Under the pieces are notes generated by a model. It was not told the DNA's origin, ran no database searches, and saw only the letters and a program-made list of their open reading frames with translations. The translations under genes were made by a program, and so were the position numbers. Below are positions 1 through 64,000 of a stretch of DNA of 64,000 bases, piece after piece (positions within the stretch are counted from its first letter, which is position 1; each line of letters opens with the position of its first letter). The DNA comes from Bacteroidota bacterium (GTDB lineage Bacteria > Bacteroidota > Ignavibacteria > OLB7): contig JAFDZV010000018.1 of assembly GCA_018266795.1 (NCBI GenBank), positions 96,826 through 160,825 of the forward strand, written 5' to 3'.

Positions 1-617
1 CGCACGGCAACGGAACGCATACGGAGTGCATGGGGCATGTGGTGGATGCGCGCGTTGCTGTTGCGGCCGTTCTGCGCGAGCCGTTCGTTCCTTCCGTCCT
101 TGCGAGCGTAACGCCGCTCAATGCCGGGAACGGCGACAGGATGCTGGAGGGGGCTGCCGTTGGCGATCGCGTGATCACGCGGCGTGCGTTGGTGAATGCC
201 CTGGAGGGGCTCGGCTCCGTTCCCCGCGAATTCTTCTCCGCGCTGGTTCTGCGCACGCTGCCGAACGATGATTCCAAGCTGAGTGCGGCCTACTCCGGAA
301 CCAACCCGGCGTATCTGACGCAGGCTGCGATGCATCTGATTCGCAAGCTTGGCGTGCGGCATCTTCTGCTGGATCTTCCCTCCGTCGATCGCGAGGAGGA
401 TGAGGGGAGGCTTGCGGCGCATCGCATCTTCTGGGACCTTCCCGCCGAGGGGCACGGCCGGCCGGCGCCGGCGGAAGCACGAACGATTACCGAGATGATC
501 TACGTTCGCGATCACATTGCCGACGGTTGCTACATGCTCAATCTTCAGATCCCGCACTTCATGCTGGATGCCGCTCCATCGCGCCCGCTCCTCTTCGAAT
601 TGATCCGCCGGCAATAG
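1..617 (+). CDS. kynB: Cyclase-family kynurenine formamidase (5' truncated)
   Basis: The gene enters from the left edge; the first complete in-frame codon is at position 3. Reading from there gives H-G-N-G-T-H-T-E, the metal-binding motif (HxGTHxD/E) of the cyclase family to which bacterial kynurenine formamidase KynB belongs. KynB hydrolyses N-formylkynurenine to kynurenine and formate. About 204 residues are visible, including a conserved-looking LLLDLPSVDREED stretch and a C-terminal His/Asp-containing region. The product feeds directly into the kynureninase encoded 90 bp downstream and the kynurenine 3-monooxygenase at 3603. The ATG at 30 falls inside the metal motif, so it is not the start. 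Family confident; substrate is inferred from neighbours. Confidence 0.82.
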   Translation, partial: HGNGTHTECMGHVVDARVAVAAVLREPFVPSVLASVTPLNAGNGDRMLEGAAVGDRVITRRALVNALEGLGSVPREFFSALVLRTLPNDDSKLSAAYSGTNPAYLTQAAMHLIRKLGVRHLLLDLPSVDREEDEGRLAAHRIFWDLPAEGHGRPAPAEARTITEMIYVRDHIADGCYMLNLQIPHFMLDAAPSRPLLFELIRRQ

Positions 618-707
618 CTGCGGCATCGGTGCGCTTCGATCGCGACGGAGTCCCCTTCCCCACTGACAGGAACCAGAGCCGGTATATCCCGGCGCCGGAA
701 GAATGAA

Positions 708-2021
708 ATGAATCAACCAACAGATATCACTGCCGACCGGGCCACGCATCGGACTGCGCCGGCGTTTCAGGCCGATCGTGCATCTGCCGCCGCTCTGGAC
801 CAGAGCGATCCGCTTGCAGCCTTTCGTGATTCCTATCACTTCCCGCGGCACACGAACGGCGAGCCGATGATCTATCTGGTGGGCAACTCGCTCGGGTTGC
901 AGCCGAAGGGAGTGGGGGAGGCGATCGAGCAGGAACTGCGCGACTGGGCGGAGCTCGGCGTCGAGGGGCACTTCGAGGCGAAGCATCCGTGGTACAGCTA
1001 TCACGAGATCTTCGCGGAGCCGGCGGCCGCACTGGTCGGCGCGAAGCCGGGCGAGGTGGTTGTGATGAACACGCTCACAACCAACCTCCATCTCATGATG
1101 GTCTCCTTCTATCGCCCAACATCCGAACGCTACAAGATCGTGGTGGAATGGGGAGCGTTTCCATCGGACAAGTACGCGGTCTGGAGCCAGGCGCGGTTTC
1201 ACGGCTTCGATCCGGAGCAGGCGGTTGTGGAGCTTCACCCGCGCGACGGGCAGGACCTGCTGCTCACGGAGGATATCGAGCGGTACCTCGCAGAACACGG
1301 GCACGAGGTGGCGCTGGTGATGATGGGCGGCGTCAACTTCTACACCGGCCAGGCGTTCGACATGGAGCGCATCACTGCGGCGGCGCATGCTGCCGGATGT
1401 GTGGTCGGGTTCGACCTTGCGCATGCGGCCGGGAATCTGGATCTGCGGCTGCACGACTGGGATGTGGACTTCGCCGTCTGGTGCGGCTACAAGTATCTCA
1501 ACTCGGGGCCCGGTGGCGTTTCCGGCTGCTTCGTGCACGAGCGGCATGCCTTCAGTCCGGATCTGCCTCGCTTCGCAGGGTGGTGGGGGAACGATCCCGG
1601 GAGCCGGTTCGAGATGCGCCCGGATTTCTTGCCGCAGCGGGGCGCAGGTGGCTGGCAGTTGAGCAACGCCCAGATCCTGCCGATGGCCGCTCACAGGGTT
1701 GCGCTGGACCTTTTCACGCAGGCCGGCATGCAGAATCTTCGCGCCAAGTCCGTAACGCTTACCGCGTATCTCGAGTATCTGATCGATCTCATACCCGGTG
1801 ACCGTTACACGATCATCACGCCGCGCGATCCGGCGCAGCGCGGCTGCCAGCTTTCGATTCGTACAACGGCGAACGCGCGCGATCTGGCGCACCGCCTGCG
1901 CGCGGCCGGCGTCACGGTTGACTTCCGTCCTCCCGACGTGATTCGTGTTGCGCCGGTGCCGATGTACAACACCTTCCTCGATGCGTGGCGATTCGCGGAT
2001 ATCCTTGCAACGCTCTTTTGA
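708..2021 (+). CDS. kynU: Kynureninase
   Basis: PLP enzyme of aspartate aminotransferase fold that cleaves kynurenine or 3-hydroxykynurenine to anthranilate or 3-hydroxyanthranilate plus alanine. The 437-residue length is typical. The Schiff-base lysine is K262 in the signature GYKYLNSGPGG, and the PLP-pyridine aspartate is in VGFDLAHA (around residue 236). Cytosolic. A second ATG lies 5 bp upstream in another frame (703); 708 gives the full-length protein. It is followed after 14 bp by the cupin gene, consistent with one transcript through kmo. Confidence 0.95.
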   Translation: MNQPTDITADRATHRTAPAFQADRASAAALDQSDPLAAFRDSYHFPRHTNGEPMIYLVGNSLGLQPKGVGEAIEQELRDWAELGVEGHFEAKHPWYSYHEIFAEPAAALVGAKPGEVVVMNTLTTNLHLMMVSFYRPTSERYKIVVEWGAFPSDKYAVWSQARFHGFDPEQAVVELHPRDGQDLLLTEDIERYLAEHGHEVALVMMGGVNFYTGQAFDMERITAAAHAAGCVVGFDLAHAAGNLDLRLHDWDVDFAVWCGYKYLNSGPGGVSGCFVHERHAFSPDLPRFAGWWGNDPGSRFEMRPDFLPQRGAGGWQLSNAQILPMAAHRVALDLFTQAGMQNLRAKSVTLTAYLEYLIDLIPGDRYTIITPRDPAQRGCQLSIRTTANARDLAHRLRAAGVTVDFRPPDVIRVAPVPMYNTFLDAWRFADILATLF

Positions 2022-2035
2022 TTCAGGCAGTGCCA

Positions 2036-2533
2036 ATGCGCGACGCATCCTATTGGATTGAACATCTCTCCCTGGAGCCGCACCCTGAGGGGGGATACTT
2101 CCGCGAGACGTATCGTTCCGGCGACCGGATACGTGTTGAACATCTTCCAGAACGCTATGCAGGCGAACGAGCCTTCTCCACGGCGATCTACTTCATGCTC
2201 ACCGGCGATCGTCCGTCCAGGTTCCATCGCCTTGCAAGCGAGGAATTGTGGCACTTCCACGCCGGGTGCGCCGGCACCCTGCATATCATCGACGCTGCCG
2301 GGACGTATCGTTCCAGACGGATCGGGCCGAACCCCGAGTCCGGTGAAGCCTTTCAGGTTCTGATTCCGCACGGGTGCTGGTTTGCCGCGGAGGCGGACGA
2401 TCGCGAGGGATATCTGCTGGTTGGATGTACGGTTGCGCCCGGCTTCGACTTTGCGGACTTCGAGATGGGGGAGCGCGAAGCGCTTCTCCTGCGCCATCCC
2501 GAGCACGGCGACCTGATCCGGCGGCTGACGTAG
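2036..2533 (+). CDS. DUF985-type cupin protein
   Basis: 165 residues. The N-terminus HLSLEPHPEGGYFRETYRS is the hallmark of the DUF985 cupin family (yeast YML079w-like), followed by cupin-like strands around residues 60-140 (WHFHAGCAG). Members form small beta barrels; no enzymatic role is firmly established. The first ATG after the kynureninase stop (2036) is used; an earlier in-frame ATG at 1985 would lie inside kynU. 3-Hydroxyanthranilate dioxygenase is also a cupin and is otherwise missing here, but this protein belongs to a different cupin family, so that role is not claimed. Its stop codon lies inside a 14-bp tandem duplication. Confidence 0.85.
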   Translation: MRDASYWIEHLSLEPHPEGGYFRETYRSGDRIRVEHLPERYAGERAFSTAIYFMLTGDRPSRFHRLASEELWHFHAGCAGTLHIIDAAGTYRSRRIGPNPESGEAFQVLIPHGCWFAAEADDREGYLLVGCTVAPGFDFADFEMGEREALLLRHPEHGDLIRRLT

Positions 2534-2550
2534 GCAGGCTGACGTAGGCA
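2523..2550 (+). repeat. 14-bp perfect tandem duplication
   Basis: The sequence GGCTGACGTAGGCA occurs twice back to back (2523-2536 and 2537-2550), spanning the stop codon of the cupin gene and the short gap before the CsaA-like gene. It looks like a replication-slippage duplication in the intercistronic spacer. Confidence 0.9.
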
Positions 2551-2575
2551 GATTGGAGGGGAAATCATATCCGGG

Positions 2576-2902
2576 ATTTCATGGTCCGATTTCGAGCGTG
2601 TGGAGCTGCGCGTTGGCACCATCGTTCGCGCCGAAGAGTTTCCGGAAGCGCGCAAGCCGGCATTCAAGCTCTGGATCGATCTCGGAGAGGCCGGCGTGAG
2701 ACGATCCAGCGCGCAGATAACGAAGCTCTACACTCCGGAGAGCCTTGTGGGGATGCAGGTGATATGCGTCACGAACGTTCCGCCGCGGCAGGTTGGGCCT
2801 TTCATGTCGGAGGTGCTGGTAACGGGATTTCATCGCACCGACGGCGAGGTGGTGCTGGCCGTTCCCGAGCGCACCACGCCGAACGGCACGCGGCTTGCGT
2901 GA
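2576..2902 (+). CDS. csaA: CsaA-like tRNA-binding-domain protein, non-standard start
   Basis: About 108 residues, an OB-fold tRNA-binding domain of the CsaA type (export-related chaperone in Bacillus). Diagnostic stretches are [38 protein letters not shown] and a C-terminal VPNGT-like TPNGT. No ATG exists in frame: the frame is open from the stop at 2540-2542, and the family's N-terminal DFExxxLRVGT begins before the only GTG (2600). A strong Shine-Dalgarno GGAGGGG sits at 2555-2561, so initiation at ATA 2567 or ATT 2576 fits length and spacing; ATT 2576 is listed, giving an N-terminus the size of Bacillus CsaA. GTG 2600 would remove conserved residues and has no ribosome site. Confidence 0.75.
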
Positions 2903-2940
2903 ACGAATCATGGTATTGAACAGTGGTGGGTTCCTGCGAG

Positions 2941-3594
2941 ATGACCGATGAGGGGAACAAAGAGCCTCGGAATCGCTGGCTGGCGCTCAATGCGCGGGCG
3001 AGCGGAGATGCCGCCGTTGCTTCGGAGGTGTACGGCGAGCTTCACGCGGCCTATGACTCCGCCGGACGATACTATCATACGCTGAGTCATATCTCGGCAT
3101 TGCTGGAGCTTCTCGGCCCCGTGCGGGAGCGACTTCGGCATTCGGACGTTGTGGAGTACGCGGTCTGGTTTCACGACATCGCCTACGACACCGCGCGCAC
3201 GGACAACGAGGAGGCGAGTGCGGCAGTTGCGCGTGCATCGATGAAGCGTCTCGGGCTGGAGAGGATGGCGATCCCGGTTGCGGAACTGGTGCTGAGCACG
3301 AAGGCCCACCGGCCCGCCGGCTCCATCGATGCAGCCTATCTTGTCGACGCCGATCTCGCGATTCTCGGCGCGCCGCCGGACGTGTACGATCGCTATGCCC
3401 TGGCAATCCGGAGGGAGTTTGCATGGGTGGACGATGCCCGGTATCGCGAAGGGCGATCGGCGGTGCTCAGGCATTTCCTGGAACGCAGCCCGCTCTACCT
3501 CACCGATGAATTTCGTGTGCAGTTGGAATCACAGGCACGCGCAAACATGGTGAACGAACTCCGCAAACTCGTTCCCCTCTCATCCGCATCGTAA
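2941..3594 (+). CDS. HD-superfamily metal-dependent phosphohydrolase
   Basis: 217 residues. The HD pair is H78-D79 in VWFHDIAYD, preceded by a histidine in YYHTLSHI (around 46-50) and followed by the distal STKAH histidine and an ADLAIL aspartate near 140, the arrangement of the COG4339 predicted HD hydrolases. Substrate unknown. ATG 2941 is chosen; a GTG at 2923 is in frame and possible. It sits between csaA and kmo with short gaps (38 and 8 bp), so is probably co-transcribed with the kynurenine genes, though nothing ties it to that pathway biochemically. Confidence 0.82.
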   Translation: MTDEGNKEPRNRWLALNARASGDAAVASEVYGELHAAYDSAGRYYHTLSHISALLELLGPVRERLRHSDVVEYAVWFHDIAYDTARTDNEEASAAVARASMKRLGLERMAIPVAELVLSTKAHRPAGSIDAAYLVDADLAILGAPPDVYDRYALAIRREFAWVDDARYREGRSAVLRHFLERSPLYLTDEFRVQLESQARANMVNELRKLVPLSSAS

Positions 3595-3602
3595 ACGAGA
3601 TC

Positions 3603-4958
3603 ATGGCACGACACATCACACTTCTTGGAGCCGGCCTTACCGGGCCGCTGCTTGCCACCTACCTTGCGCGACGGGGATACACCGTTGATCTGTACGAGCG
3701 GCGTCCGGACATGCGGCTTCGCGACGTAGGCGGCGGGCGCTCCATCAATCTCGCGCTCTCCACGCGAGGCATTCACGCGCTCGCGGGGGCGGGGATCGAT
3801 CATGCGGTGCTGGCGGACGCAATCGCCATGCCCGGCCGTATGATTCACGATCTGGAGGGCACCCAGACGCTTCAGCCGTACGGTGTGGAGGGGCAGGCGA
3901 TCAACTCCATCTCCCGCTCCGGTCTGAACATCCTGCTGCTGGACGCGGCGGAACGGGAGCCCGGCGTAACCGTTCACTTCAGCGCCCGGGCTTCGCACGT
4001 GGATCTGGAGCGGCGGACGGTGACCGTGGTGAACGATGAAACCGGCGATGAGCGCACGTTCGGTGTGGATCTTCTGATTGCCGCGGACGGCGCCAACTCC
4101 TCGCTGCGCGCCGCCATGGTTGGCATGCCCGGCTTCGAGCACAGAGTGGAATGGCTGGAGCATGCCTACAAGGAGCTGGAGATCCCGCCCGGTGAGAACG
4201 GAGCCTTCCTCATGGAGCCGCATGCCCTGCATATCTGGCCGCGGCACGATTTCATGATGATCGCGCTGCCGAATCCGAACGCGACCTTCACATGCACCCT
4301 CTTCGCTCCGTATGCCGGCGAGAACGGATTCGATACGATAGCAGGCGATGCGGACGTGCATGCCTACTTCGAGCGGCATTTCTCCGACGCGCTTCCGTTG
4401 ATGCCGACGCTCATCGAGGATTGGAACCACAACCCCACGTCGCAGCTTGGCACGGTATTCTGCGGTCCATGGAACGTGGGCGACTGGGCATTGCTCATCG
4501 GCGACGCGGCGCACGCGATCGTGCCGTTCTACGGGCAGGGAATGAATTGCTGCTTCGAGGATTGCAGCGTGCTCGATGGATTGCTCGCCGAGCATGGCGA
4601 TGACTGGCAGACGGTAATCGATCGGTTCTACGAGCTTCGCAAGCCGAACTCGGACGCGATTGCACGCCTTGCCGTTGCCAACTTTCTGGAGATGCGATCC
4701 AAGGTGGTGGACCCCCTGTTTCAACGGAAGCGGAAGATCGAGGCTGCATTGCACGCCATGTTCCCGGACCGGTGGATCCCGCTCTATACGATGGTCACGT
4801 TCACGACCATCGGTTACGCCGATGCACTGCGGAGATCGCGCGAGCAGGACGAATTGCTGGACCGTGTGGGGCTAGAGAATGTGGAGCAGGCCATCGCAGC
4901 CGGCCGCGATGCGGCGCGTGCCCTGCTCGGCATCGCGTCCGAACAGGCGGCTGCGTGA
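3603..4958 (+). CDS. kmo: Kynurenine 3-monooxygenase
   Basis: FAD-dependent aromatic hydroxylase, 451 residues, converting L-kynurenine to 3-hydroxykynurenine with NADPH and O2. The Rossmann FAD motif is G9-A-G-L-T-G14, followed by the KMO signature DVGGGRSINLALSTRG (about 39-54), the second FAD motif AADGAN (near 160) and LIGDAAHAIVPFYGQGMN (near 298). The C-terminus lacks the hydrophobic anchor of eukaryotic KMO, so it is likely soluble. Starts 8 bp after the HD gene stop. Together with KynB and KynU this supports the kynurenine branch of de novo NAD synthesis or tryptophan catabolism. Confidence 0.95.
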   Translation: MARHITLLGAGLTGPLLATYLARRGYTVDLYERRPDMRLRDVGGGRSINLALSTRGIHALAGAGIDHAVLADAIAMPGRMIHDLEGTQTLQPYGVEGQAINSISRSGLNILLLDAAEREPGVTVHFSARASHVDLERRTVTVVNDETGDERTFGVDLLIAADGANSSLRAAMVGMPGFEHRVEWLEHAYKELEIPPGENGAFLMEPHALHIWPRHDFMMIALPNPNATFTCTLFAPYAGENGFDTIAGDADVHAYFERHFSDALPLMPTLIEDWNHNPTSQLGTVFCGPWNVGDWALLIGDAAHAIVPFYGQGMNCCFEDCSVLDGLLAEHGDDWQTVIDRFYELRKPNSDAIARLAVANFLEMRSKVVDPLFQRKRKIEAALHAMFPDRWIPLYTMVTFTTIGYADALRRSREQDELLDRVGLENVEQAIAAGRDAARALLGIASEQAAA

Positions 4959-4968
4959 GGGGGGGGGG
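4959..4968 (+). repeat. G10 homopolymer after kmo stop
   Basis: Ten consecutive G residues begin immediately after the kmo stop codon. It is non-coding here, so slippage would not change the protein. It may also be a site of sequencing error. Confidence 0.8.
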
Positions 4969-5028
4969 CAATCTTCACGGCCGGTACGGCGGTGCGTATT
5001 TCCCGGAACCGACTGCTGGCCGAAGCGA

Positions 5029-5047
5029 GTCCCGATGAAATCGGGAC
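5029..5047 (+). other. Short perfect hairpin downstream of kmo
   Basis: GTCCCGAT (5029-5036), loop GAA, ATCGGGAC (5040-5047): an 8-bp stem 71 bp after the kmo stop. There is no T-tract on either side, so it is at most a weak or Rho-assisted end for the kynurenine transcript. Confidence 0.5.
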
Positions 5048-5069
5048 GAGCGCACTTGGAACTAATCAA

Positions 5070-5105
5070 AAACATCAGGGGAGCTTCAAGCAACTGAAGC
5101 TCCCC
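5070..5105 (-). terminator. Intrinsic terminator of the small membrane protein gene
   Basis: An 11-bp perfect stem, GGGGAGCTTCA (5078-5088) with TGAAGCTCCCC (5095-5105) and a 6-nt loop. Read on the minus strand, it is followed by TGATG and five T residues (5066-5072 region). It lies 35 bp past the stop of the minus-strand gene at 5140-5367. Confidence 0.85.
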
Positions 5106-5139
5106 CGAGTCTTTACAGGAGACGAGGCATCCGCTGGCA

Positions 5140-5367
5140 CTATATCATGGTGCTCAGCATCATCGCTACCGCTATCCCTGCGATCGTGCCGATCAGCAGG
5201 CCCGCGAGCGTACCGTCATGCTTGCCGGTACTGTAGCCGCGGGTAAAACTGTCGACATAGTCGAAGCCCTCCCGGCTGTGTTCATGGGAGGGGCCGGCTC
5301 TGTCCGCAGAGACAGGGAGCTTCCAACTCTTGTGAGAAAACGGGGTATGGGGACGAACGATTTCCAT
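5140..5367 (-). CDS. Small single-pass membrane protein, unknown
   Basis: 75 residues. The C-terminal segment (about 52-75, GTLAGLLIGTIAGIAVAMML) is a glycine-rich transmembrane helix at the very end of the protein, giving a tail-anchored look; the first 50 residues are polar. The ATG at 5367 has GAGG about 9 nt upstream on the minus strand, and a clear intrinsic terminator follows the stop, so this isolated small gene is supported by signals on both sides. I do not recognise the family; it loosely resembles YtxH-like small membrane proteins. Confidence 0.65.
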   Translation of the reverse strand: MEIVRPHTPFSHKSWKLPVSADRAGPSHEHSREGFDYVDSFTRGYSTGKHDGTLAGLLIGTIAGIAVAMMLSTMI

Positions 5368-5901
5368 TGTTGGACCTCAGGAAAATGTTCAATGGTAATG
5401 CGAGCTGTTTCCATGTTTTGGACCTCGGAATGAACTCGCAGCGAAGAATTTACGATTCGCAACAGTACGGCGCCACAAGAATTTTTCGCTGCTGCGAAAA
5501 TTCTTCCCCTGTCGTTGTGCGATATCATGGTCTGTCAACCAGGCGCGAAAGCCGGGAATAATGGGCCTTCCAGGCCGGTTGCCGGTTCGTGTTGGTCGCC
5601 GTGGCCCGATCGTGACACGATATATCCTGCCGCCGACCAACCCGAGACGGGCGGCGAGGGGCAGCCCGCGGTTCCACCTGCGGGGCCGGACTCCGACGCG
5701 TGCGGCAGGCCGGGCGAACACCGTTCCAACCCGATGGCGGTTCTCCGGCGAACGGTGCGCGCGGAGCATCGTTCGCTGCCGTTCGGAGTGTTATGTTCGC
5801 TCCGCACAATTGTTGACGGGTGGATGGTTCGTTGCCGGTACAGCTCGGCCATGGACCCGTGGCCGCGAACCGTTCTGCTCCTTCGATATCGAATCCCGCC
5901 C
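5368..5901. other. 534-bp intergenic region with one long hairpin
   Basis: This divergent spacer lies between the minus-strand small membrane protein gene and the plus-strand acetyltransferase gene. Open frames cross it on both strands but none has a recognisable product or ribosome site. The only clear structure is the hairpin at 5477-5505. Confidence 0.6.
5477..5505. other. A/T-armed hairpin of unknown function
   Basis: AAGAATTTTTCGC (5477-5489), loop TGCT, GCGAAAATTCTT (5494-5505): 12 bp with one bulged T. It is markedly AT-rich against the 60% GC background and is about 110 bp upstream of the minus-strand small membrane protein gene. It could be a regulatory stem or an operator-like inverted repeat. 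Confidence 0.55.
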
Positions 5902-6300
5902 ATGATGATCCAGTACGCCGTTGAGCCGGACGTTCCGGCGGAAGCCGTGGCCGCATTGTTTCGTGCCTCGGGAATCAACAGACCGGTTGACGACATCGGC
6001 CGCATCGCCCGGATGGTGGCGAATGCCAATCTGGTGATCACCGCAAGAGACGGGGGTCGTCTGGTTGGGATAGCCCGTGCTCTCAGCGACTTCAGCTATT
6101 GCTGCTACCTCTCCGATCTGGCCGTCGATGCGGAGTATCAACGCCGCGGGATCGGCCGGGAACTGATCGGCGAGGTGCGGAAGGCGATCGGCCCGGAGTC
6201 GATGCTGCTGTTGCTTGCCGCGCCGCGGGCCGCGGAGTACTATCCGCACATCGGCTTCGCTCACATCGGGAACGGATGGATCATTCATCGTGAGTGTTGA
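5902..6300 (+). CDS. GNAT-family N-acetyltransferase
   Basis: 132 residues from ATG 5902 (a second ATG follows at 5905). The acetyl-CoA binding motif A is clear: LSDLAVDAEYQRRGIGRELI (about 72-91), containing Q-R-R-G-I-G. The C-terminal YYPHIGFAHIGNGW matches the usual GNAT ending (xYxxxGF). Substrate unknown. Upstream in-frame sequence back to 5515 has no homology and is not included. Confidence 0.85.
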   Translation: MMIQYAVEPDVPAEAVAALFRASGINRPVDDIGRIARMVANANLVITARDGGRLVGIARALSDFSYCCYLSDLAVDAEYQRRGIGRELIGEVRKAIGPESMLLLLAAPRAAEYYPHIGFAHIGNGWIIHREC

Positions 6301-6399
6301 GCTCGTATCTTCGCACGTCTCGGCGGCATCGACGTAGCATACCACACGCGCCGCAGTACCTCGCGGGACAATCCCTCATTACGTAATACCGAAACCAGC

Positions 6400-7566
6400 A
6401 TGAAGATTCTGATCCTTGGCAGCGGGCTCATGGGTCCGGCTGCGGCATACAATGCCATCAGCGATCCCGATGTTACCAGCGTGTGCATCTGCGACCGCGA
6501 TCGCGGCCGGTTGGACGCGGCGCTCGCGAAGCTCGCGCAGCACGATGGAGCCTCCAGACTGCGCGGCGTGCAGCTGGATCTGGCGGAGTATGCGCGCGCC
6601 GTGGAGCTGTTCAAGGGGTTCGATGTCATCATGGCGGCGCTGCCGTGGGGAGCAAGCATGCTGGCATTTGCTGCGGCGCTCGAAGCCCGCGTGCCGATCG
6701 TGGACTTCGCGATTCCGGGCGATGACGATCTTCCCGCGCTGAAGCAGCAGGCTGAGGCCGCGGGGTGTCTGGTATTCCTCGGTTGCGGCCTGGAGCCGGG
6801 GCTCACGGAGATCGTAGCGCGCAAGCTGGCTGGCGACCTTGACAGTGTGAGCGAACTGCATATCAAGTGCGGCGGGGTGCCGGCGGTGCCCACCGGACCG
6901 CTTGGCTACAAGATCGTGTTTGGCGGCACGCAGCTCCCGCTTCGCAACACCACCGCGCTCGATGTGGAGCAGGGAGTTGCGCAGCACGTGGCACGGTATT
7001 CCGGTATCGAGATGATAGAGCTTGCGGGCGTTGGCGCATGCGAGGCGTGGCACGAGGGGATGATGCCGTGGCTTCTCGAGATGGACGAGTTCCGCAACAT
7101 CACCGAGGGAACTCAGAAGACGATTCGCTGGCCCGGCTATGCGGCCAAAGCAACGGTGCTTCTGGATCTCGGCCTGCTTGGTACGTCTCCGATCGATGTC
7201 GGCGGCGTGCCGGTGATACCGAAGCAGGTGGTTGATTCCGTTCTTGCGCCGCATGTGACGCTGCACGATGGGGAGGAGGATATCACCCTCTTCCGTGTGG
7301 ACGTTGCAGGCGTGCGCGACGGCCGGCGGATCATGCACCGGGTGGATATGGTTGATCGCTACGACCGCGTTCACGGCTTCACCTCCATGGCCCGGACAAC
7401 GGCCTTTACCGGTGCCATCGCGGCGCGCATGGTTGGCCGCGGTGATATCACGGCAACCGGCCTCTACACATCGGAGGCCCTGATTACGGGTCCGCTGTAC
7501 GACCGGATGATGGCGGAGTTGGAGGCGGAGGGAATTCACTTCCAGCACTCCGTTCACGAGTTGTGA
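6400..7566 (+). CDS. Saccharopine dehydrogenase-family oxidoreductase
   Basis: 388 residues with an N-terminal Rossmann fold (MKILILGSGLMGPAAA, G7-S-G-L-M-G) and the saccharopine dehydrogenase C-terminal arrangement including LGCGLEPGLTEIVARKL (about 127-143) and GGVPAVPTGPLGYK. Relatives are annotated as saccharopine reductase or L-lysine dehydrogenase; the exact amino acid substrate cannot be fixed from sequence. Cytosolic, NAD(P)-dependent. It is monocistronic, starting 99 bp after the acetyltransferase. Confidence 0.85.
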   Translation: MKILILGSGLMGPAAAYNAISDPDVTSVCICDRDRGRLDAALAKLAQHDGASRLRGVQLDLAEYARAVELFKGFDVIMAALPWGASMLAFAAALEARVPIVDFAIPGDDDLPALKQQAEAAGCLVFLGCGLEPGLTEIVARKLAGDLDSVSELHIKCGGVPAVPTGPLGYKIVFGGTQLPLRNTTALDVEQGVAQHVARYSGIEMIELAGVGACEAWHEGMMPWLLEMDEFRNITEGTQKTIRWPGYAAKATVLLDLGLLGTSPIDVGGVPVIPKQVVDSVLAPHVTLHDGEEDITLFRVDVAGVRDGRRIMHRVDMVDRYDRVHGFTSMARTTAFTGAIAARMVGRGDITATGLYTSEALITGPLYDRMMAELEAEGIHFQHSVHEL

Positions 7567-7667
7567 GCGGAGCGGCGCGATCGTGAAGTGATGTGGCGAA
7601 CATACAGCTCAGCGTGCCGCGCGGCGTAGCGGTACGGTTTGTGCCAATACAACAATCGAGGAATTTC

Positions 7668-9965
7668 ATGAACATCGTTCTGCGAATTCTCCCCTGTGTG
7701 TTGTTGCTGGCAACCGGCATTGCGCACGCACAACATGGCGGTGCCACAGCCCGGCATCCGGCTCCGGCAGCAATTGGATTCCCTGAGGCATACAACGGGC
7801 TGATGCAGATCGAACCGGACTCCGCGAACGTTGCGCCGGTGAGCGGCATCACGATCCAGCGGGACGTTGCCACGTTCCATCTGGAGCGCGGCACGCTCTA
7901 CTTCTGCAGGCCGATCGGCGGCCGCGTGTGCGGTGCGCTCTTCATCGGCAACGGCAGCTTTTCGTTTACGCCTCCAACCGAGGTGGAGCGTGCGCATCTG
8001 AATCGCATGCTGGGCCACGACGCGGTCATGCAGCCGTTCAACCGGCTGTTCCTCCTGTTCGCGGACAGCACCGCCGATGAGTTGAAGCGCGGCGCGCACT
8101 TCGCCCCAGGGTCCGTTGCCGAGAGCGACGCGGCGGAGATCGGTTACTCCCTTCGATATCTGGCCGATCGCGAGATCCGCCGGTTCGACGACGAGTTCCT
8201 GGAGGCACTCCTCAACGACGACCACAACGGTCTCTTCTACTCGCAGTTCACACCCGACGGCGGCGATCCGTTCTTCTTCGAGATCAATCCGTATGTCGGC
8301 AGCTTCGAGAACGAGGAAGTGCTCTTCATGCACCGTGGTGTGAACCAGCACAATACCCCCTTCCGCGAACTGGTGAGTTCCTTTCCGCGCCGGGAATCCG
8401 GGTCGCGTCGAGTGGAGGATGCGCGCCCGCTGCTGAACGTGGAGCGCTATACGATCGACTGCTCGATTGCCACCAACCTTGATCTGGCTGCACGGTGCAA
8501 CGTGGCGTTCAAGGCTCCCGCCAGGGAGAGCCGGTGGGTTCTCTTCGCGCTGGAGCCGGAGTTGAAGGTGGATTCGGCATCGTGGGGGAACGGGGAACGG
8601 ATCGAATGCTATCAGACCGGGGATGGAGGCGTCTGGATGCGAACCAGTACGGCCGGCCTTGCATCGGGATCGTTCACGCTTCACTATCACGGGCGTTTCT
8701 TCGATCGTGCGGAGGACTGGATCGTGATGCATTCATCCATCGGATGGTATCCACAATGCGACGACAAGAACAGGGCGCTCTTCGATCTCACGTTTCATAT
8801 CCCCTCGAGCATGAAGCTGGCAAGCATCGGAGCGTTGAAGGGAACCGAGGAGCATGACGGCGTAACCACCTCGCATTGGGCAACGGCCGGTCCGGTGCGA
8901 ATCGCATCGTTCGGCCTCGGCGTGTTCGAGGAGAAGAAGGTGGAGACCGATTCAACTGCACCGATCACCGTGTATCGTGGAATTCATTCGTCGCGGGGCG
9001 CAACGGAGCAGATCGGCTGGGACGTGGAGCACAGCATCAAGTTCTTCGAATATCTGTTCGGGAAACTGGATGCTCCGAATTTCAGTGCCACCGAAATTCC
9101 GGAGGCGCACGGCGAGGCGTTTCCGGGCCTGATTCACCTGTCGGTCTCCACATTCGATCGGAACAACGAATCCGGTTTCCACGAGATATTCCGTGCGCAC
9201 GAGGTTGCGCATCAATGGTGGGGAATCGGCCTGGACTTCAGTACCTATCACGATCAGTGGCTCAGCGAGGGCTTCGCCGAATATTCCGGACTCATGTACA
9301 TGCAGGCGGTGCTGAAGGATAACGACAAGTTCTTCAAACGGCTCGATGAGTATCGCAGGCAGATCCTGGGGAACAGGAAATCGATCTTCGGAAATGGGCA
9401 GCAGGCCGGGCCGATCTGGCTGGGATATCGCACGAGCAGCAGCAGCACCGAGGGCGACTACGATCTGATTATTTATCGCAAGGGGGCGTGGGTGCTTCAC
9501 ATGCTCCGTATGATGCTGCTGGACCTGCAGACCATGAAGGAGGATAAATACCTCGGCGCAATGCGCGACTTCTTTGCCGCGTATCGCGGACGCTATGCCT
9601 CCACGGAGGATTTCCGGAAGACGATGGAGAAATATTCCGGCGCATCCATGGACTGGTTTTTCAAGCAGTGGGTGTACGGAACCGACGTTCCCACCTACAA
9701 GTGGGCATACAAGGTGGACGATGCACCAGACGGAAAATTCCGCCTGCAACTCCGAGTGGACCAGACGAACGTGCCGGACGATTTTCAGATGTACGTTCCT
9801 CTCAAGATCGACTTCGGCGACGGTCGGCTGGCGCGTCTGCGTGTTCTGGTGAAAGGGCCGCATGCGCAGCCGCAGCTTCCCCTGATGCCGTTGAAGCCGA
9901 AGCAGATATTCTTCAACGACCTGAATGCGGTGCTCTGCGAGTCGGAACAGGTGGAGTGGGAATAA
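7668..9965 (+). CDS. Exported M1-family zinc aminopeptidase
   Basis: 765 residues from ATG 7668, which opens with a Sec signal peptide (MNIVLRILPCVLLLATGIAHAQ). The gluzincin catalytic site is H511-E-V-A-H515 with the downstream glutamate E534 in LSEGFAEY, the M1 arrangement. The N-terminal 350 residues are the beta-rich region preceding the catalytic domain; the C-terminal part resembles the M1 C-terminal beta domain. Likely periplasmic or outer-membrane-associated peptide degradation. There is no T9SS sorting domain at its C-terminus. Confidence 0.9.
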   Translation: MNIVLRILPCVLLLATGIAHAQHGGATARHPAPAAIGFPEAYNGLMQIEPDSANVAPVSGITIQRDVATFHLERGTLYFCRPIGGRVCGALFIGNGSFSFTPPTEVERAHLNRMLGHDAVMQPFNRLFLLFADSTADELKRGAHFAPGSVAESDAAEIGYSLRYLADREIRRFDDEFLEALLNDDHNGLFYSQFTPDGGDPFFFEINPYVGSFENEEVLFMHRGVNQHNTPFRELVSSFPRRESGSRRVEDARPLLNVERYTIDCSIATNLDLAARCNVAFKAPARESRWVLFALEPELKVDSASWGNGERIECYQTGDGGVWMRTSTAGLASGSFTLHYHGRFFDRAEDWIVMHSSIGWYPQCDDKNRALFDLTFHIPSSMKLASIGALKGTEEHDGVTTSHWATAGPVRIASFGLGVFEEKKVETDSTAPITVYRGIHSSRGATEQIGWDVEHSIKFFEYLFGKLDAPNFSATEIPEAHGEAFPGLIHLSVSTFDRNNESGFHEIFRAHEVAHQWWGIGLDFSTYHDQWLSEGFAEYSGLMYMQAVLKDNDKFFKRLDEYRRQILGNRKSIFGNGQQAGPIWLGYRTSSSSTEGDYDLIIYRKGAWVLHMLRMMLLDLQTMKEDKYLGAMRDFFAAYRGRYASTEDFRKTMEKYSGASMDWFFKQWVYGTDVPTYKWAYKVDDAPDGKFRLQLRVDQTNVPDDFQMYVPLKIDFGDGRLARLRVLVKGPHAQPQLPLMPLKPKQIFFNDLNAVLCESEQVEWE

Positions 9966-9978
9966 CGCTTCGTGACAG

Positions 9979-10011
9979 CGGCCGGGAATGCATCACAGCC
10001 GTTCCCGGCCG
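9979..10011 (+). terminator. Hairpin after M1 peptidase gene
   Basis: CGGCCGGGAA (9979-9988) pairs with TTCCCGGCCG (10002-10011), a 10-bp stem with a 13-nt loop, beginning 14 bp after the stop. It lacks an adjacent T-tract; the nearest T-rich bit is GGGGCTTTCT some 15 nt on. It lies between convergent genes. Confidence 0.55.
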
Positions 10012-10154
10012 TGAATGCGTTGGGGCTTTCTATTCGATGACGTAGGGGCATGCGGCGTTCCCATTTACGCAGCCGCCAGGGTTGTCGCCATCGTTGTTCT
10101 TCACGCAATGACCTTGGGCCCGCGAGCCCGATGCCCTTGCCTGAGACGGGATGC

Positions 10155-11369
10155 TTATCTGCTTACGACAACCGATGCCGATTTTACCAGGCGGCCGTCG
10201 TAGAACAGATTCACCAGATAGGTTCCGGATTCGTCGAAGCGATGCATCATCACCCGTTCGCATGCCTCCGATGCCGATGTGGCGAACGGGTAGTAGAGAA
10301 TGCGTCCGTATACGTCGCTGATTGCGACGCATGTGGAACCGCCGGCCTCGTTCTCCGAGAACTCGATCACGGCAACGCTGGATGCATACCATGATCGCCG
10401 GACGGCCAGGCGCCCGATGTTGCCGGTGGTATCCGGCCTCTCCGAGTGCGTCTGGGCAAACAACTGTCCCCACTGCCCCAGGTAATTCACCCAGTAGGAA
10501 TTGTTGAGCTTCCGCCAGAGTGCAACTGTCGGCGTCTCCCGCCGCATGAATTTCCCGCTTCCTTTTCCGTTCCGGTAAACATTTACGCGCAGGTATGCGA
10601 TCGTGGCGCTGAAGCGGAGAGGAACGCCGAAACGAACAAGTGCCATGATCGGCCTGTCGCCGTACACCCCGGGTCCCGTCGAATGCGTACAGGGGATTGC
10701 TCCCATGCTGTCCAGGAGAACCATGCGGCTTCCGTCGGAACTGCGAACCAGTTCCACGGAATAGCTCAGGGTGTCGCTCGCGGGGACGGCCATGGAGTCC
10801 GCTGCAGCCGGGCGACGATCCTCCCACAACAGCTCTCGATAGAAACTGAGCGTGTCGCCGGCAATCAGCGTGACATCGTCCGTCCGGCTCTCCGAACTGA
10901 GTTCCTCGGCGTCCGTTGAGAACGTGCGCCAGCTTTTCCAGTGATGCAGCGGAAGGCGGTAACCGTTTCGCTTGAAGCCGGTGATGGTGTAGATGGTACG
11001 GCTTGCCGAATCGTTCCGCATGATGAAGTCGTAGGTGGCGCATGCCCACTCGACCGGGATGGTATCGCCGTTGGGGCGAATCCGGTAGAGCGCGGATCCA
11101 TCCTCCAACTCGGCATAGAGATCGGGGCGGATGTCGCGCGCCGGCATGGCGCGCTGGCCGGTTGCACGCTGGGTGGCGAGGAGAGGAAGGACCATGAGCA
11201 GCAGAGCGATGAGCAGCGGGCAGGCAGGGCCTGGCCTGCTCGACGGCTGTACCGGAGCGCTCGATGGCCGTACCGGAACGAACGGGGAAACGGCGGAGCT
11301 GCGCGATCGCGTAAGATCGCCGACATGCTCAACCCTCCCATTCGGAGGATCCGGTATCGGATGGTTCAT
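10155..11369 (-). CDS. Exported protein with probable T9SS-type C-terminal domain
   Basis: 404 residues from ATG 11369, which has GGGAG about 11 nt upstream; the open frame continues further upstream without features. After a long arginine/proline-rich N-region, a hydrophobic segment (ACPLLIALLLMVLPLLATQRATGQ, here about residues 47-70) looks like a signal peptide with a late start; initiation closer to it cannot be excluded. The body is unrecognised. The last ~60 residues (ISDVYGRILYY ... GTYLVNLFYDGRLVK) follow the pattern of T9SS type A sorting domains. No enzymatic motif seen. Confidence 0.6.
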   Translation of the reverse strand: MNHPIPDPPNGRVEHVGDLTRSRSSAVSPFVPVRPSSAPVQPSSRPGPACPLLIALLLMVLPLLATQRATGQRAMPARDIRPDLYAELEDGSALYRIRPNGDTIPVEWACATYDFIMRNDSASRTIYTITGFKRNGYRLPLHHWKSWRTFSTDAEELSSESRTDDVTLIAGDTLSFYRELLWEDRRPAAADSMAVPASDTLSYSVELVRSSDGSRMVLLDSMGAIPCTHSTGPGVYGDRPIMALVRFGVPLRFSATIAYLRVNVYRNGKGSGKFMRRETPTVALWRKLNNSYWVNYLGQWGQLFAQTHSERPDTTGNIGRLAVRRSWYASSVAVIEFSENEAGGSTCVAISDVYGRILYYPFATSASEACERVMMHRFDESGTYLVNLFYDGRLVKSASVVVSR

Positions 11370-11734
11370 CACTGACAATTCTCCCGGCCATGACATCAAT
11401 ACATGGCCGCATAATTGAATGCTGCTCACCGGCAGCATCACATGCGCAACTCCAGGCAGACTTCGGGGTGTGGAGACGGTATCACACGCCTCCATGGCAG
11501 GAGAGAGGGCGACCAATATACCAATGCCCCCGACTATCCGCACCGGACCGTGCAGTGCCCTTCCGAAGCCGCTGGTGCCGGCACACGTGCGGGCGCAGGC
11601 CCGCACTACTGCCCCCGCTGGTCGCGAACGCGGGCCGCCGGACACGGCCACCGAACCATGCAATCGGCTCCGCACAACTCCCGCATCATGAATTGTGGGC
11701 GGCGGAAACCCTCATCCCTCGTAGTTTTGCCGTA
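11370..11734. other. Divergent spacer between 10155-11369 and prmC
   Basis: 365 bp without a credible gene. TAGTTTTG at 11722-11729 matches the TAnnTTTG -7 element of Bacteroidota promoters and ends 5 bp before the prmC ATG, which would make a nearly leaderless transcript. No convincing -33 TTTG was found at the expected distance. Confidence 0.4.
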
Positions 11735-12610
11735 ATGACTTCTGTGCAGACGGAGATCTGGACGATACTACGCCTGATTACGTGGGGAGCCGACTACTTC
11801 AAGAAGAAGGGGGTCGACTCTCCACGTTTGACGATGGAGCTGCTGCTGGCCCATGTGCTGAAGCTGCGCCGGTTCGATCTGTACATGCAGTTCGACCGTC
11901 CCCTTTCCGAAGCGGAACTGGAGAGGCTTCGCGCGCTCGTGAAGCGACGTGCGACCCATGAGCCGTTGCAGTACATCATCGGCGAGACGCAGTTCTATCG
12001 CCGCACGTTCAAGGTGAATCCGTCGGTGCTGATCCCGCGGCCGGAGACGGAGATACTGGTGCAGGAGTCGTTGCGCCGTGTTCACGGCATCCGCTGCCTC
12101 GATGCCGGCACGGGGTCCGGCTGTATCGGGATCACGATAGCCCTGGAGCGGCCCGATACCGAAGTGATCGCCATCGACAGCTCCGAGGAGGCGCTGGAAC
12201 TTGCGCGCAGCAATGCGGACGAGCTTGGCGCCCGCAACATCACGTTTCGGCACGCGGATCTTTTCGACGACGATGCGATGCGTGCCCTCGGCTCATTCGA
12301 TGTCGTTGTCAGCAATCCTCCCTATATCCCGCCGGAGGAGATCGCGACCCTGGAACCGGAGGTGCGCGACCACGAACCGCGCATGGCGTTGACGGATGAG
12401 AACGATGGATTCGACTTCTACAGGCGATTCATCGAACTTGCACCACGTCTGCTGCGCGAAGGGTCCAGCATGTTCTTCGAGATTGGTTTCGGGCAGGCGG
12501 AGCGTCTCGGAGCAATGTATCGTTCGGCGGGATTCGATGTGGACCTCCTTACCGACCTCGAAAAGGTTCAGCGCATTCTCTGGGCGCGCTTCGATAAACG
12601 GATTCTCTGA
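11735..12610 (+). CDS. prmC: Peptide chain release factor N5-glutamine methyltransferase
   Basis: 291 residues. PrmC (HemK) methylates the GGQ glutamine of release factors RF1/RF2 with S-adenosylmethionine. The N-terminal helical domain (about 1-80) is followed by the RF-binding IPRPETEILV motif, the SAM-binding LDAGTGSGCIGI and the catalytic N194-P-P-Y197 loop. Start is the first ATG consistent with family length. Downstream dtd follows after 102 bp. Confidence 0.95.
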   Translation: MTSVQTEIWTILRLITWGADYFKKKGVDSPRLTMELLLAHVLKLRRFDLYMQFDRPLSEAELERLRALVKRRATHEPLQYIIGETQFYRRTFKVNPSVLIPRPETEILVQESLRRVHGIRCLDAGTGSGCIGITIALERPDTEVIAIDSSEEALELARSNADELGARNITFRHADLFDDDAMRALGSFDVVVSNPPYIPPEEIATLEPEVRDHEPRMALTDENDGFDFYRRFIELAPRLLREGSSMFFEIGFGQAERLGAMYRSAGFDVDLLTDLEKVQRILWARFDKRIL

Positions 12611-12712
12611 CAGCGTCTTCGGACCTTCCTGCCATCTCCGCACCGCCGTGCGATGCGTCTCGGTGCGGTTGGAATCGTTCACTTTTGCAGCAGAACCATT
12701 CTCCGCTTCCCA

Positions 12713-13162
12713 ATGAAGGCAGTAGTACAACGCGTTCGGGACGCATCGGTTACAGTAGACGGCCGGATTGTTGGAAGTATTCCTCGTGGAATGGTGGTGC
12801 TGCTTGGCGTTGGCCGCGCAGATACCGAAGCGCACGCCGACATGCTTGCCAGAAAGATCGCCGCGCTCCGGCTGTTCCCCGATGCGAACGAGATCCCGAA
12901 TCTCTCCCTGATCGATACCGGATACTCGGCTCTCGTGGTGAGCCAGTTCACCCTTCTGGGGGACACGCGCAAGGGAAACCGGCCAAGCTATGTCGATGCC
13001 GCCGCGCCGGAGCTTGCCGAACAGCTGTATGAACGCTTCAACGAGGCGCTGCGTGGCATCATCGGGAGCGATCGTGTGGCTACGGGACGCTTTCGCACGA
13101 TGATGGATGTGGCATTCGTGAACGAAGGGCCGTTTACACTTCTCGTGGAGTCCAAGGTATGA
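12713..13162 (+). CDS. dtd: D-aminoacyl-tRNA deacylase
   Basis: 149 residues, the family's usual size. Dtd hydrolyses D-aminoacyl-tRNAs (and Gly-tRNA-Ala), recycling tRNA. The two active-site signatures are present: SQFTLLGDTRKGNRPSY (about 78-94) and, near the C-terminus, NEGPFT, the Gly-cisPro motif (usually NxGPVT). Starts with MKAVVQRV, typical. Its last 4 bp (ATGA) overlap the next gene's start, indicating translational coupling. Confidence 0.95.
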   Translation: MKAVVQRVRDASVTVDGRIVGSIPRGMVVLLGVGRADTEAHADMLARKIAALRLFPDANEIPNLSLIDTGYSALVVSQFTLLGDTRKGNRPSYVDAAAPELAEQLYERFNEALRGIIGSDRVATGRFRTMMDVAFVNEGPFTLLVESKV

Positions 13163-13914
13163 GACCCGGTGCGGGGCGGTCGGAGCGGAACGGTGCCCTG
13201 CGCCGGCATGGCGCCGTGCCGGCGGCCGCGCTTCTGGTGCTGTGCGGGCTTACCGCATCTCCGGTCTGCGCCGGGGCTCGCGGGTGGCAGCGCTATCAGT
13301 CGGCACACGTGGTGCTTCTGGCACCCGCAGGGCAGGATGTGACCCGCCTGCTGGAGGAGCTGGAGCGTGCCCACGCCGATGTGCGAGCCTATGGATTGAC
13401 CCTTCGGGGGATGATATCGGCGCGATGCTACCCCACCACTGCGGATTTCATGAGCGCATCCGGGGGAGGCGCATACAACCTGGCGCTGGCCAGATCCGGC
13501 AGAATCCATCTTCAACCGCTCCCCGTACTGATGCGCCGCGGCGAGCTTGGTAGGGCACTCCGCCATGAGATAACCCATGTCGCGCTGGAACGCGCGGCGA
13601 GATTCGGACTGCCGCGATGGCTGAACGAAGGGATGGCGATGTCCGTGGCCGGCGAGAAGCAACCGGAGCGTCTACGATTCGCCCGGCTTGCGCAGCTGGA
13701 GGATACGCTGGCCCGCTCCCGCCGGTACGACAACCTCCGCTCGGCATACGGCACGGCGGAGAGACTGACCTCCGCGCTGCTCCTTGCATGCGGCCGTGCA
13801 AAGGTGCTGGCGCTACTTCAGGCGGTGGGAGCCGGGGCCGGATTCGACGCCGGTTTCCGGGCACTTACCGGGGAAGCGCCCGATCGCTGGGCCGCATCGC
13901 GCCTGGACCGTTGA
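13159..13914 (+). CDS. Exported gluzincin-type (peptidase MA-like) metallopeptidase
   Basis: 251 residues with a signal peptide (hydrophobic AAALLVLCGLTASPVCAGA, about 22-40). The zinc motif is H-E-I-T-H-V in ALRHEITHVALE (about 134-145), followed by WLNEGMA, the glutamate-containing third-ligand motif of Peptidase_MA_2-type gluzincins. The target peptide is unknown; location is periplasm or envelope. Translation is coupled to dtd by an ATGA overlap, with no evident functional link. Confidence 0.78.
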   Translation: MRPGAGRSERNGALRRHGAVPAAALLVLCGLTASPVCAGARGWQRYQSAHVVLLAPAGQDVTRLLEELERAHADVRAYGLTLRGMISARCYPTTADFMSASGGGAYNLALARSGRIHLQPLPVLMRRGELGRALRHEITHVALERAARFGLPRWLNEGMAMSVAGEKQPERLRFARLAQLEDTLARSRRYDNLRSAYGTAERLTSALLLACGRAKVLALLQAVGAGAGFDAGFRALTGEAPDRWAASRLDR

Positions 13915-13930
13915 TACGAAGGGTTCCCGG

Positions 13931-13947
13931 CATTGCATAATGCAATG
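13931..13947. promoter_or_regulatory. 17-nt palindrome, possible operator
   Basis: CATTGCAT-A-ATGCAATG: 8-bp arms around one central base, in the 177-bp gap between the peptidase and the STAS gene. The spacer is too short to form an RNA hairpin, so a dimeric DNA-binding protein site is the more likely reading. Confidence 0.4.
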
Positions 13948-14091
13948 GTGCGTCGTGGCCATTTGTTTTCTTGCAAGACCCTCCGGGGTGGAATATCTTC
14001 GTTTCCGCAAAAAACGGCCCTCGAAAGTTTGGTACGATATTCTCTATAGCATACTCACAGAAACGCATTCAGCAACGGAGGTTGGAAGCGC

Positions 14092-14436
14092 ATGGCATCA
14101 AAGGTGAAAACGGCACTCCTCGGCCAGATCTGGCTTGTTGAGCCGCGCGGAGAGTTCGTTGGCGGCGACGAGACGGACGAGCTTCGCACCGCATTGGACG
14201 AAGCAAACAAGGCAGGAGCAACCAAGCTGTTGGTGGACCTTGCTGGTGTCAGCTATCTCAACTCCACTGCCCTCGGCGTTCTCATCGCAGGGCATACGAG
14301 CTTCACGAAGCGCGGCGCGGAGATTGTGCTCTGCAACGTCTCGGACAACATCCGGAACATCTTCGTGATCACGAAGCTCACCCTGGTCTTCACGATCTAC
14401 GAGTCGCGCGATGAGGCGCTCAAGCATCTGGAGTAG
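14092..14436 (+). CDS. STAS-domain anti-sigma factor antagonist
   Basis: 114 residues, a single STAS domain of the SpoIIAA/RsbV type. The phosphorylatable serine is S58 in SYLNSTALGVLI, in the same position as the DSSGLGVL motif of the family. A GGAGG Shine-Dalgarno lies 10 nt before the ATG. Such proteins bind anti-sigma kinases when unphosphorylated and release the sigma factor. No RsbW-type kinase or PP2C phosphatase gene is in the window, so the partner is elsewhere. It directly precedes the exbB operon (148 bp), but co-transcription is unproven. Confidence 0.88.
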   Translation: MASKVKTALLGQIWLVEPRGEFVGGDETDELRTALDEANKAGATKLLVDLAGVSYLNSTALGVLIAGHTSFTKRGAEIVLCNVSDNIRNIFVITKLTLVFTIYESRDEALKHLE

Positions 14437-14584
14437 TGCGCGAACGGCCTGTGGTAACATGCCGCTGGCCTCGCGGGTATATCCCGGGTGTAGCCATCGA
14501 TAACGATCCGGCATGCCTAGCAGGCGAGAGAATCAAGATCATAGTCAATACACGTCAACCTAACTCAACTCTGAAAGGAGTCTC

Positions 14585-15364
14585 ATGAAAAGCAAGTTCT
14601 TCGTCATCGGCGTTGTGGTCGCCTGCTTGGCGATAGGTTTCCTCATCTGGGCATTGTGGTTCGGCAGCACCATGAACTTCAAGGACGGGGTTGCCCGTGA
14701 ACTTCCCAGCAACCTCCTGGGCACGGTGTACACTGGCGGTCCGCTCGTGGCCATCCTCGTGGCCCTTACCCTGATGGTGGTGACGTTCATCGTTGAGCGC
14801 ATCTTCTCGCTGACGAAGGCCCAGGGCCGCGGTCCGCTTCCTGCATTCATCAAGCGTGTGCAGCAGCATCTCACCGCGGGGAACGTGGAAGCAGCCATCG
14901 ACGAGTGCAACAAGCAGCGCGGTTCGGCTGCAAGCATTCTGCGTGCCGGGCTGGAGCGCTACCTGCAGGTTCGCAACGACGCATCGTTCGATACCGAGAA
15001 GAAACTTGCCGAAGTCAAGCGCGCGGTTGATGAGTCCACCGGGCTCGAGACTCCGCTGCTCGAGAAGAACCTGGTGGCGCTCTCCACCATCGCCTCGATC
15101 TCCACGATGATCGGACTCCTCGGCACTACGCTGGGCATGATTCGTTCCTTCCAGGCGCTCGCAAGCTCCGGCCAGGCCGCCTCGGCGGTTCAGCTTTCGA
15201 TCGGCATCTCCGAAGCACTCATCAACACGGCCGGTGGCCTTACCGCCGCCATCCTCTCCATCGTGTCGTACAACTATTTCACGAACCGCGTGGACAACTT
15301 CGTCTACATGATCGAGGAAGCCACGCTCTCGATGATGGAAATCCTGACGACACGCACGAAGTAG
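14585..15364 (+). CDS. exbB: MotA/TolQ/ExbB proton channel protein
   Basis: 259 residues. TM1 is at about 7-29, TM2 at about 45-68 (GGPLVAILVALTLMVV), a cytoplasmic loop follows, then two more TM segments between about 165 and 230 containing the ExbB-type LLGTTLGMIRSFQ and the GISEALINTAGGLTAAI signature. It forms the inner-membrane H+ channel that energises TonB. Strong RBS AAAGGAG 5 nt before the ATG. First gene of the ExbB-ExbD-ExbD-TonB operon. Confidence 0.92.
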   Translation: MKSKFFVIGVVVACLAIGFLIWALWFGSTMNFKDGVARELPSNLLGTVYTGGPLVAILVALTLMVVTFIVERIFSLTKAQGRGPLPAFIKRVQQHLTAGNVEAAIDECNKQRGSAASILRAGLERYLQVRNDASFDTEKKLAEVKRAVDESTGLETPLLEKNLVALSTIASISTMIGLLGTTLGMIRSFQALASSGQAASAVQLSIGISEALINTAGGLTAAILSIVSYNYFTNRVDNFVYMIEEATLSMMEILTTRTK

Positions 15365-15400
15365 TGTCAACCACAAGCTTTACGAGAGCGAGATACTACT

Positions 15401-15928
15401 ATGGCACATAAACCGAAACGGGTCGGCTTCAAGCTGGACATGACGCCCCTGGTGGACGTCGCCTTCCTGCTGCTGACCTTCTTCATGCTGACGGCGAAGT
15501 TCAAGTCTGACGCGGAGAGCGAGCAGAAGTTCGAGATCAAGCGTCCGACCGCCTCGGCCGACACGGCGAAGTTGCCGGAGATGGGAACGGCTACGGTGAA
15601 GATCGGCATCGAGAAGGGGGGAGACACGGTGATGTATTACACCGTTGCGAACGAGAAGGATCGTGGCGCCATCTACACGCAGGTGCCGGGCATCACGATG
15701 GAGGAAGCCTCCAAGAAGGCTCAGGTGATGGTGCCGGACACCACGGTGCTCGGCCATCTGGTGCTGGCAACGCGGAGCAAGACCTCCAACAAGGTGAAGT
15801 TTGCCATCGATGCCGACAGGCGAATCAACTTCGGGCGCATCGAACAGGTGATGAACACGTTCCGCTCCCAGGGAGCAACAACGTTCAACTTCGTCACGGT
15901 AAGCCAGCAGTCGAGCGGAAAGGATTGA
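15401..15928 (+). CDS. exbD: ExbD/TolR biopolymer transport protein (first copy)
   Basis: 175 residues. A basic cytoplasmic tail (KPKRVGFK) is followed by the single TM helix containing the proton-carrying aspartate in LDMTPLVDVAFLLLTFFML; the periplasmic domain (about 40-175) is of TolR/ExbD type. Partners ExbB in the channel. 36 bp after exbB. It is the most divergent of the three ExbD copies, with a longer periplasmic insertion (about 45-75). Confidence 0.9.
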   Translation: MAHKPKRVGFKLDMTPLVDVAFLLLTFFMLTAKFKSDAESEQKFEIKRPTASADTAKLPEMGTATVKIGIEKGGDTVMYYTVANEKDRGAIYTQVPGITMEEASKKAQVMVPDTTVLGHLVLATRSKTSNKVKFAIDADRRINFGRIEQVMNTFRSQGATTFNFVTVSQQSSGKD

Positions 15929-15991
15929 GAGATCCTAGTGCACGACACGTGAGATGCAACAACACGAATTCGACAACTGGAGGATAGTCCG

Positions 15992-16540
15992 ATGGCAGGT
16001 GCTGATTTAGGGGGCGGAGGCAGTCGGAGTCATAAAAAGAAAGGAAGCAGCATAAAGAAGCCGAAACGGATCGGCTTCTCGCTGGACATGACGCCCCTGG
16101 TGGACGTTGCGTTCCTGCTGCTGACGTTCTTCATGTTCGCTACGACAATGGCGCAGCCGCAGATCATGGAGATGTCCACTCCGCCTCAGCTCGATGTTCC
16201 GATCGATGTACAGGCCTCGCGCCTGGTAACGATATATGTTCGATTCGACGGGAAGATCTTCTACAACACGGGCCTGGACCCGGCGATGCAGCCGCTGGAG
16301 CTGAACAAGATCAAGGAATTCTCCGTGCAGCGGAACAGCGAGAAGGGGAACGATCTGATCACGTCGCTCAAGGTTGACCCGCGCGCAAAGTATTCGCAGC
16401 TCATCAAGGTGCTCGATGAACTGAATCTTGCAGAGGGTGATCTTACCGAGAAGTACAAGCAGCAGAAGACGACGCGTGAGCGCCGGTTCGCAATGGTGCA
16501 GATGACTGAGCAAGACAAAGAGGAGCTGGCAAAGCTATGA
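15992..16540 (+). CDS. exbD: ExbD/TolR biopolymer transport protein (second copy)
   Basis: 182 residues. A Gly/Ser/Lys-rich N-terminal tail precedes the TM helix with LDMTPLVDVAF (the Asp-bearing proton path). The 30 residues from LDMTPL to QIME are identical to the third ExbD (17535-18059), although 9 of 92 bases differ, all silently. The C-terminus is helical and charged (EDKEELAKL). Overlaps tonB by ATGA at 16537-16540. Confidence 0.9.
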   Translation: MAGADLGGGGSRSHKKKGSSIKKPKRIGFSLDMTPLVDVAFLLLTFFMFATTMAQPQIMEMSTPPQLDVPIDVQASRLVTIYVRFDGKIFYNTGLDPAMQPLELNKIKEFSVQRNSEKGNDLITSLKVDPRAKYSQLIKVLDELNLAEGDLTEKYKQQKTTRERRFAMVQMTEQDKEELAKL

Positions 16541-17316
16541 GTATCTCCGACGCGCTCCGTATTGGAGCAACCGAACTGAAGGAGGCATACAACCGCAACA
16601 TGGCGATTGCCTTTGGTGTCTCCATTGCGTTCCATGGCATCCTGATTGGCCTGTACGCTCTCTTCGTCAGCATCGGCCGTGCCGATTCGCAGAAGACCGC
16701 ACCGGTCAACAAGATCAACCTGACGAACCTTGCGCCGCCTCCGGCGCAGGATAACGCGCCCCCCCCGCCGCCGCCGCCGATGGTTCCGCCGCAGTTGCAG
16801 ACCGGCGGTAATGGCGGTGTTGCGGCCCGCGCGGGCACGCCGGTGGCCGTTCCGGATGCGTTGATCGATCCGCAGATGAAGGACTTCGCCAAGATGACGG
16901 AGGTGTCCGTTGCAACCCCGCAGGGTGGCGATGGAACCGGCTTCAACACACCGGATGGCATTACCAACGTGAAGGTGGATGGCCCGGTGTCGGTGAAGGA
17001 AACCGAGCATGTTCCGGATCCGGATGAGTTCGTTGCCGTGGAGGAGGATCCGAAGTGGGATGCCGCCGATCTTCAGCGCCGTGTGAAGTATCCCGAGATC
17101 GCTCGCAAGAACGGTATCGAGGGAACGGTGGTTGTTCGCGCCCTGGTCGGCAAGGATGGGCGTGTGATGAAGACGATGGTTGACCGCAGCGACAACAAGG
17201 CGTTGGAGGAGGCGGCCGTGGATGCCGTGACGAAGACGCCGTTCACACCGGCAATTCAGAACAAGCAGCCGGTGACCGTGTGGGTACAGATCCCCGTCAT
17301 CTTCAAGCTCAGTTGA
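16537..17316 (+). CDS. tonB: TonB energy transducer (first copy)
   Basis: 259 residues: one N-terminal TM helix (about 24-44, AIAFGVSIAFHGILIGLYAL), a proline-rich segment (PPPAQDNAPPPPPPPMVPPQ, about 68-87) that would extend through the periplasm, and a C-terminal TonB domain (about 175-259) with KYPEIARKNGIEGTVVVRALV and FTPAIQNKQPVTVWV. Couples the ExbB/ExbD proton channel to TonB-dependent outer membrane receptors, none of which lies in the window. Translation coupled to the upstream exbD. Confidence 0.92.
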   Translation: MSISDALRIGATELKEAYNRNMAIAFGVSIAFHGILIGLYALFVSIGRADSQKTAPVNKINLTNLAPPPAQDNAPPPPPPPMVPPQLQTGGNGGVAARAGTPVAVPDALIDPQMKDFAKMTEVSVATPQGGDGTGFNTPDGITNVKVDGPVSVKETEHVPDPDEFVAVEEDPKWDAADLQRRVKYPEIARKNGIEGTVVVRALVGKDGRVMKTMVDRSDNKALEEAAVDAVTKTPFTPAIQNKQPVTVWVQIPVIFKLS

Positions 17317-17372
17317 TTGCCTGCGGCCGCTGAGCCGCTGGATGTGCAACCGGGATGCGCGACGCATTGCAG

Positions 17373-17404
17373 TGCGCCCTCCTGCCGAACAGGGGGAGGG
17401 CGCA
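17373..17404 (+). other. Intra-operon hairpin between the two exbD-tonB cassettes
   Basis: TGCGCCCTCC (17373-17382) pairs with GGAGGGCGCA (17395-17404): 10 bp, 12-nt loop, no T-tract. It lies in the 218-bp spacer between tonB and the third exbD, which also contains two copies of GAACGCCGGAGC (17449-17460 and 17463-17474). It could attenuate expression of the second cassette. Confidence 0.5.
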
Positions 17405-17534
17405 ACTGCCGACACGAGGGCGAGGCGAAGGCGGAAACGCAGAGGGCGGAACGCCGGAGCGTGAACGCCGGAGCGGGGCGGGCCAAGGCGGAGAGCGCCG
17501 AAGCGAAACACCATGACAACCTGGAGGACTCCCG

Positions 17535-18059
17535 ATGTATGCTTCAGAAATGCAGGCAGGGAATCGCCATGCCCTTTCGCGACGGCGGATGCCGGGGCGT
17601 GTACGCCCGGGATTTCATCTGGACATGACGCCGCTGGTGGACGTTGCCTTTCTCCTTCTCACGTTCTTCATGTTCGCAACAACGATGGCGCAGCCGCAGA
17701 TCATGGAGATCTGCCTGCCGAAAGGTGTCGCCGTTCCGGATGAGCCGGTGCGGCTGGCGCTCTATCTGCGGGACGACGGAGCTCTCTTTCTCGCCCAGGG
17801 GCGCTCCTGGCCTCCGCGCCGCCTGGATGCGAGAGAGGCCGCCACGACCATTGAGAGGATGGCTTCGCCGGGTCGTGCAACGGCAGTGACGCTACGGATT
17901 GCCGCAACTGCCAGCTATCAGCGGCTGGTGGGGCTGCTTGATGAACTGCGCGAACATGCAGGCGCAGCAGGCCCCGGCACTGCGCCGACGCGTGCGGATG
18001 CCGCGTACGAGATCGAACAGATGAACGGCGAAGAACGAAAGGAGGTGGATGCACTATGA
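17535..18059 (+). CDS. exbD: ExbD/TolR biopolymer transport protein (third copy)
   Basis: 174 residues. An arginine-rich N-terminal tail is followed by the same Asp-containing TM helix as the second ExbD (LDMTPLVDVAFLLLTFF). The periplasmic part is divergent and shorter in secondary-structure elements (about 62-174). The last bases overlap the next tonB start (ATGA, 18056-18059), reproducing the exbD-tonB arrangement upstream, so the pair arose by duplication of an exbD-tonB unit. Confidence 0.88.
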   Translation: MYASEMQAGNRHALSRRRMPGRVRPGFHLDMTPLVDVAFLLLTFFMFATTMAQPQIMEICLPKGVAVPDEPVRLALYLRDDGALFLAQGRSWPPRRLDAREAATTIERMASPGRATAVTLRIAATASYQRLVGLLDELREHAGAAGPGTAPTRADAAYEIEQMNGEERKEVDAL

Positions 18060-18832
18060 CGGCAAACATCGTTTCGCAGTACGGCGCTCGCGAACTCAAC
18101 GGCGAGTACGGCAGCAATCTCGCAAAGGCGTTTCTGGTGTCGATCGGCGTTCACATCGTGGTGATCGGGCTCTACCTGCTCACACGATCGGTTGCCGGAG
18201 TGGGACCCACGGTATTGCCGCCTGTCAAGCCGCCGGTCTGGGTCGTGCCGCAGCAGAAGCCGGCCAAAGCGGCTGCGCCGGCGACATGCGGCGCAGCCAC
18301 GCCGCCGCCCGTTCCGCATCTCGCGTTCGATCAAAGCCGGTATCTGCGGCCGATCGATTCCGTTACCGTGGATTCCACACTTCGCAACCACGACCCGCTC
18401 AATGTGAACATCACAGCCGATACGCCGCGCGACAGCGGCGGCGGAAGCGGTGATCCGAACGGCCGCAGGCGTAATCCGATTTCCGATTCCGGAAGCGCCA
18501 GGGTGCACGTGGAACCGGATGACCGTGACACGCCGTCCGAAGCGCCGGTGTTCGATGCAACGGAGCCGAAGTACGACGAGGCGGCGCTTCGCCAGGCCAT
18601 CCTCTATCCTGAGTCGGCGCAGCGCATGGGGATCGAGGGAACGGTGATCGTTCGCGTGCTGATCGATCGGCGTGGCAATGCGGTCAGAACGTTGGTAGAC
18701 CGATCCGCACATCCCGATCTGGACAGGGCCGCTGCCGACGCGGTCCTCAAGGTTGCATACACGCCGGCCATTCAGAACGGCAGGCCGGTTCCCGTCTGGA
18801 TCCAGGTGCCGGTTGTGTTCAGGCTGCATTGA
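18056..18832 (+). CDS. tonB: TonB energy transducer (second copy)
   Basis: 258 residues: N-terminal TM (about 21-43), a proline/alanine-rich linker (shorter poly-Pro than the first TonB), a Gly/Ser/Asp-rich middle (DSGGGSGDPNG), and a C-terminal TonB domain (about 175-258) with LYPESAQRMGIEGTVIVRVL and YTPAIQNGRPVPVWIQVP. It parallels the first copy closely in the C-terminal domain but differs in the linker, suggesting a different receptor set or spacing. Confidence 0.9.
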   Translation: MTANIVSQYGARELNGEYGSNLAKAFLVSIGVHIVVIGLYLLTRSVAGVGPTVLPPVKPPVWVVPQQKPAKAAAPATCGAATPPPVPHLAFDQSRYLRPIDSVTVDSTLRNHDPLNVNITADTPRDSGGGSGDPNGRRRNPISDSGSARVHVEPDDRDTPSEAPVFDATEPKYDEAALRQAILYPESAQRMGIEGTVIVRVLIDRRGNAVRTLVDRSAHPDLDRAAADAVLKVAYTPAIQNGRPVPVWIQVPVVFRLH

Positions 18833-18925
18833 GATATCTTTCCGGATAACCCGCGTGAGTATTTGCCCCTGCGGCCTTCCGGCCGGCCTGCTGCGGGCGC
18901 TTGCGCCCAACCCTACTCGCAGATC

Positions 18926-19915
18926 ATGATGCGAAGAACACTCGCAGTGTTCGCACTTGGAGCCGTGATGTTGGCCGATACGGCTGCGGGCCTGCGTGCT
19001 CAGGTGCGCACCGAAGCCGGTGGGCACATGCCGGCGTCGCGTCCGGAGCGATGGGCTCCGGTTATTCGCTTCAACCGTTCGGCGGACGATCTGGCTCTCT
19101 TCGCAACCACGATCGGTTATCCCCCGGCGGCGCTTGCCAACGGGCGTCGGGCTGACGTGGTGGTGAAGGTGGATGTGGATACGTCCGGCACATGCAGCGG
19201 CGCGGTGCTGATCAGTGGAGGGCGCGAGTTCGACGACTCCGTGATCGCAGCGCTCGGCAGGGCGGCGTTCGAGCCGGGCCATACGCCATGGGACAGCATC
19301 GTCCCAGCGACGTTCGGCCTGCGGGTTCGTTTTCGCCCGGCCGACACAGGCGCAACTACTCCGGTGACTGTCTTCGAAATGAACCCGGACGATGCGGCGA
19401 TGTGGGCTCGGCAGCAGGGCAGCGCCAGCCTCAAGCATGCGCAATCAACGCCGGCATCGGATGTGGCTGCAGCTCCACGTGCGCCACGGATGCGCAAAGC
19501 CAGAGGGCATGAGACCATAGATGTTGACGTGATGGTGATCAATGTGCCCCGAACTGTTGCCGGGCAGCCATCGGCACGCGATCGCTCAATCGATACGCTC
19601 TATCCCAGCGGCGTCACGATTCCGCCGGGCGGGCCGCAATACGCTTCACCCGATTTCGATCTCGGGGAACTGCGGGCGCGGATGAAGTATCCGGAGTATG
19701 CGAAGCTTCAGGGAGTGGAGGGAATGGTCTACGTCGAGGCGCGTATCGATCGGTCGGGGGCATTGGCGCAGGCGCGGGTTGTGCACAGCGACAATGCCAT
19801 GTTGAACGACGCGGCTCTGGAGGCCGTGCAGGCCACGCGATTCCGGGCAGCTCACCGATATGGCGAGGCCGTGGATGCCTCGGTCATTATTCCCCTCGCC
19901 TTCCGGTTGAAGTAG
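18926..19915 (+). CDS. Secreted protein with two TonB C-terminal domains, no membrane anchor
   Basis: 329 residues from ATG 18926. It begins with a cleavable-looking signal peptide (MMRRTLAVFALGAVMLADTAAGLRAQ) instead of a TonB anchor helix. Two TonB_C-like domains follow: one degenerate (about 50-135, with VVVKVDVDTSGTCSGAVL and AAFEPGHTPW) and one canonical (about 240-329, with MKYPEYAKLQGVEGMVYVEA and ATRFRAAHRYGEAV). No proline-rich spacer. It would be a soluble periplasmic protein that could bind TonB boxes without transmitting force. Follows the second tonB by 93 bp. Confidence 0.8.
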   Translation: MMRRTLAVFALGAVMLADTAAGLRAQVRTEAGGHMPASRPERWAPVIRFNRSADDLALFATTIGYPPAALANGRRADVVVKVDVDTSGTCSGAVLISGGREFDDSVIAALGRAAFEPGHTPWDSIVPATFGLRVRFRPADTGATTPVTVFEMNPDDAAMWARQQGSASLKHAQSTPASDVAAAPRAPRMRKARGHETIDVDVMVINVPRTVAGQPSARDRSIDTLYPSGVTIPPGGPQYASPDFDLGELRARMKYPEYAKLQGVEGMVYVEARIDRSGALAQARVVHSDNAMLNDAALEAVQATRFRAAHRYGEAVDASVIIPLAFRLK

Positions 19916-20028
19916 CGGATGCGGAGGATGCCGAGCGTTGGCTTGCTGCTCCCATCGGCCAACGGCCGCGGAGTCGCGAATCGATCCGTTAACGCGTCAT
20001 TAATGGTAGCACGTACCAGCGGTCTCGC

Positions 20029-20036
20029 TAACTTTG
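20029..20036 (+). promoter_or_regulatory. Candidate Bacteroidota-type -7 element
   Basis: TAACTTTG matches the TAnnTTTG -7 consensus of Bacteroidota sigma-A promoters and lies 34 bp before the ATG of the small membrane protein gene, in a locally AT-rich stretch. No strong -33 TTTG was identified, so this is a suggestion only. Confidence 0.35.
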
Positions 20037-20069
20037 CGACCCGGTTTTTCAACTCAGAAGGATTTCGCA

Positions 20070-20282
20070 ATGCGTCCAGCCATCCTGTTCGGCTACATTA
20101 CCGGAACGATCATGTTCGTTGTCGGCGTGCTGGTGCTGATGGGTGTCTTCGATTCACGTTGGAGCCTGATCGGGAGCGCTGCGTTGATTCGCAATGTCTT
20201 CGGTGTGCTGGCACTGCTGTATGGGATCTACAGGATCGTGATCACCGACACGCATCGTCGTCGCGACGACCGTATGCGATAG
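20070..20282 (+). CDS. Small two-helix membrane protein, unknown
   Basis: 70 residues from ATG 20070 with AAGGA about 8 nt upstream. Two hydrophobic helices (about 4-24, FGYITGTIMFVVGVLVLMGVF, and 36-54, IRNVFGVLALLYGIYRIVI) are separated by a short loop, and the C-terminus is strongly basic (DTHRRRDDRMR), so it is likely cytoplasmic. Bacteroidota Ton clusters often carry a small membrane protein at this position; no function is assigned. Confidence 0.7.
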   Translation: MRPAILFGYITGTIMFVVGVLVLMGVFDSRWSLIGSAALIRNVFGVLALLYGIYRIVITDTHRRRDDRMR

Positions 20283-20347
20283 AGTCCGGCGCCGCTGCAG
20301 GTACGTACGATGCGGTGGCGAAGAGTGCAAGTTGATGGAGTCCTGCC

Positions 20348-21055
20348 ATGGGTTTGGTTCGAATGGGTCCACCGGAAGATTTGATCGTTCGCCTGGCGCG
20401 TGCCCGCGCTATCGGGCACTTCGTGGAGACCGGAACCTATCGAGGGCGTACGGCAGCATGGGCCGCCGAGCATTTTCCCTCCGTCTGGACCATCGAGTTC
20501 TCTCGAGAGCTGTACGATGAAGCCCGCGAGCGCCATCGCGCCCTCGAGAACGTGCGCTTCTGTTTCGGCGATTCGCGGACGGAACTGGAGCGCATCGTGG
20601 GCATGCTGGATGCCCCCGCACTCTTCTGGCTGGACGCCCATTGGAGCGGTGGCGTTACCTACGGCGCGGAGGATCAATGCCCGCTTCTGGAGGAGATCGC
20701 GATCATCAATCGTTCCGCAGCGGAGAGCTATATCCTTGTCGACGATGCGCGGCTGTTCCTTTCGCCTCCGCAGCCTCCCCACAGGATCGAGCAGTGGCCG
20801 GATATCGCGGCCGTGGTGGATGCGCTGCGCGACGGAGGAAGGGAGATGTATATCGTGGTGATCGACGATGTGATCATTGCCGTGCCTGCAGCGGCAAGGG
20901 AAACGGTGGCCGCATACTGCCAGGAAGTAAATGCGAAGGCGTGGGAGGAATACGGTCGGCAGCAGGCGGCGTCGGGCCTGCGCAGAGGCCTGCAGCTGAT
21001 TCGCCGCGACATACGCGGGCGCCTGGGGCGACTGCGGCCCGGGTTGCGGAAATAA
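20348..21055 (+). CDS. SAM-dependent methyltransferase-like protein
   Basis: 235 residues. VETGTYRGRTAAW (about 26-38) and WTIEFSRELYDEA (about 48-60) correspond to motif I and the acidic strand-2 end of a Rossmann methyltransferase fold; FWLDAHWSGGVTYG with DQCPLLEEI (about 97-120) is characteristic of a family often found near glycosyltransferases. Substrate unknown. The C-terminus (about 205-235) is Arg-rich and helical. It is an unexpected member inside a Ton cluster. Confidence 0.65.
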   Translation: MGLVRMGPPEDLIVRLARARAIGHFVETGTYRGRTAAWAAEHFPSVWTIEFSRELYDEARERHRALENVRFCFGDSRTELERIVGMLDAPALFWLDAHWSGGVTYGAEDQCPLLEEIAIINRSAAESYILVDDARLFLSPPQPPHRIEQWPDIAAVVDALRDGGREMYIVVIDDVIIAVPAAARETVAAYCQEVNAKAWEEYGRQQAASGLRRGLQLIRRDIRGRLGRLRPGLRK

Positions 21056-21089
21056 GATCGAACGGCGTTGCTGTGTGATAACCTAACGG

Positions 21090-22058
21090 ATGATTTCCAT
21101 GAACAGATCACTCATGTCATGTTGCCTTTTGCTGGCCGTTGCAGCCGGCATCGTGCTCGCGGGGTGTGAGGCGCCGAAGCCGAACGCGAACACGCCGACG
21201 TCCGGGCGCCTGATAGTGTTCGTGGACGATCTCTACTTCCCTCTGGTGAAGACGATGAGCGACACGTTCATGATCCGCAACCCCAACGCGAAGGTGGAGC
21301 TCCGTTCGATGCCGGCACGAATGGCGGTTCAACAGTTGTTCGATCAGTTCGCCCGGGATACCGCAAGGACGGACACGTCCGCTGCCTACGCGATTGTGAT
21401 CGGCCGGCCGCTGCTTGCCGATGAGCAGGAGGCAATCGCGAGGTCACACATCGAGAGCAAGGAATATCTGATTGCCTACGATGCTCTCGCCGTGGCCGTA
21501 TCGGCATCCTCACCTCTCACGAAGGGAACGCGGGAAGGATTGAAGCGTGCTCTCGGGGAGAAGGCTGCAACTGCCGCGATGCTCGATACCACTGCGGCGC
21601 CCGAGCCGATTCGATTCATTCTTGCCGATCAGAACTCCTCCGCATACTCATTCGTGCTCAAGGAGTTCCTGCGTGCGGACGCGGTGGCTGCACCGGCACG
21701 CTACTACTCCACGGCCGACTCCGTGGTCGGGGCAGTGCGTGCAGGGGAGGGAGTGGGCGTGATCGGATGGTGGGCTGCGCAGCGCGACAGCGCGCACGTT
21801 CGCACACTGGCGCTCGGCTTCATCGATTCGTCCGGAGCGCATCATCCGCCGGCGATAGTGCATCCGACATCGCTCGTAACCGATGCCTACCCGCTGAAGA
21901 TGCCGTTGATGGGATATTCCTTCTCGTCGTACAAGTCGCTGGCCATTGGCTATCTGGCATGGCTTGCCCGCAGTCAGGATGCGCAGTACTTCCTGGCTCA
22001 TCAGGGGCTGCAGCCTGCCAACGTGAAGATCCGGATCGTGATGCCCGAACACGAATAG
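21090..22058 (+). CDS. PstS-like periplasmic binding lipoprotein
   Basis: 322 residues. The signal peptide ends in a lipobox (IVLAGC, Cys at about 25), so it is membrane-anchored in the periplasm. The rest has the PBP type II layout of phosphate-binding PstS proteins: strand GRLIVFVDDLYFPLV, AYAIVIGRPLLADEQ, and YLIAYDALAVAVSASSPLTK. There are no PstA/B/C genes nearby. Its place after ExbBD-TonB and before a TPR gene matches a gene order seen in Bacteroidota, where the function is not established. ATG 21099 is an alternative start. Confidence 0.82.
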   Translation: MISMNRSLMSCCLLLAVAAGIVLAGCEAPKPNANTPTSGRLIVFVDDLYFPLVKTMSDTFMIRNPNAKVELRSMPARMAVQQLFDQFARDTARTDTSAAYAIVIGRPLLADEQEAIARSHIESKEYLIAYDALAVAVSASSPLTKGTREGLKRALGEKAATAAMLDTTAAPEPIRFILADQNSSAYSFVLKEFLRADAVAAPARYYSTADSVVGAVRAGEGVGVIGWWAAQRDSAHVRTLALGFIDSSGAHHPPAIVHPTSLVTDAYPLKMPLMGYSFSSYKSLAIGYLAWLARSQDAQYFLAHQGLQPANVKIRIVMPEHE

Positions 22059-22261
22059 CGTGACACGGCCACTTTACCGGGTGTTACAACAATCGAGTTC
22101 CGGCGCCATGAATCCGAATGGTGCCAACGTTGTCACATTTCGCAAATTGGGCGCTTCGTTGCGCCCGCTCAGGGCAATGATCCCACTTGCCCCACACCAT
22201 GGGATCCAATCGGCGGCAGACGCGGATTGTCAATCAGCATACAGCTTTCTCTCAAACCAGT

Positions 22262-23992
22262 ATGATGCGAACATTCATGAGCCGGACCGTGCACGTTGCG
22301 GTAATCGTTCTGGGATTCGTGCTTGCAGGCACGATTGCGGCCAGCGCCCAGAGCGTGCGCGACAGTGCAAAGACTGCCGCGGCCAACGGCGATTACACAG
22401 GCGCTGCCAGCCTGTACGAGCAGGCACTCAAGGCATCGCCCAAGGACAAGGATGTGCTGGTCGAAGCCGCCGATGTGGATATGGAGCTGGATCGGTTCGC
22501 CGCGGCGCGCGATCTCTACGCGCGTGCCCGCGACGTTGACAGCCGCGATCAGGTTCTGACCCGCAAGTACGTGGAGGCGCTCACCGCGGTCGGCGATCAT
22601 CCGAAGGCCGTTGCCACGATGCTCGCCGCTGTGAAGGACAATGCTTCGATGGAGAACTATCTGGCGCTGGGGCAGGCGCAGCTTGCCGGCGGCAAGGACT
22701 CCATCAGCCGTGCGGAGCTCACCTTCCAGACCGCGAGCCAGAAGTATCCCAACTCCGCGGAGGTTGCGGTTGCGCTCGGCGATCTCTACTTCGCACGCGA
22801 CATCTTCGAGCTTGCGCAGCAGAAGTACGAAGAGGCGATCAAGATCAACCCCAATCTGATCGAGTCGCGGATTCGTCTGGGGCGTGCCTATCGCGAGCAG
22901 GCTCGCCGCGAGGATGACTCGGCGCGCATCAACGATCTGTACAACAAGTCGCTGCTGGAGTTCAATCGTGTGACCGCGCTTGCGCCGCGGCAGCCGCGGC
23001 CATGGCTGGAGCAGGGCGAAATCTTCATGCTCGCGCACCTCTACGAGAAGGCGGGCCGCTCGTTCCAGCAATACGTTGAGCTTCGTCCGGACGATCCGCG
23101 CGGCGACGTGCTGCTTGCCCGTGCGGCGTTCGGCGGCAACTTCTACGTACAGGCCATTCCGCCGCTTGAGCGCATCCTTGCAAAGAACGACTCGGTGTCC
23201 AAGGCATTCGCCGATCATGCCCGCTACATGCTCGGCAAGTCCTACTATGCCAGCAAGGAGTACGTGAAGGCTCGCGAGGCGTATGCACTCGTGTCCGACT
23301 CGCTCTTCAACACCGAGGGCCGCAAGCTCTACATCTCCAGCATCATGCAGTCCGGTGGCGACACCAACAAGGCCGTCGACATGTACCGGAAGCTCGTTGC
23401 CGACAACCCGAAGGATTGCGACATGAGCCTCAGCCTGGGCGGCCTTCTGTACAGCATGAAGCGATACGATGAAGTGATCAGCGTCTTCACGACACGCATG
23501 ACGAACTGTCCCGATGCACCGAAGACCAATCCGTATCTCTACATCGGGTTGGCATACTTCACGCAGAACAAGTACGACCAGACCGTAGAGGCGCTCAACA
23601 ATTCGATTGCGGCGGACAGTACGAATGCCCAGGCCTACTACTGGCTGATGAATGCCTATGCCAAGAAGGAGCAGTATGTGAAGGCCGGGGATCTTGCGCG
23701 CGTGATGGTGGCTCGTGGAATGGACAAGACGAATCCGAAGGAGGTTGCCACCGGCTACTTCTTCGCCGGCGCGGATCGGTTCAAGGCGAAGGACTATCGC
23801 GGTGCGCTCACCGAGTTCGAGAAAGTGATCAAGCTTTCGCCGGAGAACGCACAGGCGTATCTCTACATGGCGTACAGCTATCAGCTCTCCAAGGACAAGG
23901 ACAACGCATGCAGGAGCTACAAGCTTGCGTTGAAGTACGATCCGAAGAACGCCGAGGCATTGAAGAACATGAAGGCGCTGGGGTGCGACTAG
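22262..23992 (+). CDS. Exported tetratricopeptide repeat protein
   Basis: 576 residues from ATG 22262 with a signal peptide (AVIVLGFVLAGTIAASAQ, about 12-29). TPR repeats fill nearly the whole mature protein: NGDYTGAASLYEQALKASPK, ARDIFELAQQKYEEAIKINP, EYVKAREAYALVSDS, KDYRGALTEFEKVIKLSPEN and DKDNACRSYKLALKYDPKN. A periplasmic scaffold, likely part of the same envelope system as the Ton genes and the PstS-like protein. Alternative Met starts at 22265 and 22277 would not change the mature form. Confidence 0.85.
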   Translation: MMRTFMSRTVHVAVIVLGFVLAGTIAASAQSVRDSAKTAAANGDYTGAASLYEQALKASPKDKDVLVEAADVDMELDRFAAARDLYARARDVDSRDQVLTRKYVEALTAVGDHPKAVATMLAAVKDNASMENYLALGQAQLAGGKDSISRAELTFQTASQKYPNSAEVAVALGDLYFARDIFELAQQKYEEAIKINPNLIESRIRLGRAYREQARREDDSARINDLYNKSLLEFNRVTALAPRQPRPWLEQGEIFMLAHLYEKAGRSFQQYVELRPDDPRGDVLLARAAFGGNFYVQAIPPLERILAKNDSVSKAFADHARYMLGKSYYASKEYVKAREAYALVSDSLFNTEGRKLYISSIMQSGGDTNKAVDMYRKLVADNPKDCDMSLSLGGLLYSMKRYDEVISVFTTRMTNCPDAPKTNPYLYIGLAYFTQNKYDQTVEALNNSIAADSTNAQAYYWLMNAYAKKEQYVKAGDLARVMVARGMDKTNPKEVATGYFFAGADRFKAKDYRGALTEFEKVIKLSPENAQAYLYMAYSYQLSKDKDNACRSYKLALKYDPKNAEALKNMKALGCD

Positions 23993-24411
23993 GCAACGTC
24001 CGATAACGCCGGCGGGCAAGGCCGATGTCATTGCCGCGCAACACCCGTACGAAATCGGGATGCATTTTCCGGCGATGACCACGGACGGAGATCGTCGGAC
24101 AAAGCCCGGCACGCGTCGTGCCGCAGGTGAAATGACAATGTTGAGATTGTGCGCATGGGCCAACATCGTGTTCGGCCCATGCGTCATTTAAGGAGCACCG
24201 TTCCGCGGCGTTAAACTCCTGCCCGGACTGCGCGTTCCACCTTCAGTTCCGAACGTCGCCGGGCCGCCCGTTGCGGCATTGCTATCGATTGGAACTTGTG
24301 CCATATTTGCTGGCACGTGGCTGCTTCGAGAGGTGAGGCCCCAGCTTGCTCCAATCGATCCATCGTACGGCTGCTAATCACAACTCTACATTGATACCAG
24401 GGTTACGCCGC
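23993..24411. other. 419-bp intergenic region with a hairpin
   Basis: Between the TPR gene and the first DUF1573 gene. The only structure seen is the hairpin at 24152-24183 with flanking AAATGAC/GTCATTT arms. No open frame with recognisable product. Confidence 0.6.
24152..24183 (+). terminator. Probable terminator hairpin after the TPR gene
   Basis: CGCATGGGCC (24152-24161) with GGCCCATGCG (24174-24183), 12-nt loop, followed by TCATTTAAGG. Outer arms AAATGAC (about 24130-24136) and GTCATTT (from 24183) could extend it with an internal loop. It is 160 bp past the stop and has no real T-run. Confidence 0.5.
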
Positions 24412-25245
24412 ATGAAACACTCGTATGGCAGGGCCGTGCTGGCTCTTGCGTTGCTTCTTTGCGCAGGGGCATCAGTACAGGCTCAATCAAAGCTCGAAAT
24501 TGTTGGAGGGAGCCTTTACGATTGGGGCACCGTGGATCCGGGCAAGCTGAAGGCGAAGGTGGAACTGAAGAACACGGGGAAGGCCAAGATCAACATCACT
24601 GAAGTCCATCCCACGTGCCTCTGTACGATCGCTCCTATCGACAAGAACGTTCTGGCCCCCGGGGAATCCGCACACATCGACATCACGCTGGATGCGCGTG
24701 AACGAACCGGTATCGTGGAGCGCAGCATCAAGATCACCTGGATCGATTCCTCGGTTGCCAACGCCCACCTGGATACCACGTGGCTTCGTCTGAAGGCGAA
24801 TGTCTATCGCGACATTTCCGTAGGTCCGGTGAACTCCATCGTTGTGGGCTCCTCCAAGGTTGGAGAGGAGGTCCGTGCGGTCCCTCTTCGCATCAAGAAC
24901 AACAGCGACAAGCCGATCACCGTGCAGGTCCCGACGATTTCCGCCGGAGCAAACTGCAGGATGCGTTTCGAGCTTGCCGCCCCGAAGGCGCAGAAGCCGG
25001 GCGAGGAACCCTCGTCGATGGCCTTCTCCGCTCCCAAGGAATTAAATGCAGGTGAGGAGTATCAATTGAAGGCCTTCGTGACACCTACTGTAGAAGGCAA
25101 TCTCACCGGTCAGATTTCGATCAAAACGTCGAGCCCGAAGTCGCCGGAGATCCTGCTTGGAGTCTCCGGGCGCGTTGCGGGCGCAGGCAAGCCTGCCGCG
25201 GCGGCAAGTACCCCGGCGCCGAACGGAGCCGCTCCTCGAAAGTGA
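24412..25245 (+). CDS. Exported DUF1573 protein (first copy)
   Basis: 277 residues from ATG 24412 with a signal peptide (VLALALLLCAGASVQAQ). Two Ig-like DUF1573/ASH-type beta-sandwich domains: the first (about 23-120) contains the family motif NTGKAKINITEVHPTCLCT with DARERTG, the second spans about 125-265. An Ala/Pro-rich tail ends the protein. DUF1573 proteins are exported and common in Bacteroidota/Chlorobi; roles are unproven, possibly scaffolds of envelope complexes. Paralogue of the next gene. Confidence 0.85.
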   Translation: MKHSYGRAVLALALLLCAGASVQAQSKLEIVGGSLYDWGTVDPGKLKAKVELKNTGKAKINITEVHPTCLCTIAPIDKNVLAPGESAHIDITLDARERTGIVERSIKITWIDSSVANAHLDTTWLRLKANVYRDISVGPVNSIVVGSSKVGEEVRAVPLRIKNNSDKPITVQVPTISAGANCRMRFELAAPKAQKPGEEPSSMAFSAPKELNAGEEYQLKAFVTPTVEGNLTGQISIKTSSPKSPEILLGVSGRVAGAGKPAAAASTPAPNGAAPRK

Positions 25246-25335
25246 GCCCGCCGGCGGAGCGAACGCGGCATTGAACGAGATATTCCCTTCGTTGTAGAGA
25301 ACATCCATAACACATAACCGAACGAGGCAGGTACC

Positions 25336-26079
25336 ATGAAAGGTATGTCCATGATTCGTACACTCGCGGCGAGTGCTGCACTGGTCGTAGTTGCCGGAAC
25401 GATGGCCTACGCGCAACCGAAGCTGGAGATTGTTGGCGGCGATACGTACGATTGGGGCAAGGTTGCCCCGAGCAAGCTCACGACTGTTGTTCAGGTGAAG
25501 AACAGCGGCAGCGCTGACCTGAAGATCAGCGAGGTTCGTCCGGGCTGCGGCTGCACGGCCGCTCCGATCGACAAGAACCTTCTGAAGCCGGGTGAGGTTG
25601 GCAAGATCAGCATAACGCTCGACGTCACCAGCCGCTCGGGCCCCGTGGACAAGATCGTGACCATCACCTCCAATGACTCCACCAGCCCGATGCAGGTGCT
25701 TCACCTGAAGGCGGACGTTCATCGCGCGATCACCTGCACCCCGATGCAGTACATGCTGGTCACCGATGCCAAGATGGGCGTCGAGTCCCCTGCGTCGCCG
25801 ATGACGATCAAGAACACCGGTGATGCGCCGGTGACGCTTCAGGTTCCGGAAATGGTTGAGGGGGGAAACATCAAGGTGCGCTTCGACATGAAGGGACCGA
25901 AGGAACTGAAGCCGGGTGAGGAGTATATCCTCAAGGCCTTCGTCACCCCGAAGGAGGCGCAGAGCCTGTACGGCTCCATCAAGATGAAGACTTCGAACAC
26001 CGAGATGCCGGTGATCGATGTCTCGATCAGCGGCACCATGTCGCAGCCGTCTGCGGTTCCTCCATCCTCGCAGAAGTAA
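25336..26079 (+). CDS. Exported DUF1573 protein (second copy)
   Basis: 247 residues with a signal peptide (AASAALVVVAGTMAYAQ). It aligns throughout with the upstream DUF1573 protein: KLEIVGGDTYDWGKVAPSKL, NSGSADLKISEVRPGCGCTA with the conserved CGCT, and KPGEEYILKAFVTP. It lacks the Ala/Pro tail. Tandem duplication 90 bp downstream of its paralogue, with GAGG 8 nt ahead of the ATG. Confidence 0.85.
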   Translation: MKGMSMIRTLAASAALVVVAGTMAYAQPKLEIVGGDTYDWGKVAPSKLTTVVQVKNSGSADLKISEVRPGCGCTAAPIDKNLLKPGEVGKISITLDVTSRSGPVDKIVTITSNDSTSPMQVLHLKADVHRAITCTPMQYMLVTDAKMGVESPASPMTIKNTGDAPVTLQVPEMVEGGNIKVRFDMKGPKELKPGEEYILKAFVTPKEAQSLYGSIKMKTSNTEMPVIDVSISGTMSQPSAVPPSSQK

Positions 26080-26425
26080 GCTCGAGCTGCCCTAGAACAT
26101 TGCGTTCGAGAAATCCCGGCCGGGTCTCGGCCGGGATTTCTCGTCGATAGTTGCCGGCAGTTTCCCGGCACTCTCAATCTGCCGATTCTTCCCTCGTATT
26201 CCCCGCTCCGCCTTCACCCGTCCCGTTTACACGTCCGCTTCCCTCGCCGTGCGACATTCCTCGATACGTATGGTCTTACTACTCAAACCACACGTCCGGG
26301 AGATTCAAGTTGTCTGTTCTGGGACAACACCCTAAATTCAAGGATTGTTACAACTCCGCGCACGGAGGTGCCTGCCAAGGCGTGTGGAAGTTCCTCTCCC
26401 AGACCTAACCTTTCAGCAACTGTCA
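26080..26425. other. 346-bp gap between DUF1573 and PD40-OmpA genes
   Basis: Contains a strong 15-bp hairpin at 26107-26143 and otherwise no gene. An open frame runs on in front of the PD40-OmpA start, but the signal peptide fixes the start at 26426. Confidence 0.6.
26107..26143. terminator. 15-bp hairpin terminator of the DUF1573 pair
   Basis: CGAGAAATCCCGGCC (26107-26121) and GGCCGGGATTTCTCG (26129-26143) form a perfect 15-bp stem with a 7-nt loop 28 bp after the stop. There is no T-tract beyond the stem. Confidence 0.7.
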
Positions 26426-28951
26426 ATGAAGAACAGTCCGACCCATTCTATACGAGTGGCATGTCCGCTGAGCCTGCGGTTCACCATTGCGGCCATCGCC
26501 ACCCTCGTCCTGCTCGTTGCCGGCGCCAGCGCTCCTCTCAGCGCGCAGCCGACAGACTCCCCGCAAGACTCGACCATGAAGAGTTTCAAGATTCGCAACC
26601 TCGGCACGATTGTCAACACGCCCGATCTCGAGTACGCGCCAACCATCACTGCCGATGGACGTACGCTGTACTTCGTCTCGAATCGGCCGGGCGGCGTCGG
26701 TGGGCACGACTTCTGGTATACTACCAAGGCGGAGCGCTTGGACACGATCTTCACCGCTCCTGTCAACATCGGCAAGCCGATCAACACGGAACTGAACGAA
26801 GGTGTTGCGTCGATAGCCGCGGACGGGCAGACGATCTTCTTCACTGGCTGCAACCGCGCCGATGGCTTGGGAGATTGCGATATCTATGAGGCCGAGCTGG
26901 ACGGAACGGAATGGAAGAATGTTCGGAACGTGAGCGAAATCAATTCGCCGTACTGGGATTCTCAACCTTCGATCTCCTCCGACGGCAAGACGCTCTACTT
27001 CGTTTCGAATCGTCCCGGAGCAATGGGCGGTGAGGATGACGCGGATATCTACGTCACCACGCTCGGTGCCGACGGCCGCTGGGCTCCGCCCAAGAATCTC
27101 GGCAAGCCCATCAATACACCGGAGAAGGAGGATAGCCCCTTCATCATTGCAGGGAGCGGAGCGCTCTACTTCTCCTCGGCCGGCCATGGCGGTGAAGGCG
27201 GACTGGACTTCTTCGTCTCCAAGCGTCAGGCCGATGGTTCGTGGGGAACGCCGGAGAATCTCGGCGCGCCGTTCAACACGTCGCGCGACGAGCGCTTCAT
27301 CACGCTTCCGGCCGCAGGCGACATCGTCTATTTCTCCTCCGAACGGACGGACCTCGGCAACTCCGGCAAGCTGGACATCTTCATGGGTCTGCTGCCGCCG
27401 AAGATCATCAACGTCCTGATAGCGGGCCGTGTGTTCGATCAGTGTACGCAGGGAAATCTTCCTGCCGATCTCGTCTTTACCAACGCTGCAACTGGCGATA
27501 CGCTCAATGTCTCCAAGACCAACAGCTCTACCGGTGAATACTCCTTTGTGATCAGCGCAGGTAAGCCGATGAAGATCAACGTCAACGGCGAGAGCAAGGG
27601 CTATGCGCCGATCAAGGATGTGATCGAAGTGCCGGAGACACAGAAGTACATGGAGATCCATCGCGACTATCCGCTGGGCGAGCAGCCGGTGCTGAGCTGG
27701 ACTGCCGATACGGCTGACTATGTGAAGGATCTCAAGAAGTCCGGTCGTCCCGCTCCTGCCAAGTATCGCGAGTTCCACGGCCTGCTGATCGAAGAGAACC
27801 TGGTGAAGGAACTCTACCCGCTGCTCGAGTACGTGTTCTTCGATTCCGGTAGCGCGAAGATCCCGGATCGCTATATCCTCTTCACGAACCCTGATCAGAC
27901 CGTCGGCTTCACCGATACGACGATCCCGGGTGGTACGCTCGAGAAGTACTATCACATGCTGAACGTGGTGGGCTTCCGTATGCGTACACATCCGGACACC
28001 AAGATCGAGATCGTTGGCTGCAACTCGAACCAGGGGGCCATCAACGAGAACAAGGATATCTCCGGCCAGCGCGGCAAGGCGTTGTACGATTACCTGACAA
28101 CCATCTGGAAGATCGAACCGGACCGCATCAAAATGCTTCCGCCTCGAGACCTGCCGGAAACTCCGTCGAACCAGAAGGATCCGTTGGGCATTGTCGAGAA
28201 CCGACGGGCCGAAATTCATTCGGCGGACTGGGATATCGTGAAGCCGATCGTCAACAAGGACTTCCGCCGGACGCCGCAGCCTGACACGATGCACTTCCAG
28301 ATGCGCAACGGCATCAACAACGATCTTGTTGCCCGCAGAACCATCGAGATCAAGCGCGGAGGCAAGATGTGGCATGTGATCAGCAACGTCGGCACTACGG
28401 ACCCGGTGTCGCCCGCGTACAACTGGGGGAAGAACGGCGAGGCTGATTCCATTCCCATCACCGAAGATCCGTACATGGCCCAGCTTGTGGTGTACAGCGC
28501 CGATGGCAAGGAGTGCCGCTCCAAGGAAGTGCCGATCCCGGTGGAGATTGTGACGAACGAGGAGAAGCGCACGCAGGGGCTGGTTGACAAGACGATCGAC
28601 CGTTATTCGCTGGTGCTCTTCAAGTTCAACAGCCCGGATGCCGGCCCTCTGAACGATCGCATCCTGCGCGAGTTTGTCTATGCGGACATCCGCCAGGGCG
28701 CGCAGATCGAAGTTATCGGCCATACGGACGTGGTTGGTCTCGAGGACGCAAACAAGCGTCTCTCCGAGGCTCGATCGAACACCGTGGTTCAGGGCATCCG
28801 GAAGAACGTCAAGTCATCGCTCGTTCAGTCGCTGACCGGCCAGGGCGTTGGTGAGGATTCTCCGTTGTACCCGAACGAACTGCCGGAAGGCCGGTTCTAT
28901 AACCGTACGGTGCAGGTGATCATCGTTACTCCGACTCTTCCTCAGAACTAA
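26426..28951 (+). CDS. PD40-repeat outer membrane protein with two OmpA domains
   Basis: 841 residues from ATG 26426. Signal peptide to about residue 41. WD40-like PD40 beta-propeller repeats at about 60-320 (ADGRTLYFVSNRPGG, SDGKTLYFVSNRPGA and GSGALYFSSAGHGG). A carboxypeptidase-regulatory-like beta domain at about 325-405 (LIAGRVFDQCTQGNLPADLV). Two OmpA-like domains: about 468-600, degenerate (GCNSNQGA where GHTDxxG is usual, but GQRG arginine kept), and about 726-838, canonical (IGHTDVVGLEDANKRLSEARS). PD40 + regulatory-like + OmpA resembles the T9SS component PorE, which has an additional TPR domain. Likely periplasmic, peptidoglycan-bound. Confidence 0.88.
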   Translation: MKNSPTHSIRVACPLSLRFTIAAIATLVLLVAGASAPLSAQPTDSPQDSTMKSFKIRNLGTIVNTPDLEYAPTITADGRTLYFVSNRPGGVGGHDFWYTTKAERLDTIFTAPVNIGKPINTELNEGVASIAADGQTIFFTGCNRADGLGDCDIYEAELDGTEWKNVRNVSEINSPYWDSQPSISSDGKTLYFVSNRPGAMGGEDDADIYVTTLGADGRWAPPKNLGKPINTPEKEDSPFIIAGSGALYFSSAGHGGEGGLDFFVSKRQADGSWGTPENLGAPFNTSRDERFITLPAAGDIVYFSSERTDLGNSGKLDIFMGLLPPKIINVLIAGRVFDQCTQGNLPADLVFTNAATGDTLNVSKTNSSTGEYSFVISAGKPMKINVNGESKGYAPIKDVIEVPETQKYMEIHRDYPLGEQPVLSWTADTADYVKDLKKSGRPAPAKYREFHGLLIEENLVKELYPLLEYVFFDSGSAKIPDRYILFTNPDQTVGFTDTTIPGGTLEKYYHMLNVVGFRMRTHPDTKIEIVGCNSNQGAINENKDISGQRGKALYDYLTTIWKIEPDRIKMLPPRDLPETPSNQKDPLGIVENRRAEIHSADWDIVKPIVNKDFRRTPQPDTMHFQMRNGINNDLVARRTIEIKRGGKMWHVISNVGTTDPVSPAYNWGKNGEADSIPITEDPYMAQLVVYSADGKECRSKEVPIPVEIVTNEEKRTQGLVDKTIDRYSLVLFKFNSPDAGPLNDRILREFVYADIRQGAQIEVIGHTDVVGLEDANKRLSEARSNTVVQGIRKNVKSSLVQSLTGQGVGEDSPLYPNELPEGRFYNRTVQVIIVTPTLPQN

Positions 28952-29428
28952 CTGAGCAGTGATCGAAGCGTTTTGTGAATTGGGAATGCGCCCGTCTCTC
29001 TCCGTATGGAAGGCGGGCGCGTTCCATTTCATCAACCGATTGTGTGTGGCCACGAGCAGTCGTGGTTCCGGCCTGAGCCGCCGTGGCAACCGCCGGCTCG
29101 GCGCAGGATGCGTCCGGGAACGATGGTTGAGAAGTGCGACATTTGCGGGTGACTGCGGTCTACTTTCCTGATATCGAAGGTCGAACGGGGAGTGGCTTGT
29201 GTCCGATTGTAAGTTGCGTATATTCAACGCCCCGGTCCACATTCAACCTTCGATTTCGCCTCGTTGCGTCGCATTCCGGCCCTTCTGCGCGTGCAGCGAT
29301 GGATTGTTGTGGGCCAATATCCTCCGGCGTGGCTTCAGCAGAGTGCTCCCGTGGATGGCGTGGTGCGCAGTTCGGTATTCGAACCCTGAAGTCAATTCCT
29401 GACCCATCCTCACCGAACCGTTCAGGAT
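28952..29428. other. 477-bp intergenic region
   Basis: Holds a terminator-like hairpin close to the upstream gene (28983-29025) and otherwise nothing I can support. TTGTAAGTTGCGTATATTC near 29206-29224 is a locally AT-rich stretch that could include a promoter for the large cargo gene. Confidence 0.5.
28983..29025 (+). terminator. Hairpin terminator of the PD40-OmpA gene
   Basis: GGAATGCGCCCG (28983-28994) with CGGGCGCGTTCC (29014-29025): 12 pairs including one G-U wobble, 19-nt loop, 31 bp after the stop, followed by ATTTC. No extended T-tract. Confidence 0.6.
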
Positions 29429-32400
29429 ATGAAGGCTGTAGCGATACTACTTACAGTGCTTTGCCTGAGTGATGCGGTTGCCTTCGCGCAACCGCAGGGG
29501 AAGAAGAGTGGAAGCCATCCTCTGGGCTCCAACTCCGAAGGGACCCACTTTATCGTCGGGTTCATGCAGAATGAGGATCGGGATTGCGCAGGAAGCTACG
29601 GTCAGCAGAAGGTCATGATCGCATCCCGCTTCACAACCAACGTTGTGATCAGGATGCCCGATGGTCAGGTGATCCGCGATCAGTTCGTGCCGGGGCAGCT
29701 TCGCTCATACAACGTGGACATGTTCTTCGAGTGTGTGGGCGAAGGGGTGTTCAGCAATTCTGTGGATATCCAGGCCTCGAATCCCATCTGTGTGTATTGC
29801 TACAGCAGCAAACGCCAGACCTCCGACGGCTACATGGCGATTCCCGTGGACGTATGGGGAACGGAGTACGTTACGGCCAACTACGCGTTGGATGAATACG
29901 ATATTCCGAATCACGGCGGCTATCTCGATACGCTCTGTTCGATTGTTCCGCGTGGCGGTGAGTTCGCAATCATTGCCAGCGAGGACAATACGAACGTTGC
30001 CGTGTTTCCCACGACACGCACGCTGACCAGCATGGGCGCACCTCGGATTGCCAAGGTGCTGATGAAGGGAGAGATGTGGCAGATACAGGATGGCGGTACC
30101 GTACGTGGGGCCACCGATATCACGGGCTCTGCAATCTCTGCAGACAAGCCGGTGGGGTTGCTCAGCGGGCACATGCGGACAGCCGTGCCGTATCGCTTCA
30201 ACACGAAGGATCACATCATCGAAATGATCCCGCCGCGTAACGCGCTTGGACGAAATTTCGTCGCCGTTCCGTTCGGCGGCAGATTGGGCGGCGATCTGAT
30301 TCGCATTATCTCCTGCGATGCCTCGCCGACATCGGTAACGCTCAAGTCCTCCGATGGGCAGCATAACTGGACCATCAACAAACTCGGCGGCTTCGTCGAG
30401 TACGACATGCACGATGTCAGCGTGATCACGACTGACCATCCCGTTCTCGTCACGCAGTATGCGAAGTCGGAGAATGCGGATCCGCGGAACAATGGTCCGG
30501 CTGTCGTGGTTGCGTTCGATCCCGACATGGTGGTTGTGACGCCAACTGAACAGTACGCGCAAAGCGCACTCTTCGAGACGATGCCGGATACGCTTCGCGA
30601 GGAGAATCGCGTGCAGTACGACGAGCATTATGTGACGCTGATCGCCGAGCGCGACAAGTTCTCGACGATTCGTCTGAACGGCCAGCCGCTTGCCGACCAG
30701 CCGGGCATCGTAGGTGCCGATGTTCCCAATACAAACTATCATTGGGCAACGATCAAGATCGGCGACGGCCGCGTTCACTCGCTTACCGGCGATGCGCTCT
30801 TCGGCGGCTATGTCTATGGTCTCGGGCCGGAAGATTCCTATGCGTGGCCGATAGGCTGCGGCGTGCGCAAGTTCGACGTCAAGGATAGCGCCGCGCCTGT
30901 GGTGCACGACTCCATCGAGTGCAGCGGCGTCTTCGTGACAGCCTACGAAAGCGGACCGTTCCAAAGCGGTCTGCGCCGCGTCTGGATCGACAGCGCCGGC
31001 TCCAGCAACGTGCAGTTGCAGTTGACCCAGTTGATGATCGGCGATGAATATGGTGAAGGGCACGTGCTGCTTCAGGATCCGCGCAAGCCGGGGCACGCCC
31101 GCATCATCGCCGAGGATCAGGCGGGCAATCGCGATACGGTGGAATTCGATGTGGTGGCATCCATTCAGCTGACCTTCAGTGATGATGCCATTGCGTTTGC
31201 GGATGTGCTGCCAAGCACATCATACTCGAAGCTCTTTGTCATCAGCAATCCCAATACGGTACCGGTTACCATCGATCATCTGCAGTTGCGCCGCGGCAGA
31301 GAGTTCATCTTCGACAAGGACTACACCGGAGTCGTAATCCCGCCGAAGGGCTCGCTTACTGTGAAGATCTTCTTCCAGTCGCTGACCAGGCAGGATCAGT
31401 TCGATACGCTGGATCTGACAGCCGCATGTCAGACGTATGCGATACCGCTCTCCGCGCATATAAGCTCACCGAAGATTGCCACGGAGGATCTGGATTTCAA
31501 GACGCTGCGAAGCGGCACCGTTCGTTCGTTGCCGCTTCGGGTGTGGAACTCCGGTACCATACCGTTGCGGATAGACAGCGCGGTGATTGCCGGAACCTCG
31601 TTCTCCATGAAGACTCCGCTGCAGCATGTGGTGCTTCTCGATCCAGGGAAGGATACCACGCTCGTCATCCTCTTCTCGCCGCAGAGCGTCGGTAGTTACA
31701 CCGGCACGGTGAGCTTCTACAGTACGGCTGACTCCGTTGCCGTTGCACATCTGCGCGGTATCGCAGTGTATCCGGAGATTCGTATCGGCGGGTATGACTA
31801 CGGAACCATTCAGGTTGGCGACACGCTTTGTACAACGGTTCCGGTGACGAACATCGGGGGGGATACGGCACATCTTACCGGGCTGCAGCTGAGCCAGCCG
31901 CGAGCCTTCCTCCCTGATCCCAGCGTCTTCCCGCACGACCTTGCATCGGGCGATACGCTCTGGGTGAAGATCTGCTTCGTACCTGACAGCGAACGAGTCT
32001 ATACCTCGGATATCCTTCCGCTCAACTCGGATGGGCTCGAGGACAAGAACCAGCTTGTAGGCGGCGGCTATCAGCTTCGTGCCGCGATCGGCGGCTACGA
32101 CTGGCACGCGCGGTGGGTCGGCACTACGAACGACTCCATCGTCTATGTGCACAACCGAAGCGGTCAGGCCTTGACCGTTTCCACTGTCTGGATCGATGGG
32201 CCTCAGTCCAATGAGTTCACGGTTGAGCCGTTGAAGAATTCCGTGGTACTGAACGGTAACGATTCGCTCCCGGTGAAGGTCTCATTCGTACCGACAGGGC
32301 CTGGATATCGCAGTTGCATGATTCATGCAGGCACTTCATCCCGACTTCAGGCAACGGTTGACTCCGTGCTGCAGGGAATCGGGCTGAAGGCCGGAGCGAG

Positions 32401-33469
32401 CGATTCGCTTGCATTCGACAACATGCTCTCGTATTCGTGCGACAGTCGGCCGGGAAGCCTCACGCTGCGCAACGACGGCAACACACCGTTGACAGTTGCG
32501 GATTTCCAATTGACATCGGTGCCTCCGCTGGCGACGCTGGTTGATCCAAGTCCGGTGGGAACGGTGATTCCGATTGGCGGCTCGCTGGCCATGAACTTCA
32601 AAGTGGACTTTGCAGGTTATGTCGGAACGGTGACGGGGTCATTCGCATGGAGCTTCACGGAGATCCCACGGACTGTGAGGCGGGGGAGCGTTCCGGCATC
32701 GAGCGGGTTTCAGAGAACGTTCTCCATCAAGAGCGAGGCGCAACAGCTTACGATAGCCGCAGCCACGCCGCCGAGCGTAGCGATTGGCGGCAAGTTCGAC
32801 CTCGTAGTGAACGTTGCGGCCGTACACTGGCCCGGCATCGGCGTCAGCGGCGTGAAGGTGAAGATTCAGAACAACCCAACGGTGGCGCGCTTTGATGTAG
32901 GAGCGTGGAACGCGCGCTCTGCCGGCGCGGTGAGCGGATGGATACCCGACGGAGCGCCGATTGCGGAGAAGTCCGGTGCGGTAACGATTTCGTTCCGACC
33001 GGCGAACGGAGGAGTATTACCGTTGGATAACGTGCGTTTCATCCCGTTCCCGTACGATGGGTTCCTGGGGAACAACAGCCGCGACAGCTTCTCGGTGACG
33101 CTGATCCCGGCGAATCCGCAGTGTGTTCCGCAGGCCGCAACCCTTGCTCTCTATCAGGTGGACAGCATTTGCGGCCTTTCATCCAGGTTGATTCAGGTGA
33201 CCGGTGGCGCGTACCAGTTGAAGCAGAGTGCGCCGAACCCGTCCGGCACCACGGCCACGATCGAGTTCACGCTTGGTATGGAGGCGCAGACCACGTTGGA
33301 ACTGGTGGATGTGAACGGAGCGTTGGTAAGCAGGCTGGTTGACGGCGTTCTGCCGGCAGGTCAGCATACGGTGGATGTCGATGTGCGACGGCTGCCGAGT
33401 GGATTGTACTACTACCGGCTCAACTCCGGTCCATATAATGCCGTGCGGACGATGACCATTGCGAAGTGA
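29429..33469 (+). CDS. Large T9SS cargo with IgGFc-binding-like and ASH-type domains
   Basis: 1346 residues. Signal peptide (AILLTVLCLSDAVAFAQ). Residues about 35-485 match the IgGFc-binding N-terminal domain (GYMAIPVDVWGTEYVTANY, SGHMRTAVPY). Residues about 590-1130 contain beta-sandwich repeats of the ASPM-SPD-2-Hydin/choice-of-anchor D kind (NPNTVPVTIDHLQL, NSGTIPLRIDSAVI, NDGNTPLTVADFQL). The end (about 1262-1346) is a T9SS type A sorting domain: QSAPNPSG, TLELVDVNG, LPAGQHTV, LPSGLYYYRL. Predicted to be secreted by T9SS and attached to or released from the cell surface, probably in adhesion; substrate unknown. Confidence 0.87.
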   Translation: MKAVAILLTVLCLSDAVAFAQPQGKKSGSHPLGSNSEGTHFIVGFMQNEDRDCAGSYGQQKVMIASRFTTNVVIRMPDGQVIRDQFVPGQLRSYNVDMFFECVGEGVFSNSVDIQASNPICVYCYSSKRQTSDGYMAIPVDVWGTEYVTANYALDEYDIPNHGGYLDTLCSIVPRGGEFAIIASEDNTNVAVFPTTRTLTSMGAPRIAKVLMKGEMWQIQDGGTVRGATDITGSAISADKPVGLLSGHMRTAVPYRFNTKDHIIEMIPPRNALGRNFVAVPFGGRLGGDLIRIISCDASPTSVTLKSSDGQHNWTINKLGGFVEYDMHDVSVITTDHPVLVTQYAKSENADPRNNGPAVVVAFDPDMVVVTPTEQYAQSALFETMPDTLREENRVQYDEHYVTLIAERDKFSTIRLNGQPLADQPGIVGADVPNTNYHWATIKIGDGRVHSLTGDALFGGYVYGLGPEDSYAWPIGCGVRKFDVKDSAAPVVHDSIECSGVFVTAYESGPFQSGLRRVWIDSAGSSNVQLQLTQLMIGDEYGEGHVLLQDPRKPGHARIIAEDQAGNRDTVEFDVVASIQLTFSDDAIAFADVLPSTSYSKLFVISNPNTVPVTIDHLQLRRGREFIFDKDYTGVVIPPKGSLTVKIFFQSLTRQDQFDTLDLTAACQTYAIPLSAHISSPKIATEDLDFKTLRSGTVRSLPLRVWNSGTIPLRIDSAVIAGTSFSMKTPLQHVVLLDPGKDTTLVILFSPQSVGSYTGTVSFYSTADSVAVAHLRGIAVYPEIRIGGYDYGTIQVGDTLCTTVPVTNIGGDTAHLTGLQLSQPRAFLPDPSVFPHDLASGDTLWVKICFVPDSERVYTSDILPLNSDGLEDKNQLVGGGYQLRAAIGGYDWHARWVGTTNDSIVYVHNRSGQALTVSTVWIDGPQSNEFTVEPLKNSVVLNGNDSLPVKVSFVPTGPGYRSCMIHAGTSSRLQATVDSVLQGIGLKAGASDSLAFDNMLSYSCDSRPGSLTLRNDGNTPLTVADFQLTSVPPLATLVDPSPVGTVIPIGGSLAMNFKVDFAGYVGTVTGSFAWSFTEIPRTVRRGSVPASSGFQRTFSIKSEAQQLTIAAATPPSVAIGGKFDLVVNVAAVHWPGIGVSGVKVKIQNNPTVARFDVGAWNARSAGAVSGWIPDGAPIAEKSGAVTISFRPANGGVLPLDNVRFIPFPYDGFLGNNSRDSFSVTLIPANPQCVPQAATLALYQVDSICGLSSRLIQVTGGAYQLKQSAPNPSGTTATIEFTLGMEAQTTLELVDVNGALVSRLVDGVLPAGQHTVDVDVRRLPSGLYYYRLNSGPYNAVRTMTIAK

Positions 33470-33584
33470 CCCGTCGCGGTTACTGCATCGGGCATTGAGC
33501 AGGCGTGTTCTGGACATTAGACAGGTGTAAGAAAGAAGCAAACACATATATTCAGTATCCCGCATACTTGGAGGACCTCATTCG

Positions 33585-34409
33585 ATGAAGAAGCGTTTCG
33601 CTCTCCCCTGGGTGATTCTGTTCCTGGCGTTCGTGCTCGCGCCGATTGTGGCTAGCGCGCAGGCCGATCCAGATGAACTGGATGACCCGTTGAACCCGAA
33701 GCAACCGCACGCAAAGCTGTTGATCGGTCCACGCGTTGGCGTCAACCGAAACTACCATACCGGTGGCTTCCTCACGATCCAGGGAGAGAACTGTCCCAAG
33801 TTCCAGTCCGGTTCCGGATGGGGCTTTCTGGCTGGCATCACGGCCGAGTTCATCCCTGGTACAAGCTGGAGCATTGTTCCTGCAGTGACCTACGAGTCGC
33901 GCCCGGGCAACTTCAAGCAGCAGCTTCCGGATGTGCTCGTGCTGCTCGATGGTGTCGGCGTTACGCAGACTGTTTCCGCTACGTCGGACATTACCTACCA
34001 GCTTCTGAGTGCGGAGGTGATGTACAAGCAGGAGATCTGGACCCCGGCGAAGGCATTCCGTATGTCCGTGGCGGCCGGTCCGGTATTCAGCTACGTTCTC
34101 GGTGGCAAGAACACACAGTATCAGGATCTGGATCAGCCGGCGAACGCGCGGTTCCTGAATCCCGACGGTCTGCCGACCGGCAACAACGGTCGGCGTCTGA
34201 TCTATGCCGACAACATCGACATCCCGGGACGCAACGCCATTCGCTTCTCGTTGAAGGCCGGTCTTCAATTCGAAGTTGGCCTGTTCCACAACAAGATCAT
34301 GATGTACCCTGGCGTGTTCTACGATTATGGTCTGACCAACGTCACGAGCAGTGAGAACTGGGGGCTCAACTCCATTCTCTTCCAGGTCGATTTCCGTCGC
34401 GCATTCTAA
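33585..34409 (+). CDS. Outer membrane beta-barrel protein, paralogue 1 of 4
   Basis: 274 residues with signal peptide (ILFLAFVLAPIVASAQ) and a strong GGAGG site. Family marks shared by all four neighbours: LIGPRVGVNRNYHTGGF (about 45-61), GSGWGFLAGITAEF, VTYESRPGNF (about 101-110), NNGRRLIY (about 199-206), MMYPGVFYDYGL and a C-terminal strand ending LFQVDFRRAF with a terminal Phe as expected for BAM recognition. It resembles PorT-like barrels of Bacteroidota. Possibly a surface or T9SS-accessory barrel; no specific role known. Confidence 0.82.
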   Translation: MKKRFALPWVILFLAFVLAPIVASAQADPDELDDPLNPKQPHAKLLIGPRVGVNRNYHTGGFLTIQGENCPKFQSGSGWGFLAGITAEFIPGTSWSIVPAVTYESRPGNFKQQLPDVLVLLDGVGVTQTVSATSDITYQLLSAEVMYKQEIWTPAKAFRMSVAAGPVFSYVLGGKNTQYQDLDQPANARFLNPDGLPTGNNGRRLIYADNIDIPGRNAIRFSLKAGLQFEVGLFHNKIMMYPGVFYDYGLTNVTSSENWGLNSILFQVDFRRAF

Positions 34410-34505
34410 GAGAGCTCTGTCGATCGGGTGCCGCGTATCGAATGCGCGTACGGCCTCGCATCGATCGGAAATCGAAGCACGACATCTCCCGTTGCAGCGT
34501 TTCAA

Positions 34506-34531
34506 CTGAGGCCGCCGTCCGGCGGCCTCAG
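34506..34531 (+). terminator. GC-rich hairpin between barrel genes 1 and 2
   Basis: CTGAGGCCGCCG (34506-34517), 2-nt centre, CGGCGGCCTCAG (34520-34531), 97 bp after the stop of barrel gene 1. A stable stem without a T-tract. Confidence 0.55.
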
Positions 34532-34670
34532 TATCTGCAGAGATCATACCACGACGCCACTGCGTTCTCCGGCAAAGCGAGCATCGCTACTCAAGCTGTT
34601 CTCCGGCATTGTTCCCAGTCATCCCGACTGCGAACTCATACATATACGTTCATTTGCCGGAGGATGAATC

Positions 34671-35516
34671 ATGATATCCCATCGCTGCATCCGTCTCACC
34701 ATCTCAAGTTTCATGTACCTGCTGGCGGCCATTTGCGTTGTGCAAACGGCAACGGCGCAGACGATCGACCCTACGAAGTTTTCGGATCCGATTCACCCAA
34801 TTCAGGCGAAGCCTCGGATGTTGATAGGGCCGAGGCTCGGGATCAACAGAGACTACCACTCCGGCGGCTTCCACACGATCGAAGGCCTGGATTGTTCGAC
34901 GTTCACGTCGGGCTCGGGTTGGGGATATCTGTTCGGACTCACGGCGGAATTTTCCGGCGACAGAAGTTGGAGCATCGTGCCGGCGGTGACCTATGAGTCA
35001 CGCCCGGGAAACTTCCGGCAGTCGTTGCCAGATGTGATGGTTCTGCTGAACGAGGTTGCGGTCAACCAATCAGCGGTGGATGAATCGGATATCTCCTATC
35101 AGATCTTCAGTGCAGAGGCGTTGTTCAAACAGGAGGTCTGGGCGCCGGCCGAGGCCTTCCGTATGTCCGTGGCTGCAGGACCGGTTGCCAGCTATGTTGT
35201 CGGAGCGCGGAGTTCGCAGTATGAGGATCTGATCCAACCCGAGAATGCCCGGCTCATCAATCCCGATCCAGCCCGCTTCGGCGTGGGCAACAACGGCCGC
35301 CGCCTCATATACGCAGCCGACGTAGACATTCCCGGTCGTCACGCATGGAGGTTATCGTTGAAGGCGGGCATGCAGTTCGAAGTCGGCCTCTTCCACAATC
35401 AGATCATGATGTATCCGGGCGTGTTCTATGATTACGGCCTAACGGATGTCACAGGCAGCGAGAATTGGCGGCTCAACTCGATCCTGTTTCAGGTGGACTT
35501 CCGCCGCGCATTCTAG
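34671..35516 (+). CDS. Outer membrane beta-barrel protein, paralogue 2 of 4
   Basis: 281 residues, signal peptide (FMYLLAAICVVQTATAQ), GGAGG 7 nt before the ATG. Closest to paralogue 1: LIGPRLGINRDYHSGGF, GSGWGYLFGLTAEF, VTYESRPGNF, SDISYQIFSAEALFKQE, NNGRRLIYAADVDIPGR, MMYPGVFYDYGLT, and the same terminal VDFRRAF. Differs mainly in the exposed-loop region at about 80-95 and 190-205. Confidence 0.82.
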   Translation: MISHRCIRLTISSFMYLLAAICVVQTATAQTIDPTKFSDPIHPIQAKPRMLIGPRLGINRDYHSGGFHTIEGLDCSTFTSGSGWGYLFGLTAEFSGDRSWSIVPAVTYESRPGNFRQSLPDVMVLLNEVAVNQSAVDESDISYQIFSAEALFKQEVWAPAEAFRMSVAAGPVASYVVGARSSQYEDLIQPENARLINPDPARFGVGNNGRRLIYAADVDIPGRHAWRLSLKAGMQFEVGLFHNQIMMYPGVFYDYGLTDVTGSENWRLNSILFQVDFRRAF

Positions 35517-35720
35517 GCCCTTTGAATCCCGTTGGATGCTTCCACAACGTGCGTTATGTTCCGAAGGTCCTGAGACTCATCAGGATACTTTTGCCACTAG
35601 CGCGTACGCGTTCTCCGGCGTCATCGACAGAAGGAACACATTGTGCACGGCCGTTTCATTTCGGCAGTGATGTACCATGCGTTCACAATCCGAACCGAAC
35701 AATCTCATCGATGACGTATC

Positions 35721-36569
35721 ATGATCTCATCCCATGCCACGCGCGCAGTTGTGACATGCTTCTTCCTTGCACTGATCCTCGGAGTCTTTACACTCCATGC
35801 GCAACCACCGTCACCGGGCGGTGGGAGCGTGCTCGATAGTGAGGAGGTTCTGCCCCCCTATGTGGGAGTACGTATTGCTCCCGGGTATCATATGCAGACC
35901 GCGGCGCGCATCGCGGGTGCCGGTTGCGGCTGCGAGACCGAGGCCGAGAACAAGGTCGGCCTGGCAGTTGGCCTCTCGGCGCAGATCTCGCTTTCGAAGC
36001 GTTGGTATCTGCTCCCCGCCGTCACCTACGATTCGCGTCCAGGCGCCTTTCACGCGCCAATGGACACCAACAACCCGATGGTTCAGATCGAGTCCAACGG
36101 ATTCGATACTGTGCCGGGGAAGGCGCGGTCGGTAGTTGCGCGCACCACGCTGACCTATCGTGTGTTGAACTCGGAGCTGCTCCTTGGCATGCGCGTAACC
36201 TCGTTCGGCAGGGACGTCGATCTTGTTGCTGCGCTTGGCCCCGCAGTGGGCTACGTGGTCGGCAGCCGGGTAAGCCAACGCATCGATCTCGTGGATCCGG
36301 ATACGTTCCGTTTCGTGAACCCGGAAGGGCTGCCCGCCGATAACAACGGACGGACTCTGATCCTGATGGACGATAGTGAAACCCCGGCGCTCAATCGCCT
36401 TTGGCTATCCGCCAAGCTTGGGCTGCTCTGCAACGTGAGAGCCGTTGATGGCCGCTTCATGATATCGCCGGGCCTGTTCTATGATCTCGCCTTGACGAAC
36501 GTGACGAGCGTCGATGACTGGAAGGTCCATTCTCTGATGTTCCATCTCGACTTTCGCGGACGGTATTGA
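35721..36569 (+). CDS. Outer membrane beta-barrel protein, paralogue 3 of 4
   Basis: 282 residues, signal peptide (CFFLALILGVFTLHAQ). Most divergent copy: the glycine-rich start of the barrel is GVRIAPGYHMQT, followed by a cysteine-containing insert GAGCGCETEAE (about 66-76); then VTYDSRPGAF, FVNPEGLPADNNGRTLI and MISPGLFYDLALTNV. Ends in HLDFRGRY, with terminal Tyr in place of Phe. No Shine-Dalgarno is visible. Confidence 0.8.
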   Translation: MISSHATRAVVTCFFLALILGVFTLHAQPPSPGGGSVLDSEEVLPPYVGVRIAPGYHMQTAARIAGAGCGCETEAENKVGLAVGLSAQISLSKRWYLLPAVTYDSRPGAFHAPMDTNNPMVQIESNGFDTVPGKARSVVARTTLTYRVLNSELLLGMRVTSFGRDVDLVAALGPAVGYVVGSRVSQRIDLVDPDTFRFVNPEGLPADNNGRTLILMDDSETPALNRLWLSAKLGLLCNVRAVDGRFMISPGLFYDLALTNVTSVDDWKVHSLMFHLDFRGRY

Positions 36570-36984
36570 ACCTGGCGTTCCGACGGTGATGCACGAGATG
36601 ATGCGACGGGAGGCGATGAACGTGCGATGCCGGATCGAAGCTCCGCGGTGCTGCCGGATGATTGCGGGCGTTCCAATCCGGAGCCGCATCCTGATGATCC
36701 AATGGAATTGTCTGCGACCTTTCGTCGCCACAATTCCATTGCGACGTATTCCGTATCGCGGTGCGCGGTCCGGATGTGTTGTTTCGCCTGCACGCCGTCG
36801 GCACTGGATGATTGATTCGCTACCGCGTATCTTGCTCCGCCTCTCGTTGCAGGCGGCGGCTGCTCGAACGCTTCGGGCGAACGGTTGCACTGCGTGAATC
36901 CAACGGCATGGTTGTTCTCAATGTTCGCAAGGGTGCAGAGGCCCCGTACTCTCGGCGACGCGTTCATGGTATCAGGAGACCGCT
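36570..36984. other. 415-bp intergenic region with a long stem-loop
   Basis: Between barrel paralogues 3 and 4, with the compound hairpin at 36700-36741. Open frames are present but none resembles a protein family. Confidence 0.6.
36700..36741. other. Compound hairpin, AT-rich arms
   Basis: CAATGGAATTGT (36700-36711) and ACAATTCCATTG (36730-36741) form 12 perfect pairs; inside, GCGAC (36714-36718) and GTCGC (36724-36728) add 5 more around a CTTTC loop. In total 17 pairs with a 2+1 internal loop. It is 130 bp past the stop of barrel gene 3, with no T-run on either side. Confidence 0.75.
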
Positions 36985-37815
36985 ATGGCAGTGAAGCCGG
37001 TACGAATTACGGCGGCCATTCTTTTGCTGGTGCTCGGCGCGGCTCGGCTCGCGGCGCAGCAGGGGGCGGCGCTTTCCAATCCGCTCGGCGACGACAGGTT
37101 CAAGACGCGCGTGCTGATCGGACCCGTTGGCGGGATCGACATCAACAGCCACAGCGGTGGGTTTCGCGTGCTCCCGGGAGTGGACTGCCCATACTTTACC
37201 GATGGTTCCGGTTGGGGATATCTGTTCGGATTGACGGCCGAGATCCAGACCGCACGGACCTGGAGCATCATTCCACGCATCACATACGAATCCCGTCCGG
37301 GACATTTCCAGCAGCGGCTCGCGGATGCACAGGTGTACGTGCCGGATTCCGTCAACCCTCAGGTTGTTACCGAGGGTGTTTCGGCAACCTCCGACATCAC
37401 ATTCAAGTTCATCAACATGGAGGTGATGTACAGCCAGCAGCTCATCGAGGTGAGCCCGCGCTTCCGCATCAGCGCCGCAGCCGGGCCGTGCGTTGGATAC
37501 GTGCTCAGCGGGAAGATCACGCAGGTACAGGATCTGGAGGAGCCGTTGAATGCACAGTTCGTGAACCCGGACGGACTTCCAACGGAGAACAACAACAGGC
37601 GGCTGATCTACGCACGGGATCAGAAGATCAGCGGGCTTGCTCCGTTCCGCTTCTCATTGAAGGGCGGGCTCGCAGTTGAACTTGGGTTGTTCCATAACGA
37701 CTGGATCCTCTATCCCGGCATCTACTTCGACTACGGCCTCAACCAGGTGACGCGCAACGAGAACTGGAACCTGAACACGTTGATCTTCCAGCTCGAACTG
37801 CGCCACGCTCTGTAA
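36985..37815 (+). CDS. Outer membrane beta-barrel protein, paralogue 4 of 4
   Basis: 276 residues, signal peptide (ITAAILLLVLGAARLAAQQ), CAGGAG 9 nt before the ATG. It shares LIGPVGGIDINSHSGGF, GSGWGYLFGLTAEI, ITYESRPGHF, ENNNRRLIYARDQKISG and LYPGIYFDYGLNQV. Ends LELRHAL with a terminal Leu, so the C-terminal aromatic signal is lost; an aromatic-free terminus is tolerated in some barrels. The four copies lie on one strand within 4.2 kb. Confidence 0.8.
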   Translation: MAVKPVRITAAILLLVLGAARLAAQQGAALSNPLGDDRFKTRVLIGPVGGIDINSHSGGFRVLPGVDCPYFTDGSGWGYLFGLTAEIQTARTWSIIPRITYESRPGHFQQRLADAQVYVPDSVNPQVVTEGVSATSDITFKFINMEVMYSQQLIEVSPRFRISAAAGPCVGYVLSGKITQVQDLEEPLNAQFVNPDGLPTENNNRRLIYARDQKISGLAPFRFSLKGGLAVELGLFHNDWILYPGIYFDYGLNQVTRNENWNLNTLIFQLELRHAL

Positions 37816-37888
37816 CCGACAATCATTCACGCTCCACCGATCTGCAGTCGCGGAACTCGGCCGGCTCACGAATGTATCGCGCCTCCAG

Positions 37889-38590
37889 ATGGAGATCTCC
37901 TCTACTCATACGATTGAAGCAAGCATCCGAAGCGACTTCGATCGCATCGCCGCCGCAGGCGAGGAGCATTGGGACAACAACCGCCACTATCATTCCTATC
38001 TGCTCCGGCAATTGAAAGGCCGGTGTTCGCATGCGCTCGACGTTGGCTGCGGGAGCGGAATGTTTACGCGCGCTCTCGCTGCACGTGCGCAGCAGGTCAG
38101 CGGCTTCGATCTGTCGCCGGAGATGATAGGGCATGCTGAGACAGCATCGGCAATGTGCGGGAATGTCCGGTATTGCGTTGCGGACGTGATGACGATCCAT
38201 TTCCCTGTCGGCGGAGCTGGGTGCGTGGCCAGCATCGCCACGCTGCACCACCTTCCCATTCAGGATGCGCTCGCTAGAATGAAGGCAGCCGTGGCACCCG
38301 GCGGCGTGCTGCTCATTCTGGACCTGTATCGTGCGGAGACGATGATGGATCGGCTGGTGGGAGCTCCTGCTGCCTGCATGTCGATGTTGCTGCGCCTGCT
38401 CCATACGGGCCGGCTGCGTCCGCCACGTGCCGTCAGGCTTGCATGGCAGGCGCATGCGCGCAACGATCGTTATCCCACATTGGCGGAGATCCGGTCGATA
38501 TGCGCATGCGTGCTCCCCGGCGCGCGCGTGCGGAGGCATCTCCTCTGGCGTTACTCGATCGTCTGGAATGCTCCGGCCGATGGGGTTTGA
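37889..38590 (+). CDS. Class I SAM-dependent methyltransferase
   Basis: 233 residues. Motif I LDVGCGSGMFTRAL (about 50-63), acidic strand-2 residue in VSGFDLSPEM, YCVADVMTIHF (motif II) and GGVLLILDLYR (motif III). The substrate is not deducible; the fold resembles small-molecule methyltransferases of the UbiE type. It ends 10 bp short of the convergent HpnE-like gene. Confidence 0.85.
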   Translation: MEISSTHTIEASIRSDFDRIAAAGEEHWDNNRHYHSYLLRQLKGRCSHALDVGCGSGMFTRALAARAQQVSGFDLSPEMIGHAETASAMCGNVRYCVADVMTIHFPVGGAGCVASIATLHHLPIQDALARMKAAVAPGGVLLILDLYRAETMMDRLVGAPAACMSMLLRLLHTGRLRPPRAVRLAWQAHARNDRYPTLAEIRSICACVLPGARVRRHLLWRYSIVWNAPADGV

Positions 38591-38599
38591 ATAATGCGT

Positions 38600-39952
38600 T
38601 CAGCTCTGGATTGCCATGGCGGCGCGCCAGCCGCTGCGGACCGCTCCCTCGATCGTTGCCGGTAGATCCGTCGTTGTCCAGTCACCGGCCAGTACAAATC
38701 CGCCGTGATGCATCGACGTCCCTTCCCGCGCGCGCTGTGCCGCAGGGGTTGCTGCAAAAGTCGCCTGCTTCTCCTTGATCACCTGCGACTCCATCAATCG
38801 CGCCCCGGCCATCTCCGGGAACGCGCCCCGAAGCTCGCGATCCGCCGTAGCCACGATCAGCTCGATAGCAGTTGCGCTCTCCTCGAACGCAGCGCTGATT
38901 GTGCAGGAGAGCAGCCCCGGGAACATATCGTTCTGCGATCCATCGATGCGGCGCCGGTTGAACATCCACTGCACGTTCGTTCCGATCAACGCGGCGAACT
39001 CCGGCAGATTCGTCAATGGCCTGTCGTACCAGAGATAGAGCGAGACGATCGGCGCGTATCCCATGGCTCCATCCGCGGGGAGTCTCGAGACAGGCGGCGA
39101 GCCTGCTGGGAGCAGTGGACGCAGGGCCCGCTCCGGCAGCGCTGCAATGATTGTGCGGGCAACGATGGGCGGGCCGTCCTTCACGCCGATCTCGTACCGG
39201 GTCTGCGACCCTTCAACGTGCTCCGTGATCGACGTCACTGTCGTGCCGAGACGGATGCTTCCTCCATGCGCGGCGACGTATGCGTTTGCAGGCTCCAGGA
39301 GCCGGGAGAGCCCGGCTCGCGGGAACGCCAGGTGCGAGTCATCACCCCGGCCCAGGAATGCGAGACGCATGACATTGGCGAAGAGAAGTGCGGAGGCGTC
39401 CCGTGTGGGCGTGTTGAGCGTGGCAATGGCAATCGGATCCCAGATGCGTTGCTGTGTGTTCGTGCTCTGTCCGTGACGCACCAGATATTCCTGTACCGTC
39501 TCCTCGGCGCGCGGCGTACGAACCATGAGCGCCAGGCCGATGCGGACCAGGGCCGCGCGTTCCCGGAGCGACAGCGTTTGAAGACGCAGCATCCCGATCA
39601 ACACGTCGAGCGGTGAGGGGACGGCATTGGGTGCGTGCAGTAGTGAGCGGCGGCCGTCGGCATCGCGGAACTCCACCGAGAGCGTGGGTTGCAGGCGGAT
39701 CAGATTGCGTGTGCCGATTGTCTCGAGAAGGCGGAATGTGCCGTGATAGCAGCCCATCAGCAGGTGCTGGCCGTTGTCGATCTCGTCGCCCGTGCGCTCG
39801 TGAACAAACGATCGCACGCGGCCGCCGAGGTAGGGGCGCGACTCCAGAAGAATGGGAGGGATGCCGCGTGATACAAGTCCCACGGCGGCGGCTATGCCGG
39901 CCACGCCGCCACCAATCACCGCTACGGGATGAATGTCCGGGGGCTCGCTCAT
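38600..39952 (-). CDS. hpnE: HpnE-like FAD-dependent squalene/phytoene-type desaturase
   Basis: 450 residues. The N-terminal dinucleotide motif (VAVIGGGVAGIAAAVGL) and the second amine-oxidase motif SRPYLGGRVRSF are followed by DEIDNGQHLLMGCYHGTF, strongly characteristic of hydroxysqualene dehydroxylase HpnE, which with HpnC and HpnD converts farnesyl diphosphate to squalene for hopanoids. C-terminal FVLAGDWT binds FAD. HpnC/HpnD are not in the window, so a related carotenoid-type desaturase cannot be excluded. 7 bp downstream of the MTHFR fusion, so probably co-transcribed. Confidence 0.82.
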   Translation of the reverse strand: MSEPPDIHPVAVIGGGVAGIAAAVGLVSRGIPPILLESRPYLGGRVRSFVHERTGDEIDNGQHLLMGCYHGTFRLLETIGTRNLIRLQPTLSVEFRDADGRRSLLHAPNAVPSPLDVLIGMLRLQTLSLRERAALVRIGLALMVRTPRAEETVQEYLVRHGQSTNTQQRIWDPIAIATLNTPTRDASALLFANVMRLAFLGRGDDSHLAFPRAGLSRLLEPANAYVAAHGGSIRLGTTVTSITEHVEGSQTRYEIGVKDGPPIVARTIIAALPERALRPLLPAGSPPVSRLPADGAMGYAPIVSLYLWYDRPLTNLPEFAALIGTNVQWMFNRRRIDGSQNDMFPGLLSCTISAAFEESATAIELIVATADRELRGAFPEMAGARLMESQVIKEKQATFAATPAAQRAREGTSMHHGGFVLAGDWTTTDLPATIEGAVRSGWRAAMAIQS

Positions 39953-39959
39953 CGCCTTC

Positions 39960-41807
39960 TCACGCGTTCACTCCGCTCCTGAGGCCCGCTCGCTCCAGAA
40001 TCTCCACGATCATCTCGTTCTTCTTTCGCGGCGGCATTACATAGATGCCGGCGATACGATCGCGCATCGCCTGAATGCTCTCGAGAAACTCCACCGCAAC
40101 GGCAATACCCTCCGCCAATGAATCGTGCGCGGCGCGCATCCGCTGCTGTATGTGCTCCGGGATCTTCATGCCCGGCACTTCATGGTGCAGGAACTCCGCG
40201 TGCAGCGCACTGCGCAGCGGGATGATGCCCAGCATGATGGGAATGGCGAGATGCGCGGTCCGCTCGAGAAACGTTGCAAGCGCCGCAGCCTCGAACACCG
40301 GCTGCGTGAATGCAACGTTGGCGCCCTCGGCTACCTTCCGCTCGAGACGCCCGATCTCGCGATCGAGATCGTCGGCTACGGGATTGCACGCGCATGCGAT
40401 GAGAAAGTTGGTCCGTTCGCCAACGGGATTTCCCATCAGGTCGCTCCCTTCATTCATGCGATGCAGCGCGCGGATCAGGCCGATCGCGTCAACGTCGTAC
40501 ACCGACGTGGCGTACGGATAGTCGCCGATGTGCGCGGGATCGCCGGTCACGGCCAGAATGTTCCGCACTCCGAGCACATGCGCGCCAAGGAGCTCCGATT
40601 GCAGCCCCACCATGTTTCTGTCGCGGCACGCCATGTGCGTGATGCATTCCATGCCGGTTCGCTCGCGAATCAGATGGCTGATCGTGATGGAGTTCATGCG
40701 CAGCCGCGCTCGTGCGCCGTCCGAGATGTTCACGGCGTCGATTCCATGGCGGCCGAGATATTCGGCTCCCTCATACACCTCGCTCATGTCCAGCCCGCGG
40801 GGGATATCGAGCTCCACGGTCACGAGGAATTTGCGGCCCAGATTCCGTTGAAATGTGCTCGGCTGTGACTCCGGTTGCGGTTGGTCGAGCGCCGCGTCGC
40901 GCTGCTTCTTCGCCTTCAACACCGGAATGCCAACAGGCGTCTCCGCAATCGCCACGCTGATGGCGCGAACATGCTCCGGCATCGCGCCGCCATCCATGCC
41001 AATGATGGTGACGCCATTCTCCACAAGCACTCGCGCCGAGTTGGCAACGTATTCCAACGTTGCGTTGTACACCGGGTGCCCATCCACCAGCGTCGGGATG
41101 CCGATGTCCGGCTGAGCGGAGAGGATTGCGCCGGTGGCACCGTGCAACGATCGGACGATGCCCAGCATACGGTTCGGGCCAACGGTGCCGTTCGATCCGA
41201 TTGCCACCACGCCCTCGCGATGGAGCCGCTTGGCAACCTCGCGGGGGAATTCCGTGGCCAGCACCGCAGCGTCCTCGGGGAACGTCTTCTGCGCGATGAT
41301 CGGGATATCGCTCGAAATGTGCCGCGCCGCATGCAGCGCTATCTCCAACTCGTCAACATCGATGAACGACTTCAACAGAAGCAGATCGCAGTTGCCGTCA
41401 ACCAGCGCATGGATCTGCGTCATGAAGGCCTCTCGCACCTCCTCAGGCTGCAGCTTGCCGATGGGCGCGAGGAATTTGCCGATGGGGCCAACAACGCCGG
41501 CTACGAATGCACGGTTGAGCGAGGCCGTCCTGGCCAGCCAGACGCCCTTGCGATTGATCTCGTACACCTTGTCCTTCAGCTTGAACGCGTCCAGCGTGAT
41601 CGCGTTCGCACGGCGCGTGTTTGCCTGGATGATCTCGGCGCCCGCATCGATGAACTCGCCGTGGATCTGCTCCACGAGAAGCGGGTTCTTCAGGTTGTAG
41701 AGTTCAACGGGACTTTCATCGTACCCGCGCGAGCGCAGCACGGCCTCGATCGAGCCGTCGATCACGATCGGGCGTTGTTGGAGACGTTCGAGGAATCTGG
41801 AGTTCAT
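39960..41807 (-). CDS. MTHFR fused to a homocysteine methyltransferase domain lacking zinc cysteines
   Basis: 615 residues from ATG 41807. Residues about 1-300 are a homocysteine S-methyltransferase TIM barrel; residues about 325-610 are methylenetetrahydrofolate reductase (MetF) with VTVELD, THMACRDRN (390-398) and ILAVTGDP (417-424). The layout is that of YitJ-type bifunctional enzymes. The three zinc cysteines are gone: the usual NC is N206-G207 in AIGSNGTVGPNRML, and the usual GGCCGTTPEH is GMDGGAMPEH (270-279), with D272-G273 where the two Cys stand. Homocysteine methylation by the known mechanism is therefore unlikely; the reductase half looks intact. Confidence 0.9.
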   Translation of the reverse strand: MNSRFLERLQQRPIVIDGSIEAVLRSRGYDESPVELYNLKNPLLVEQIHGEFIDAGAEIIQANTRRANAITLDAFKLKDKVYEINRKGVWLARTASLNRAFVAGVVGPIGKFLAPIGKLQPEEVREAFMTQIHALVDGNCDLLLLKSFIDVDELEIALHAARHISSDIPIIAQKTFPEDAAVLATEFPREVAKRLHREGVVAIGSNGTVGPNRMLGIVRSLHGATGAILSAQPDIGIPTLVDGHPVYNATLEYVANSARVLVENGVTIIGMDGGAMPEHVRAISVAIAETPVGIPVLKAKKQRDAALDQPQPESQPSTFQRNLGRKFLVTVELDIPRGLDMSEVYEGAEYLGRHGIDAVNISDGARARLRMNSITISHLIRERTGMECITHMACRDRNMVGLQSELLGAHVLGVRNILAVTGDPAHIGDYPYATSVYDVDAIGLIRALHRMNEGSDLMGNPVGERTNFLIACACNPVADDLDREIGRLERKVAEGANVAFTQPVFEAAALATFLERTAHLAIPIMLGIIPLRSALHAEFLHHEVPGMKIPEHIQQRMRAAHDSLAEGIAVAVEFLESIQAMRDRIAGIYVMPPRKKNEMIVEILERAGLRSGVNA

Positions 41808-41998
41808 AGGGATTGCGCAAGTTACGAAGAACTTCCGCAGCATGCGGGGAGCGCTGTAGGAGCCGTGGTTACAGGCAGCAGTGATGAGGGCCGTTGTCGT
41901 GCGGGGACGCGGGGCGAAGAAGGTAGTATCGCGGTTCCTTCGATCCCAGGCAGCGCTTCGGTACGGGCAGGTTCTGCAGCGCCGCTCCGTTCCTGCGT

Positions 41999-42310
41999 CT
42001 AGTGAAACTTCTTGATATAATCGAAGAGCAGATGCCGCGAGGCTTCGTCGATCTCGGGGAACTTCGGCATCACACTGGGACCCGTGTTGAGCGTGCTGTC
42101 CAGAACCTGAAAGGAGCCGGGCCAGTTGCGCAAATCGCGTGCGATGGTATCGCTTGGCTGGCCATTCAGGCCGTGGCAGCCGGCGCAGTTGGTAAGCCAC
42201 AGCTTTGCGGCAACGTCCTGTTCCACCTTTGCCTGCGGGCTGGGATCGACCAGGGCGCAGCCGGGCGCGAGGAGAAGGAGCAGCACCGCGAACGGAAGCA
42301 AGCGTTTCAT
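41999..42310 (-). CDS. Small class I c-type cytochrome
   Basis: 103 residues from ATG 42310 with GGAG 8 nt upstream. The signal peptide (AVLLLLLAPGCA) might be a lipoprotein signal, although the lipobox is imperfect. The haem-attachment motif is C42-A-G-C45-H46; a likely axial methionine is in SVMPKF (about 82). One haem, periplasmic. It lies 46 bp downstream of a sulfite-oxidase-family gene, the arrangement of SorAB-like sulfite:cytochrome c systems, so it is probably that enzyme's electron acceptor. Confidence 0.88.
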   Translation of the reverse strand: MKRLLPFAVLLLLLAPGCALVDPSPQAKVEQDVAAKLWLTNCAGCHGLNGQPSDTIARDLRNWPGSFQVLDSTLNTGPSVMPKFPEIDEASRHLLFDYIKKFH

Positions 42311-42356
42311 GGATTCTCCGATCTTCATCGTACAGTTCAATGCACGGAAATTGGAA

Positions 42357-43484
42357 TCAACGTACGGTGACATTGTAGGTCGTCACGCCGGTCTTGCCGT
42401 CGAAGGGATTGCCGTCAACCTCCGGCTGCGCGTTGCCCGCCGAATCGGTGGCGCGAACCGAGACAGCATGATTGCCCGCCGGAGCATCCCAGACGAATCG
42501 CCACTTGGTCCATACCGAACGGAACGGGAACGGAGTGCCCTCCGCGATCTGCTTGATCGTGGTCGGCAGCGGCGTCTCCGCCGAAAGCTCCGACAGGGCA
42601 ACAATCTCGGCCGCCTTGTAGCTGCCGCCGTCGATCCGTACCTCCACCGCGTTCACCGGTGCGGATCCGCTGACAGCGTAGCCGCTGATCTCCACCTTCC
42701 CGGCGGAAAGTGCCGTCCCCTCGCGAATCACCGTGGAGCGGCTGTTGACGGAGATGATGCCGTCATCCACATATCCCTGATCCTGATACGTACCGAACTC
42801 CACATCGAACTTCGTGGCCTGTATGCGAGTGAGCCACTTTACGTTCTTGTAGCCGTAGCCTTCCTGTATGATCAAACGGATCGGATGTCCGTGATCAGGC
42901 GTCAGCGGAATGCCGTTCATCCTGTAGACGAGAAGCGGCTGAAGCAGGCCCTGGGCATCTCCGTTGATGATGCGATCGTACTTGATGTTGTTGGTGAATC
43001 CATCGGCACCATAGAAGAGCAGGCGCAGTACGGCGGGATTCACCTCCGCCTGATCCAGAAAGAACTTGAGCGGCACGCCGGTCCAGTACGCGTTCCCCAT
43101 GAAGCCGGTTGGTGTAAGCTTCAGAGGACTTTCGAGCACACACTGAATCGTCTTCAGTATCGTCACCTCGTTGCCCGCCTGTGCTGCGGTGATGACGTCG
43201 TTGTAGGTAATCGTCATCGGCTTGCCAACGTCGCCCGCGGCAAATCCTTCGATCTTCAACTGCCACGTATCCTGACTCAGACTTGGTTGAGCCCACTGCG
43301 AGATACTCCCCTGCCCGCCGTTCTGAACGAAGAAGAGATCGATGGGGGTGAGAAACGGTGCACCGGATGCACCCAACGGGGTGACGCTGTAGTCCTCGCA
43401 GCCGTTGACAAGCGATGCGAATGCCACACCAACGATGCCGGCGCCGCCGAGCTTCATGAATGTTCTACGATCGATTCCCATCAT
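42357..43484 (-). CDS. Molybdopterin sulfite-oxidase-family oxidoreductase
   Basis: 375 residues from ATG 43484 (43481 also possible). Twin-arginine signal: D5-R-R-T-F-M-K, hydrophobic run, then a lipobox-like VNGC, so probably exported folded by Tat and possibly lipid-anchored. The molybdenum-ligating cysteine is C115 in TIQCVLE, followed by GNAYWTGVPLKFFLD, typical of SorA-like enzymes; the C-terminal (about 275-375) is the Mo-co dimerisation Ig-like domain. With the neighbouring cytochrome c it may oxidise sulfite or a related substrate; the specific substrate is not proven. Confidence 0.88.
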   Translation of the reverse strand: MMGIDRRTFMKLGGAGIVGVAFASLVNGCEDYSVTPLGASGAPFLTPIDLFFVQNGGQGSISQWAQPSLSQDTWQLKIEGFAAGDVGKPMTITYNDVITAAQAGNEVTILKTIQCVLESPLKLTPTGFMGNAYWTGVPLKFFLDQAEVNPAVLRLLFYGADGFTNNIKYDRIINGDAQGLLQPLLVYRMNGIPLTPDHGHPIRLIIQEGYGYKNVKWLTRIQATKFDVEFGTYQDQGYVDDGIISVNSRSTVIREGTALSAGKVEISGYAVSGSAPVNAVEVRIDGGSYKAAEIVALSELSAETPLPTTIKQIAEGTPFPFRSVWTKWRFVWDAPAGNHAVSVRATDSAGNAQPEVDGNPFDGKTGVTTYNVTVR

Positions 43485-43573
43485 CACCGTGGATCGTTGT
43501 TGGGCGCATTGTGCGCATGGCCGTTTCGAGTAACTGCGTTCGGGTTCCGGGTGCACATGTCTCGGCGGCGTGC

Positions 43574-44473
43574 TCAGAACAACTTCCCGGCATATGCAAC
43601 GCCGAACGAAAGGTCGATGCTGTTGGATGCCTTCACGCCATATGGCGTGGCAAGCGCATCCACGTTCACCTGAATTCCCTTGTAGACATCCACGATGACG
43701 CCACCGCCGAGCTTGATATAGCGCTGAGTCTCCGGTGGATGTTCAACATCGAAGTCGTTGTTGTCCGTACGTGTCGAGAAGAGGAAGCGTGCCACGCCGT
43801 GCAGCAGCACGCGGTCGAAGAGTGTGTAGCCGGCCTCCATGTCGGAGAAGACCTCGTTCGAATAGTTGGGGTCGAACGTTCCCTGCGGGTCCTGCTTCTT
43901 CGAGAGGAAGATGGAGGGGCGCAGCCGGAATCCCAGTGATGCCGTGGCATAGGCCGGAGCCGGATAGAACGAGATGCCGTAGTTGCCGGCAAGCTCGATG
44001 TTGAGATTCCCCGAGCCGAGCGGTGGCGTCAGGTCGCGCGTATATCCCGTTGGAATTGCGAGACCCAGTGTGGCGGAGACAACCTGCTGAGTGAACGAGG
44101 CGAGAAGATACCGTGCCGAGAGACCCACATCACCAAGACCCTGCACCTGCTTCCGCTCTGCCGGCGACGTTATGATCACACGTTTCATCGTGGTGCTTCC
44201 GATCAACGTGAGATCCTTCGTAAGACCGTATTCGATATAGAGCGAGAGCTCTCTGTCCACGATCGGATAATCGCGAACCGTGAACGGAGGATTATCCGTC
44301 GGGTACTTCAGTGCGCCATCGAACTTGTAGACGGTGTTCGCGGAGGAGGCGTTGTAGGAGAGTTTGGCGTAGACCTTGCCGAGATCCTGCACCCATCCAC
44401 CGGCAGAGGCCTGTGAATATGCAGCCATGATCAGAACCAGGATTGCCGGAAGTCGCTGGATTCGCGGTTGCAT
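43574..44473 (-). CDS. Outer membrane beta-barrel protein, transporter-like
   Basis: 299 residues from ATG 44473. Signal peptide (AILVLIMAAYSQASA). Alternating beta strands run throughout (LSLYIEYGLTKDLTLIGSTT, GDVGLSARYLLASF, SATLGLAIPTGY), ending YAGKLF with terminal Phe. This is the pattern of the transporter/phenol-MetA-like barrel group. It precedes the Mo oxidoreductase by 89 bp on the same strand, so it may provide substrate passage for that system. No specific function known. Confidence 0.75.
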   Translation of the reverse strand: MQPRIQRLPAILVLIMAAYSQASAGGWVQDLGKVYAKLSYNASSANTVYKFDGALKYPTDNPPFTVRDYPIVDRELSLYIEYGLTKDLTLIGSTTMKRVIITSPAERKQVQGLGDVGLSARYLLASFTQQVVSATLGLAIPTGYTRDLTPPLGSGNLNIELAGNYGISFYPAPAYATASLGFRLRPSIFLSKKQDPQGTFDPNYSNEVFSDMEAGYTLFDRVLLHGVARFLFSTRTDNNDFDVEHPPETQRYIKLGGGVIVDVYKGIQVNVDALATPYGVKASNSIDLSFGVAYAGKLF

Positions 44474-44851
44474 GGGCGCTTCGAATCTGTTGTGCACTGG
44501 GGACCGAACGGTTGATCGGATCAACACGCGGCGGGGGGTAAAAGTTTCGTGTTTCGACAATTAATCTGCGAAAAGAAGGTGATGTGCCCAAGCTCTTATC
44601 TCATGGTGCGGGCAAATCCACAGATCGTGATGTGTGAAACGGCGCGGTCTGCATTCCCCGATCAGGCATGCGTACAGTCGGTTGAACGCATCGCTGCGCT
44701 GCCAACGCAAACGCCCTGCGGATGCTGCGCACAATGGCGCCGGCATGCAGGGCGTTGTTGCTATCCAAATCGACTCAGTCCGTTCAGACTTCGATTGCTC
44801 CCGGGCGCGCTTCGTTCCTGTGAGCCAAGCGGCGCCGTATGAGGGGAACGT
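44474..44851. other. 378-bp gap between barrel gene and Spt-GNAT gene
   Basis: Holds a hairpin at 44710-44756 that could end the Spt-GNAT transcript. No gene evident. Confidence 0.55.
44710..44756 (-). terminator. Possible terminator hairpin after the Spt-GNAT gene
   Basis: AACGCCCTGC (44710-44719) with GCAGGGCGTT (44747-44756), 27-nt loop, about 96 bp past the stop on the minus strand. No T-tract follows. Confidence 0.45.
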
Positions 44852-47236
44852 CTAGACGAGCGGCTTCTCGAACACGCGATATCGCTTGTACGGCGTGGCG
44901 TTCATCATTTCTGCAGCTCGCGTCATCATGACATTGTCCTCGAGTACCCATGAGGCCTCGCCGCGCGTCATCCCCTTCCTTCTCGCACGCTCCATGATCT
45001 CGCGATACAGCAGGGCATCGATGCCCTTCCCCTGGTGCTCCGGGAGCACGCCGAGGATAATGATGCGGCACTGCGTGATCTGCTTCTTCTTCGTCATGAG
45101 GTTCATTATCGCCGTCGGCAGGTTCTTTGCGCCCGGTGGTATCGCGGAGCCGGCCTTGAACGCCTGGTTGATGTCAGGAACCGCAAGTGCAAACCCAACC
45201 GTCTGCCCGTCGCGCTCGGCGAAGAGAACGAGATCGGCGTCGATCACCTGCTTCAACTCGTACGCCATCATGTTCATCTCTTCGTCGGTCATCGGAACGA
45301 ATCCCCAGTTCGGCTGCCACGCCTTGTTGTAGATCGTCTTGATCCGATCCACTTCTTCATCGAAGCGCTTCATGTTCAGGCTGCGCACTGTTGCCGCGCC
45401 GCGCTGCTTCAACAGGCCGGTAACCCGCTCCAGCCTGTCGGTAAGGCAGGCTGGGTACTCCACCATCCATGCAAGCATGTCCTTTGCCTTGGCGAACCCG
45501 GCATTCTCCATGAGCTGCGGATAGTAGGCCTTGTTGTAGGGCATCTGCATCACGGCCGGCGAGTCGAATCCATCAACCAGCATTCCCACTTCGTCGTTGA
45601 TCGACGGCGAGATCGGTCCGCGGATCGACGTCATTCCCTGCTCGCGCAGCCAGGCTGATGCGGCATTCACGAGCTCGTTGGCTACGTCCTGGTCGTTTAC
45701 CGATTCGAAGAAGCCGAAGAAGCCCACCTTGTCGTTGTGCACCGCGTTGTGCGCATCGTTCACGATGGCGGCGATGCGCCCAACCACCTGGCCCTTTCGT
45801 TCGGCTACGAAGAGATGCAGCCGTGCATGCTTGTAGAACGGGTTCTTCTCCGTATCGATCAACCGCATGCGGTCCATCTCCAGCGGCGGCACCCAGTTCG
45901 GATCGTCCTTGTGCAGGCCCCACACCATACGGATGAACTCCAGGCGCTCCTTCCGGCTGGAGAGCGTGCGGATTGTGACCGTTCCGCTTGTGGGAAGCGG
46001 CTCCGATGCGGACTGCTCCGCAGCCGTGGCCGGCGTCTCCTTCTCCAGCAGCCCCATCTCGGTTCCGATGTCCTCGAAGAGTTCGAGGATCCGATCCAGC
46101 TGATGCTTCTCGTGCGTCGCCATCACGGAGGTGCGCATCATCTGCATGCCCGGCATAACGCCCGGCGAGATGAATGCGTTCACGAATACGCCGGCGTCAA
46201 ATAGTCTGCGCCAGAAGATGAACGTGAGCGTATCGTCACCGATGATAACCGGTATCACGCCGGTGATGCCGTCGATGATCTTGAAGCCGCTGGCAAGGAA
46301 CCCCTGGCGCATGTAGTTGGCATTATCGGCAAGGCGCTGCAGCAGTTCCGGTTCGGACCGCATGATGCGCAGCGCGGCCAGTGCGGCTGCAACGGATGCG
46401 GGTGTGGGAGAGGCGGAGAAGATCAGTGCCGGTGACGTATGCTTGATGTAGTTGATCACGCGCTCCTCGCCAACCACCCAGCCGCCGAGCGAGGCGAGCG
46501 ACTTGGAAAACGTTCCCATCGTGAGATCGGTCTGGTCCTCCAGGCCGAAGTAGCTGGCGGTGCCGCGGCCTCCCTTGCCGATGACGCCGAGTGCATGCGC
46601 GTCATCAACCATGATGCGCGAGCCGTACTTCTTCGCCAGTTCGTTCATTCTCGGGAGTTCACAGATCGTCCCCGTGGTGCTGAAGACGCCATCGGTGACG
46701 ATCAGTTTGCCCGATCCCTCCGGAAGGCGTGCAAGCTGGCGCTCCAGGTCATCCATGTCGTTGTGCTTGTAGCGGACCACCTCGCCGAAGGCCCCCTTGG
46801 CCATCAGGTTGCCCGCTACGATACAGGCATGGTTGTCTCTGTCGGAGATAACATAGTCGCCGCGATTGACAAGTGTCGGGATCACCCCCTGCGCAGTCTG
46901 ATAGCCGGTGGAGAAGAGAAGACAGGCCTCCTTTCCCATGAAGTCCGCAAGCTCCGCCTCGAGTTCCTCATGGAGGCGAACAGTGCCTGTGAGATAGCGC
47001 GAGCCCGAGCAGCCTGTGCCGAACTGTTCGGTGGCCTTGATGGCGGCCTCCTTTACACGCGGATCCGCGGTAAGGCCCAGGTAGTTGTTGGAGCCGGCCA
47101 TGATGATGTCCCGCCCCTCGATCCTGACAACAGGACCTTCGTTCTCCTCGATCGCTCTGAAGTAGGGATAGTATCCCGCTTCCTTCACGTCGTCGGCGCG
47201 GGTAAACTCACGACACTTCTGGAAGATGTCAGCCAA
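44852..47236 (-). CDS. Serine palmitoyltransferase-like enzyme fused to GNAT acyltransferase
   Basis: 794 residues. Residues 1-400 are a PLP-dependent alpha-oxoamine synthase: [30 protein letters not shown]211-D-A-H-A-L-G, Schiff-base K245 in [12 protein letters not shown]. The opening [20 protein letters not shown] is typical of bacterial serine palmitoyltransferase. After a Thr/Ala/Glu-rich linker (about 400-418), residues 420-794 form a GNAT-type acyltransferase of the YghO-like group ([22 protein letters not shown]) with the CoA loop Q735-G-K-G-I. The start is TTG, supported by CAGGAG 10 nt upstream and by N-terminal similarity. Inferred role: sphinganine-type base synthesis plus N-acylation. 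Confidence 0.85.
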
Positions 47237-47628
47237 TGATTCTTCTCCTGATGTTGGCTACTGTTTCTGCCTGAACCAGCCATTGCCTTCCGGAGCCATA
47301 CCGCCTTTCAGGGACGGGACATGGCCATAATGAACCATTATACCACGAATGGAATAGCGGTGTTGTTAGATCGTGTGACGCAACGACGTGGCTCCGCGCA
47401 ACTGCCATGCAGTGTTCGGATGGCGATTCGGCGGACTGTTTCGCACACTGGGAACTCGATGGGTTATGACGGTTCCTATCAAAACCGGGACGCGCTTCAG
47501 TGCCTGCTGGCCTTGCAGCGCCGAATGTTAGGAACCCTACGACGTGCGAACGAAACGAGAGGCTTGTACGGGAGCCCAATTTATCGTTGCGGCCGTGTGA
47601 CTTCCAAGTTCGCGGCGCGGTTCGGATC
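47237..47628. other. 392-bp gap between kdsB and Spt-GNAT genes
   Basis: On the minus strand it lies downstream of kdsB and upstream of Spt-GNAT. Features are GGTTCCTA (47471-47478) with TAGGAACC (47529-47536), 50 nt apart, and a short inverted repeat ATAATG-AAC-CATTAT at 47327-47341, about 90 bp before the Spt-GNAT start, which might be an operator. No gene recognised. Confidence 0.5.
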
Positions 47629-48387
47629 TCATGCCGATGCGGCGAGCAATCGCTCCACGACGGCGACATCCTCCGGTGTGTCCACCGCATGGCCGGTGTA
47701 GTTGGTCTCGACGCAGAGGATGGGAATGTCGAGCTCGTACAGGCGCAGCTGCTCCAGCCCCTCGCTGATCTCCAGTTGGGAAGGGGGGGCGGCAACGAAC
47801 TGCTCGAGTGCAACATGGCGGTATGCGTAGATGCCGATGTGCACGTAGTACGGATATGCCTTCAGCCACTGTTCAACCGGGAGGCTGCGAGCATGCGGAA
47901 TGGGGCTGCGCGAAAAGTAGAGCGGGCGGAGATCCGATGTGAGCGCCACCTTCACAATGTTCGGTGACAGGAGATGCTCTGTGGTGGTGATTCGGCGAAC
48001 CGGTGTTGCGCAGCCATAGTGGGACGTCTGAAGCGTCTCCACCAGCGTGTCCAGCAATTCCGGCGGGAGCATCGGCTCATCTCCCTGCACGTTGATCACA
48101 ATGCCTCCGCCGCCGACAAGCCGCGCGGCCTCGGCAACACGATCGGTGCCCGAAGCATGCTTCGTCGAGGTGAGCACTGCATTGCCGCCGAACTCCTCCA
48201 CATGACGCAGGATACGCTCGTCATCTGTTGCCACTACAATACGGTCGATGCGCTGCGCCTTCTGCACCTGCTCGTAAACCCGGCGGATCATGCTGCGCCC
48301 GGCAATCTCCGCGAGCGGTTTGCCGGGGAATCGCGTGGAGGCATGGCGCGCAGGAATGACGGCGACTACGTCCTCGGTATCATTCAT
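47629..48387 (-). CDS. kdsB: 3-deoxy-manno-octulosonate cytidylyltransferase
   Basis: 252 residues from ATG 48387. KdsB activates Kdo as CMP-Kdo for lipopolysaccharide inner core. VAVIPARHASTRFPGKPL (about 6-23) is the nucleotide-binding motif, with VVATDDERI, GTDRVAEA and NVQGDEP following in family order. A TTG 12 bp upstream is in frame (48399) and would fall in the palindrome; ATG is preferred. Confirms an LPS-bearing outer membrane. No Shine-Dalgarno sequence visible. Confidence 0.95.
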   Translation of the reverse strand: MNDTEDVVAVIPARHASTRFPGKPLAEIAGRSMIRRVYEQVQKAQRIDRIVVATDDERILRHVEEFGGNAVLTSTKHASGTDRVAEAARLVGGGGIVINVQGDEPMLPPELLDTLVETLQTSHYGCATPVRRITTTEHLLSPNIVKVALTSDLRPLYFSRSPIPHARSLPVEQWLKAYPYYVHIGIYAYRHVALEQFVAAPPSQLEISEGLEQLRLYELDIPILCVETNYTGHAVDTPEDVAVVERLLAASA

Positions 48388-48398
48388 CGGAGGATTCA

Positions 48399-48420
48399 AG
48401 CGCCCGGCATGCCGGGCGCT
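48399..48420. promoter_or_regulatory. 22-nt perfect GC palindrome before kdsB
   Basis: AGCGCCCGGCATGCCGGGCGCT, perfectly self-complementary, ending 12 bp upstream of the kdsB ATG. As RNA it could fold to a 9-bp stem with a CAUG loop right at the translation start; as DNA it could be an operator or a terminator for gatC read-through (no T-tract). Confidence 0.7.
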
Positions 48421-48652
48421 GCTGCAAGAGGTATGGATTGAAGCTTCGTGGATCGGGTGTCACCGTACCCAGGTACTCGAGTGCCGTTCACCGCGATCGA
48501 AGCCGGAAGGTTGGTTGCGATGGCCGGTGCGCGCCGGAGAACGGTTGAATGCCGCCGGCGCACGACCGGAGTTCAATGCCTGCAACCATTCGCCGCACGA
48601 GGGGATGGCTATGCGCCTTGTTCAGGATGGGAAGGCGCATGTGTCCGGAGCT

Positions 48653-48940
48653 TCAACTCTCGCCGAGTACCTTCGGAACGGAGAAGAACCCTTCGGTCTT
48701 GCGGGGAGCATTGCGAAGTGCCTCCGCCGCAGAAAGCATCGTACCCGGCTCGTCTTCCCGGAGCGTGGAGCCCGCATCCAGGAGGCTCTCCATAGGCTCG
48801 ATTCCATTGGTGTCCGCCTGGTTCAACTGTTCCACATAGGCGACGATCTGATTGAACTGCGCGGTGAAACCTGCAAGTTCCTCCGCGCTGAACCGAAGCC
48901 GTGCCAGTTTTGCGATGTACTCGATCTGCTCCGATGTCAT
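48653..48940 (-). CDS. gatC: Asp/Glu-tRNA amidotransferase subunit C
   Basis: 95 residues, normal size. N-terminal IEYIAKLARLRFSAEELAGF and the C-terminal LREDEPGTML are diagnostic of GatC, which stabilises the GatA/GatB complex that converts misacylated Glu-tRNA(Gln) or Asp-tRNA(Asn). GatA and GatB are not adjacent. The structured repeat array at 49061-49479 lies 121 bp upstream on the same strand, so it would be in the leader of any transcript arriving from that side. Confidence 0.93.
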   Translation of the reverse strand: MTSEQIEYIAKLARLRFSAEELAGFTAQFNQIVAYVEQLNQADTNGIEPMESLLDAGSTLREDEPGTMLSAAEALRNAPRKTEGFFSVPKVLGES

Positions 48941-49060
48941 GCAACATGCCTGTTGTATTGGTTCAAGATAGTGTCAATCTACAACGATTGAGCCAATTGC
49001 GTGCGAGCTGTGATGGTTGAACAGTGAGGGCCTTCGTACATGGGAGGTACCGTGGCGTTC

Positions 49061-49103
49061 AAAAAAAAGAAGCTGCGCAACTCACCCCTGATTGCACAGC
49101 TTC
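49061..49103 (-). terminator. Repeat unit 1 intrinsic terminator
   Basis: Plus-strand arms 49069-49080 and 49092-49103; minus-strand RNA stem GAAGCUGUGCAA/UUGCGCAGCUUC (one G-U pair), loop UCAGGGGUGAG, followed by eight U (49061-49068). Confidence 0.88.
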
Positions 49104-49205
49104 GAACTTGAAGGCGAAAGGTTGGTGCCTCCGACCTTCGGGAGTGAATACTCGCCGAACGAGTGGATAGTTCCCGTCGGCGGGAAACTTCTTCGCGGGC
49201 CTTCG

Positions 49206-49249
49206 AAAAAGAAAGAAGCCATGCAATTCACCCCTGATTGCACGGCTTC
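49206..49249 (-). terminator. Repeat unit 2 intrinsic terminator
   Basis: Arms 49215-49226 and 49238-49249; RNA stem GAAGCCGUGCAA/UUGCAUGGCUUC, loop UCAGGGGUGAA, then UUUCUUUUU. Relative to unit 1 a U-A pair has become C-G, and the wobble position has shifted by one pair, preserving the stem. Confidence 0.88.
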
Positions 49250-49350
49250 GGAATTGAGGGCCGAGGGTTGGTGCCTCCGACCTTCGGAAGTGAATACTCG
49301 CCGAGCGAACAGATAGTTCCCATCGGTGGGAAACTTCTTTGCGAGCTTCG

Positions 49351-49393
49351 AAAAAAAAGAAGCTGCGCAACTCACCCCTGATTGCACAGCTTC
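49351..49393 (-). terminator. Repeat unit 3 intrinsic terminator
   Basis: Arms 49359-49370 and 49382-49393, same stem and loop as unit 1, followed by eight U. First of the three to be met by transcripts leaving msrP. Confidence 0.88.
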
Positions 49394-49527
49394 GAACTTG
49401 AAGGCGAAGGGTTGGTGCCTCAGCGTCTTCGAGAATGAATACTCACCATGGCGCCGGTTTGTTCCCATTCGGATGGGAAAGGGTGCGGGCACTGATTCCA
49501 AACCGGAATGGGGGATTCAGGGGGGAA

Positions 49528-50496
49528 TCAAGGGTACAACGATGCGACAAATTCACCGTAGCCATTGTACGGTCTGGTATCGACCTGCTGGCCGGTATCG
49601 ATCAGCCGTTCGCTCGCCTGCGACCAGCGCGGGTGGGGAACCGCGGGATTCACATTGGAGAGGAAGCTGTATTCGTTGGGGGCGAGATCGTTCCAGAACG
49701 TGCGCGGCTGCTCCGCGACCAGCTCGATCCTGACAACAGACTTCGGGCTCTTGTAGCCGTACTTCCATGGTACAACGATGCGAATCGGTGCGCCATGCTG
49801 CTTCGGGAGCTCGTGGCCGTAGATGCCGGTCACCGCCATCGCGAGCTCGTTCATGGCCTCGGAGATTTGCAGCGCCTCGTAGTATGGCCACTTGTACCAC
49901 GTAGCTTCCCGTTGATTGGGAGCTTCATCGGGCTTGAGGAAGGAGATAAAGCGCACGAACCTGGCGGACGAAAGAGGCTCCGCAAGGCCAAGCACCTTGC
50001 TCAGCGGAATGCCGGTCCAGGGAACTGCCATGGCCCATGCTTCCACGCAACGGTGACGGTACAGGCGCTCTTCGAGCGGTAGTTTCCTCACGAGTTCGTC
50101 AACCGTGAGCTTGACCGGCCTGTTCACCAGTCCGGAGATCTCCAGATCCCATGGCCTGGTTTCGAAGCGATCCACCAACGTTACCACCTTCTCCTTGATC
50201 TCGGAGAACTCGTAGAAGTTGTTGTATCGTGCCGCAACCTTTTCATCGGTGAGCGCACGATCCAGCGTATACTTCGGATTGCGCTTCGCCGGATAAAGAT
50301 CCGGGTTGGGGTTCGGGAGCGATCGGTGCTCACCGGTGCTCATTGATCTATCGGACGGCTTGCAACCGAGTGCCGCAAACGCAACGGCTCCAAGGCCTGC
50401 GGACTGAAGAAAACGCCTGCGGCCGTTGAAGAGATGCTCCGGGGTCGCATCTCTGTCCGGTATCTGCCAGCTCCGAGGGATGATGATGTTGCTCAT
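49528..50496 (-). CDS. msrP: Protein-methionine-sulfoxide reductase catalytic subunit
   Basis: 322 residues from ATG 50496, preceded by AAAGGAGG. MsrP (YedY) is a periplasmic molybdopterin enzyme that reduces methionine sulfoxide in envelope proteins. Twin-arginine signal at R26-R-R-F-L-Q followed by AGLGAVAFAALGC. The molybdenum-ligand cysteine is C150 in RHRCVEAW, followed by AMAVPWTGIPL. The membrane haem partner MsrQ, usually adjacent, is not here. Second molybdoenzyme in the window. Confidence 0.93.
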   Translation of the reverse strand: MSNIIIPRSWQIPDRDATPEHLFNGRRRFLQSAGLGAVAFAALGCKPSDRSMSTGEHRSLPNPNPDLYPAKRNPKYTLDRALTDEKVAARYNNFYEFSEIKEKVVTLVDRFETRPWDLEISGLVNRPVKLTVDELVRKLPLEERLYRHRCVEAWAMAVPWTGIPLSKVLGLAEPLSSARFVRFISFLKPDEAPNQREATWYKWPYYEALQISEAMNELAMAVTGIYGHELPKQHGAPIRIVVPWKYGYKSPKSVVRIELVAEQPRTFWNDLAPNEYSFLSNVNPAVPHPRWSQASERLIDTGQQVDTRPYNGYGEFVASLYP

Positions 50497-50678
50497 CGCG
50501 CGTCGTACCTCCTTTGTTCGCTGTATACCTTTGGCCGGCTCGAATATTCCCTGCATGCAGCCGGCGAAGTCCGTTGGGCTCCATTGCGTAACTTCGCCGA
50601 TCATTGCGTGGAGTGCGTCACGATCAACCCAGTCGCAACCAACTCGATGCACTGCGAGCACTCGGAGACATATACGCC

Positions 50679-51758
50679 ATGAAGTGGTTTCTCGGATTGA
50701 TCGGGTTTGCAGCGGCCGCAGCGCTTGGCCTCTGGGCGTATGGAGCCTTTGGTGCCAGGAAAGTCATGGTCGCTGCGCCGGAACGCCGTGAGGCGGTCCG
50801 TGCAGTCTATGCCACCGGAGCCGTCAAGGCCGAACAGATAGCTCACATCCGTCCTGAGGTCGGAGGGCAGGTGATGCAGCTGCCGGTGAAGGAGGGAGAG
50901 GAGATCCGAGAGGGAATGCTGGTGATCCAGATTGCCGAGAAGGAGCAGAACGCAGCAGTTGCAGAGCAGGCGTCGCGCGTGCGCGAAGCATCCGTCGGCG
51001 TGGAGGAGGCGCAACAGAACTACGATCGCGAAACGCAGCTGCTTGCCCAGGGAGCAACAACTCAGCAGGCCGTGGACAACGCGAAGGCGACACTCGATCG
51101 CGCTTCGGCGCTCCTTGCAACTGTACGGGCAACGCTTGCAACGCGTCGCACACTCTCCGGCAGAGGGAAGGTAGTCTCGCCGATCAGCGGTGTGGTCACG
51201 AAGGTCGCTGTTCATGCCGGTGACATCATCCCGCCGAACATGGAAGCCGTCACCATCCTCGACCCGACATCGTTCAAGATATACGCCAGCATCGACGAGC
51301 TGGACATCACGCGCATACGCCCAGGGCAGGAAGCGGTGGTGGCGTTCGACGCCATGCCGCGCATGCGTTTCAAGGCCCGTGTGGAGCGCATCGTGCCGCA
51401 GGCGGACGATGTAACGAAAGCACTGCCGGTAATTCTGAACCTGATGGACATGGTGCCGAACCTCTCCGATGGGCTTACGGCTACGGTAAACATCGTGCAG
51501 GAGCGGACACCGAATGCGCTCACGATACCGGTGACGGCGTTGCTCAATCACAAGGGAACGAACGATACACTGTTCGTTGTGACCGACAACAACAGGCTGC
51601 AGCGCCGCGCCGTGAAGGTGGGTGTGCGTGGAGAGGATTACGTGGAGATTGTGGACGGTCTTCGCGACGAGGAGCGTGTTGTGTTGAGTCCCGACCCGTC
51701 GTGGAGCAGCGGCACAACCGTGGAGATCGACAGGGAGCGTGCACACGGAAGGAGATAG
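50679..51758 (+). CDS. Periplasmic adaptor (membrane fusion) protein of an ABC exporter
   Basis: 359 residues from ATG 50679. N-terminal anchor helix (LGLIGFAAAAALGLWAYGAF), a lipoyl-like half (about 45-80, ATGAVKAEQIAHIRPEVGG), a coiled-coil hairpin (about 90-150), the second lipoyl half (VSPISGVVTKVAVHAGD) and beta-barrel/membrane-proximal domains to the end. MacA-like. It is followed after 16 bp by the first permease gene, so it probably works with the ABC genes below. Divergent from msrP with a 182-bp spacer. Confidence 0.88.
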   Translation: MKWFLGLIGFAAAAALGLWAYGAFGARKVMVAAPERREAVRAVYATGAVKAEQIAHIRPEVGGQVMQLPVKEGEEIREGMLVIQIAEKEQNAAVAEQASRVREASVGVEEAQQNYDRETQLLAQGATTQQAVDNAKATLDRASALLATVRATLATRRTLSGRGKVVSPISGVVTKVAVHAGDIIPPNMEAVTILDPTSFKIYASIDELDITRIRPGQEAVVAFDAMPRMRFKARVERIVPQADDVTKALPVILNLMDMVPNLSDGLTATVNIVQERTPNALTIPVTALLNHKGTNDTLFVVTDNNRLQRRAVKVGVRGEDYVEIVDGLRDEERVVLSPDPSWSSGTTVEIDRERAHGRR

Positions 51759-51774
51759 CGGAACCTTCAACCGA

Positions 51775-53136
51775 ATGTTCTCGATGAACGGCAATCGTCT
51801 GGCAATGCGGATCGCACTTCGGCATCTCCGAGTTCGGAGACGCCCAACGATTCTTGCTACGCTGGGCATCGCGATCGGCGGCGGAATCTTTGCGTTGGTG
51901 GTTGCCATCACCACCGGGCAGCAGAACTTCCTGGAGGAGCGATTGATCGATGTCTCACCGCATATCATCATTACGTCCGATCGACTTCAGCCGCTGACGG
52001 CACAGAATCTCCTAGGCGAGCCGTCCCTGGACTCCGATCCTTCGGATGGGAAACGGCGTGAGGCTGTAATCGAATTGCGCAGGAACGTGCCGCCGCAGGC
52101 GCGCAAGGAGTTGAAGCCGTATCCCGCGCTCCAGTCGCTTGTGGAACATGGCCTGCCCGATGCGGTTGCGGTTGCCCCGTTCGTCGCGATGGATGGGGTC
52201 TTCCGCAATGGTGCACAGTTCCGGATGGTTTCCGTGCGCGGCATCGATCCCGTTCGTGAGCGGGCGATTGCAAATCTCGCGGCGATTGTCGTCGCGGGCC
52301 GATTGGAGGATCTCGCTTCGCATCCTGATGGCGTGGTGCTCGGCAGCGGGCTTGCCCGGAAGCTACACCTGAGTGTGGGGGAGACGTTCAGCTTCGTGAC
52401 GGCGTCCGGAACGATTCAGCAACTGGCGGTCACGGGGATATTCGAAAGTGGAATCGTGAATTTCGATGATCGTCGTGCATACATCAATCTTGCCACAGCT
52501 CAGCGTCTGCGCGGCATGTCGCGTACTGCGGCTTCCGGCCTGAGCGTTCGGGTTCGTGACGCCGATCGTGTGGTCGAGGCCGGGCAGCTGCTTCAGGCTC
52601 TTACCGGATACAGAACGGAGACATGGCAGGAGACGAACGCGCAGATCATCGCGTTGCAGGAACGGCTGGGAGTAATCGCGTGTCTGCTCGTGATCCCCGT
52701 CTTCGTCGCCGCTGCCTTCGGCATCTCGAATATGCTGGTGAGAATTGTGCTCGAGAAGAAGCCGGACGTGGCGATCATGACATCGTTCGGTGTGGCACGT
52801 GGAGTAGTTGTGCGCACATTCCTGTTCGAGGGAGCAATCATCGGTCTTGTTGGAGGCACCCTGGCAACCGGCGTCGGGTATGGCGCTGCACTCCTCGTTT
52901 CGCACCTTTATCCGATCCCCATGGTGAGCAACCAGGCGTATGTACGGTTCGATCGATTCCCGGTGGCGCTCGATCCGGCCATCTTCGTGCTGGCGTTCGG
53001 CACCTCGCTGTTCATGGCGATTGTCGCAAGTGTGCTTCCTGCCCGGCGCGCGGCTCGTTTCGTTCCTGTGCAGACCATTCGCGAAGAACGTCAGTCGATG
53101 TCGTTATGCGACATTTCGGAGATTTGCCGAAGCTGA
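51775..53136 (+). CDS. ABC transporter permease, MacB/LolC-type (first)
   Basis: 453 residues from ATG 51775. N-terminal TM (about 22-45), a large periplasmic domain (about 50-265), then three TM helices (about 285-320, 340-370, 390-425), the FtsX-type layout. The FtsX-domain stretch FGISNMLVRIVLEKKPDVAIMTSFG matches LolC/MacB. The 4-TM topology couples cytoplasmic ATP hydrolysis to periplasmic movement. Cargo is unknown: MacB-like (peptides, siderophores) or Lol-like (lipoproteins). Confidence 0.85.
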   Translation: MFSMNGNRLAMRIALRHLRVRRRPTILATLGIAIGGGIFALVVAITTGQQNFLEERLIDVSPHIIITSDRLQPLTAQNLLGEPSLDSDPSDGKRREAVIELRRNVPPQARKELKPYPALQSLVEHGLPDAVAVAPFVAMDGVFRNGAQFRMVSVRGIDPVRERAIANLAAIVVAGRLEDLASHPDGVVLGSGLARKLHLSVGETFSFVTASGTIQQLAVTGIFESGIVNFDDRRAYINLATAQRLRGMSRTAASGLSVRVRDADRVVEAGQLLQALTGYRTETWQETNAQIIALQERLGVIACLLVIPVFVAAAFGISNMLVRIVLEKKPDVAIMTSFGVARGVVVRTFLFEGAIIGLVGGTLATGVGYGAALLVSHLYPIPMVSNQAYVRFDRFPVALDPAIFVLAFGTSLFMAIVASVLPARRAARFVPVQTIREERQSMSLCDISEICRS

Positions 53137-53177
53137 TGCCGTGTTCGTTGTGTTGACGGACGCATGCATTCAACGGC

Positions 53178-54494
53178 ATGCATCACGGTCATGCCTGCCG
53201 ACAACCGAGAGCAATCCAGGACCCGCTTCCCATTCCGCTTCTGCTCACGATAGCGATTCAACAACTGCTTGCGTATCGGCGGCAGACAATCATCACCGTC
53301 AGCGGCATGATGGTTGGCGTTACCGTGGTGCTGGTAACGCTCTCGCTCTTCGGCGGCCTGCTTGATTCATTCACCAGGAAAATCCTGAACGTCGCGCCGC
53401 ACGTGACGATGACGGCAGTGAGCGTTCGCGGAGTAGGCACGGAGTTGCTTCTGGACGTGCCGCCGCACAGTGCGATCGAACTGGCGAGGAACGTGGAGCC
53501 GTTGGAACGTTTGCGCGTTCCGAATGTCATGAAGCTGCTTCGTGAGGTTGAGCAGGCACTCGGCAATCGTCTTACGGCAGCTTCCCCCTACCTTTCCACG
53601 CAGGTGCTTGCCGCATACGGTACCGGCAACGCTACACTGCCTGTTGTCGGGGTGATACCGAAGCGCGAGGCAATGATGAGCGATCTGACGAAGTATCTGC
53701 GGAGCGGATCGGTTGCAAGACTCGAGGCAACACACGACGGCATGTTGATCGGCGCGAAGGCCGCATCCGATCTCGGTGTGGACTTCGGCGATCGTCTTCA
53801 ACTTGTCTCCGCGACCGGCGATGTTGTGCCGGTGCGGGTTGTCGGCGTGTACCGTCTCGGTATGGGGGAATCGGATCGCGCCGCGTTCGTGAATCTCAGG
53901 CTTGCACAGACACTGGATCGTGCGCTGCCGAGTGAGGCAACCGGTATCGGGTTTCAGTTGAGGAACGTCGATGATGCTCCGGCCGCCGCGCTCGAGATCG
54001 AGGCAATCACCGGGCGAAAAACGGATACGTGGCAACAGACCAATGCCGACGCGATTTCGATCTTCGTACTCCGGCAAATGCTGGTCTACGCGGTGGTTGG
54101 ATTCGTCATCGTGATCTGCGGATTCGGGGTCGCGAATATTCTGATTACGATCGTGCTGGAGAAACGGCGCGACATCGCTGTGATGCGTTCGTTCGGCCTC
54201 TCGCGCTCGCGACTGTTCCGGATGTACCTGTTGCAGGGTCTGGTGATTGCAATCACGGGGAGTATCCTCGGGTGCGCGATCGGCGCGGTGGCCATCGGAC
54301 TGATGGGAACGATGCCCGTTGGCGCAGGCGTTGCCGCGGTGGAGACGAGGACGCTGCAGATGGCGTGGAGCCCGTGGTACTTCGTTGCTGCGGTCGCGAG
54401 CACATTGGTTGCCGGTGCCGTAGCTTCCATTGCTCCGGCGCGAACGGCCGCGAGTCTTGTCCCGGCCGACGTATTGCGAGGCGGACATCCGTGA
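53178..54494 (+). CDS. ABC transporter permease, MacB/LolC-type (second)
   Basis: 438 residues, paralogue of the preceding permease with the same plan: TM1 at about 38-60 (TIITVSGMMVGVTVVLVTLSL), periplasmic domain to about 275, then three TM helices. The signature GFGVANILITIVLEKRRDIAVMRSFGLSRSR is closely similar to its partner. The N-terminal 20 residues are Pro/His-rich, so a later start is possible. Two distinct permeases suggest a heterodimeric exporter like LolCE. Confidence 0.85.
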   Translation: MHHGHACRQPRAIQDPLPIPLLLTIAIQQLLAYRRQTIITVSGMMVGVTVVLVTLSLFGGLLDSFTRKILNVAPHVTMTAVSVRGVGTELLLDVPPHSAIELARNVEPLERLRVPNVMKLLREVEQALGNRLTAASPYLSTQVLAAYGTGNATLPVVGVIPKREAMMSDLTKYLRSGSVARLEATHDGMLIGAKAASDLGVDFGDRLQLVSATGDVVPVRVVGVYRLGMGESDRAAFVNLRLAQTLDRALPSEATGIGFQLRNVDDAPAAALEIEAITGRKTDTWQQTNADAISIFVLRQMLVYAVVGFVIVICGFGVANILITIVLEKRRDIAVMRSFGLSRSRLFRMYLLQGLVIAITGSILGCAIGAVAIGLMGTMPVGAGVAAVETRTLQMAWSPWYFVAAVASTLVAGAVASIAPARTAASLVPADVLRGGHP

Positions 54495-54660
54495 CCATTG
54501 CATGATTGTTCAATGAATGCAACGGCAATCCCTGCTCGATATGCGTAGTGCGTTTGAGTGAGGCATGGCGCCAGCGCGCCCTGCTGCGGGTTGCGATTGA
54601 CGTGCGCAGGATCATGCGAGCCCTTTATTCCGGCAGCAACGTTGAGATGTGCCTGTGACA

Positions 54661-55416
54661 ATGGATCGGAACGATACCGCGACACTACTTCGGCTGGAGC
54701 ATGTCCGGAGGATGAGCGATGCCTCCACGGAGGTTGCCAGCGTGATCATTCCCGATCTCACCATCGAGATTTCGAGTGGTGAGTTCGTGGCGATAACGGG
54801 GCCCTCCGGAGCGGGCAAGAGCACGCTGCTGTACATGATGGGTGGGCTGGACAGGCCGACATCGGGGCGGATCGTATTCGACGGCGAGGAGATCTCTTCG
54901 TTCTCGGAGGATCGTCTCTGCAGTATTCGCAATCTCAAGATCGGCTTGGTTTATCGGTTTCACTTTCTCCTGGCGGAGTTCACCGTGCTCGAGAATGTGA
55001 TGATGCCGATGCTGGTTGCCGGTACCGGACGTGCCGATGCGCGCGAGCGCGCACGGAAACTTCTGAATCGGGTTGAGCTGGATGAGAAGTTGCACAGCAG
55101 GCCGAGCCAGCTCTCGGGCGGAGAGCTGCAACGCGTTGCTGTGGCACGCGCGCTGGCCAACCGGCCGTTGCTCCTTCTGGGGGATGAGCTTACCGGATCG
55201 CTGGATTCACGATCGAGCCGCCATGTGTTCGATCTGCTGGAGGAGCTGAGCGCCGAAGGGCAGACGATTGTGTACGTGACGCACGATGCAGAACTGGCTT
55301 CGCGTGCGCGGCGCCGCGTGCACATCGTAGATGGAGCGATTGTATCGGATACGGGGGCCGGACCGGCTCGTCGTGGCACCACCGTTCCCGATGTGGATGT
55401 CGAACGTGAGGAATGA
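54661..55416 (+). CDS. ABC transporter ATP-binding protein with Q-loop substitution
   Basis: 251 residues. Walker A G47-P-S-G-A-G-K-S54, signature L151-S-G-G-E, Walker B LLLLGDE with catalytic E176, H-loop H208. LolD/MacB family. Two departures: the Q-loop glutamine (usually FQFHHLL) is R99 in VYRFHFLL, and the D-loop context is DELTGSLD where DEPTGNLD is usual. The Q-loop senses the permease and coordinates Mg, so ATPase coupling may differ. Starts 166 bp after the second permease; ATG 54661 chosen over GTG 54655. Confidence 0.88.
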   Translation: MDRNDTATLLRLEHVRRMSDASTEVASVIIPDLTIEISSGEFVAITGPSGAGKSTLLYMMGGLDRPTSGRIVFDGEEISSFSEDRLCSIRNLKIGLVYRFHFLLAEFTVLENVMMPMLVAGTGRADARERARKLLNRVELDEKLHSRPSQLSGGELQRVAVARALANRPLLLLGDELTGSLDSRSSRHVFDLLEELSAEGQTIVYVTHDAELASRARRRVHIVDGAIVSDTGAGPARRGTTVPDVDVEREE

Positions 55417-55529
55417 TGAGCCGTCGATGCGCGGTTCGGTGTGTCCGATGCTTGCCGCCGCGTTCGAACCATCTGCAAGCTGCAGTTGGTGCGCTCAGCG
55501 GGGTGATCGGGGGCTTCGCTCGGCGACAT

Positions 55530-56345
55530 TCAAAGATTCTTCAAGGTCGGGAAGGTCATGTTCAGTTTGTTGAGTGTGGAGACGACGATGGAAAGAGCTG
55601 CATAGTCGCGGTACCACTTGTTGTCCGCCGGCAGGATATACCAGGGCGCGTGGCCGGTGTTGGTGTGTTCTATCATATCCTGAAAGGCGTCCATGTAGGC
55701 TTCCCAGTATTGGCGCTCCAGAAGATCGCCCTTGGCAAACTTCCAGTGTTTGCGCGGATCGCGCAGGCGCTCCTCGAACCGCTTCTCCTGTTCCTCCTTG
55801 GAAATATGCAGGAAGAACTTCAGGATTACCGTTCCATTCTCGGTCATCATGCGCTCGAACTGGTTGATCTGCCGATAGCGGTGCCTGAACAGCGACTTCG
55901 GGTGCGCCAGTTCATCCGGAAGATTCTGCCGGGTAATGAGTTCCGGGTGAACCTTCACCACGGTTACCTCCTCGTAGTGTGAGCGATTGAAGATGGCTAT
56001 CTCGCCGCGTCCCGGCATTGCCCTGTGTACTCGCCAGAGATAGTCATGATCAAGCTCGACATCGGACGGTTGCTTGAACGACCATACCTTGACTCCCTGC
56101 GGATTGAGCCCCGAAGCGAGGTGCCGAACCAGGCCGTCCTTGCCGCTTGCATCGATCCCCTGGAGCACGATCAGAAGCGCCCGCTTGTTCTCTGCGAACA
56201 TCAGATAGTGCAGGTCGTACAATTCCTTCATCCGTTCCTGCACACGCTGGGCAAGCTTGGCATCGTTGACGGTACCGTTGGTATCCTTCGGATCGATCTT
56301 GTGCAGATGCACTTGGGCATTTGCCGGCCGAAACTCTCGTGCCAT
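55530..56345 (-). CDS. ppk2: Polyphosphate kinase 2 family protein
   Basis: 271 residues, single PPK2 domain. Walker A G63-I-D-A-S-G-K-D-G71, Walker B region with N120-R-S-H-Y-E, and lid arginines in RFEERLRDPRKHWKF. Catalyses phosphoryl transfer between polyphosphate and nucleotides; the one-domain form is class I or III, acting on NDP or NMP. Cytosolic. Monocistronic; converges with the ABC genes and diverges from the ECF sigma gene. Confidence 0.93.
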   Translation of the reverse strand: MAREFRPANAQVHLHKIDPKDTNGTVNDAKLAQRVQERMKELYDLHYLMFAENKRALLIVLQGIDASGKDGLVRHLASGLNPQGVKVWSFKQPSDVELDHDYLWRVHRAMPGRGEIAIFNRSHYEEVTVVKVHPELITRQNLPDELAHPKSLFRHRYRQINQFERMMTENGTVILKFFLHISKEEQEKRFEERLRDPRKHWKFAKGDLLERQYWEAYMDAFQDMIEHTNTGHAPWYILPADNKWYRDYAALSIVVSTLNKLNMTFPTLKNL

Positions 56346-56818
56346 GGAGGGCCTCCGTGAGATGTTGAGCGATTCTGCCCGTTATCGCAACGGGATGTTG
56401 ATGCTGCACGTGCCGGATCGACAGGTGATCCGGCAGGATCTTTATTTCCGTGAACGTAGCGCATGCACCGAATGTTCGTGTCGCTCCCGCAGGTCGTGCG
56501 GGCTACGATTGGCCTGAGGGCGTTCTGTGGCGGCGCTGTATGTGCGCAGCGGCTGGTGTGGACATGAACACCGGCCGCGTTCCGGGTGGATACAGCCGGG
56601 CGGTTCTCCGCCTTCCGGATTCAGCGACGAAACCGGACCGAACGCAATGCAGCGGACAAGATAGTGCTGCGGCGGAACACCCGGGAGCTCGGCACCATGT
56701 AGAATGTACGGACATGATGACAGTGCGTTGACGGCGTACGGGTGTGGATTTGCGGCGCAGGTACTGTAACTTGGGCACGGTTCAGGTGTTCCACCCGCGA
56801 TTCCGGAATACGTTCAAC
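56346..56818. other. 473-bp divergent spacer upstream of the ECF sigma gene
   Basis: Contains a hairpin at 56411-56435 and, near 56767, TGTAACTTGGG, one mismatch from a TAnnTTTG -7 element, about 45 bp before the sigma-factor ATG. Nothing else recognised. Autoregulatory ECF promoter motifs were looked for without a clear result. Confidence 0.45.
56411..56435 (+). other. Hairpin followed by a T-rich stretch
   Basis: TGCCGGATC (56411-56419), 7-nt loop, GATCCGGCA (56427-56435), then GGATCTTTATTTCC. No gene ends upstream on this strand, so if it is a terminator it would end a non-coding or antisense transcript. Confidence 0.45.
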
Positions 56819-57367
56819 ATGGCAGGCAAGTTCGCAAAACATACCGACGAGGAGCTCTTCACGCTCATGAGCGGCGGGGAGAAGTCTGCGTTTGTGGAGC
56901 TGTATACTCGGTATCGCAGCCGCATCTACGCATACGCCCTGCGGATGCTCGGCAATCGCGATATGGCCAACGATGTGTTCCAGGAGACGTTCACGCGCAT
57001 CTATCATCGCTGCCGTGAACAGGAGCGAATCATGTCCAACGTATCGGCCTACATCTTCACGACCGCACGGAACATCGCACTCAACATGATCCGCAACAGC
57101 AAGCCGACTGCCGCGGTGGAGGACTATCATGAGATTGTCTTCCAGCCGAGCCACGAGAACGTGGAGCTTGCGGAACTGGTGAAGCGGTCGCTGGAACTGC
57201 TTCCGCAGAACCACCGGGAGGTGTTCGTGCTTCGCGAATACAACGGGCTGAGCTATCAGGAGATTTCGGAGATCACCGGCCAGAGCCTTGCGGCTGTGAA
57301 GGTGCATATCTACCGCGCCAAGGAGCGGCTTCGGAAGATTCTTTCCCCCTATCTCGAAGAAGTATGA
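56819..57367 (+). CDS. ECF-family RNA polymerase sigma factor
   Basis: 182 residues from ATG 56819. Sigma-2 region (about 22-85) with ALRMLGNRDMANDVFQETF and sigma-4 region (about 120-175) with LPQNHREVFVLREYNGLSYQ and a helix-turn-helix recognition helix SLAAVKVHIYRAKERLRK. No extra C-terminal domain. The gene for its putative anti-sigma factor begins 33 bp downstream, the usual ECF/anti-sigma arrangement. Confidence 0.93.
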   Translation: MAGKFAKHTDEELFTLMSGGEKSAFVELYTRYRSRIYAYALRMLGNRDMANDVFQETFTRIYHRCREQERIMSNVSAYIFTTARNIALNMIRNSKPTAAVEDYHEIVFQPSHENVELAELVKRSLELLPQNHREVFVLREYNGLSYQEISEITGQSLAAVKVHIYRAKERLRKILSPYLEEV

Positions 57368-57400
57368 AGAACGGATGAGCGATAGTAGCCAGACGGTACC

Positions 57401-58999
57401 ATGATACAGAGTGAACAAATCCTGGAGTATATCGACGGCCAGCTCGACGCCGAGTCAGAGCAGGAGCTGTTCGATACGATGGCCCGGCAACCGGAGCTTC
57501 GCTCGGTGCTGCGGCAGTTCGTCAGCATCGGGGAGGCCGTGCGTGCCGATCGCGAGGCATACGCGCCGCCCGCTGATGTTGAACGTTCGCTCATGGCGGG
57601 GCTTGGTATCGCTGCCAGTGAGCTTGGCTTCGCTACGGGAGCCACCGGAATCGTGGCGAGACTCGGCGCCATCCTCGGTGGAAAGCTGTGGGGAGCGGTG
57701 GACGCATTCGTTGGCGGTGTTGTGCTCACCGGCATTCTGTTCGCTTTGATGACGACTCCGCATGCGGATCTTGCCGACGGCCGGGTTGCACCGGCGGGCG
57801 ACCATCGTACGATCGCTTTTGCCGACGGACGCGGCTCCGCACCGAATTCCAGCCAGCCCGGCGTCACCGTAACACAGGGAGATGGAATCCGGTCTTCGGA
57901 GACCGCCTCCCGGCCGGCCGGCGTTGCTTCCGAGGCAAAGCTCTCCCCATCGGTGAATCCCGAACTCCCGGCAACCCGGTCGAACGATGTCGGCACGGTT
58001 GCCGTGCCGCATGTGAACGGAAGTGCGGCTGTCGTCCCGAATGCTCCTCGCCAGTTCGTTATTGGTCATGGCAGCCGGATGAACAACGGCACTTCCCGAT
58101 TGGTTGATCAGTCTGTTTCCGACCCTTCGTCACCAAGCAGGCGGGCCAACAATTCGTCGGCGGAACGGAGCGGCGCGGAGCATGACATGCGCCGGAATGG
58201 CTTGCAGCAATCATTGCCAAGCGATGCTTCAGGGACCCACGCTCCGGCCGAGGGCGTGAGCGAGCCCTCGGCATCCGCATCGTCAGCCAACGTTCAACAT
58301 CCGGTCTCGCGGCCGGCCGTTCCGCCTTTGGGCTCCCAGGTAACTGTGCCGCCGGACCTGGCTGAAGCATGGAGACCTGCATCTGCGCGGACGATTCCGA
58401 TGGCGGTGGCTCCGGCGCATCACGAGGATATCGATTGGGCAGTGTTGCCGGCCGGAGTGCGTGAGAGGGTCAACAGTACGAATCCGCTGGACGTTGAACC
58501 CGATTCCGATAACCGATCCAGCGCATTTGCCGAGATCCGCGGCCAGATGGGGGGCTCGCTCCAGACAAGCAATGCACGCGCCGACGTTGGCACCGGCCGT
58601 ACGGCCTATGCCGGCGGTGCCTACTGGGGATTCAATAAGTCGGTGGCCATCGGGCTCGAGGGGGGAAGCGAGAGCTACGATCAGACTCTGCGCTATCAAC
58701 ATGGAGATACATTGCAGATCGACCAGCGCCCGAGCTACTTCTGGGGCGGTATCGGATTGCGATATATGATGACGGACCTCTCGTTCGTCGGCGCCGAACC
58801 GTTTTTGAACGTCACACTTGGAGGAACGTCGGTGGGGCCGATGTTCCGTTTTCGCGTGGGCGCGCAGTACAGCATTACCAGCGCGCTTGGCGCAAATCTG
58901 AGCGGCGAACTTTCGTCGATTCAATACCAGTTCGATAACCAGCGGCTCTATTCGGGACGTTGGGGGCTCACGATGGGCCTGACCTATCGGGCGTGGTAG
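57401..58999 (+). CDS. Anti-sigma factor with C-terminal outer membrane barrel (dual-membrane type)
   Basis: 532 residues. Residues about 1-55 (LEYIDGQLDAESEQELFDTM ... ELRSVLRQF) resemble a zinc-free anti-sigma domain. A single TM helix spans about 96-118. Residues about 120-385 are a Pro/Ser/Ala/Asn-rich, low-complexity linker without predicted folds. Residues about 386-532 form strands typical of an eight-stranded outer membrane barrel (GGAYWGFNKSVAIGLEGG, YFWGGIGLRYMM, RFRVGAQYSI), ending GLTYRAW with a C-terminal aromatic. The layout matches dual membrane-spanning anti-sigma factors described in Bacteroides thetaiotaomicron. Inferred function: sense outer membrane state and control the ECF sigma factor. 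Confidence 0.82.
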   Translation: MIQSEQILEYIDGQLDAESEQELFDTMARQPELRSVLRQFVSIGEAVRADREAYAPPADVERSLMAGLGIAASELGFATGATGIVARLGAILGGKLWGAVDAFVGGVVLTGILFALMTTPHADLADGRVAPAGDHRTIAFADGRGSAPNSSQPGVTVTQGDGIRSSETASRPAGVASEAKLSPSVNPELPATRSNDVGTVAVPHVNGSAAVVPNAPRQFVIGHGSRMNNGTSRLVDQSVSDPSSPSRRANNSSAERSGAEHDMRRNGLQQSLPSDASGTHAPAEGVSEPSASASSANVQHPVSRPAVPPLGSQVTVPPDLAEAWRPASARTIPMAVAPAHHEDIDWAVLPAGVRERVNSTNPLDVEPDSDNRSSAFAEIRGQMGGSLQTSNARADVGTGRTAYAGGAYWGFNKSVAIGLEGGSESYDQTLRYQHGDTLQIDQRPSYFWGGIGLRYMMTDLSFVGAEPFLNVTLGGTSVGPMFRFRVGAQYSITSALGANLSGELSSIQYQFDNQRLYSGRWGLTMGLTYRAW

Positions 59000-59075
59000 C
59001 CAGGGCAACAGGTGCGCCGCGCGCCGCATGAGCGAGGTGCGGAGGCTTGCATCGATCAACGATTGCGGGGATAGA

Positions 59076-60044
59076 ATGGTAGAACGTATTTGCAGGTTCG
59101 TCTGGCGGCACTCGTGGCAGATCGGCATCATTGCCGGTCTCGTTGTGCTTGCAGGCGCCTGCAAGGAACTGCCCGTTGACCAGAATACCGCGAACGTAAC
59201 GCGGCGGCCCAAGGACACGCTGGTCACGCACGATACCACTATCGATCGTGATACAACTATCAAGGCGGACACTGTCATCACCACAGATCGCGATACCTTG
59301 ATCAAGCGGGATACGGTGGTGCACATCAAGACGGTGATCCGCACGGTTACCGTGGTGCAGGTTGATTCGGTGATCGAACGCGATACGCTCAGGCTCAGGG
59401 ATACGATTGTCAGAAACGATACGCTGAAGCTGTGGGACACCCTGAAGGTTCGAGACACGCTCAAGCTGCGTGATACGCTCACGATCCGGGATACCGTGAA
59501 GGTTGTCGACACGGTGACCGTACGTGATACCATCAGCAAGGTGGATACTCTTCGGGAGGTGTTGAAGCCGCGCTATGCCATGCTCTTCCGAAAAACGGAT
59601 ACCAGGACGATCGATTCGGTTGCGATGGAGATCGACGACATCACCTTGCTTGTCCTCGAACTGAGCCCGGGAACGGGCCCGACGGCCGTGCAGTTGAAGC
59701 TGATAGGGCGTGTGGTGGCATCGTACGACACCGTAAAGTGGGGCGCGATTGCGCCGTCGTGGCTGTACATGATCATACCGCACACGGCGATCGTCAATGG
59801 AAGCGCACGGCGCGAGTTTGCCGTTGATCCCTGGAACAACACGTCGGCTCCGGGGCTGGCGATCATTCCGCGTGCCCCCTACAATCGAACGTGGGTGGCT
59901 GCAATACCCTCTGCAAGTTCCGGAACGTTCACCGTGGCAGAAATCGATACCACCGATCGCTGGCTGTATTGCTACGTGAAGGCGAAGTTCGGCTCGCCGA
60001 GCGGCGCCGCAATCGATTCACTTGCGTTGCGCTTTCAGTACTGA
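59076..60044 (+). CDS. Lipoprotein with hexapeptide Asp-Thr repeats
   Basis: 322 residues from ATG 59076. Lipoprotein signal with lipobox LAGAC (Cys29). From residue 47 to about 158 an Asp-Thr (DT) doublet recurs every six residues: 47, 53, 59, 65, then 73, 79 and so on in register to 157, with K-T, V-T and D-S at the 85, 91 and 97 positions. The typical unit is R-D-T-L-K-L. The C-terminal part (about 165-322) is beta-rich and unrecognised. Follows the anti-sigma gene by 76 bp. It may form a fibre or beta-solenoid stalk; function unknown. Confidence 0.75.
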   Translation: MVERICRFVWRHSWQIGIIAGLVVLAGACKELPVDQNTANVTRRPKDTLVTHDTTIDRDTTIKADTVITTDRDTLIKRDTVVHIKTVIRTVTVVQVDSVIERDTLRLRDTIVRNDTLKLWDTLKVRDTLKLRDTLTIRDTVKVVDTVTVRDTISKVDTLREVLKPRYAMLFRKTDTRTIDSVAMEIDDITLLVLELSPGTGPTAVQLKLIGRVVASYDTVKWGAIAPSWLYMIIPHTAIVNGSARREFAVDPWNNTSAPGLAIIPRAPYNRTWVAAIPSASSGTFTVAEIDTTDRWLYCYVKAKFGSPSGAAIDSLALRFQY

Positions 60045-60196
60045 GTCCGCATTCCCCTCCGCAGTTCTTCTTGCGGATACATGTACCTCGCAATCCCGCA
60101 TCGGCCCGCCCGCCCATGGGTTTGTGGTGCTCATGCTGCCGGATGCTATATTGCCATCGCTCCTTCCTCCACAGCATATCCTGTATTGGACAGATC

Positions 60197-60940
60197 ATGA
60201 CGCTTACTGCAACCGCGGATGCCTCGCCGCGCGATTGCCTCGTGGCCGTCGTACGGAGCGATCGCGACCTTCATCTCCTTCTCTCGAAAGGGATCTATCG
60301 TATCCCAGCACGTACGCTCGGCCACGGGTTGACGGAGCGTTCGCTCGCCGAGACCAGAACGCTTGCGCTCTATCAGACCGCGGCGATAACAGCCGGGCTG
60401 CCCGGAGCAATCGAGCTCTGGGGTGATATCGAATCGCGCGCGGTGCTGCCTCGCCGCGCGATCATTCCCGATGAACCCAACCATCCCGCCGCCGACGAAC
60501 TATACCATGTGATCAAGCTCGCTTCCGTCGATCGGCTCCAGCAGCCGATTATCAACCGGCGTTCCCGTCGTGTGATCTTCATGCGAACCAAACGCCGTCT
60601 TCTTCTGGCCGCGAGCGATTTCAACGAACTCGTAATCGGTTCGGATGCCGAGGAACGGCTGTGGCGAATGCTGTGCGCACGGGAGGGGCATGTGGAGCGA
60701 AGCTGCCTGCTGCGGATGAACGGAGTGGTGATGGAAGTGGAGTTCGCTCTGGTTCACAACGGCAGATGGCTTGGCATTCGCTGCAGGGCCGCCGAGGAAT
60801 CTGTGGCCTGGGTTGGCGATGTCCCCGAGGCATGGCGCATTCTTCTCTTCTCGCCGGCACGGTTGAGCAATGCGTTTGCGGAGTGTCTGGAGCACATAAC
60901 CGTTAGCGCCGTGCACATGCGTGATGAGAGTTACTCGTGA
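60197..60940 (+). CDS. DUF559/nuclease-family-like protein, probably inactive
   Basis: 247 residues from ATG 60197. The N-terminal half (KGIYRIPARTL, LALYQTAAI, AIELWGDIESRAVLPR) and HVIKLASVDRLQQPI, RRVIFMRT recall a family in which a WYRIPV/AFYQ domain precedes a DUF559-like (very short patch repair-type) endonuclease domain. In the C-terminal domain (about 160-225) the catalytic LDF aspartate is glutamate in MEVEFALV, and the EVDG-type acidic motif is LGIRC, so activity is doubtful. The assignment is by eye and tentative. Converges with, and overlaps by 10 bp, the SDR gene. Confidence 0.45.
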   Translation: MTLTATADASPRDCLVAVVRSDRDLHLLLSKGIYRIPARTLGHGLTERSLAETRTLALYQTAAITAGLPGAIELWGDIESRAVLPRRAIIPDEPNHPAADELYHVIKLASVDRLQQPIINRRSRRVIFMRTKRRLLLAASDFNELVIGSDAEERLWRMLCAREGHVERSCLLRMNGVVMEVEFALVHNGRWLGIRCRAAEESVAWVGDVPEAWRILLFSPARLSNAFAECLEHITVSAVHMRDESYS

Positions 60941-61728
60941 GGCCGTTCGGAAGCGTGATCGCGGCGCAGCCTCATGTATCCCCAGGCAACCAGGCGATCA
61001 TACAGGGCAACCGGTATCACCTGCAACAGGCGTACTGCAAGTGAGGTGCCGAGTGGAAATCGGTAGATGGGGCGGCGCCGGTCGATTGCGCGGATGATTC
61101 GCCGTGCGGCCTCATCGGCCTCCATGAGCAGCGGCATCCTGAATTGATTCGGCGCGGTCATCTCCGTGCGGACAAATCCGGGCGCAACGGCGATTGCATG
61201 AAGGTCCGAATTGCGCAGCTCCGTGCGAAGGCTCTCCATCAACGTGGCGAGCGCTCCCTTGCTGGCGCTGTAGGCACCGGATTCCGGCATGCCGCGGCAG
61301 GCCGCCAGCGAACCGATCGCAACCAGCGTTCCCCGTCCCGCGCGTCGCATTTCCGGGAGCAGCGCCTCCAGCATGTAGCAGACCGACAGGTAGTTTACCG
61401 CCATCACCTCAGCGGCAATGGAAGCATCGAAGGCAGCAGCAGGCATGGAGCCCCTGCGCCCCGCGTTCATGATTGCCACATCAACGCCGCCGAACCGTTC
61501 CTGTGCAAGCTCCAGCACTTTCTGCGCGGTGCTGCGTTCGGCAACATCCGCAGCGAGTACAACGGCGTCTCCGCCGCGCGCCATCACCCGATCGGCAACT
61601 TCCACAAGCCGCCCCTCGCGCCGTGCAACAAGTACCATCCGCGCCTTGCGTGCGGCGTATGCCAGGGCGAGCGCACGGCCAATGCCGGAGGATGCGCCGG
61701 TGATGATGATACGTTGGTGAGGTTCCAT
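60931..61728 (-). CDS. Short-chain dehydrogenase/reductase
   Basis: 265 residues from ATG 61728. NAD(P)-binding TGASSGIG (about 10-17), NAG motif in AIMNAGRRGS, catalytic S in AIGSLAAC and YSASK (Tyr-x-x-x-Lys). The C-terminal hydrophobic stretch (SLAVRLLQVIPVALYDRLVAW, about 225-245) resembles SDRs acting on acyl or lipid substrates at the membrane (DltE/YqjQ-like). Substrate unknown; a keto-reductase step of sphingolipid or other lipid synthesis is possible but unsupported by position. Confidence 0.88.
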   Translation of the reverse strand: MEPHQRIIITGASSGIGRALALAYAARKARMVLVARREGRLVEVADRVMARGGDAVVLAADVAERSTAQKVLELAQERFGGVDVAIMNAGRRGSMPAAAFDASIAAEVMAVNYLSVCYMLEALLPEMRRAGRGTLVAIGSLAACRGMPESGAYSASKGALATLMESLRTELRNSDLHAIAVAPGFVRTEMTAPNQFRMPLLMEADEAARRIIRAIDRRRPIYRFPLGTSLAVRLLQVIPVALYDRLVAWGYMRLRRDHASERPHE

Positions 61729-61941
61729 GCTGCGAATGCCGGAGTTTGTGTGCTGACAGGTCCTACCGAATGCGAACCCGGTTCCAGAGCATGCAAGGTA
61801 CTGCCATGCGGATGGCCTGCCCACAGCACAGTATCTCTCGCGGCGGCATGATTGTGTGTTGCCGGCCGCGTGATGCAAGTCCGCACCGCGGCCGTGGAGT
61901 TGCTGCAAACGAACATGGTGCCGTGGCGGATTCGACGGAGG

Positions 61942-61977
61942 CGAAAAGAAACGGGGAGGCAGCAATGCCTCCCCGTT
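61942..61977 (-). terminator. Intrinsic terminator of the Ig-repeat cargo gene
   Basis: AACGGGGAGGCA (61950-61961), tetraloop, TGCCTCCCCGTT (61966-61977): 12-bp perfect stem; on the minus strand it is followed by TCTTTTCG. It lies 46 bp past the stop of the gene at 62024. Confidence 0.88.
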
Positions 61978-62023
61978 GATTCACATCGATTCGATCTCGA
62001 TGCGAGAAGCTATCCTGTTCGGA

Positions 62024-64000
62024 TTACTTCTCGATCACGATCGAGCCAAGCGTTGCGTTCCAGTCCGCGTTCGAGACACGGCAGTAGTACGTTCCGGATG
62101 GAAGCACTGCGGCGTTGAACTCGACGGTATGGAATCCGCCACGCTCGAACAGGTCGCTCAGGTTGAGCGCCGGCTTGCCCATGGCATCATACAGCACCAC
62201 CTGCGTGCCCGGACGTGCAACCACACCCTGCGGCAGGTTGATCGTCAGGCGGGTCATGCCGGAGGCCGGCTGCGGGACGACGGTCATCGAAGCACCGGTC
62301 GTGATGTCGTAGTTCGGCACACCGGAGACGCCAACCACAACCTTCACCTTGTCCGACGTTGCAGCCGGGTCGCAGAGGCCGCTGACGACGCAGTCGTAGT
62401 TGCCGCTGTTCTCTGGCTGGGCGTTGGTGATCGTGTAGGTCGAGCTGGTCGCACCCGGGATGGCTGCGCCGTCCTTGCGCCACTGATACGTCACGTTCGT
62501 GCCGGTGGCTTTCACCACGAGGACGATCGTTCCGTTACGCGGGAAGCTGTCGGCGGTAACCGTCGGCTGATCCGTGATCTTCGGCGACTCGTTCAGAATC
62601 AGGTGGGCATTCAAGCTGACCACCGAATCGGTGCAGGCACCGCCAAGGAACACGCTGTACGATCCCGTGTCCGCGACCGAAGCGGCGGAGATGGTCAGCG
62701 AGTCCAGCGTGGCGCCCGAGATATCGGAGCCGTTCTTCCGCCACTGATACGTGAGCTGCGAACCACCGGCACCGATCTTGAAGACGGCCTTCTGGCCAGG
62801 GCACACAGTAACGTCGCCCGGCTGCGTCGTAATGAACGCAGGCTGGTTGATCGTCACCGCTGCAGGGCTTGTGATGAGCGGCTGCGAGGCGCCCGGTGCG
62901 TTGATGACGCAGTCGTAGCTGGCGGCATCGCCCGGGACGGTCTGATCGATCGTGTAGTCGCGGCTGGTTGCGCCCGGGATGTTCACGCCGTTCTTGCGCC
63001 ACTGGTAGCTGAGGCCGATGCCTGCTGCCGTAACGCTGAGCGTAACCTTCGAGCCTTCGCAAGCGGACTGATCCTGCGGCTGCTTAACGATCGTCGGCGG
63101 GACGTTCAGATACAGAAGCGCCTTGTCGCTGACGACCACTTCACGATCGGAGCAGATCGTGCCGCGGATCACGCAGCTATACTCTGCTATATCGTCGATC
63201 GTGGCGTTCTGGATGATCAGAGTATCGTGCGTACGGCCCGGCAGGTTCACGCCGTCCTTCTGCCACTGATAGCTGATGATGCCGCCGCCGATCACCTTGA
63301 TATGGAAGGTGACCGTGGTGCCCGGCTGGATCGACTGATCGAGCGGCTGCTCGGTGATGATCGGATCCAGGTCCACCGTCAGGTGCGCCTTCGGCGTCGT
63401 GACCGACGGATCGCAAGCGCCCGTGATCACGCAGTCGTAATCGCCGGCGTTGTACGGCTGAGCCATGACGTTGAGTGTCGGCGAGTTGGCACCATCCATG
63501 TTGATGCCGTCCTTGCGCCACTGATACACCAGTGCCTCACCCGTGGCAACCACCGAGAAGGTTGCCATCTGGCCACGGCACACGTGCTGATCGCCGGTGC
63601 TGCTGAGGATGGTCGGCGGAACACGGAGCGTGAACGTGGCCGGATTCGACGTGACGGGCGAACCGCACGTACCGGACACCACGCAGTCGTAGGAGCCGTT
63701 GTCGGACGAAGAAACCGACGGCAGCAGATACTGCGGCCCGTTGGCACCAACGATGTTGGAGGAGTTCTTGCGCCACTGATAGACAAGTCCGCTGCCGGAT
63801 GCCTGGACACTGAAGGTAACAGGCGTGCCCGGGCACACGGTTGCGCTGGTCGGGTTCTGCGTGATCCCCGGCGGCGTGTACACCGTCAGCGTGGCAGGGC
63901 TGGTGGTTACCTGGTTGCGGACAACGCAGTCGTAGATGCCTGCGTCGCTCGGCTGCACGTTGACGATCGTGTAGCTGGTGCCGGTGGCGCCAACGATCGG
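62024..64000 (-). CDS. Ig-repeat T9SS cargo protein (5' end outside window)
   Basis: The C-terminal 658 residues of a larger secreted protein running off the right edge. It contains six full immunoglobulin-like domains of about 90 residues and part of a seventh, each with a PP.I...P start, YQWRKNG (or KDG) core strand and SYDCVV-type cysteine strand. The final ~80 residues are a T9SS type A sorting domain (VPQPASGMTRLTINLP, VVLYDAMGKPAL, LPSGTYYCRV). Repeats are similar at DNA level, a possible recombination substrate. Likely surface-exposed adhesin-like protein. Confidence 0.9.
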   Translation of the reverse strand, partial: PIVGATGTSYTIVNVQPSDAGIYDCVVRNQVTTSPATLTVYTPPGITQNPTSATVCPGTPVTFSVQASGSGLVYQWRKNSSNIVGANGPQYLLPSVSSSDNGSYDCVVSGTCGSPVTSNPATFTLRVPPTILSSTGDQHVCRGQMATFSVVATGEALVYQWRKDGINMDGANSPTLNVMAQPYNAGDYDCVITGACDPSVTTPKAHLTVDLDPIITEQPLDQSIQPGTTVTFHIKVIGGGIISYQWQKDGVNLPGRTHDTLIIQNATIDDIAEYSCVIRGTICSDREVVVSDKALLYLNVPPTIVKQPQDQSACEGSKVTLSVTAAGIGLSYQWRKNGVNIPGATSRDYTIDQTVPGDAASYDCVINAPGASQPLITSPAAVTINQPAFITTQPGDVTVCPGQKAVFKIGAGGSQLTYQWRKNGSDISGATLDSLTISAASVADTGSYSVFLGGACTDSVVSLNAHLILNESPKITDQPTVTADSFPRNGTIVLVVKATGTNVTYQWRKDGAAIPGATSSTYTITNAQPENSGNYDCVVSGLCDPAATSDKVKVVVGVSGVPNYDITTGASMTVVPQPASGMTRLTINLPQGVVARPGTQVVLYDAMGKPALNLSDLFERGGFHTVEFNAAVLPSGTYYCRVSNADWNATLGSIVIEK

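Follow-up and report, generated by a model that had tools for sequence, protein, structure and literature searches.

The repeat array that precedes gatC in the 64,000-nucleotide stretch of DNA analysed here (the window) is probably a set of small RNA genes. Each of its three units holds a promoter-like motif, a short structured RNA and a terminator, so that the unit is best read as a stand-alone, multicopy ("sibling") sRNA gene with its own promoter and terminator. The features of the sequence that speak for this reading are the gene anatomy, a covarying structure, the multiple copies, the gatC neighbourhood and a promoter type that differs in the sister genus.

Organization of the array

The array occupies positions 49061-49496 on the minus strand and consists of three tandem units, with a period of 145-146 bp between promoter motifs; the in-register copies run from 49061 to 49206, 49207 to 49352 and 49351 to 49496. 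Tandem Repeats Finder scored it at 564 and the next array at 66, the whole window considered, which excludes a chance origin. The three units of ~145 bp described in an earlier note on this DNA are thus borne out, as is the near-constancy of the segment GAGGCACCAACC and of the terminator loop UCAGGGGUGA, both unchanged across all three units. The conserved strand is the minus strand, on which every unit closes with a 12+3-bp hairpin and, behind it, a T-tract. Copies were scored with covariance models, of which R1 represents the RNA part of the unit and R2 the R1 copies together with those newly found.

In unit 1, the first in minus-strand order, the putative promoter is formed by a -35 element GGGAAC (49461-49466) and a -10 element GTATTC (49437-49442), and the predicted sRNA (49351-49431; 90.0 bits and E 4.7e-23 with R2, the copy being part of that model; fold z -2.5) comprises hairpin 1 with its CACCAAC loop, the terminator hairpin (49393-49359) and the T-tract. 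Motif comparison across the copies in the genus places the corresponding promoter elements of unit 2 at 49316-49321 and 49292-49297, ahead of a predicted sRNA at 49206-49286 (79.5 bits, copy in the model; z -3.3) with its terminator hairpin at 49249-49215. In the gatC-proximal unit 3 they lie at 49170-49175 and 49146-49151, followed by a predicted sRNA at 49061-49140 (86.4 bits, copy in the model; z -4.3) with a terminator hairpin at 49103-49069 and a T-tract at 49068-49061. The units are mosaic: in its promoter half the gatC-proximal unit is 85% alike to the middle unit, and in its terminator half 98% alike to the first. This suggests recombination (gene conversion) between the copies within the array. 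Open reading frames that cross the array in sense and antisense were not taken as genes, since the copies differ by frame-breaking indels and the stems change by compensation.

Structure of the predicted RNA

The predicted RNA of ~80 nt folds into hairpin 1, with the layout GAAG-(internal loop)-CCGRGG-CACCAAC-CCUCGG-C-CUUC, and then the terminator hairpin. The loops of the two, CACCAA and GGGGUGA, are invariant in all copies, and a terminator (hairpin and T-tract) was found in every copy. Single copies fold with z values of -2.5 to -4.6. In an alignment of 12 distinct copies (A4), 95% of the cells pair and both sides change in 14 of the 25 pairs. Compensating cells number 37, compared with 11.2 +/- 2.9 in shuffles, which ignore relatedness, and with no more than 9 in slid controls, which keep relatedness but favour a structure derived from the same sequences. 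Covariation in the predicted stems is thus supported when more sequences are aligned, as the earlier note had proposed to check, although it rests on few independent events, because there are only four carrier genomes and many of the copies are paralogous. The compensation in the terminator stem that the note had seen is real in the window units and holds over the wider family.

The hairpin with a CCGA loop, which the note had taken for a conserved stem, fared differently: it folds with -7.7 to -8.8 kcal/mol in the window copies and elsewhere with only -2.0 to -5.2 kcal/mol and different pairings. It was also rejected as a part of the RNA, as it lies upstream of it and its 3' arm is the promoter element GGGAAC. 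The second conserved stem is instead the one around CACCAAC. In the two species of the sister genus (G003 and G004), the GGGGUGAG hairpin is present twice in series. A loop-loop kissing interaction of CACC with GGUG (4 bp) is possible, but the letters concerned are invariant and offer no covariation in its favour.

Promoters in the two genera

Each of the 12 copies in the genus has the motif GGGAAC-N18-GTATTC ahead of the RNA, with an identical -35 element and a fixed spacing, while the sequence of the spacer diverges. Exact matches number six in the source genome and seven in its congener (G001), a control pattern giving none, and 12 of these 13 matches are the RNA genes described here. Eleven of the sites were RNA genes already known when the motif was searched; the twelfth, on contig C2 of the congener, was matched by the motif first and found to contain the RNA in a later run of the model. 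A GGAAC-type -35 element, a short -10 element and a fixed spacing, as expected of an ECF-type promoter, are present in all 12 copies, and the layout is like that of the Streptomyces sigma-E promoter (GGGAAC-N17-CGTC; PMC6767563) and of ECF29 promoters, with their GGGAAC -35 element (PMC6180224). We infer from this likeness that the genus promoter would be served by an alternative sigma factor of the ECF type. A search for the motif with up to two mismatches revealed no clear further regulon, and the one-mismatch sites inspected lay inside or overlapped reading frames.

The box TAnnTTTG, a known housekeeping box in Bacteroidota (PMC7366714), stands no more than 70 nt ahead of 14 of the 30 tRNA genes of the source genome and is the housekeeping box there. 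In the sister genus the RNA stands behind a box of this type, whereas the copies of the genus stand behind the ECF-type promoter: in both G003 and G004, TATATTTG is found a few bases ahead of CGAAG. Consequently, the predicted promoter type differs between the sister genera while the putative start of the RNA is kept.

Distribution of the copies

Besides the array, a search of the whole source genome with one unit returned a single other site, on contig C10, where two copies lie 342 bp apart. The array is therefore the only such element within the window, as the earlier note had stated, but not in the genome. The C10 copies (6773-7227 of their locus) are situated between a glycosyltransferase-like gene and a gene for an OmpR-type response regulator, which lies downstream of them in the same direction. 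The congener, the one other genome of the genus that was covered, has six copies on contig C16 (5093-11032 of the locus), with a tyrosine-recombinase-like gene (5093-6319) on one side of them and downstream genes on the other; two of the copies come before and four after a gene on the other strand (7019-9826) for a secreted-type protein of 935 aa. Model R1 added a seventh copy in the congener and one copy apiece in G003 and G004.

With R2, a search of 391 genomes of the class yielded 14 copies in four genomes, i.e., five in the source genome, seven in its congener and one in each species of the sister genus, all at E <= 8.4e-18, the copies inside the model matching by construction; a covariance-model search of related genomes, one of the checks named in the earlier note, thus did find further members. 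At least two closely similar structured RNAs per genome are present in the source genome (five) and the congener (seven). The next match, in G008 (E 3.3e-4 per genome), has the CACCAAC hairpin and lacks the GGGGTGA loop, and nothing convincing was found outside the taxonomic family among these 391 genomes. A search of the phylum with R1 (296 genomes) returned only terminators and tRNA-terminator junctions without the pair of CACCAAC and GGGGTGA loops. Plasmid and phage collections contained no relatives, and pattern matches in viral contigs were rejected as members by the covariance model. In Rfam 15, including Chlorobi-1 (RF01696), no family reached its gathering threshold and no sub-threshold match was meaningful, so that the comparison proposed in the note gave no identity to a known family. 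As neither Rfam nor the plasmid, phage and viral collections hold relatives, this is a new RNA family, of the well-known sibling sRNA kind.

The neighbourhood of gatC

The conserved downstream neighbour, outside the RNA gene, is gatC (48653-48940, minus strand; TIGR00135, E 3.2e-27), which has the same position in the congener and in G003 and G004. It adjoins kdsB (47629-48399), and within the examined region neither gatA nor gatB stands next to it; farther along, 44852-47236 encodes a protein of 794 aa with a serine-palmitoyltransferase/BioF-like domain (approximately residues 5-396) and a C-terminal region with weak matches to GNAT acetyltransferases. In all four carrier genomes a copy (the array in the source genome) ends 120-142 nt ahead of gatC. 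No such element was seen ahead of gatC in G002, a family member without the RNA, or at any further gatC locus inspected in the class. The stretch between the sRNA and gatC cannot be aligned between the genera and is not conserved. In G003 and G004 this stretch contains another strong hairpin, which has a T-run (4900-4945 and 4902-4945 of their loci, respectively). The link is thus one of conserved neighbourhood.

Function

As we infer from the sequence, the units would be transcribed by an ECF-type sigma factor that reads GGGAAC-N18-GTATTC, with a start at or near the conserved GAAG. The RNA, of ~80 nt, would fold into hairpin 1, whose outer stem is GAAG/CUUC and whose inner stem carries the CACCAA loop, and a terminator hairpin that would present GGGGUGA, and would end at the T-tract. 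Having copies both in tandem and at dispersed sites would raise the dosage, as in known sibling sRNAs, and the RNA would most likely act in trans, its exposed invariant loops, which are likely contact sites, pairing with mRNAs when that sigma factor is active. By default, sRNAs of the sibling kind are expected to pair with mRNAs; for this RNA such pairing, its targets and the signal are conjecture. The complement of CACCAAC occurs 84+75 times in the genome and the control 77+76 times; with no excess, it gives no target signal. Hfq (TIGR02383), the mark of an Hfq-dependent sRNA, was encoded in none of the five genomes of the family and was detected in control genomes.

The main rival with regard to function, though an unlikely one, is that the RNA acts as a decoy (sponge), the serial or multicopy GGGGUGA hairpin capturing an RNA-binding protein or the ribosomal anti-Shine-Dalgarno sequence and not mRNAs. 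It would account for a GGGGUGA loop that is the same in all copies, for its doubled hairpin in G003 and G004 and for the raised copy number in the genus, and UCACCUC can pair with GGGGUGA with one G-U, but this pairing assumes the usual 3' end of 16S rRNA and not that of this genome. Moreover, there is only one GGGGUGA loop per RNA in the genus, the GGA motif of CsrA/RsmA is missing, and the equally invariant CACCAA loop needs an explanation of its own. It is very doubtful that, beyond this, the genus may have a sigma factor that serves hardly anything but one amplified RNA, a stress promoter having replaced the original housekeeping promoter, with the RNA a multivalent decoy through its GGGGUGA loops, be it for the anti-Shine-Dalgarno sequence or for a protein.

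The earlier note had considered a tandem regulatory leader, in which the units would act as transcription attenuators and regulated read-through of their terminators would control gatC. The constant position before gatC agrees with this, but an attenuator should be present only upstream of the regulated gene, in a conserved link with it, whereas eight of the 14 copies are located away from gatC (six of them beside the recombinase and secreted-protein genes) and the linker is unconserved. Every unit furthermore carries a promoter and a terminator of its own, the sister genus has the extra hairpin with its T-run ahead of gatC, and no conserved alternative antiterminator pairing was seen. A role in cis on gatC is therefore quite unlikely. 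The other proposal of the note, a small mobile or amplified structured RNA, holds insofar as the RNA is amplified in this genus; that it would be no more than a small mobile element or a terminator repeat that was amplified, and would lack a regulatory role, as its mosaic tandem units and the six copies adjoining a tyrosine-recombinase gene might suggest, is extremely improbable, given that conservation extends beyond the terminator to the promoter, hairpin 1 and both loops, that inverted ends or a transposase were not seen at the window array, that the gatC neighbourhood is kept across two genera, and that plasmids, phages and viral contigs are without relatives.

Comparison with known systems

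The predicted stand-alone sRNA genes described here add an undescribed structured sRNA family for an uncultured lineage near Chlorobi, for which we found no sRNA literature. They form a compact example in which an sRNA gene has one type of promoter in one genus and another in the sister genus, with the copy number raised in one of the two; alignment A4, model R2 and the strict promoter motif provide the means to seek the regulator. The decoy RNAs CsrB and RsmY-Z have hairpins with an invariant G-rich loop and duplicated genes, and in both respects they are like this RNA; its loop, however, is GGGGUGA and not GGA, with one or two such hairpins per RNA. Chlorobi-1 RNA (RF01696) is listed for the neighbouring lineage Chlorobi (PMC2864571) but does not match this RNA. 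FopS and GibS are paralogous sRNAs of Bacteroides thetaiotaomicron; the FopS genes have promoters for sigma-ABfr (TAnnTTTG), and susC-type mRNAs are the pairing partners of 14 copies (PMC11697453). The marks of the FopS group are an R1' seed sequence and binding of RbpB. Compared by description and not by alignment, they likewise form a paralogous sRNA family in the wider Bacteroidota branch, with several copies per genome and no obvious Hfq, whereas this RNA differs in its ECF-type promoter and in the two hairpin loops that never vary. Although unrelated to this RNA by the Rfam search, the sibling sRNAs Qrr, LhrC, PrrF and the csRNAs (reviewed in PMC4211561) are likewise encoded by near-identical genes, some of which stand in tandem and all of which have a promoter and a terminator of their own.

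Follow-up and report, generated by a model that had tools for sequence, protein, structure and literature searches.

A predicted envelope-spanning anti-sigma factor encoded with an ECF sigma factor and a conserved lipoprotein in the class Ignavibacteria

Can a single polypeptide report an event at the outer membrane to an ECF sigma factor in the cytoplasm, and if so, is the one encoded here a relative of the Dma proteins of Bacteroides? The question is raised by a three-gene unit in the window, by which we mean the whole 64,000-nucleotide stretch of DNA that was analysed. An earlier note had placed an ECF sigma factor gene at 56819-57367 and an anti-sigma gene at 57401-58999, and both assignments agree with the Pfam matches and the translation. 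The features of the unit, all on the plus strand, are as follows.

56766-56790, +: predicted ECF-type promoter GTAAC-N16-TGTT (GTAACTTGGGCACGGTTCAGGTGTT), 28 bases before the sigma factor start
56819-57367, +: ECF sigma factor gene, 182 aa (Pfam and NCBIfam matches, tree; Sigma70_r2 8.7e-14, Sigma70_r4_2 4.7e-16)
57401-58999, +: envelope-spanning anti-sigma gene (whole), 532 aa plus stop, ending in ...TYRAW (translation, AlphaFold2, 28-sequence alignment)
57407-57601, +: anti-sigma domain of class I type, residues 3-67, four helices, conserved DG at 12-13
57650-57751, +: membrane helix, residues 84-117, hydrophobic core from 99
57752-58519, +: tether, residues 118-373, disordered and rich in Ala, Ser and Pro (pLDDT mostly below 50; composition)
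58520-58996, +: predicted eight-stranded outer-membrane barrel, residues 374-532, terminal Trp (AlphaFold2, Foldseek, strand alternation)
59076-60044, +: third gene, a lipoprotein, in the same position in nearly all relatives; its ORF is listed from 59028, with 59076 the likelier start
59160-59180, +: lipid cysteine (at 59160) and motif CKELPVD, its C and PVD invariant among four members of the order (motif statistics)
59214-59549, +: RDT/DT repeat spacer of the lipoprotein, variable in length between relatives
59571-60041, +: C-terminal domain of the lipoprotein, probably beta-rich, with no Pfam family

Two other regions of the window were read by eye. Two FtsX/LolC-like permease genes and an ABC ATPase gene lie at 51739-55416, all on the plus strand, and repeated Ig-like domains are encoded on the minus strand at 62024-63958, with a C-terminal tail resembling a type IX secretion sorting domain.

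The structure of the anti-sigma protein was predicted with AlphaFold2 from 28 sequences (the window protein and 27 relatives). The model has anti-sigma domain helices at 3-11, 17-29, 31-53 and 58-67, one long membrane helix at 84-117, disorder from about 118 to about 367, and barrel strands at 374-386, 402-410, 415-434, 436-456, 465-475, 480-491, 496-511 and 514-531 with pLDDT mostly above 90; the count of eight is our reading of the strand list, in which two broken strands were each taken as one. The pTM of the whole model is only 0.43, which we account for by the tether, and the relative placement of the domains in the model is uninformative. The order proposed in the earlier note, namely anti-sigma domain, one helix, linker, barrel and terminal Trp, is thus upheld by AlphaFold2 and translation, and the eight-stranded barrel and inner membrane helix that it expected of a structure prediction were both found with AlphaFold2 and Foldseek. 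Its sizes need correction, since the tether has about 256 residues rather than 265, and the barrel starts at 374 rather than 386 and has 159 residues rather than 147.

At the N-terminus, the predicted helices show the four-helix build of class I (ASDI) anti-sigma domains, which normally bind the sigma factor (PMC7406223). The match to RseA_N has an E-value of 0.032, below the Pfam cut-off, with 6 of the 28 sequences matching at up to 0.1, and the domain profile matches the RseA structure 1or7_C at 0.038. In the 28-sequence alignment, the mean pairwise identity is 36.8% for the anti-sigma domain and 28% for the barrel, and it falls to 12.6% for the tether, which varies from 107 to 256 residues across the relatives. 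Conserved ends with a drifting tether fit two functional ends joined by a string.

It was found that this arrangement is widespread in the class. A close paralogue of the anti-sigma protein lies on another contig (C50) of the same genome, also preceded by an ECF gene. When the single anti-sigma protein was used, 29 of 297 sampled genomes of the phylum matched, and an ECF gene stood directly upstream in nearly all loci fetched from those 29 genomes; a single-protein scan of genome contigs with P0001 found no relatives. The alignment profile had matches in every one of the 5 genomes of the order and, in the class, in 230 of the 391 genomes sampled. By our reading of the match table, matches are strong in at least 15 families and mostly full-length there, and several others have weak matches only, apparently confined to the anti-sigma domain. 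The full-length relatives keep the same part order, with an ECF gene upstream in nearly every locus examined. Such recurrence behind ECF genes is more than chance, and the conservation beside ECF genes for which the earlier note suggested a search is present across the lineage. In a DNA polymerase I tree, the window and f5, f6, f8, f10, f17 and f18, all bearing the system, form one clade (97/95), with f2 and f3 outside it and the system-bearing f51 outside with weak support; the class lies apart from Bacteroidales.

The genome of the window contains many other ECF genes. Further ECF-linked anti-sigma proteins of 485-749 aa are encoded on its contigs C15, C3 and C4 (G000; L067, L068, L069, L070 and L072), with a membrane helix, a long low-complexity middle and beta-like C-termini. 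These divergent paralogues were left out of the family because their barrel matches are weak or absent, and the third gene differs in some of them.

The closest known systems in architecture are Dma1/Dma2 and their sigma factors Das1/Das2 in Bacteroides thetaiotaomicron, which share with the window an anti-sigma domain, a membrane helix, a disordered tether, a barrel and an adjacent ECF gene. The Dma papers report the same four-part order with an adjoining ECF21 gene, and they link such proteins to ECF21 partners, Bacteroidota and vesicles; the Dma2 operon BT_1559-1557 has a third gene of unknown function (PMC13088901). In agreement with that operon, the Dma2-type operon that we located in B. 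faecis consists of a sigma factor, a barrel protein and a DUF4943 lipoprotein, so that it ends, like the window unit, in a lipoprotein-type gene. The B. faecis locus taken as Dma1 has no lipoprotein behind it, and in the AlphaFold2 model its protein starts with a short two-helix N-terminus, followed by a membrane helix, a disordered stretch and a barrel resembling that of OmpA. Dma3 also resembles the window protein in its tether and outer-membrane barrel, but it carries the sigma factor within the same polypeptide. Such fusions of sigma domain, membrane helix, tether and barrel were seen at L246 (3261-4916), L247 (2823-4487), L257 and L258, in B. faecis (two copies) and Prevotella.

By analogy, the window system would work like Dma. 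A true member of the Dma family by descent, diverged beyond the reach of sequence comparison, would also be expected to show the shared part order and OmpA-like barrel, and the lipoprotein gene in third place of the Dma2 operon fits this reading too. On the other hand, the anti-sigma builds differ, with four helices of class I type in the window protein and a short segment of one or two helices in Dma. Sequence profiles detected no homology between the two sets: when window-type and Bacteroidales profiles were compared, the anti-sigma domains aligned with 2% probability and the barrels with 26-31%. The barrel alignment at 31% is collinear, though weak, and speaks for common descent. The class profile gave no significant match in five Bacteroidales genomes. 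In the best sigma factor tree, the Bacteroidales partners form one clade (100/100) among Bacteroides sigma factors, while the window type forms a separate one (99/96) beside the partners of short class I anti-sigma factors from its own genome. Nevertheless, an AU test did not reject a single sigma clade (p 0.199), and for this reason we do not claim an independent origin as shown. Membership in the Dma family by descent seems to us unlikely, and on these sequences common descent is neither shown nor excluded. The view of the earlier note that the locus is a copy of the Bacteroides system is, as stated, not supported by these profile and tree results, and control of vesiculation finds no support in this unit.

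Another reading takes the C-terminal domain as a soluble periplasmic beta domain, in which case the protein would be an inner-membrane anti-sigma factor of the ordinary kind, equipped with a large sensor. In its favour, the barrel stays below the Pfam cut-offs in the members scanned. The barrel is nevertheless predicted with high confidence as an OmpA/OmpX-type eight-stranded transmembrane fold, and its top Foldseek matches, among them OmpA, NspA, Ail and a designed eight-stranded barrel, are without exception membrane barrels, either of the outer membrane or designed. The strands mostly alternate in hydrophobicity, and the last residue is Phe or Leu in 24 of the 28 sequences (Trp in the window protein), as in barrel assembly signals. 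We regard a soluble domain as highly improbable. Still less credible is that the barrel protein merely neighbours the sigma factor without regulating it, since the two genes stay together in many families as well as in paralogues within a single genome, and the N-terminus shows the class I four-helix build.

The third gene, a lipoprotein, lies directly downstream of nearly every full-length copy. The motif C-x(2,3)-[PS]-x-D follows the lipid anchor in 22 of 30 third-gene lipoproteins (21 relatives and the CKELPVD of the window); of 52 other lipoprotein-like candidates, drawn from two genomes (about 464 kb), 1 has it. This control set was chosen by a simple pattern and includes false ones. Among the four orthologues in the order, the C, the PVD and the following T and V are invariant, the bodies drift to 28% identity, and the DT repeat of the window protein is a spacer of variable length. 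This spacer differs strongly in length between close relatives and in part has an 18-base period at the DNA level. The bodies vary widely: one has TIG domains, one has HYDIN-like Ig domains and most have no Pfam family. The window lipoprotein does align with its orthologues inside the order, and a direct search with it (P0003) against the other lipoproteins found no homology of the body. A Pfam match to LbH was dismissed as a chance match to the repeats. Widely differing bodies behind a conserved post-anchor stretch are what is expected of a docking segment, and this pattern suggests that the common anchor segment contacts a fixed partner. The lipoprotein would be at least an output of the system and may be both output and partner. 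The earlier guess that it is a component of the system is supported by its conserved position and motif. A lipoprotein as third gene is not wholly without precedent, since one closes the Dma2 operon as well.

The promoter pattern GTAAC-N16-TGTT occurs in 21 of 63 upstream regions of the relatives, about a third, where many loci are related and are not independent draws. At that spacing it occurs in neither the shuffles nor the coding control, and GTAAC and TGTT at other spacings from 11 to 21 occur in none of the upstream regions; a search of these regions for GAAC-type -35 motifs also found nothing. The copy at 56766-56790 is the sole match in the window, against a chance mean of 0.09. GTAACTT-N13-GTGTT, the lineage form that the window has in common with its orthologues, has a single occurrence in the 5.97-Mb genome and a single one in its congener, in both cases before the orthologous sigma gene. 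Two sister genomes have a second promoter copy 82-83 bases before an orthologous 472-aa lipoprotein. This protein (AACSENTPTEVPNG...; L288 and L289 in genomes G298 and G299) is a candidate regulon member. The pattern of occurrence points to autoregulation and a small regulon.

Other systems share parts of this design. In FecI/FecR TonB-dependent cell-surface signalling, an outer-membrane barrel likewise controls an ECF factor, but the anti-sigma factor is a protein distinct from the receptor; in the window unit there is no Pfam match to the FecR domain, and none of its three genes encodes a TonB receptor. RpoE-RseA-RseB resembles the unit in its class-I-type anti-sigma domain and in the operon shared by a sigma factor, an anti-sigma factor and a third envelope protein. 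RseA, however, has no outer-membrane barrel, and RseB is not a lipoprotein with the post-lipid motif of the window protein. Phocaeicola vulgatus M0N98_03761/03760 and EcfO-Reo (PMC9308784, PMC13114119) have a large anti-sigma factor with a predicted outer-membrane barrel, as here; they are Bacteroidales systems, and the likeness is one of architecture.

What the computations show are the domains and their sequence along the protein, a predicted barrel, the order of the genes, and conservation of both promoter and lipoprotein; from these we infer inhibition of this sigma factor, its release, a signal and transcription of its own operon. We consider it quite probable that the three genes form an autoregulated envelope switch: something that happens at the outer membrane would, by way of one polypeptide, set the sigma factor free. 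The N-terminal class-I-type domain would hold the sigma factor at the inner membrane, and the same polypeptide would cross that membrane, span the periplasm as a slack tether and end in the outer-membrane barrel. Even the shortest tether, with 107 residues, reaches about 38 nm when extended. The usual periplasm is narrower than this, which leaves room for slack in the string and makes constant tension unnecessary. A disturbance of the barrel or a ligand, such as failed assembly, envelope damage, a bound molecule or the lipoprotein partner, would act as the trigger and would expose the anti-sigma protein to proteolysis or otherwise free the sigma factor. The freed sigma factor would then transcribe its own operon, including the lipoprotein. 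Among these triggers, failed barrel assembly or envelope damage would be the likeliest, by analogy with the pair in Phocaeicola, which has an outer-membrane barrel at the C-terminus and is induced by envelope damage (PMC9308784).

As such units are multiplied in the class, each may read a different outer-membrane condition. We also put forward, tentatively and with more doubt than confidence, that a one-polypeptide route for signals from the outer membrane into the cytoplasm was put together independently at least two times. In the class, a class I domain would have been the foundation, and the route would have expanded to a large number of channels running in parallel. They would work with a lipoprotein of their own, which docks through its conserved post-lipid segment on the barrel or the tether and thereby sets the signal.

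Learning of outer-membrane events usually takes several relayed proteins, and in this unit a single protein appears to cover the whole distance. In the class it is present in many copies, with different lipoproteins. The set is separate from the Dma proteins, larger and so far unstudied; its anti-sigma domain is a different one, its promoter is defined and its third part is conserved. The promoter, the tether and the motif are direct handles on how such proteins signal.
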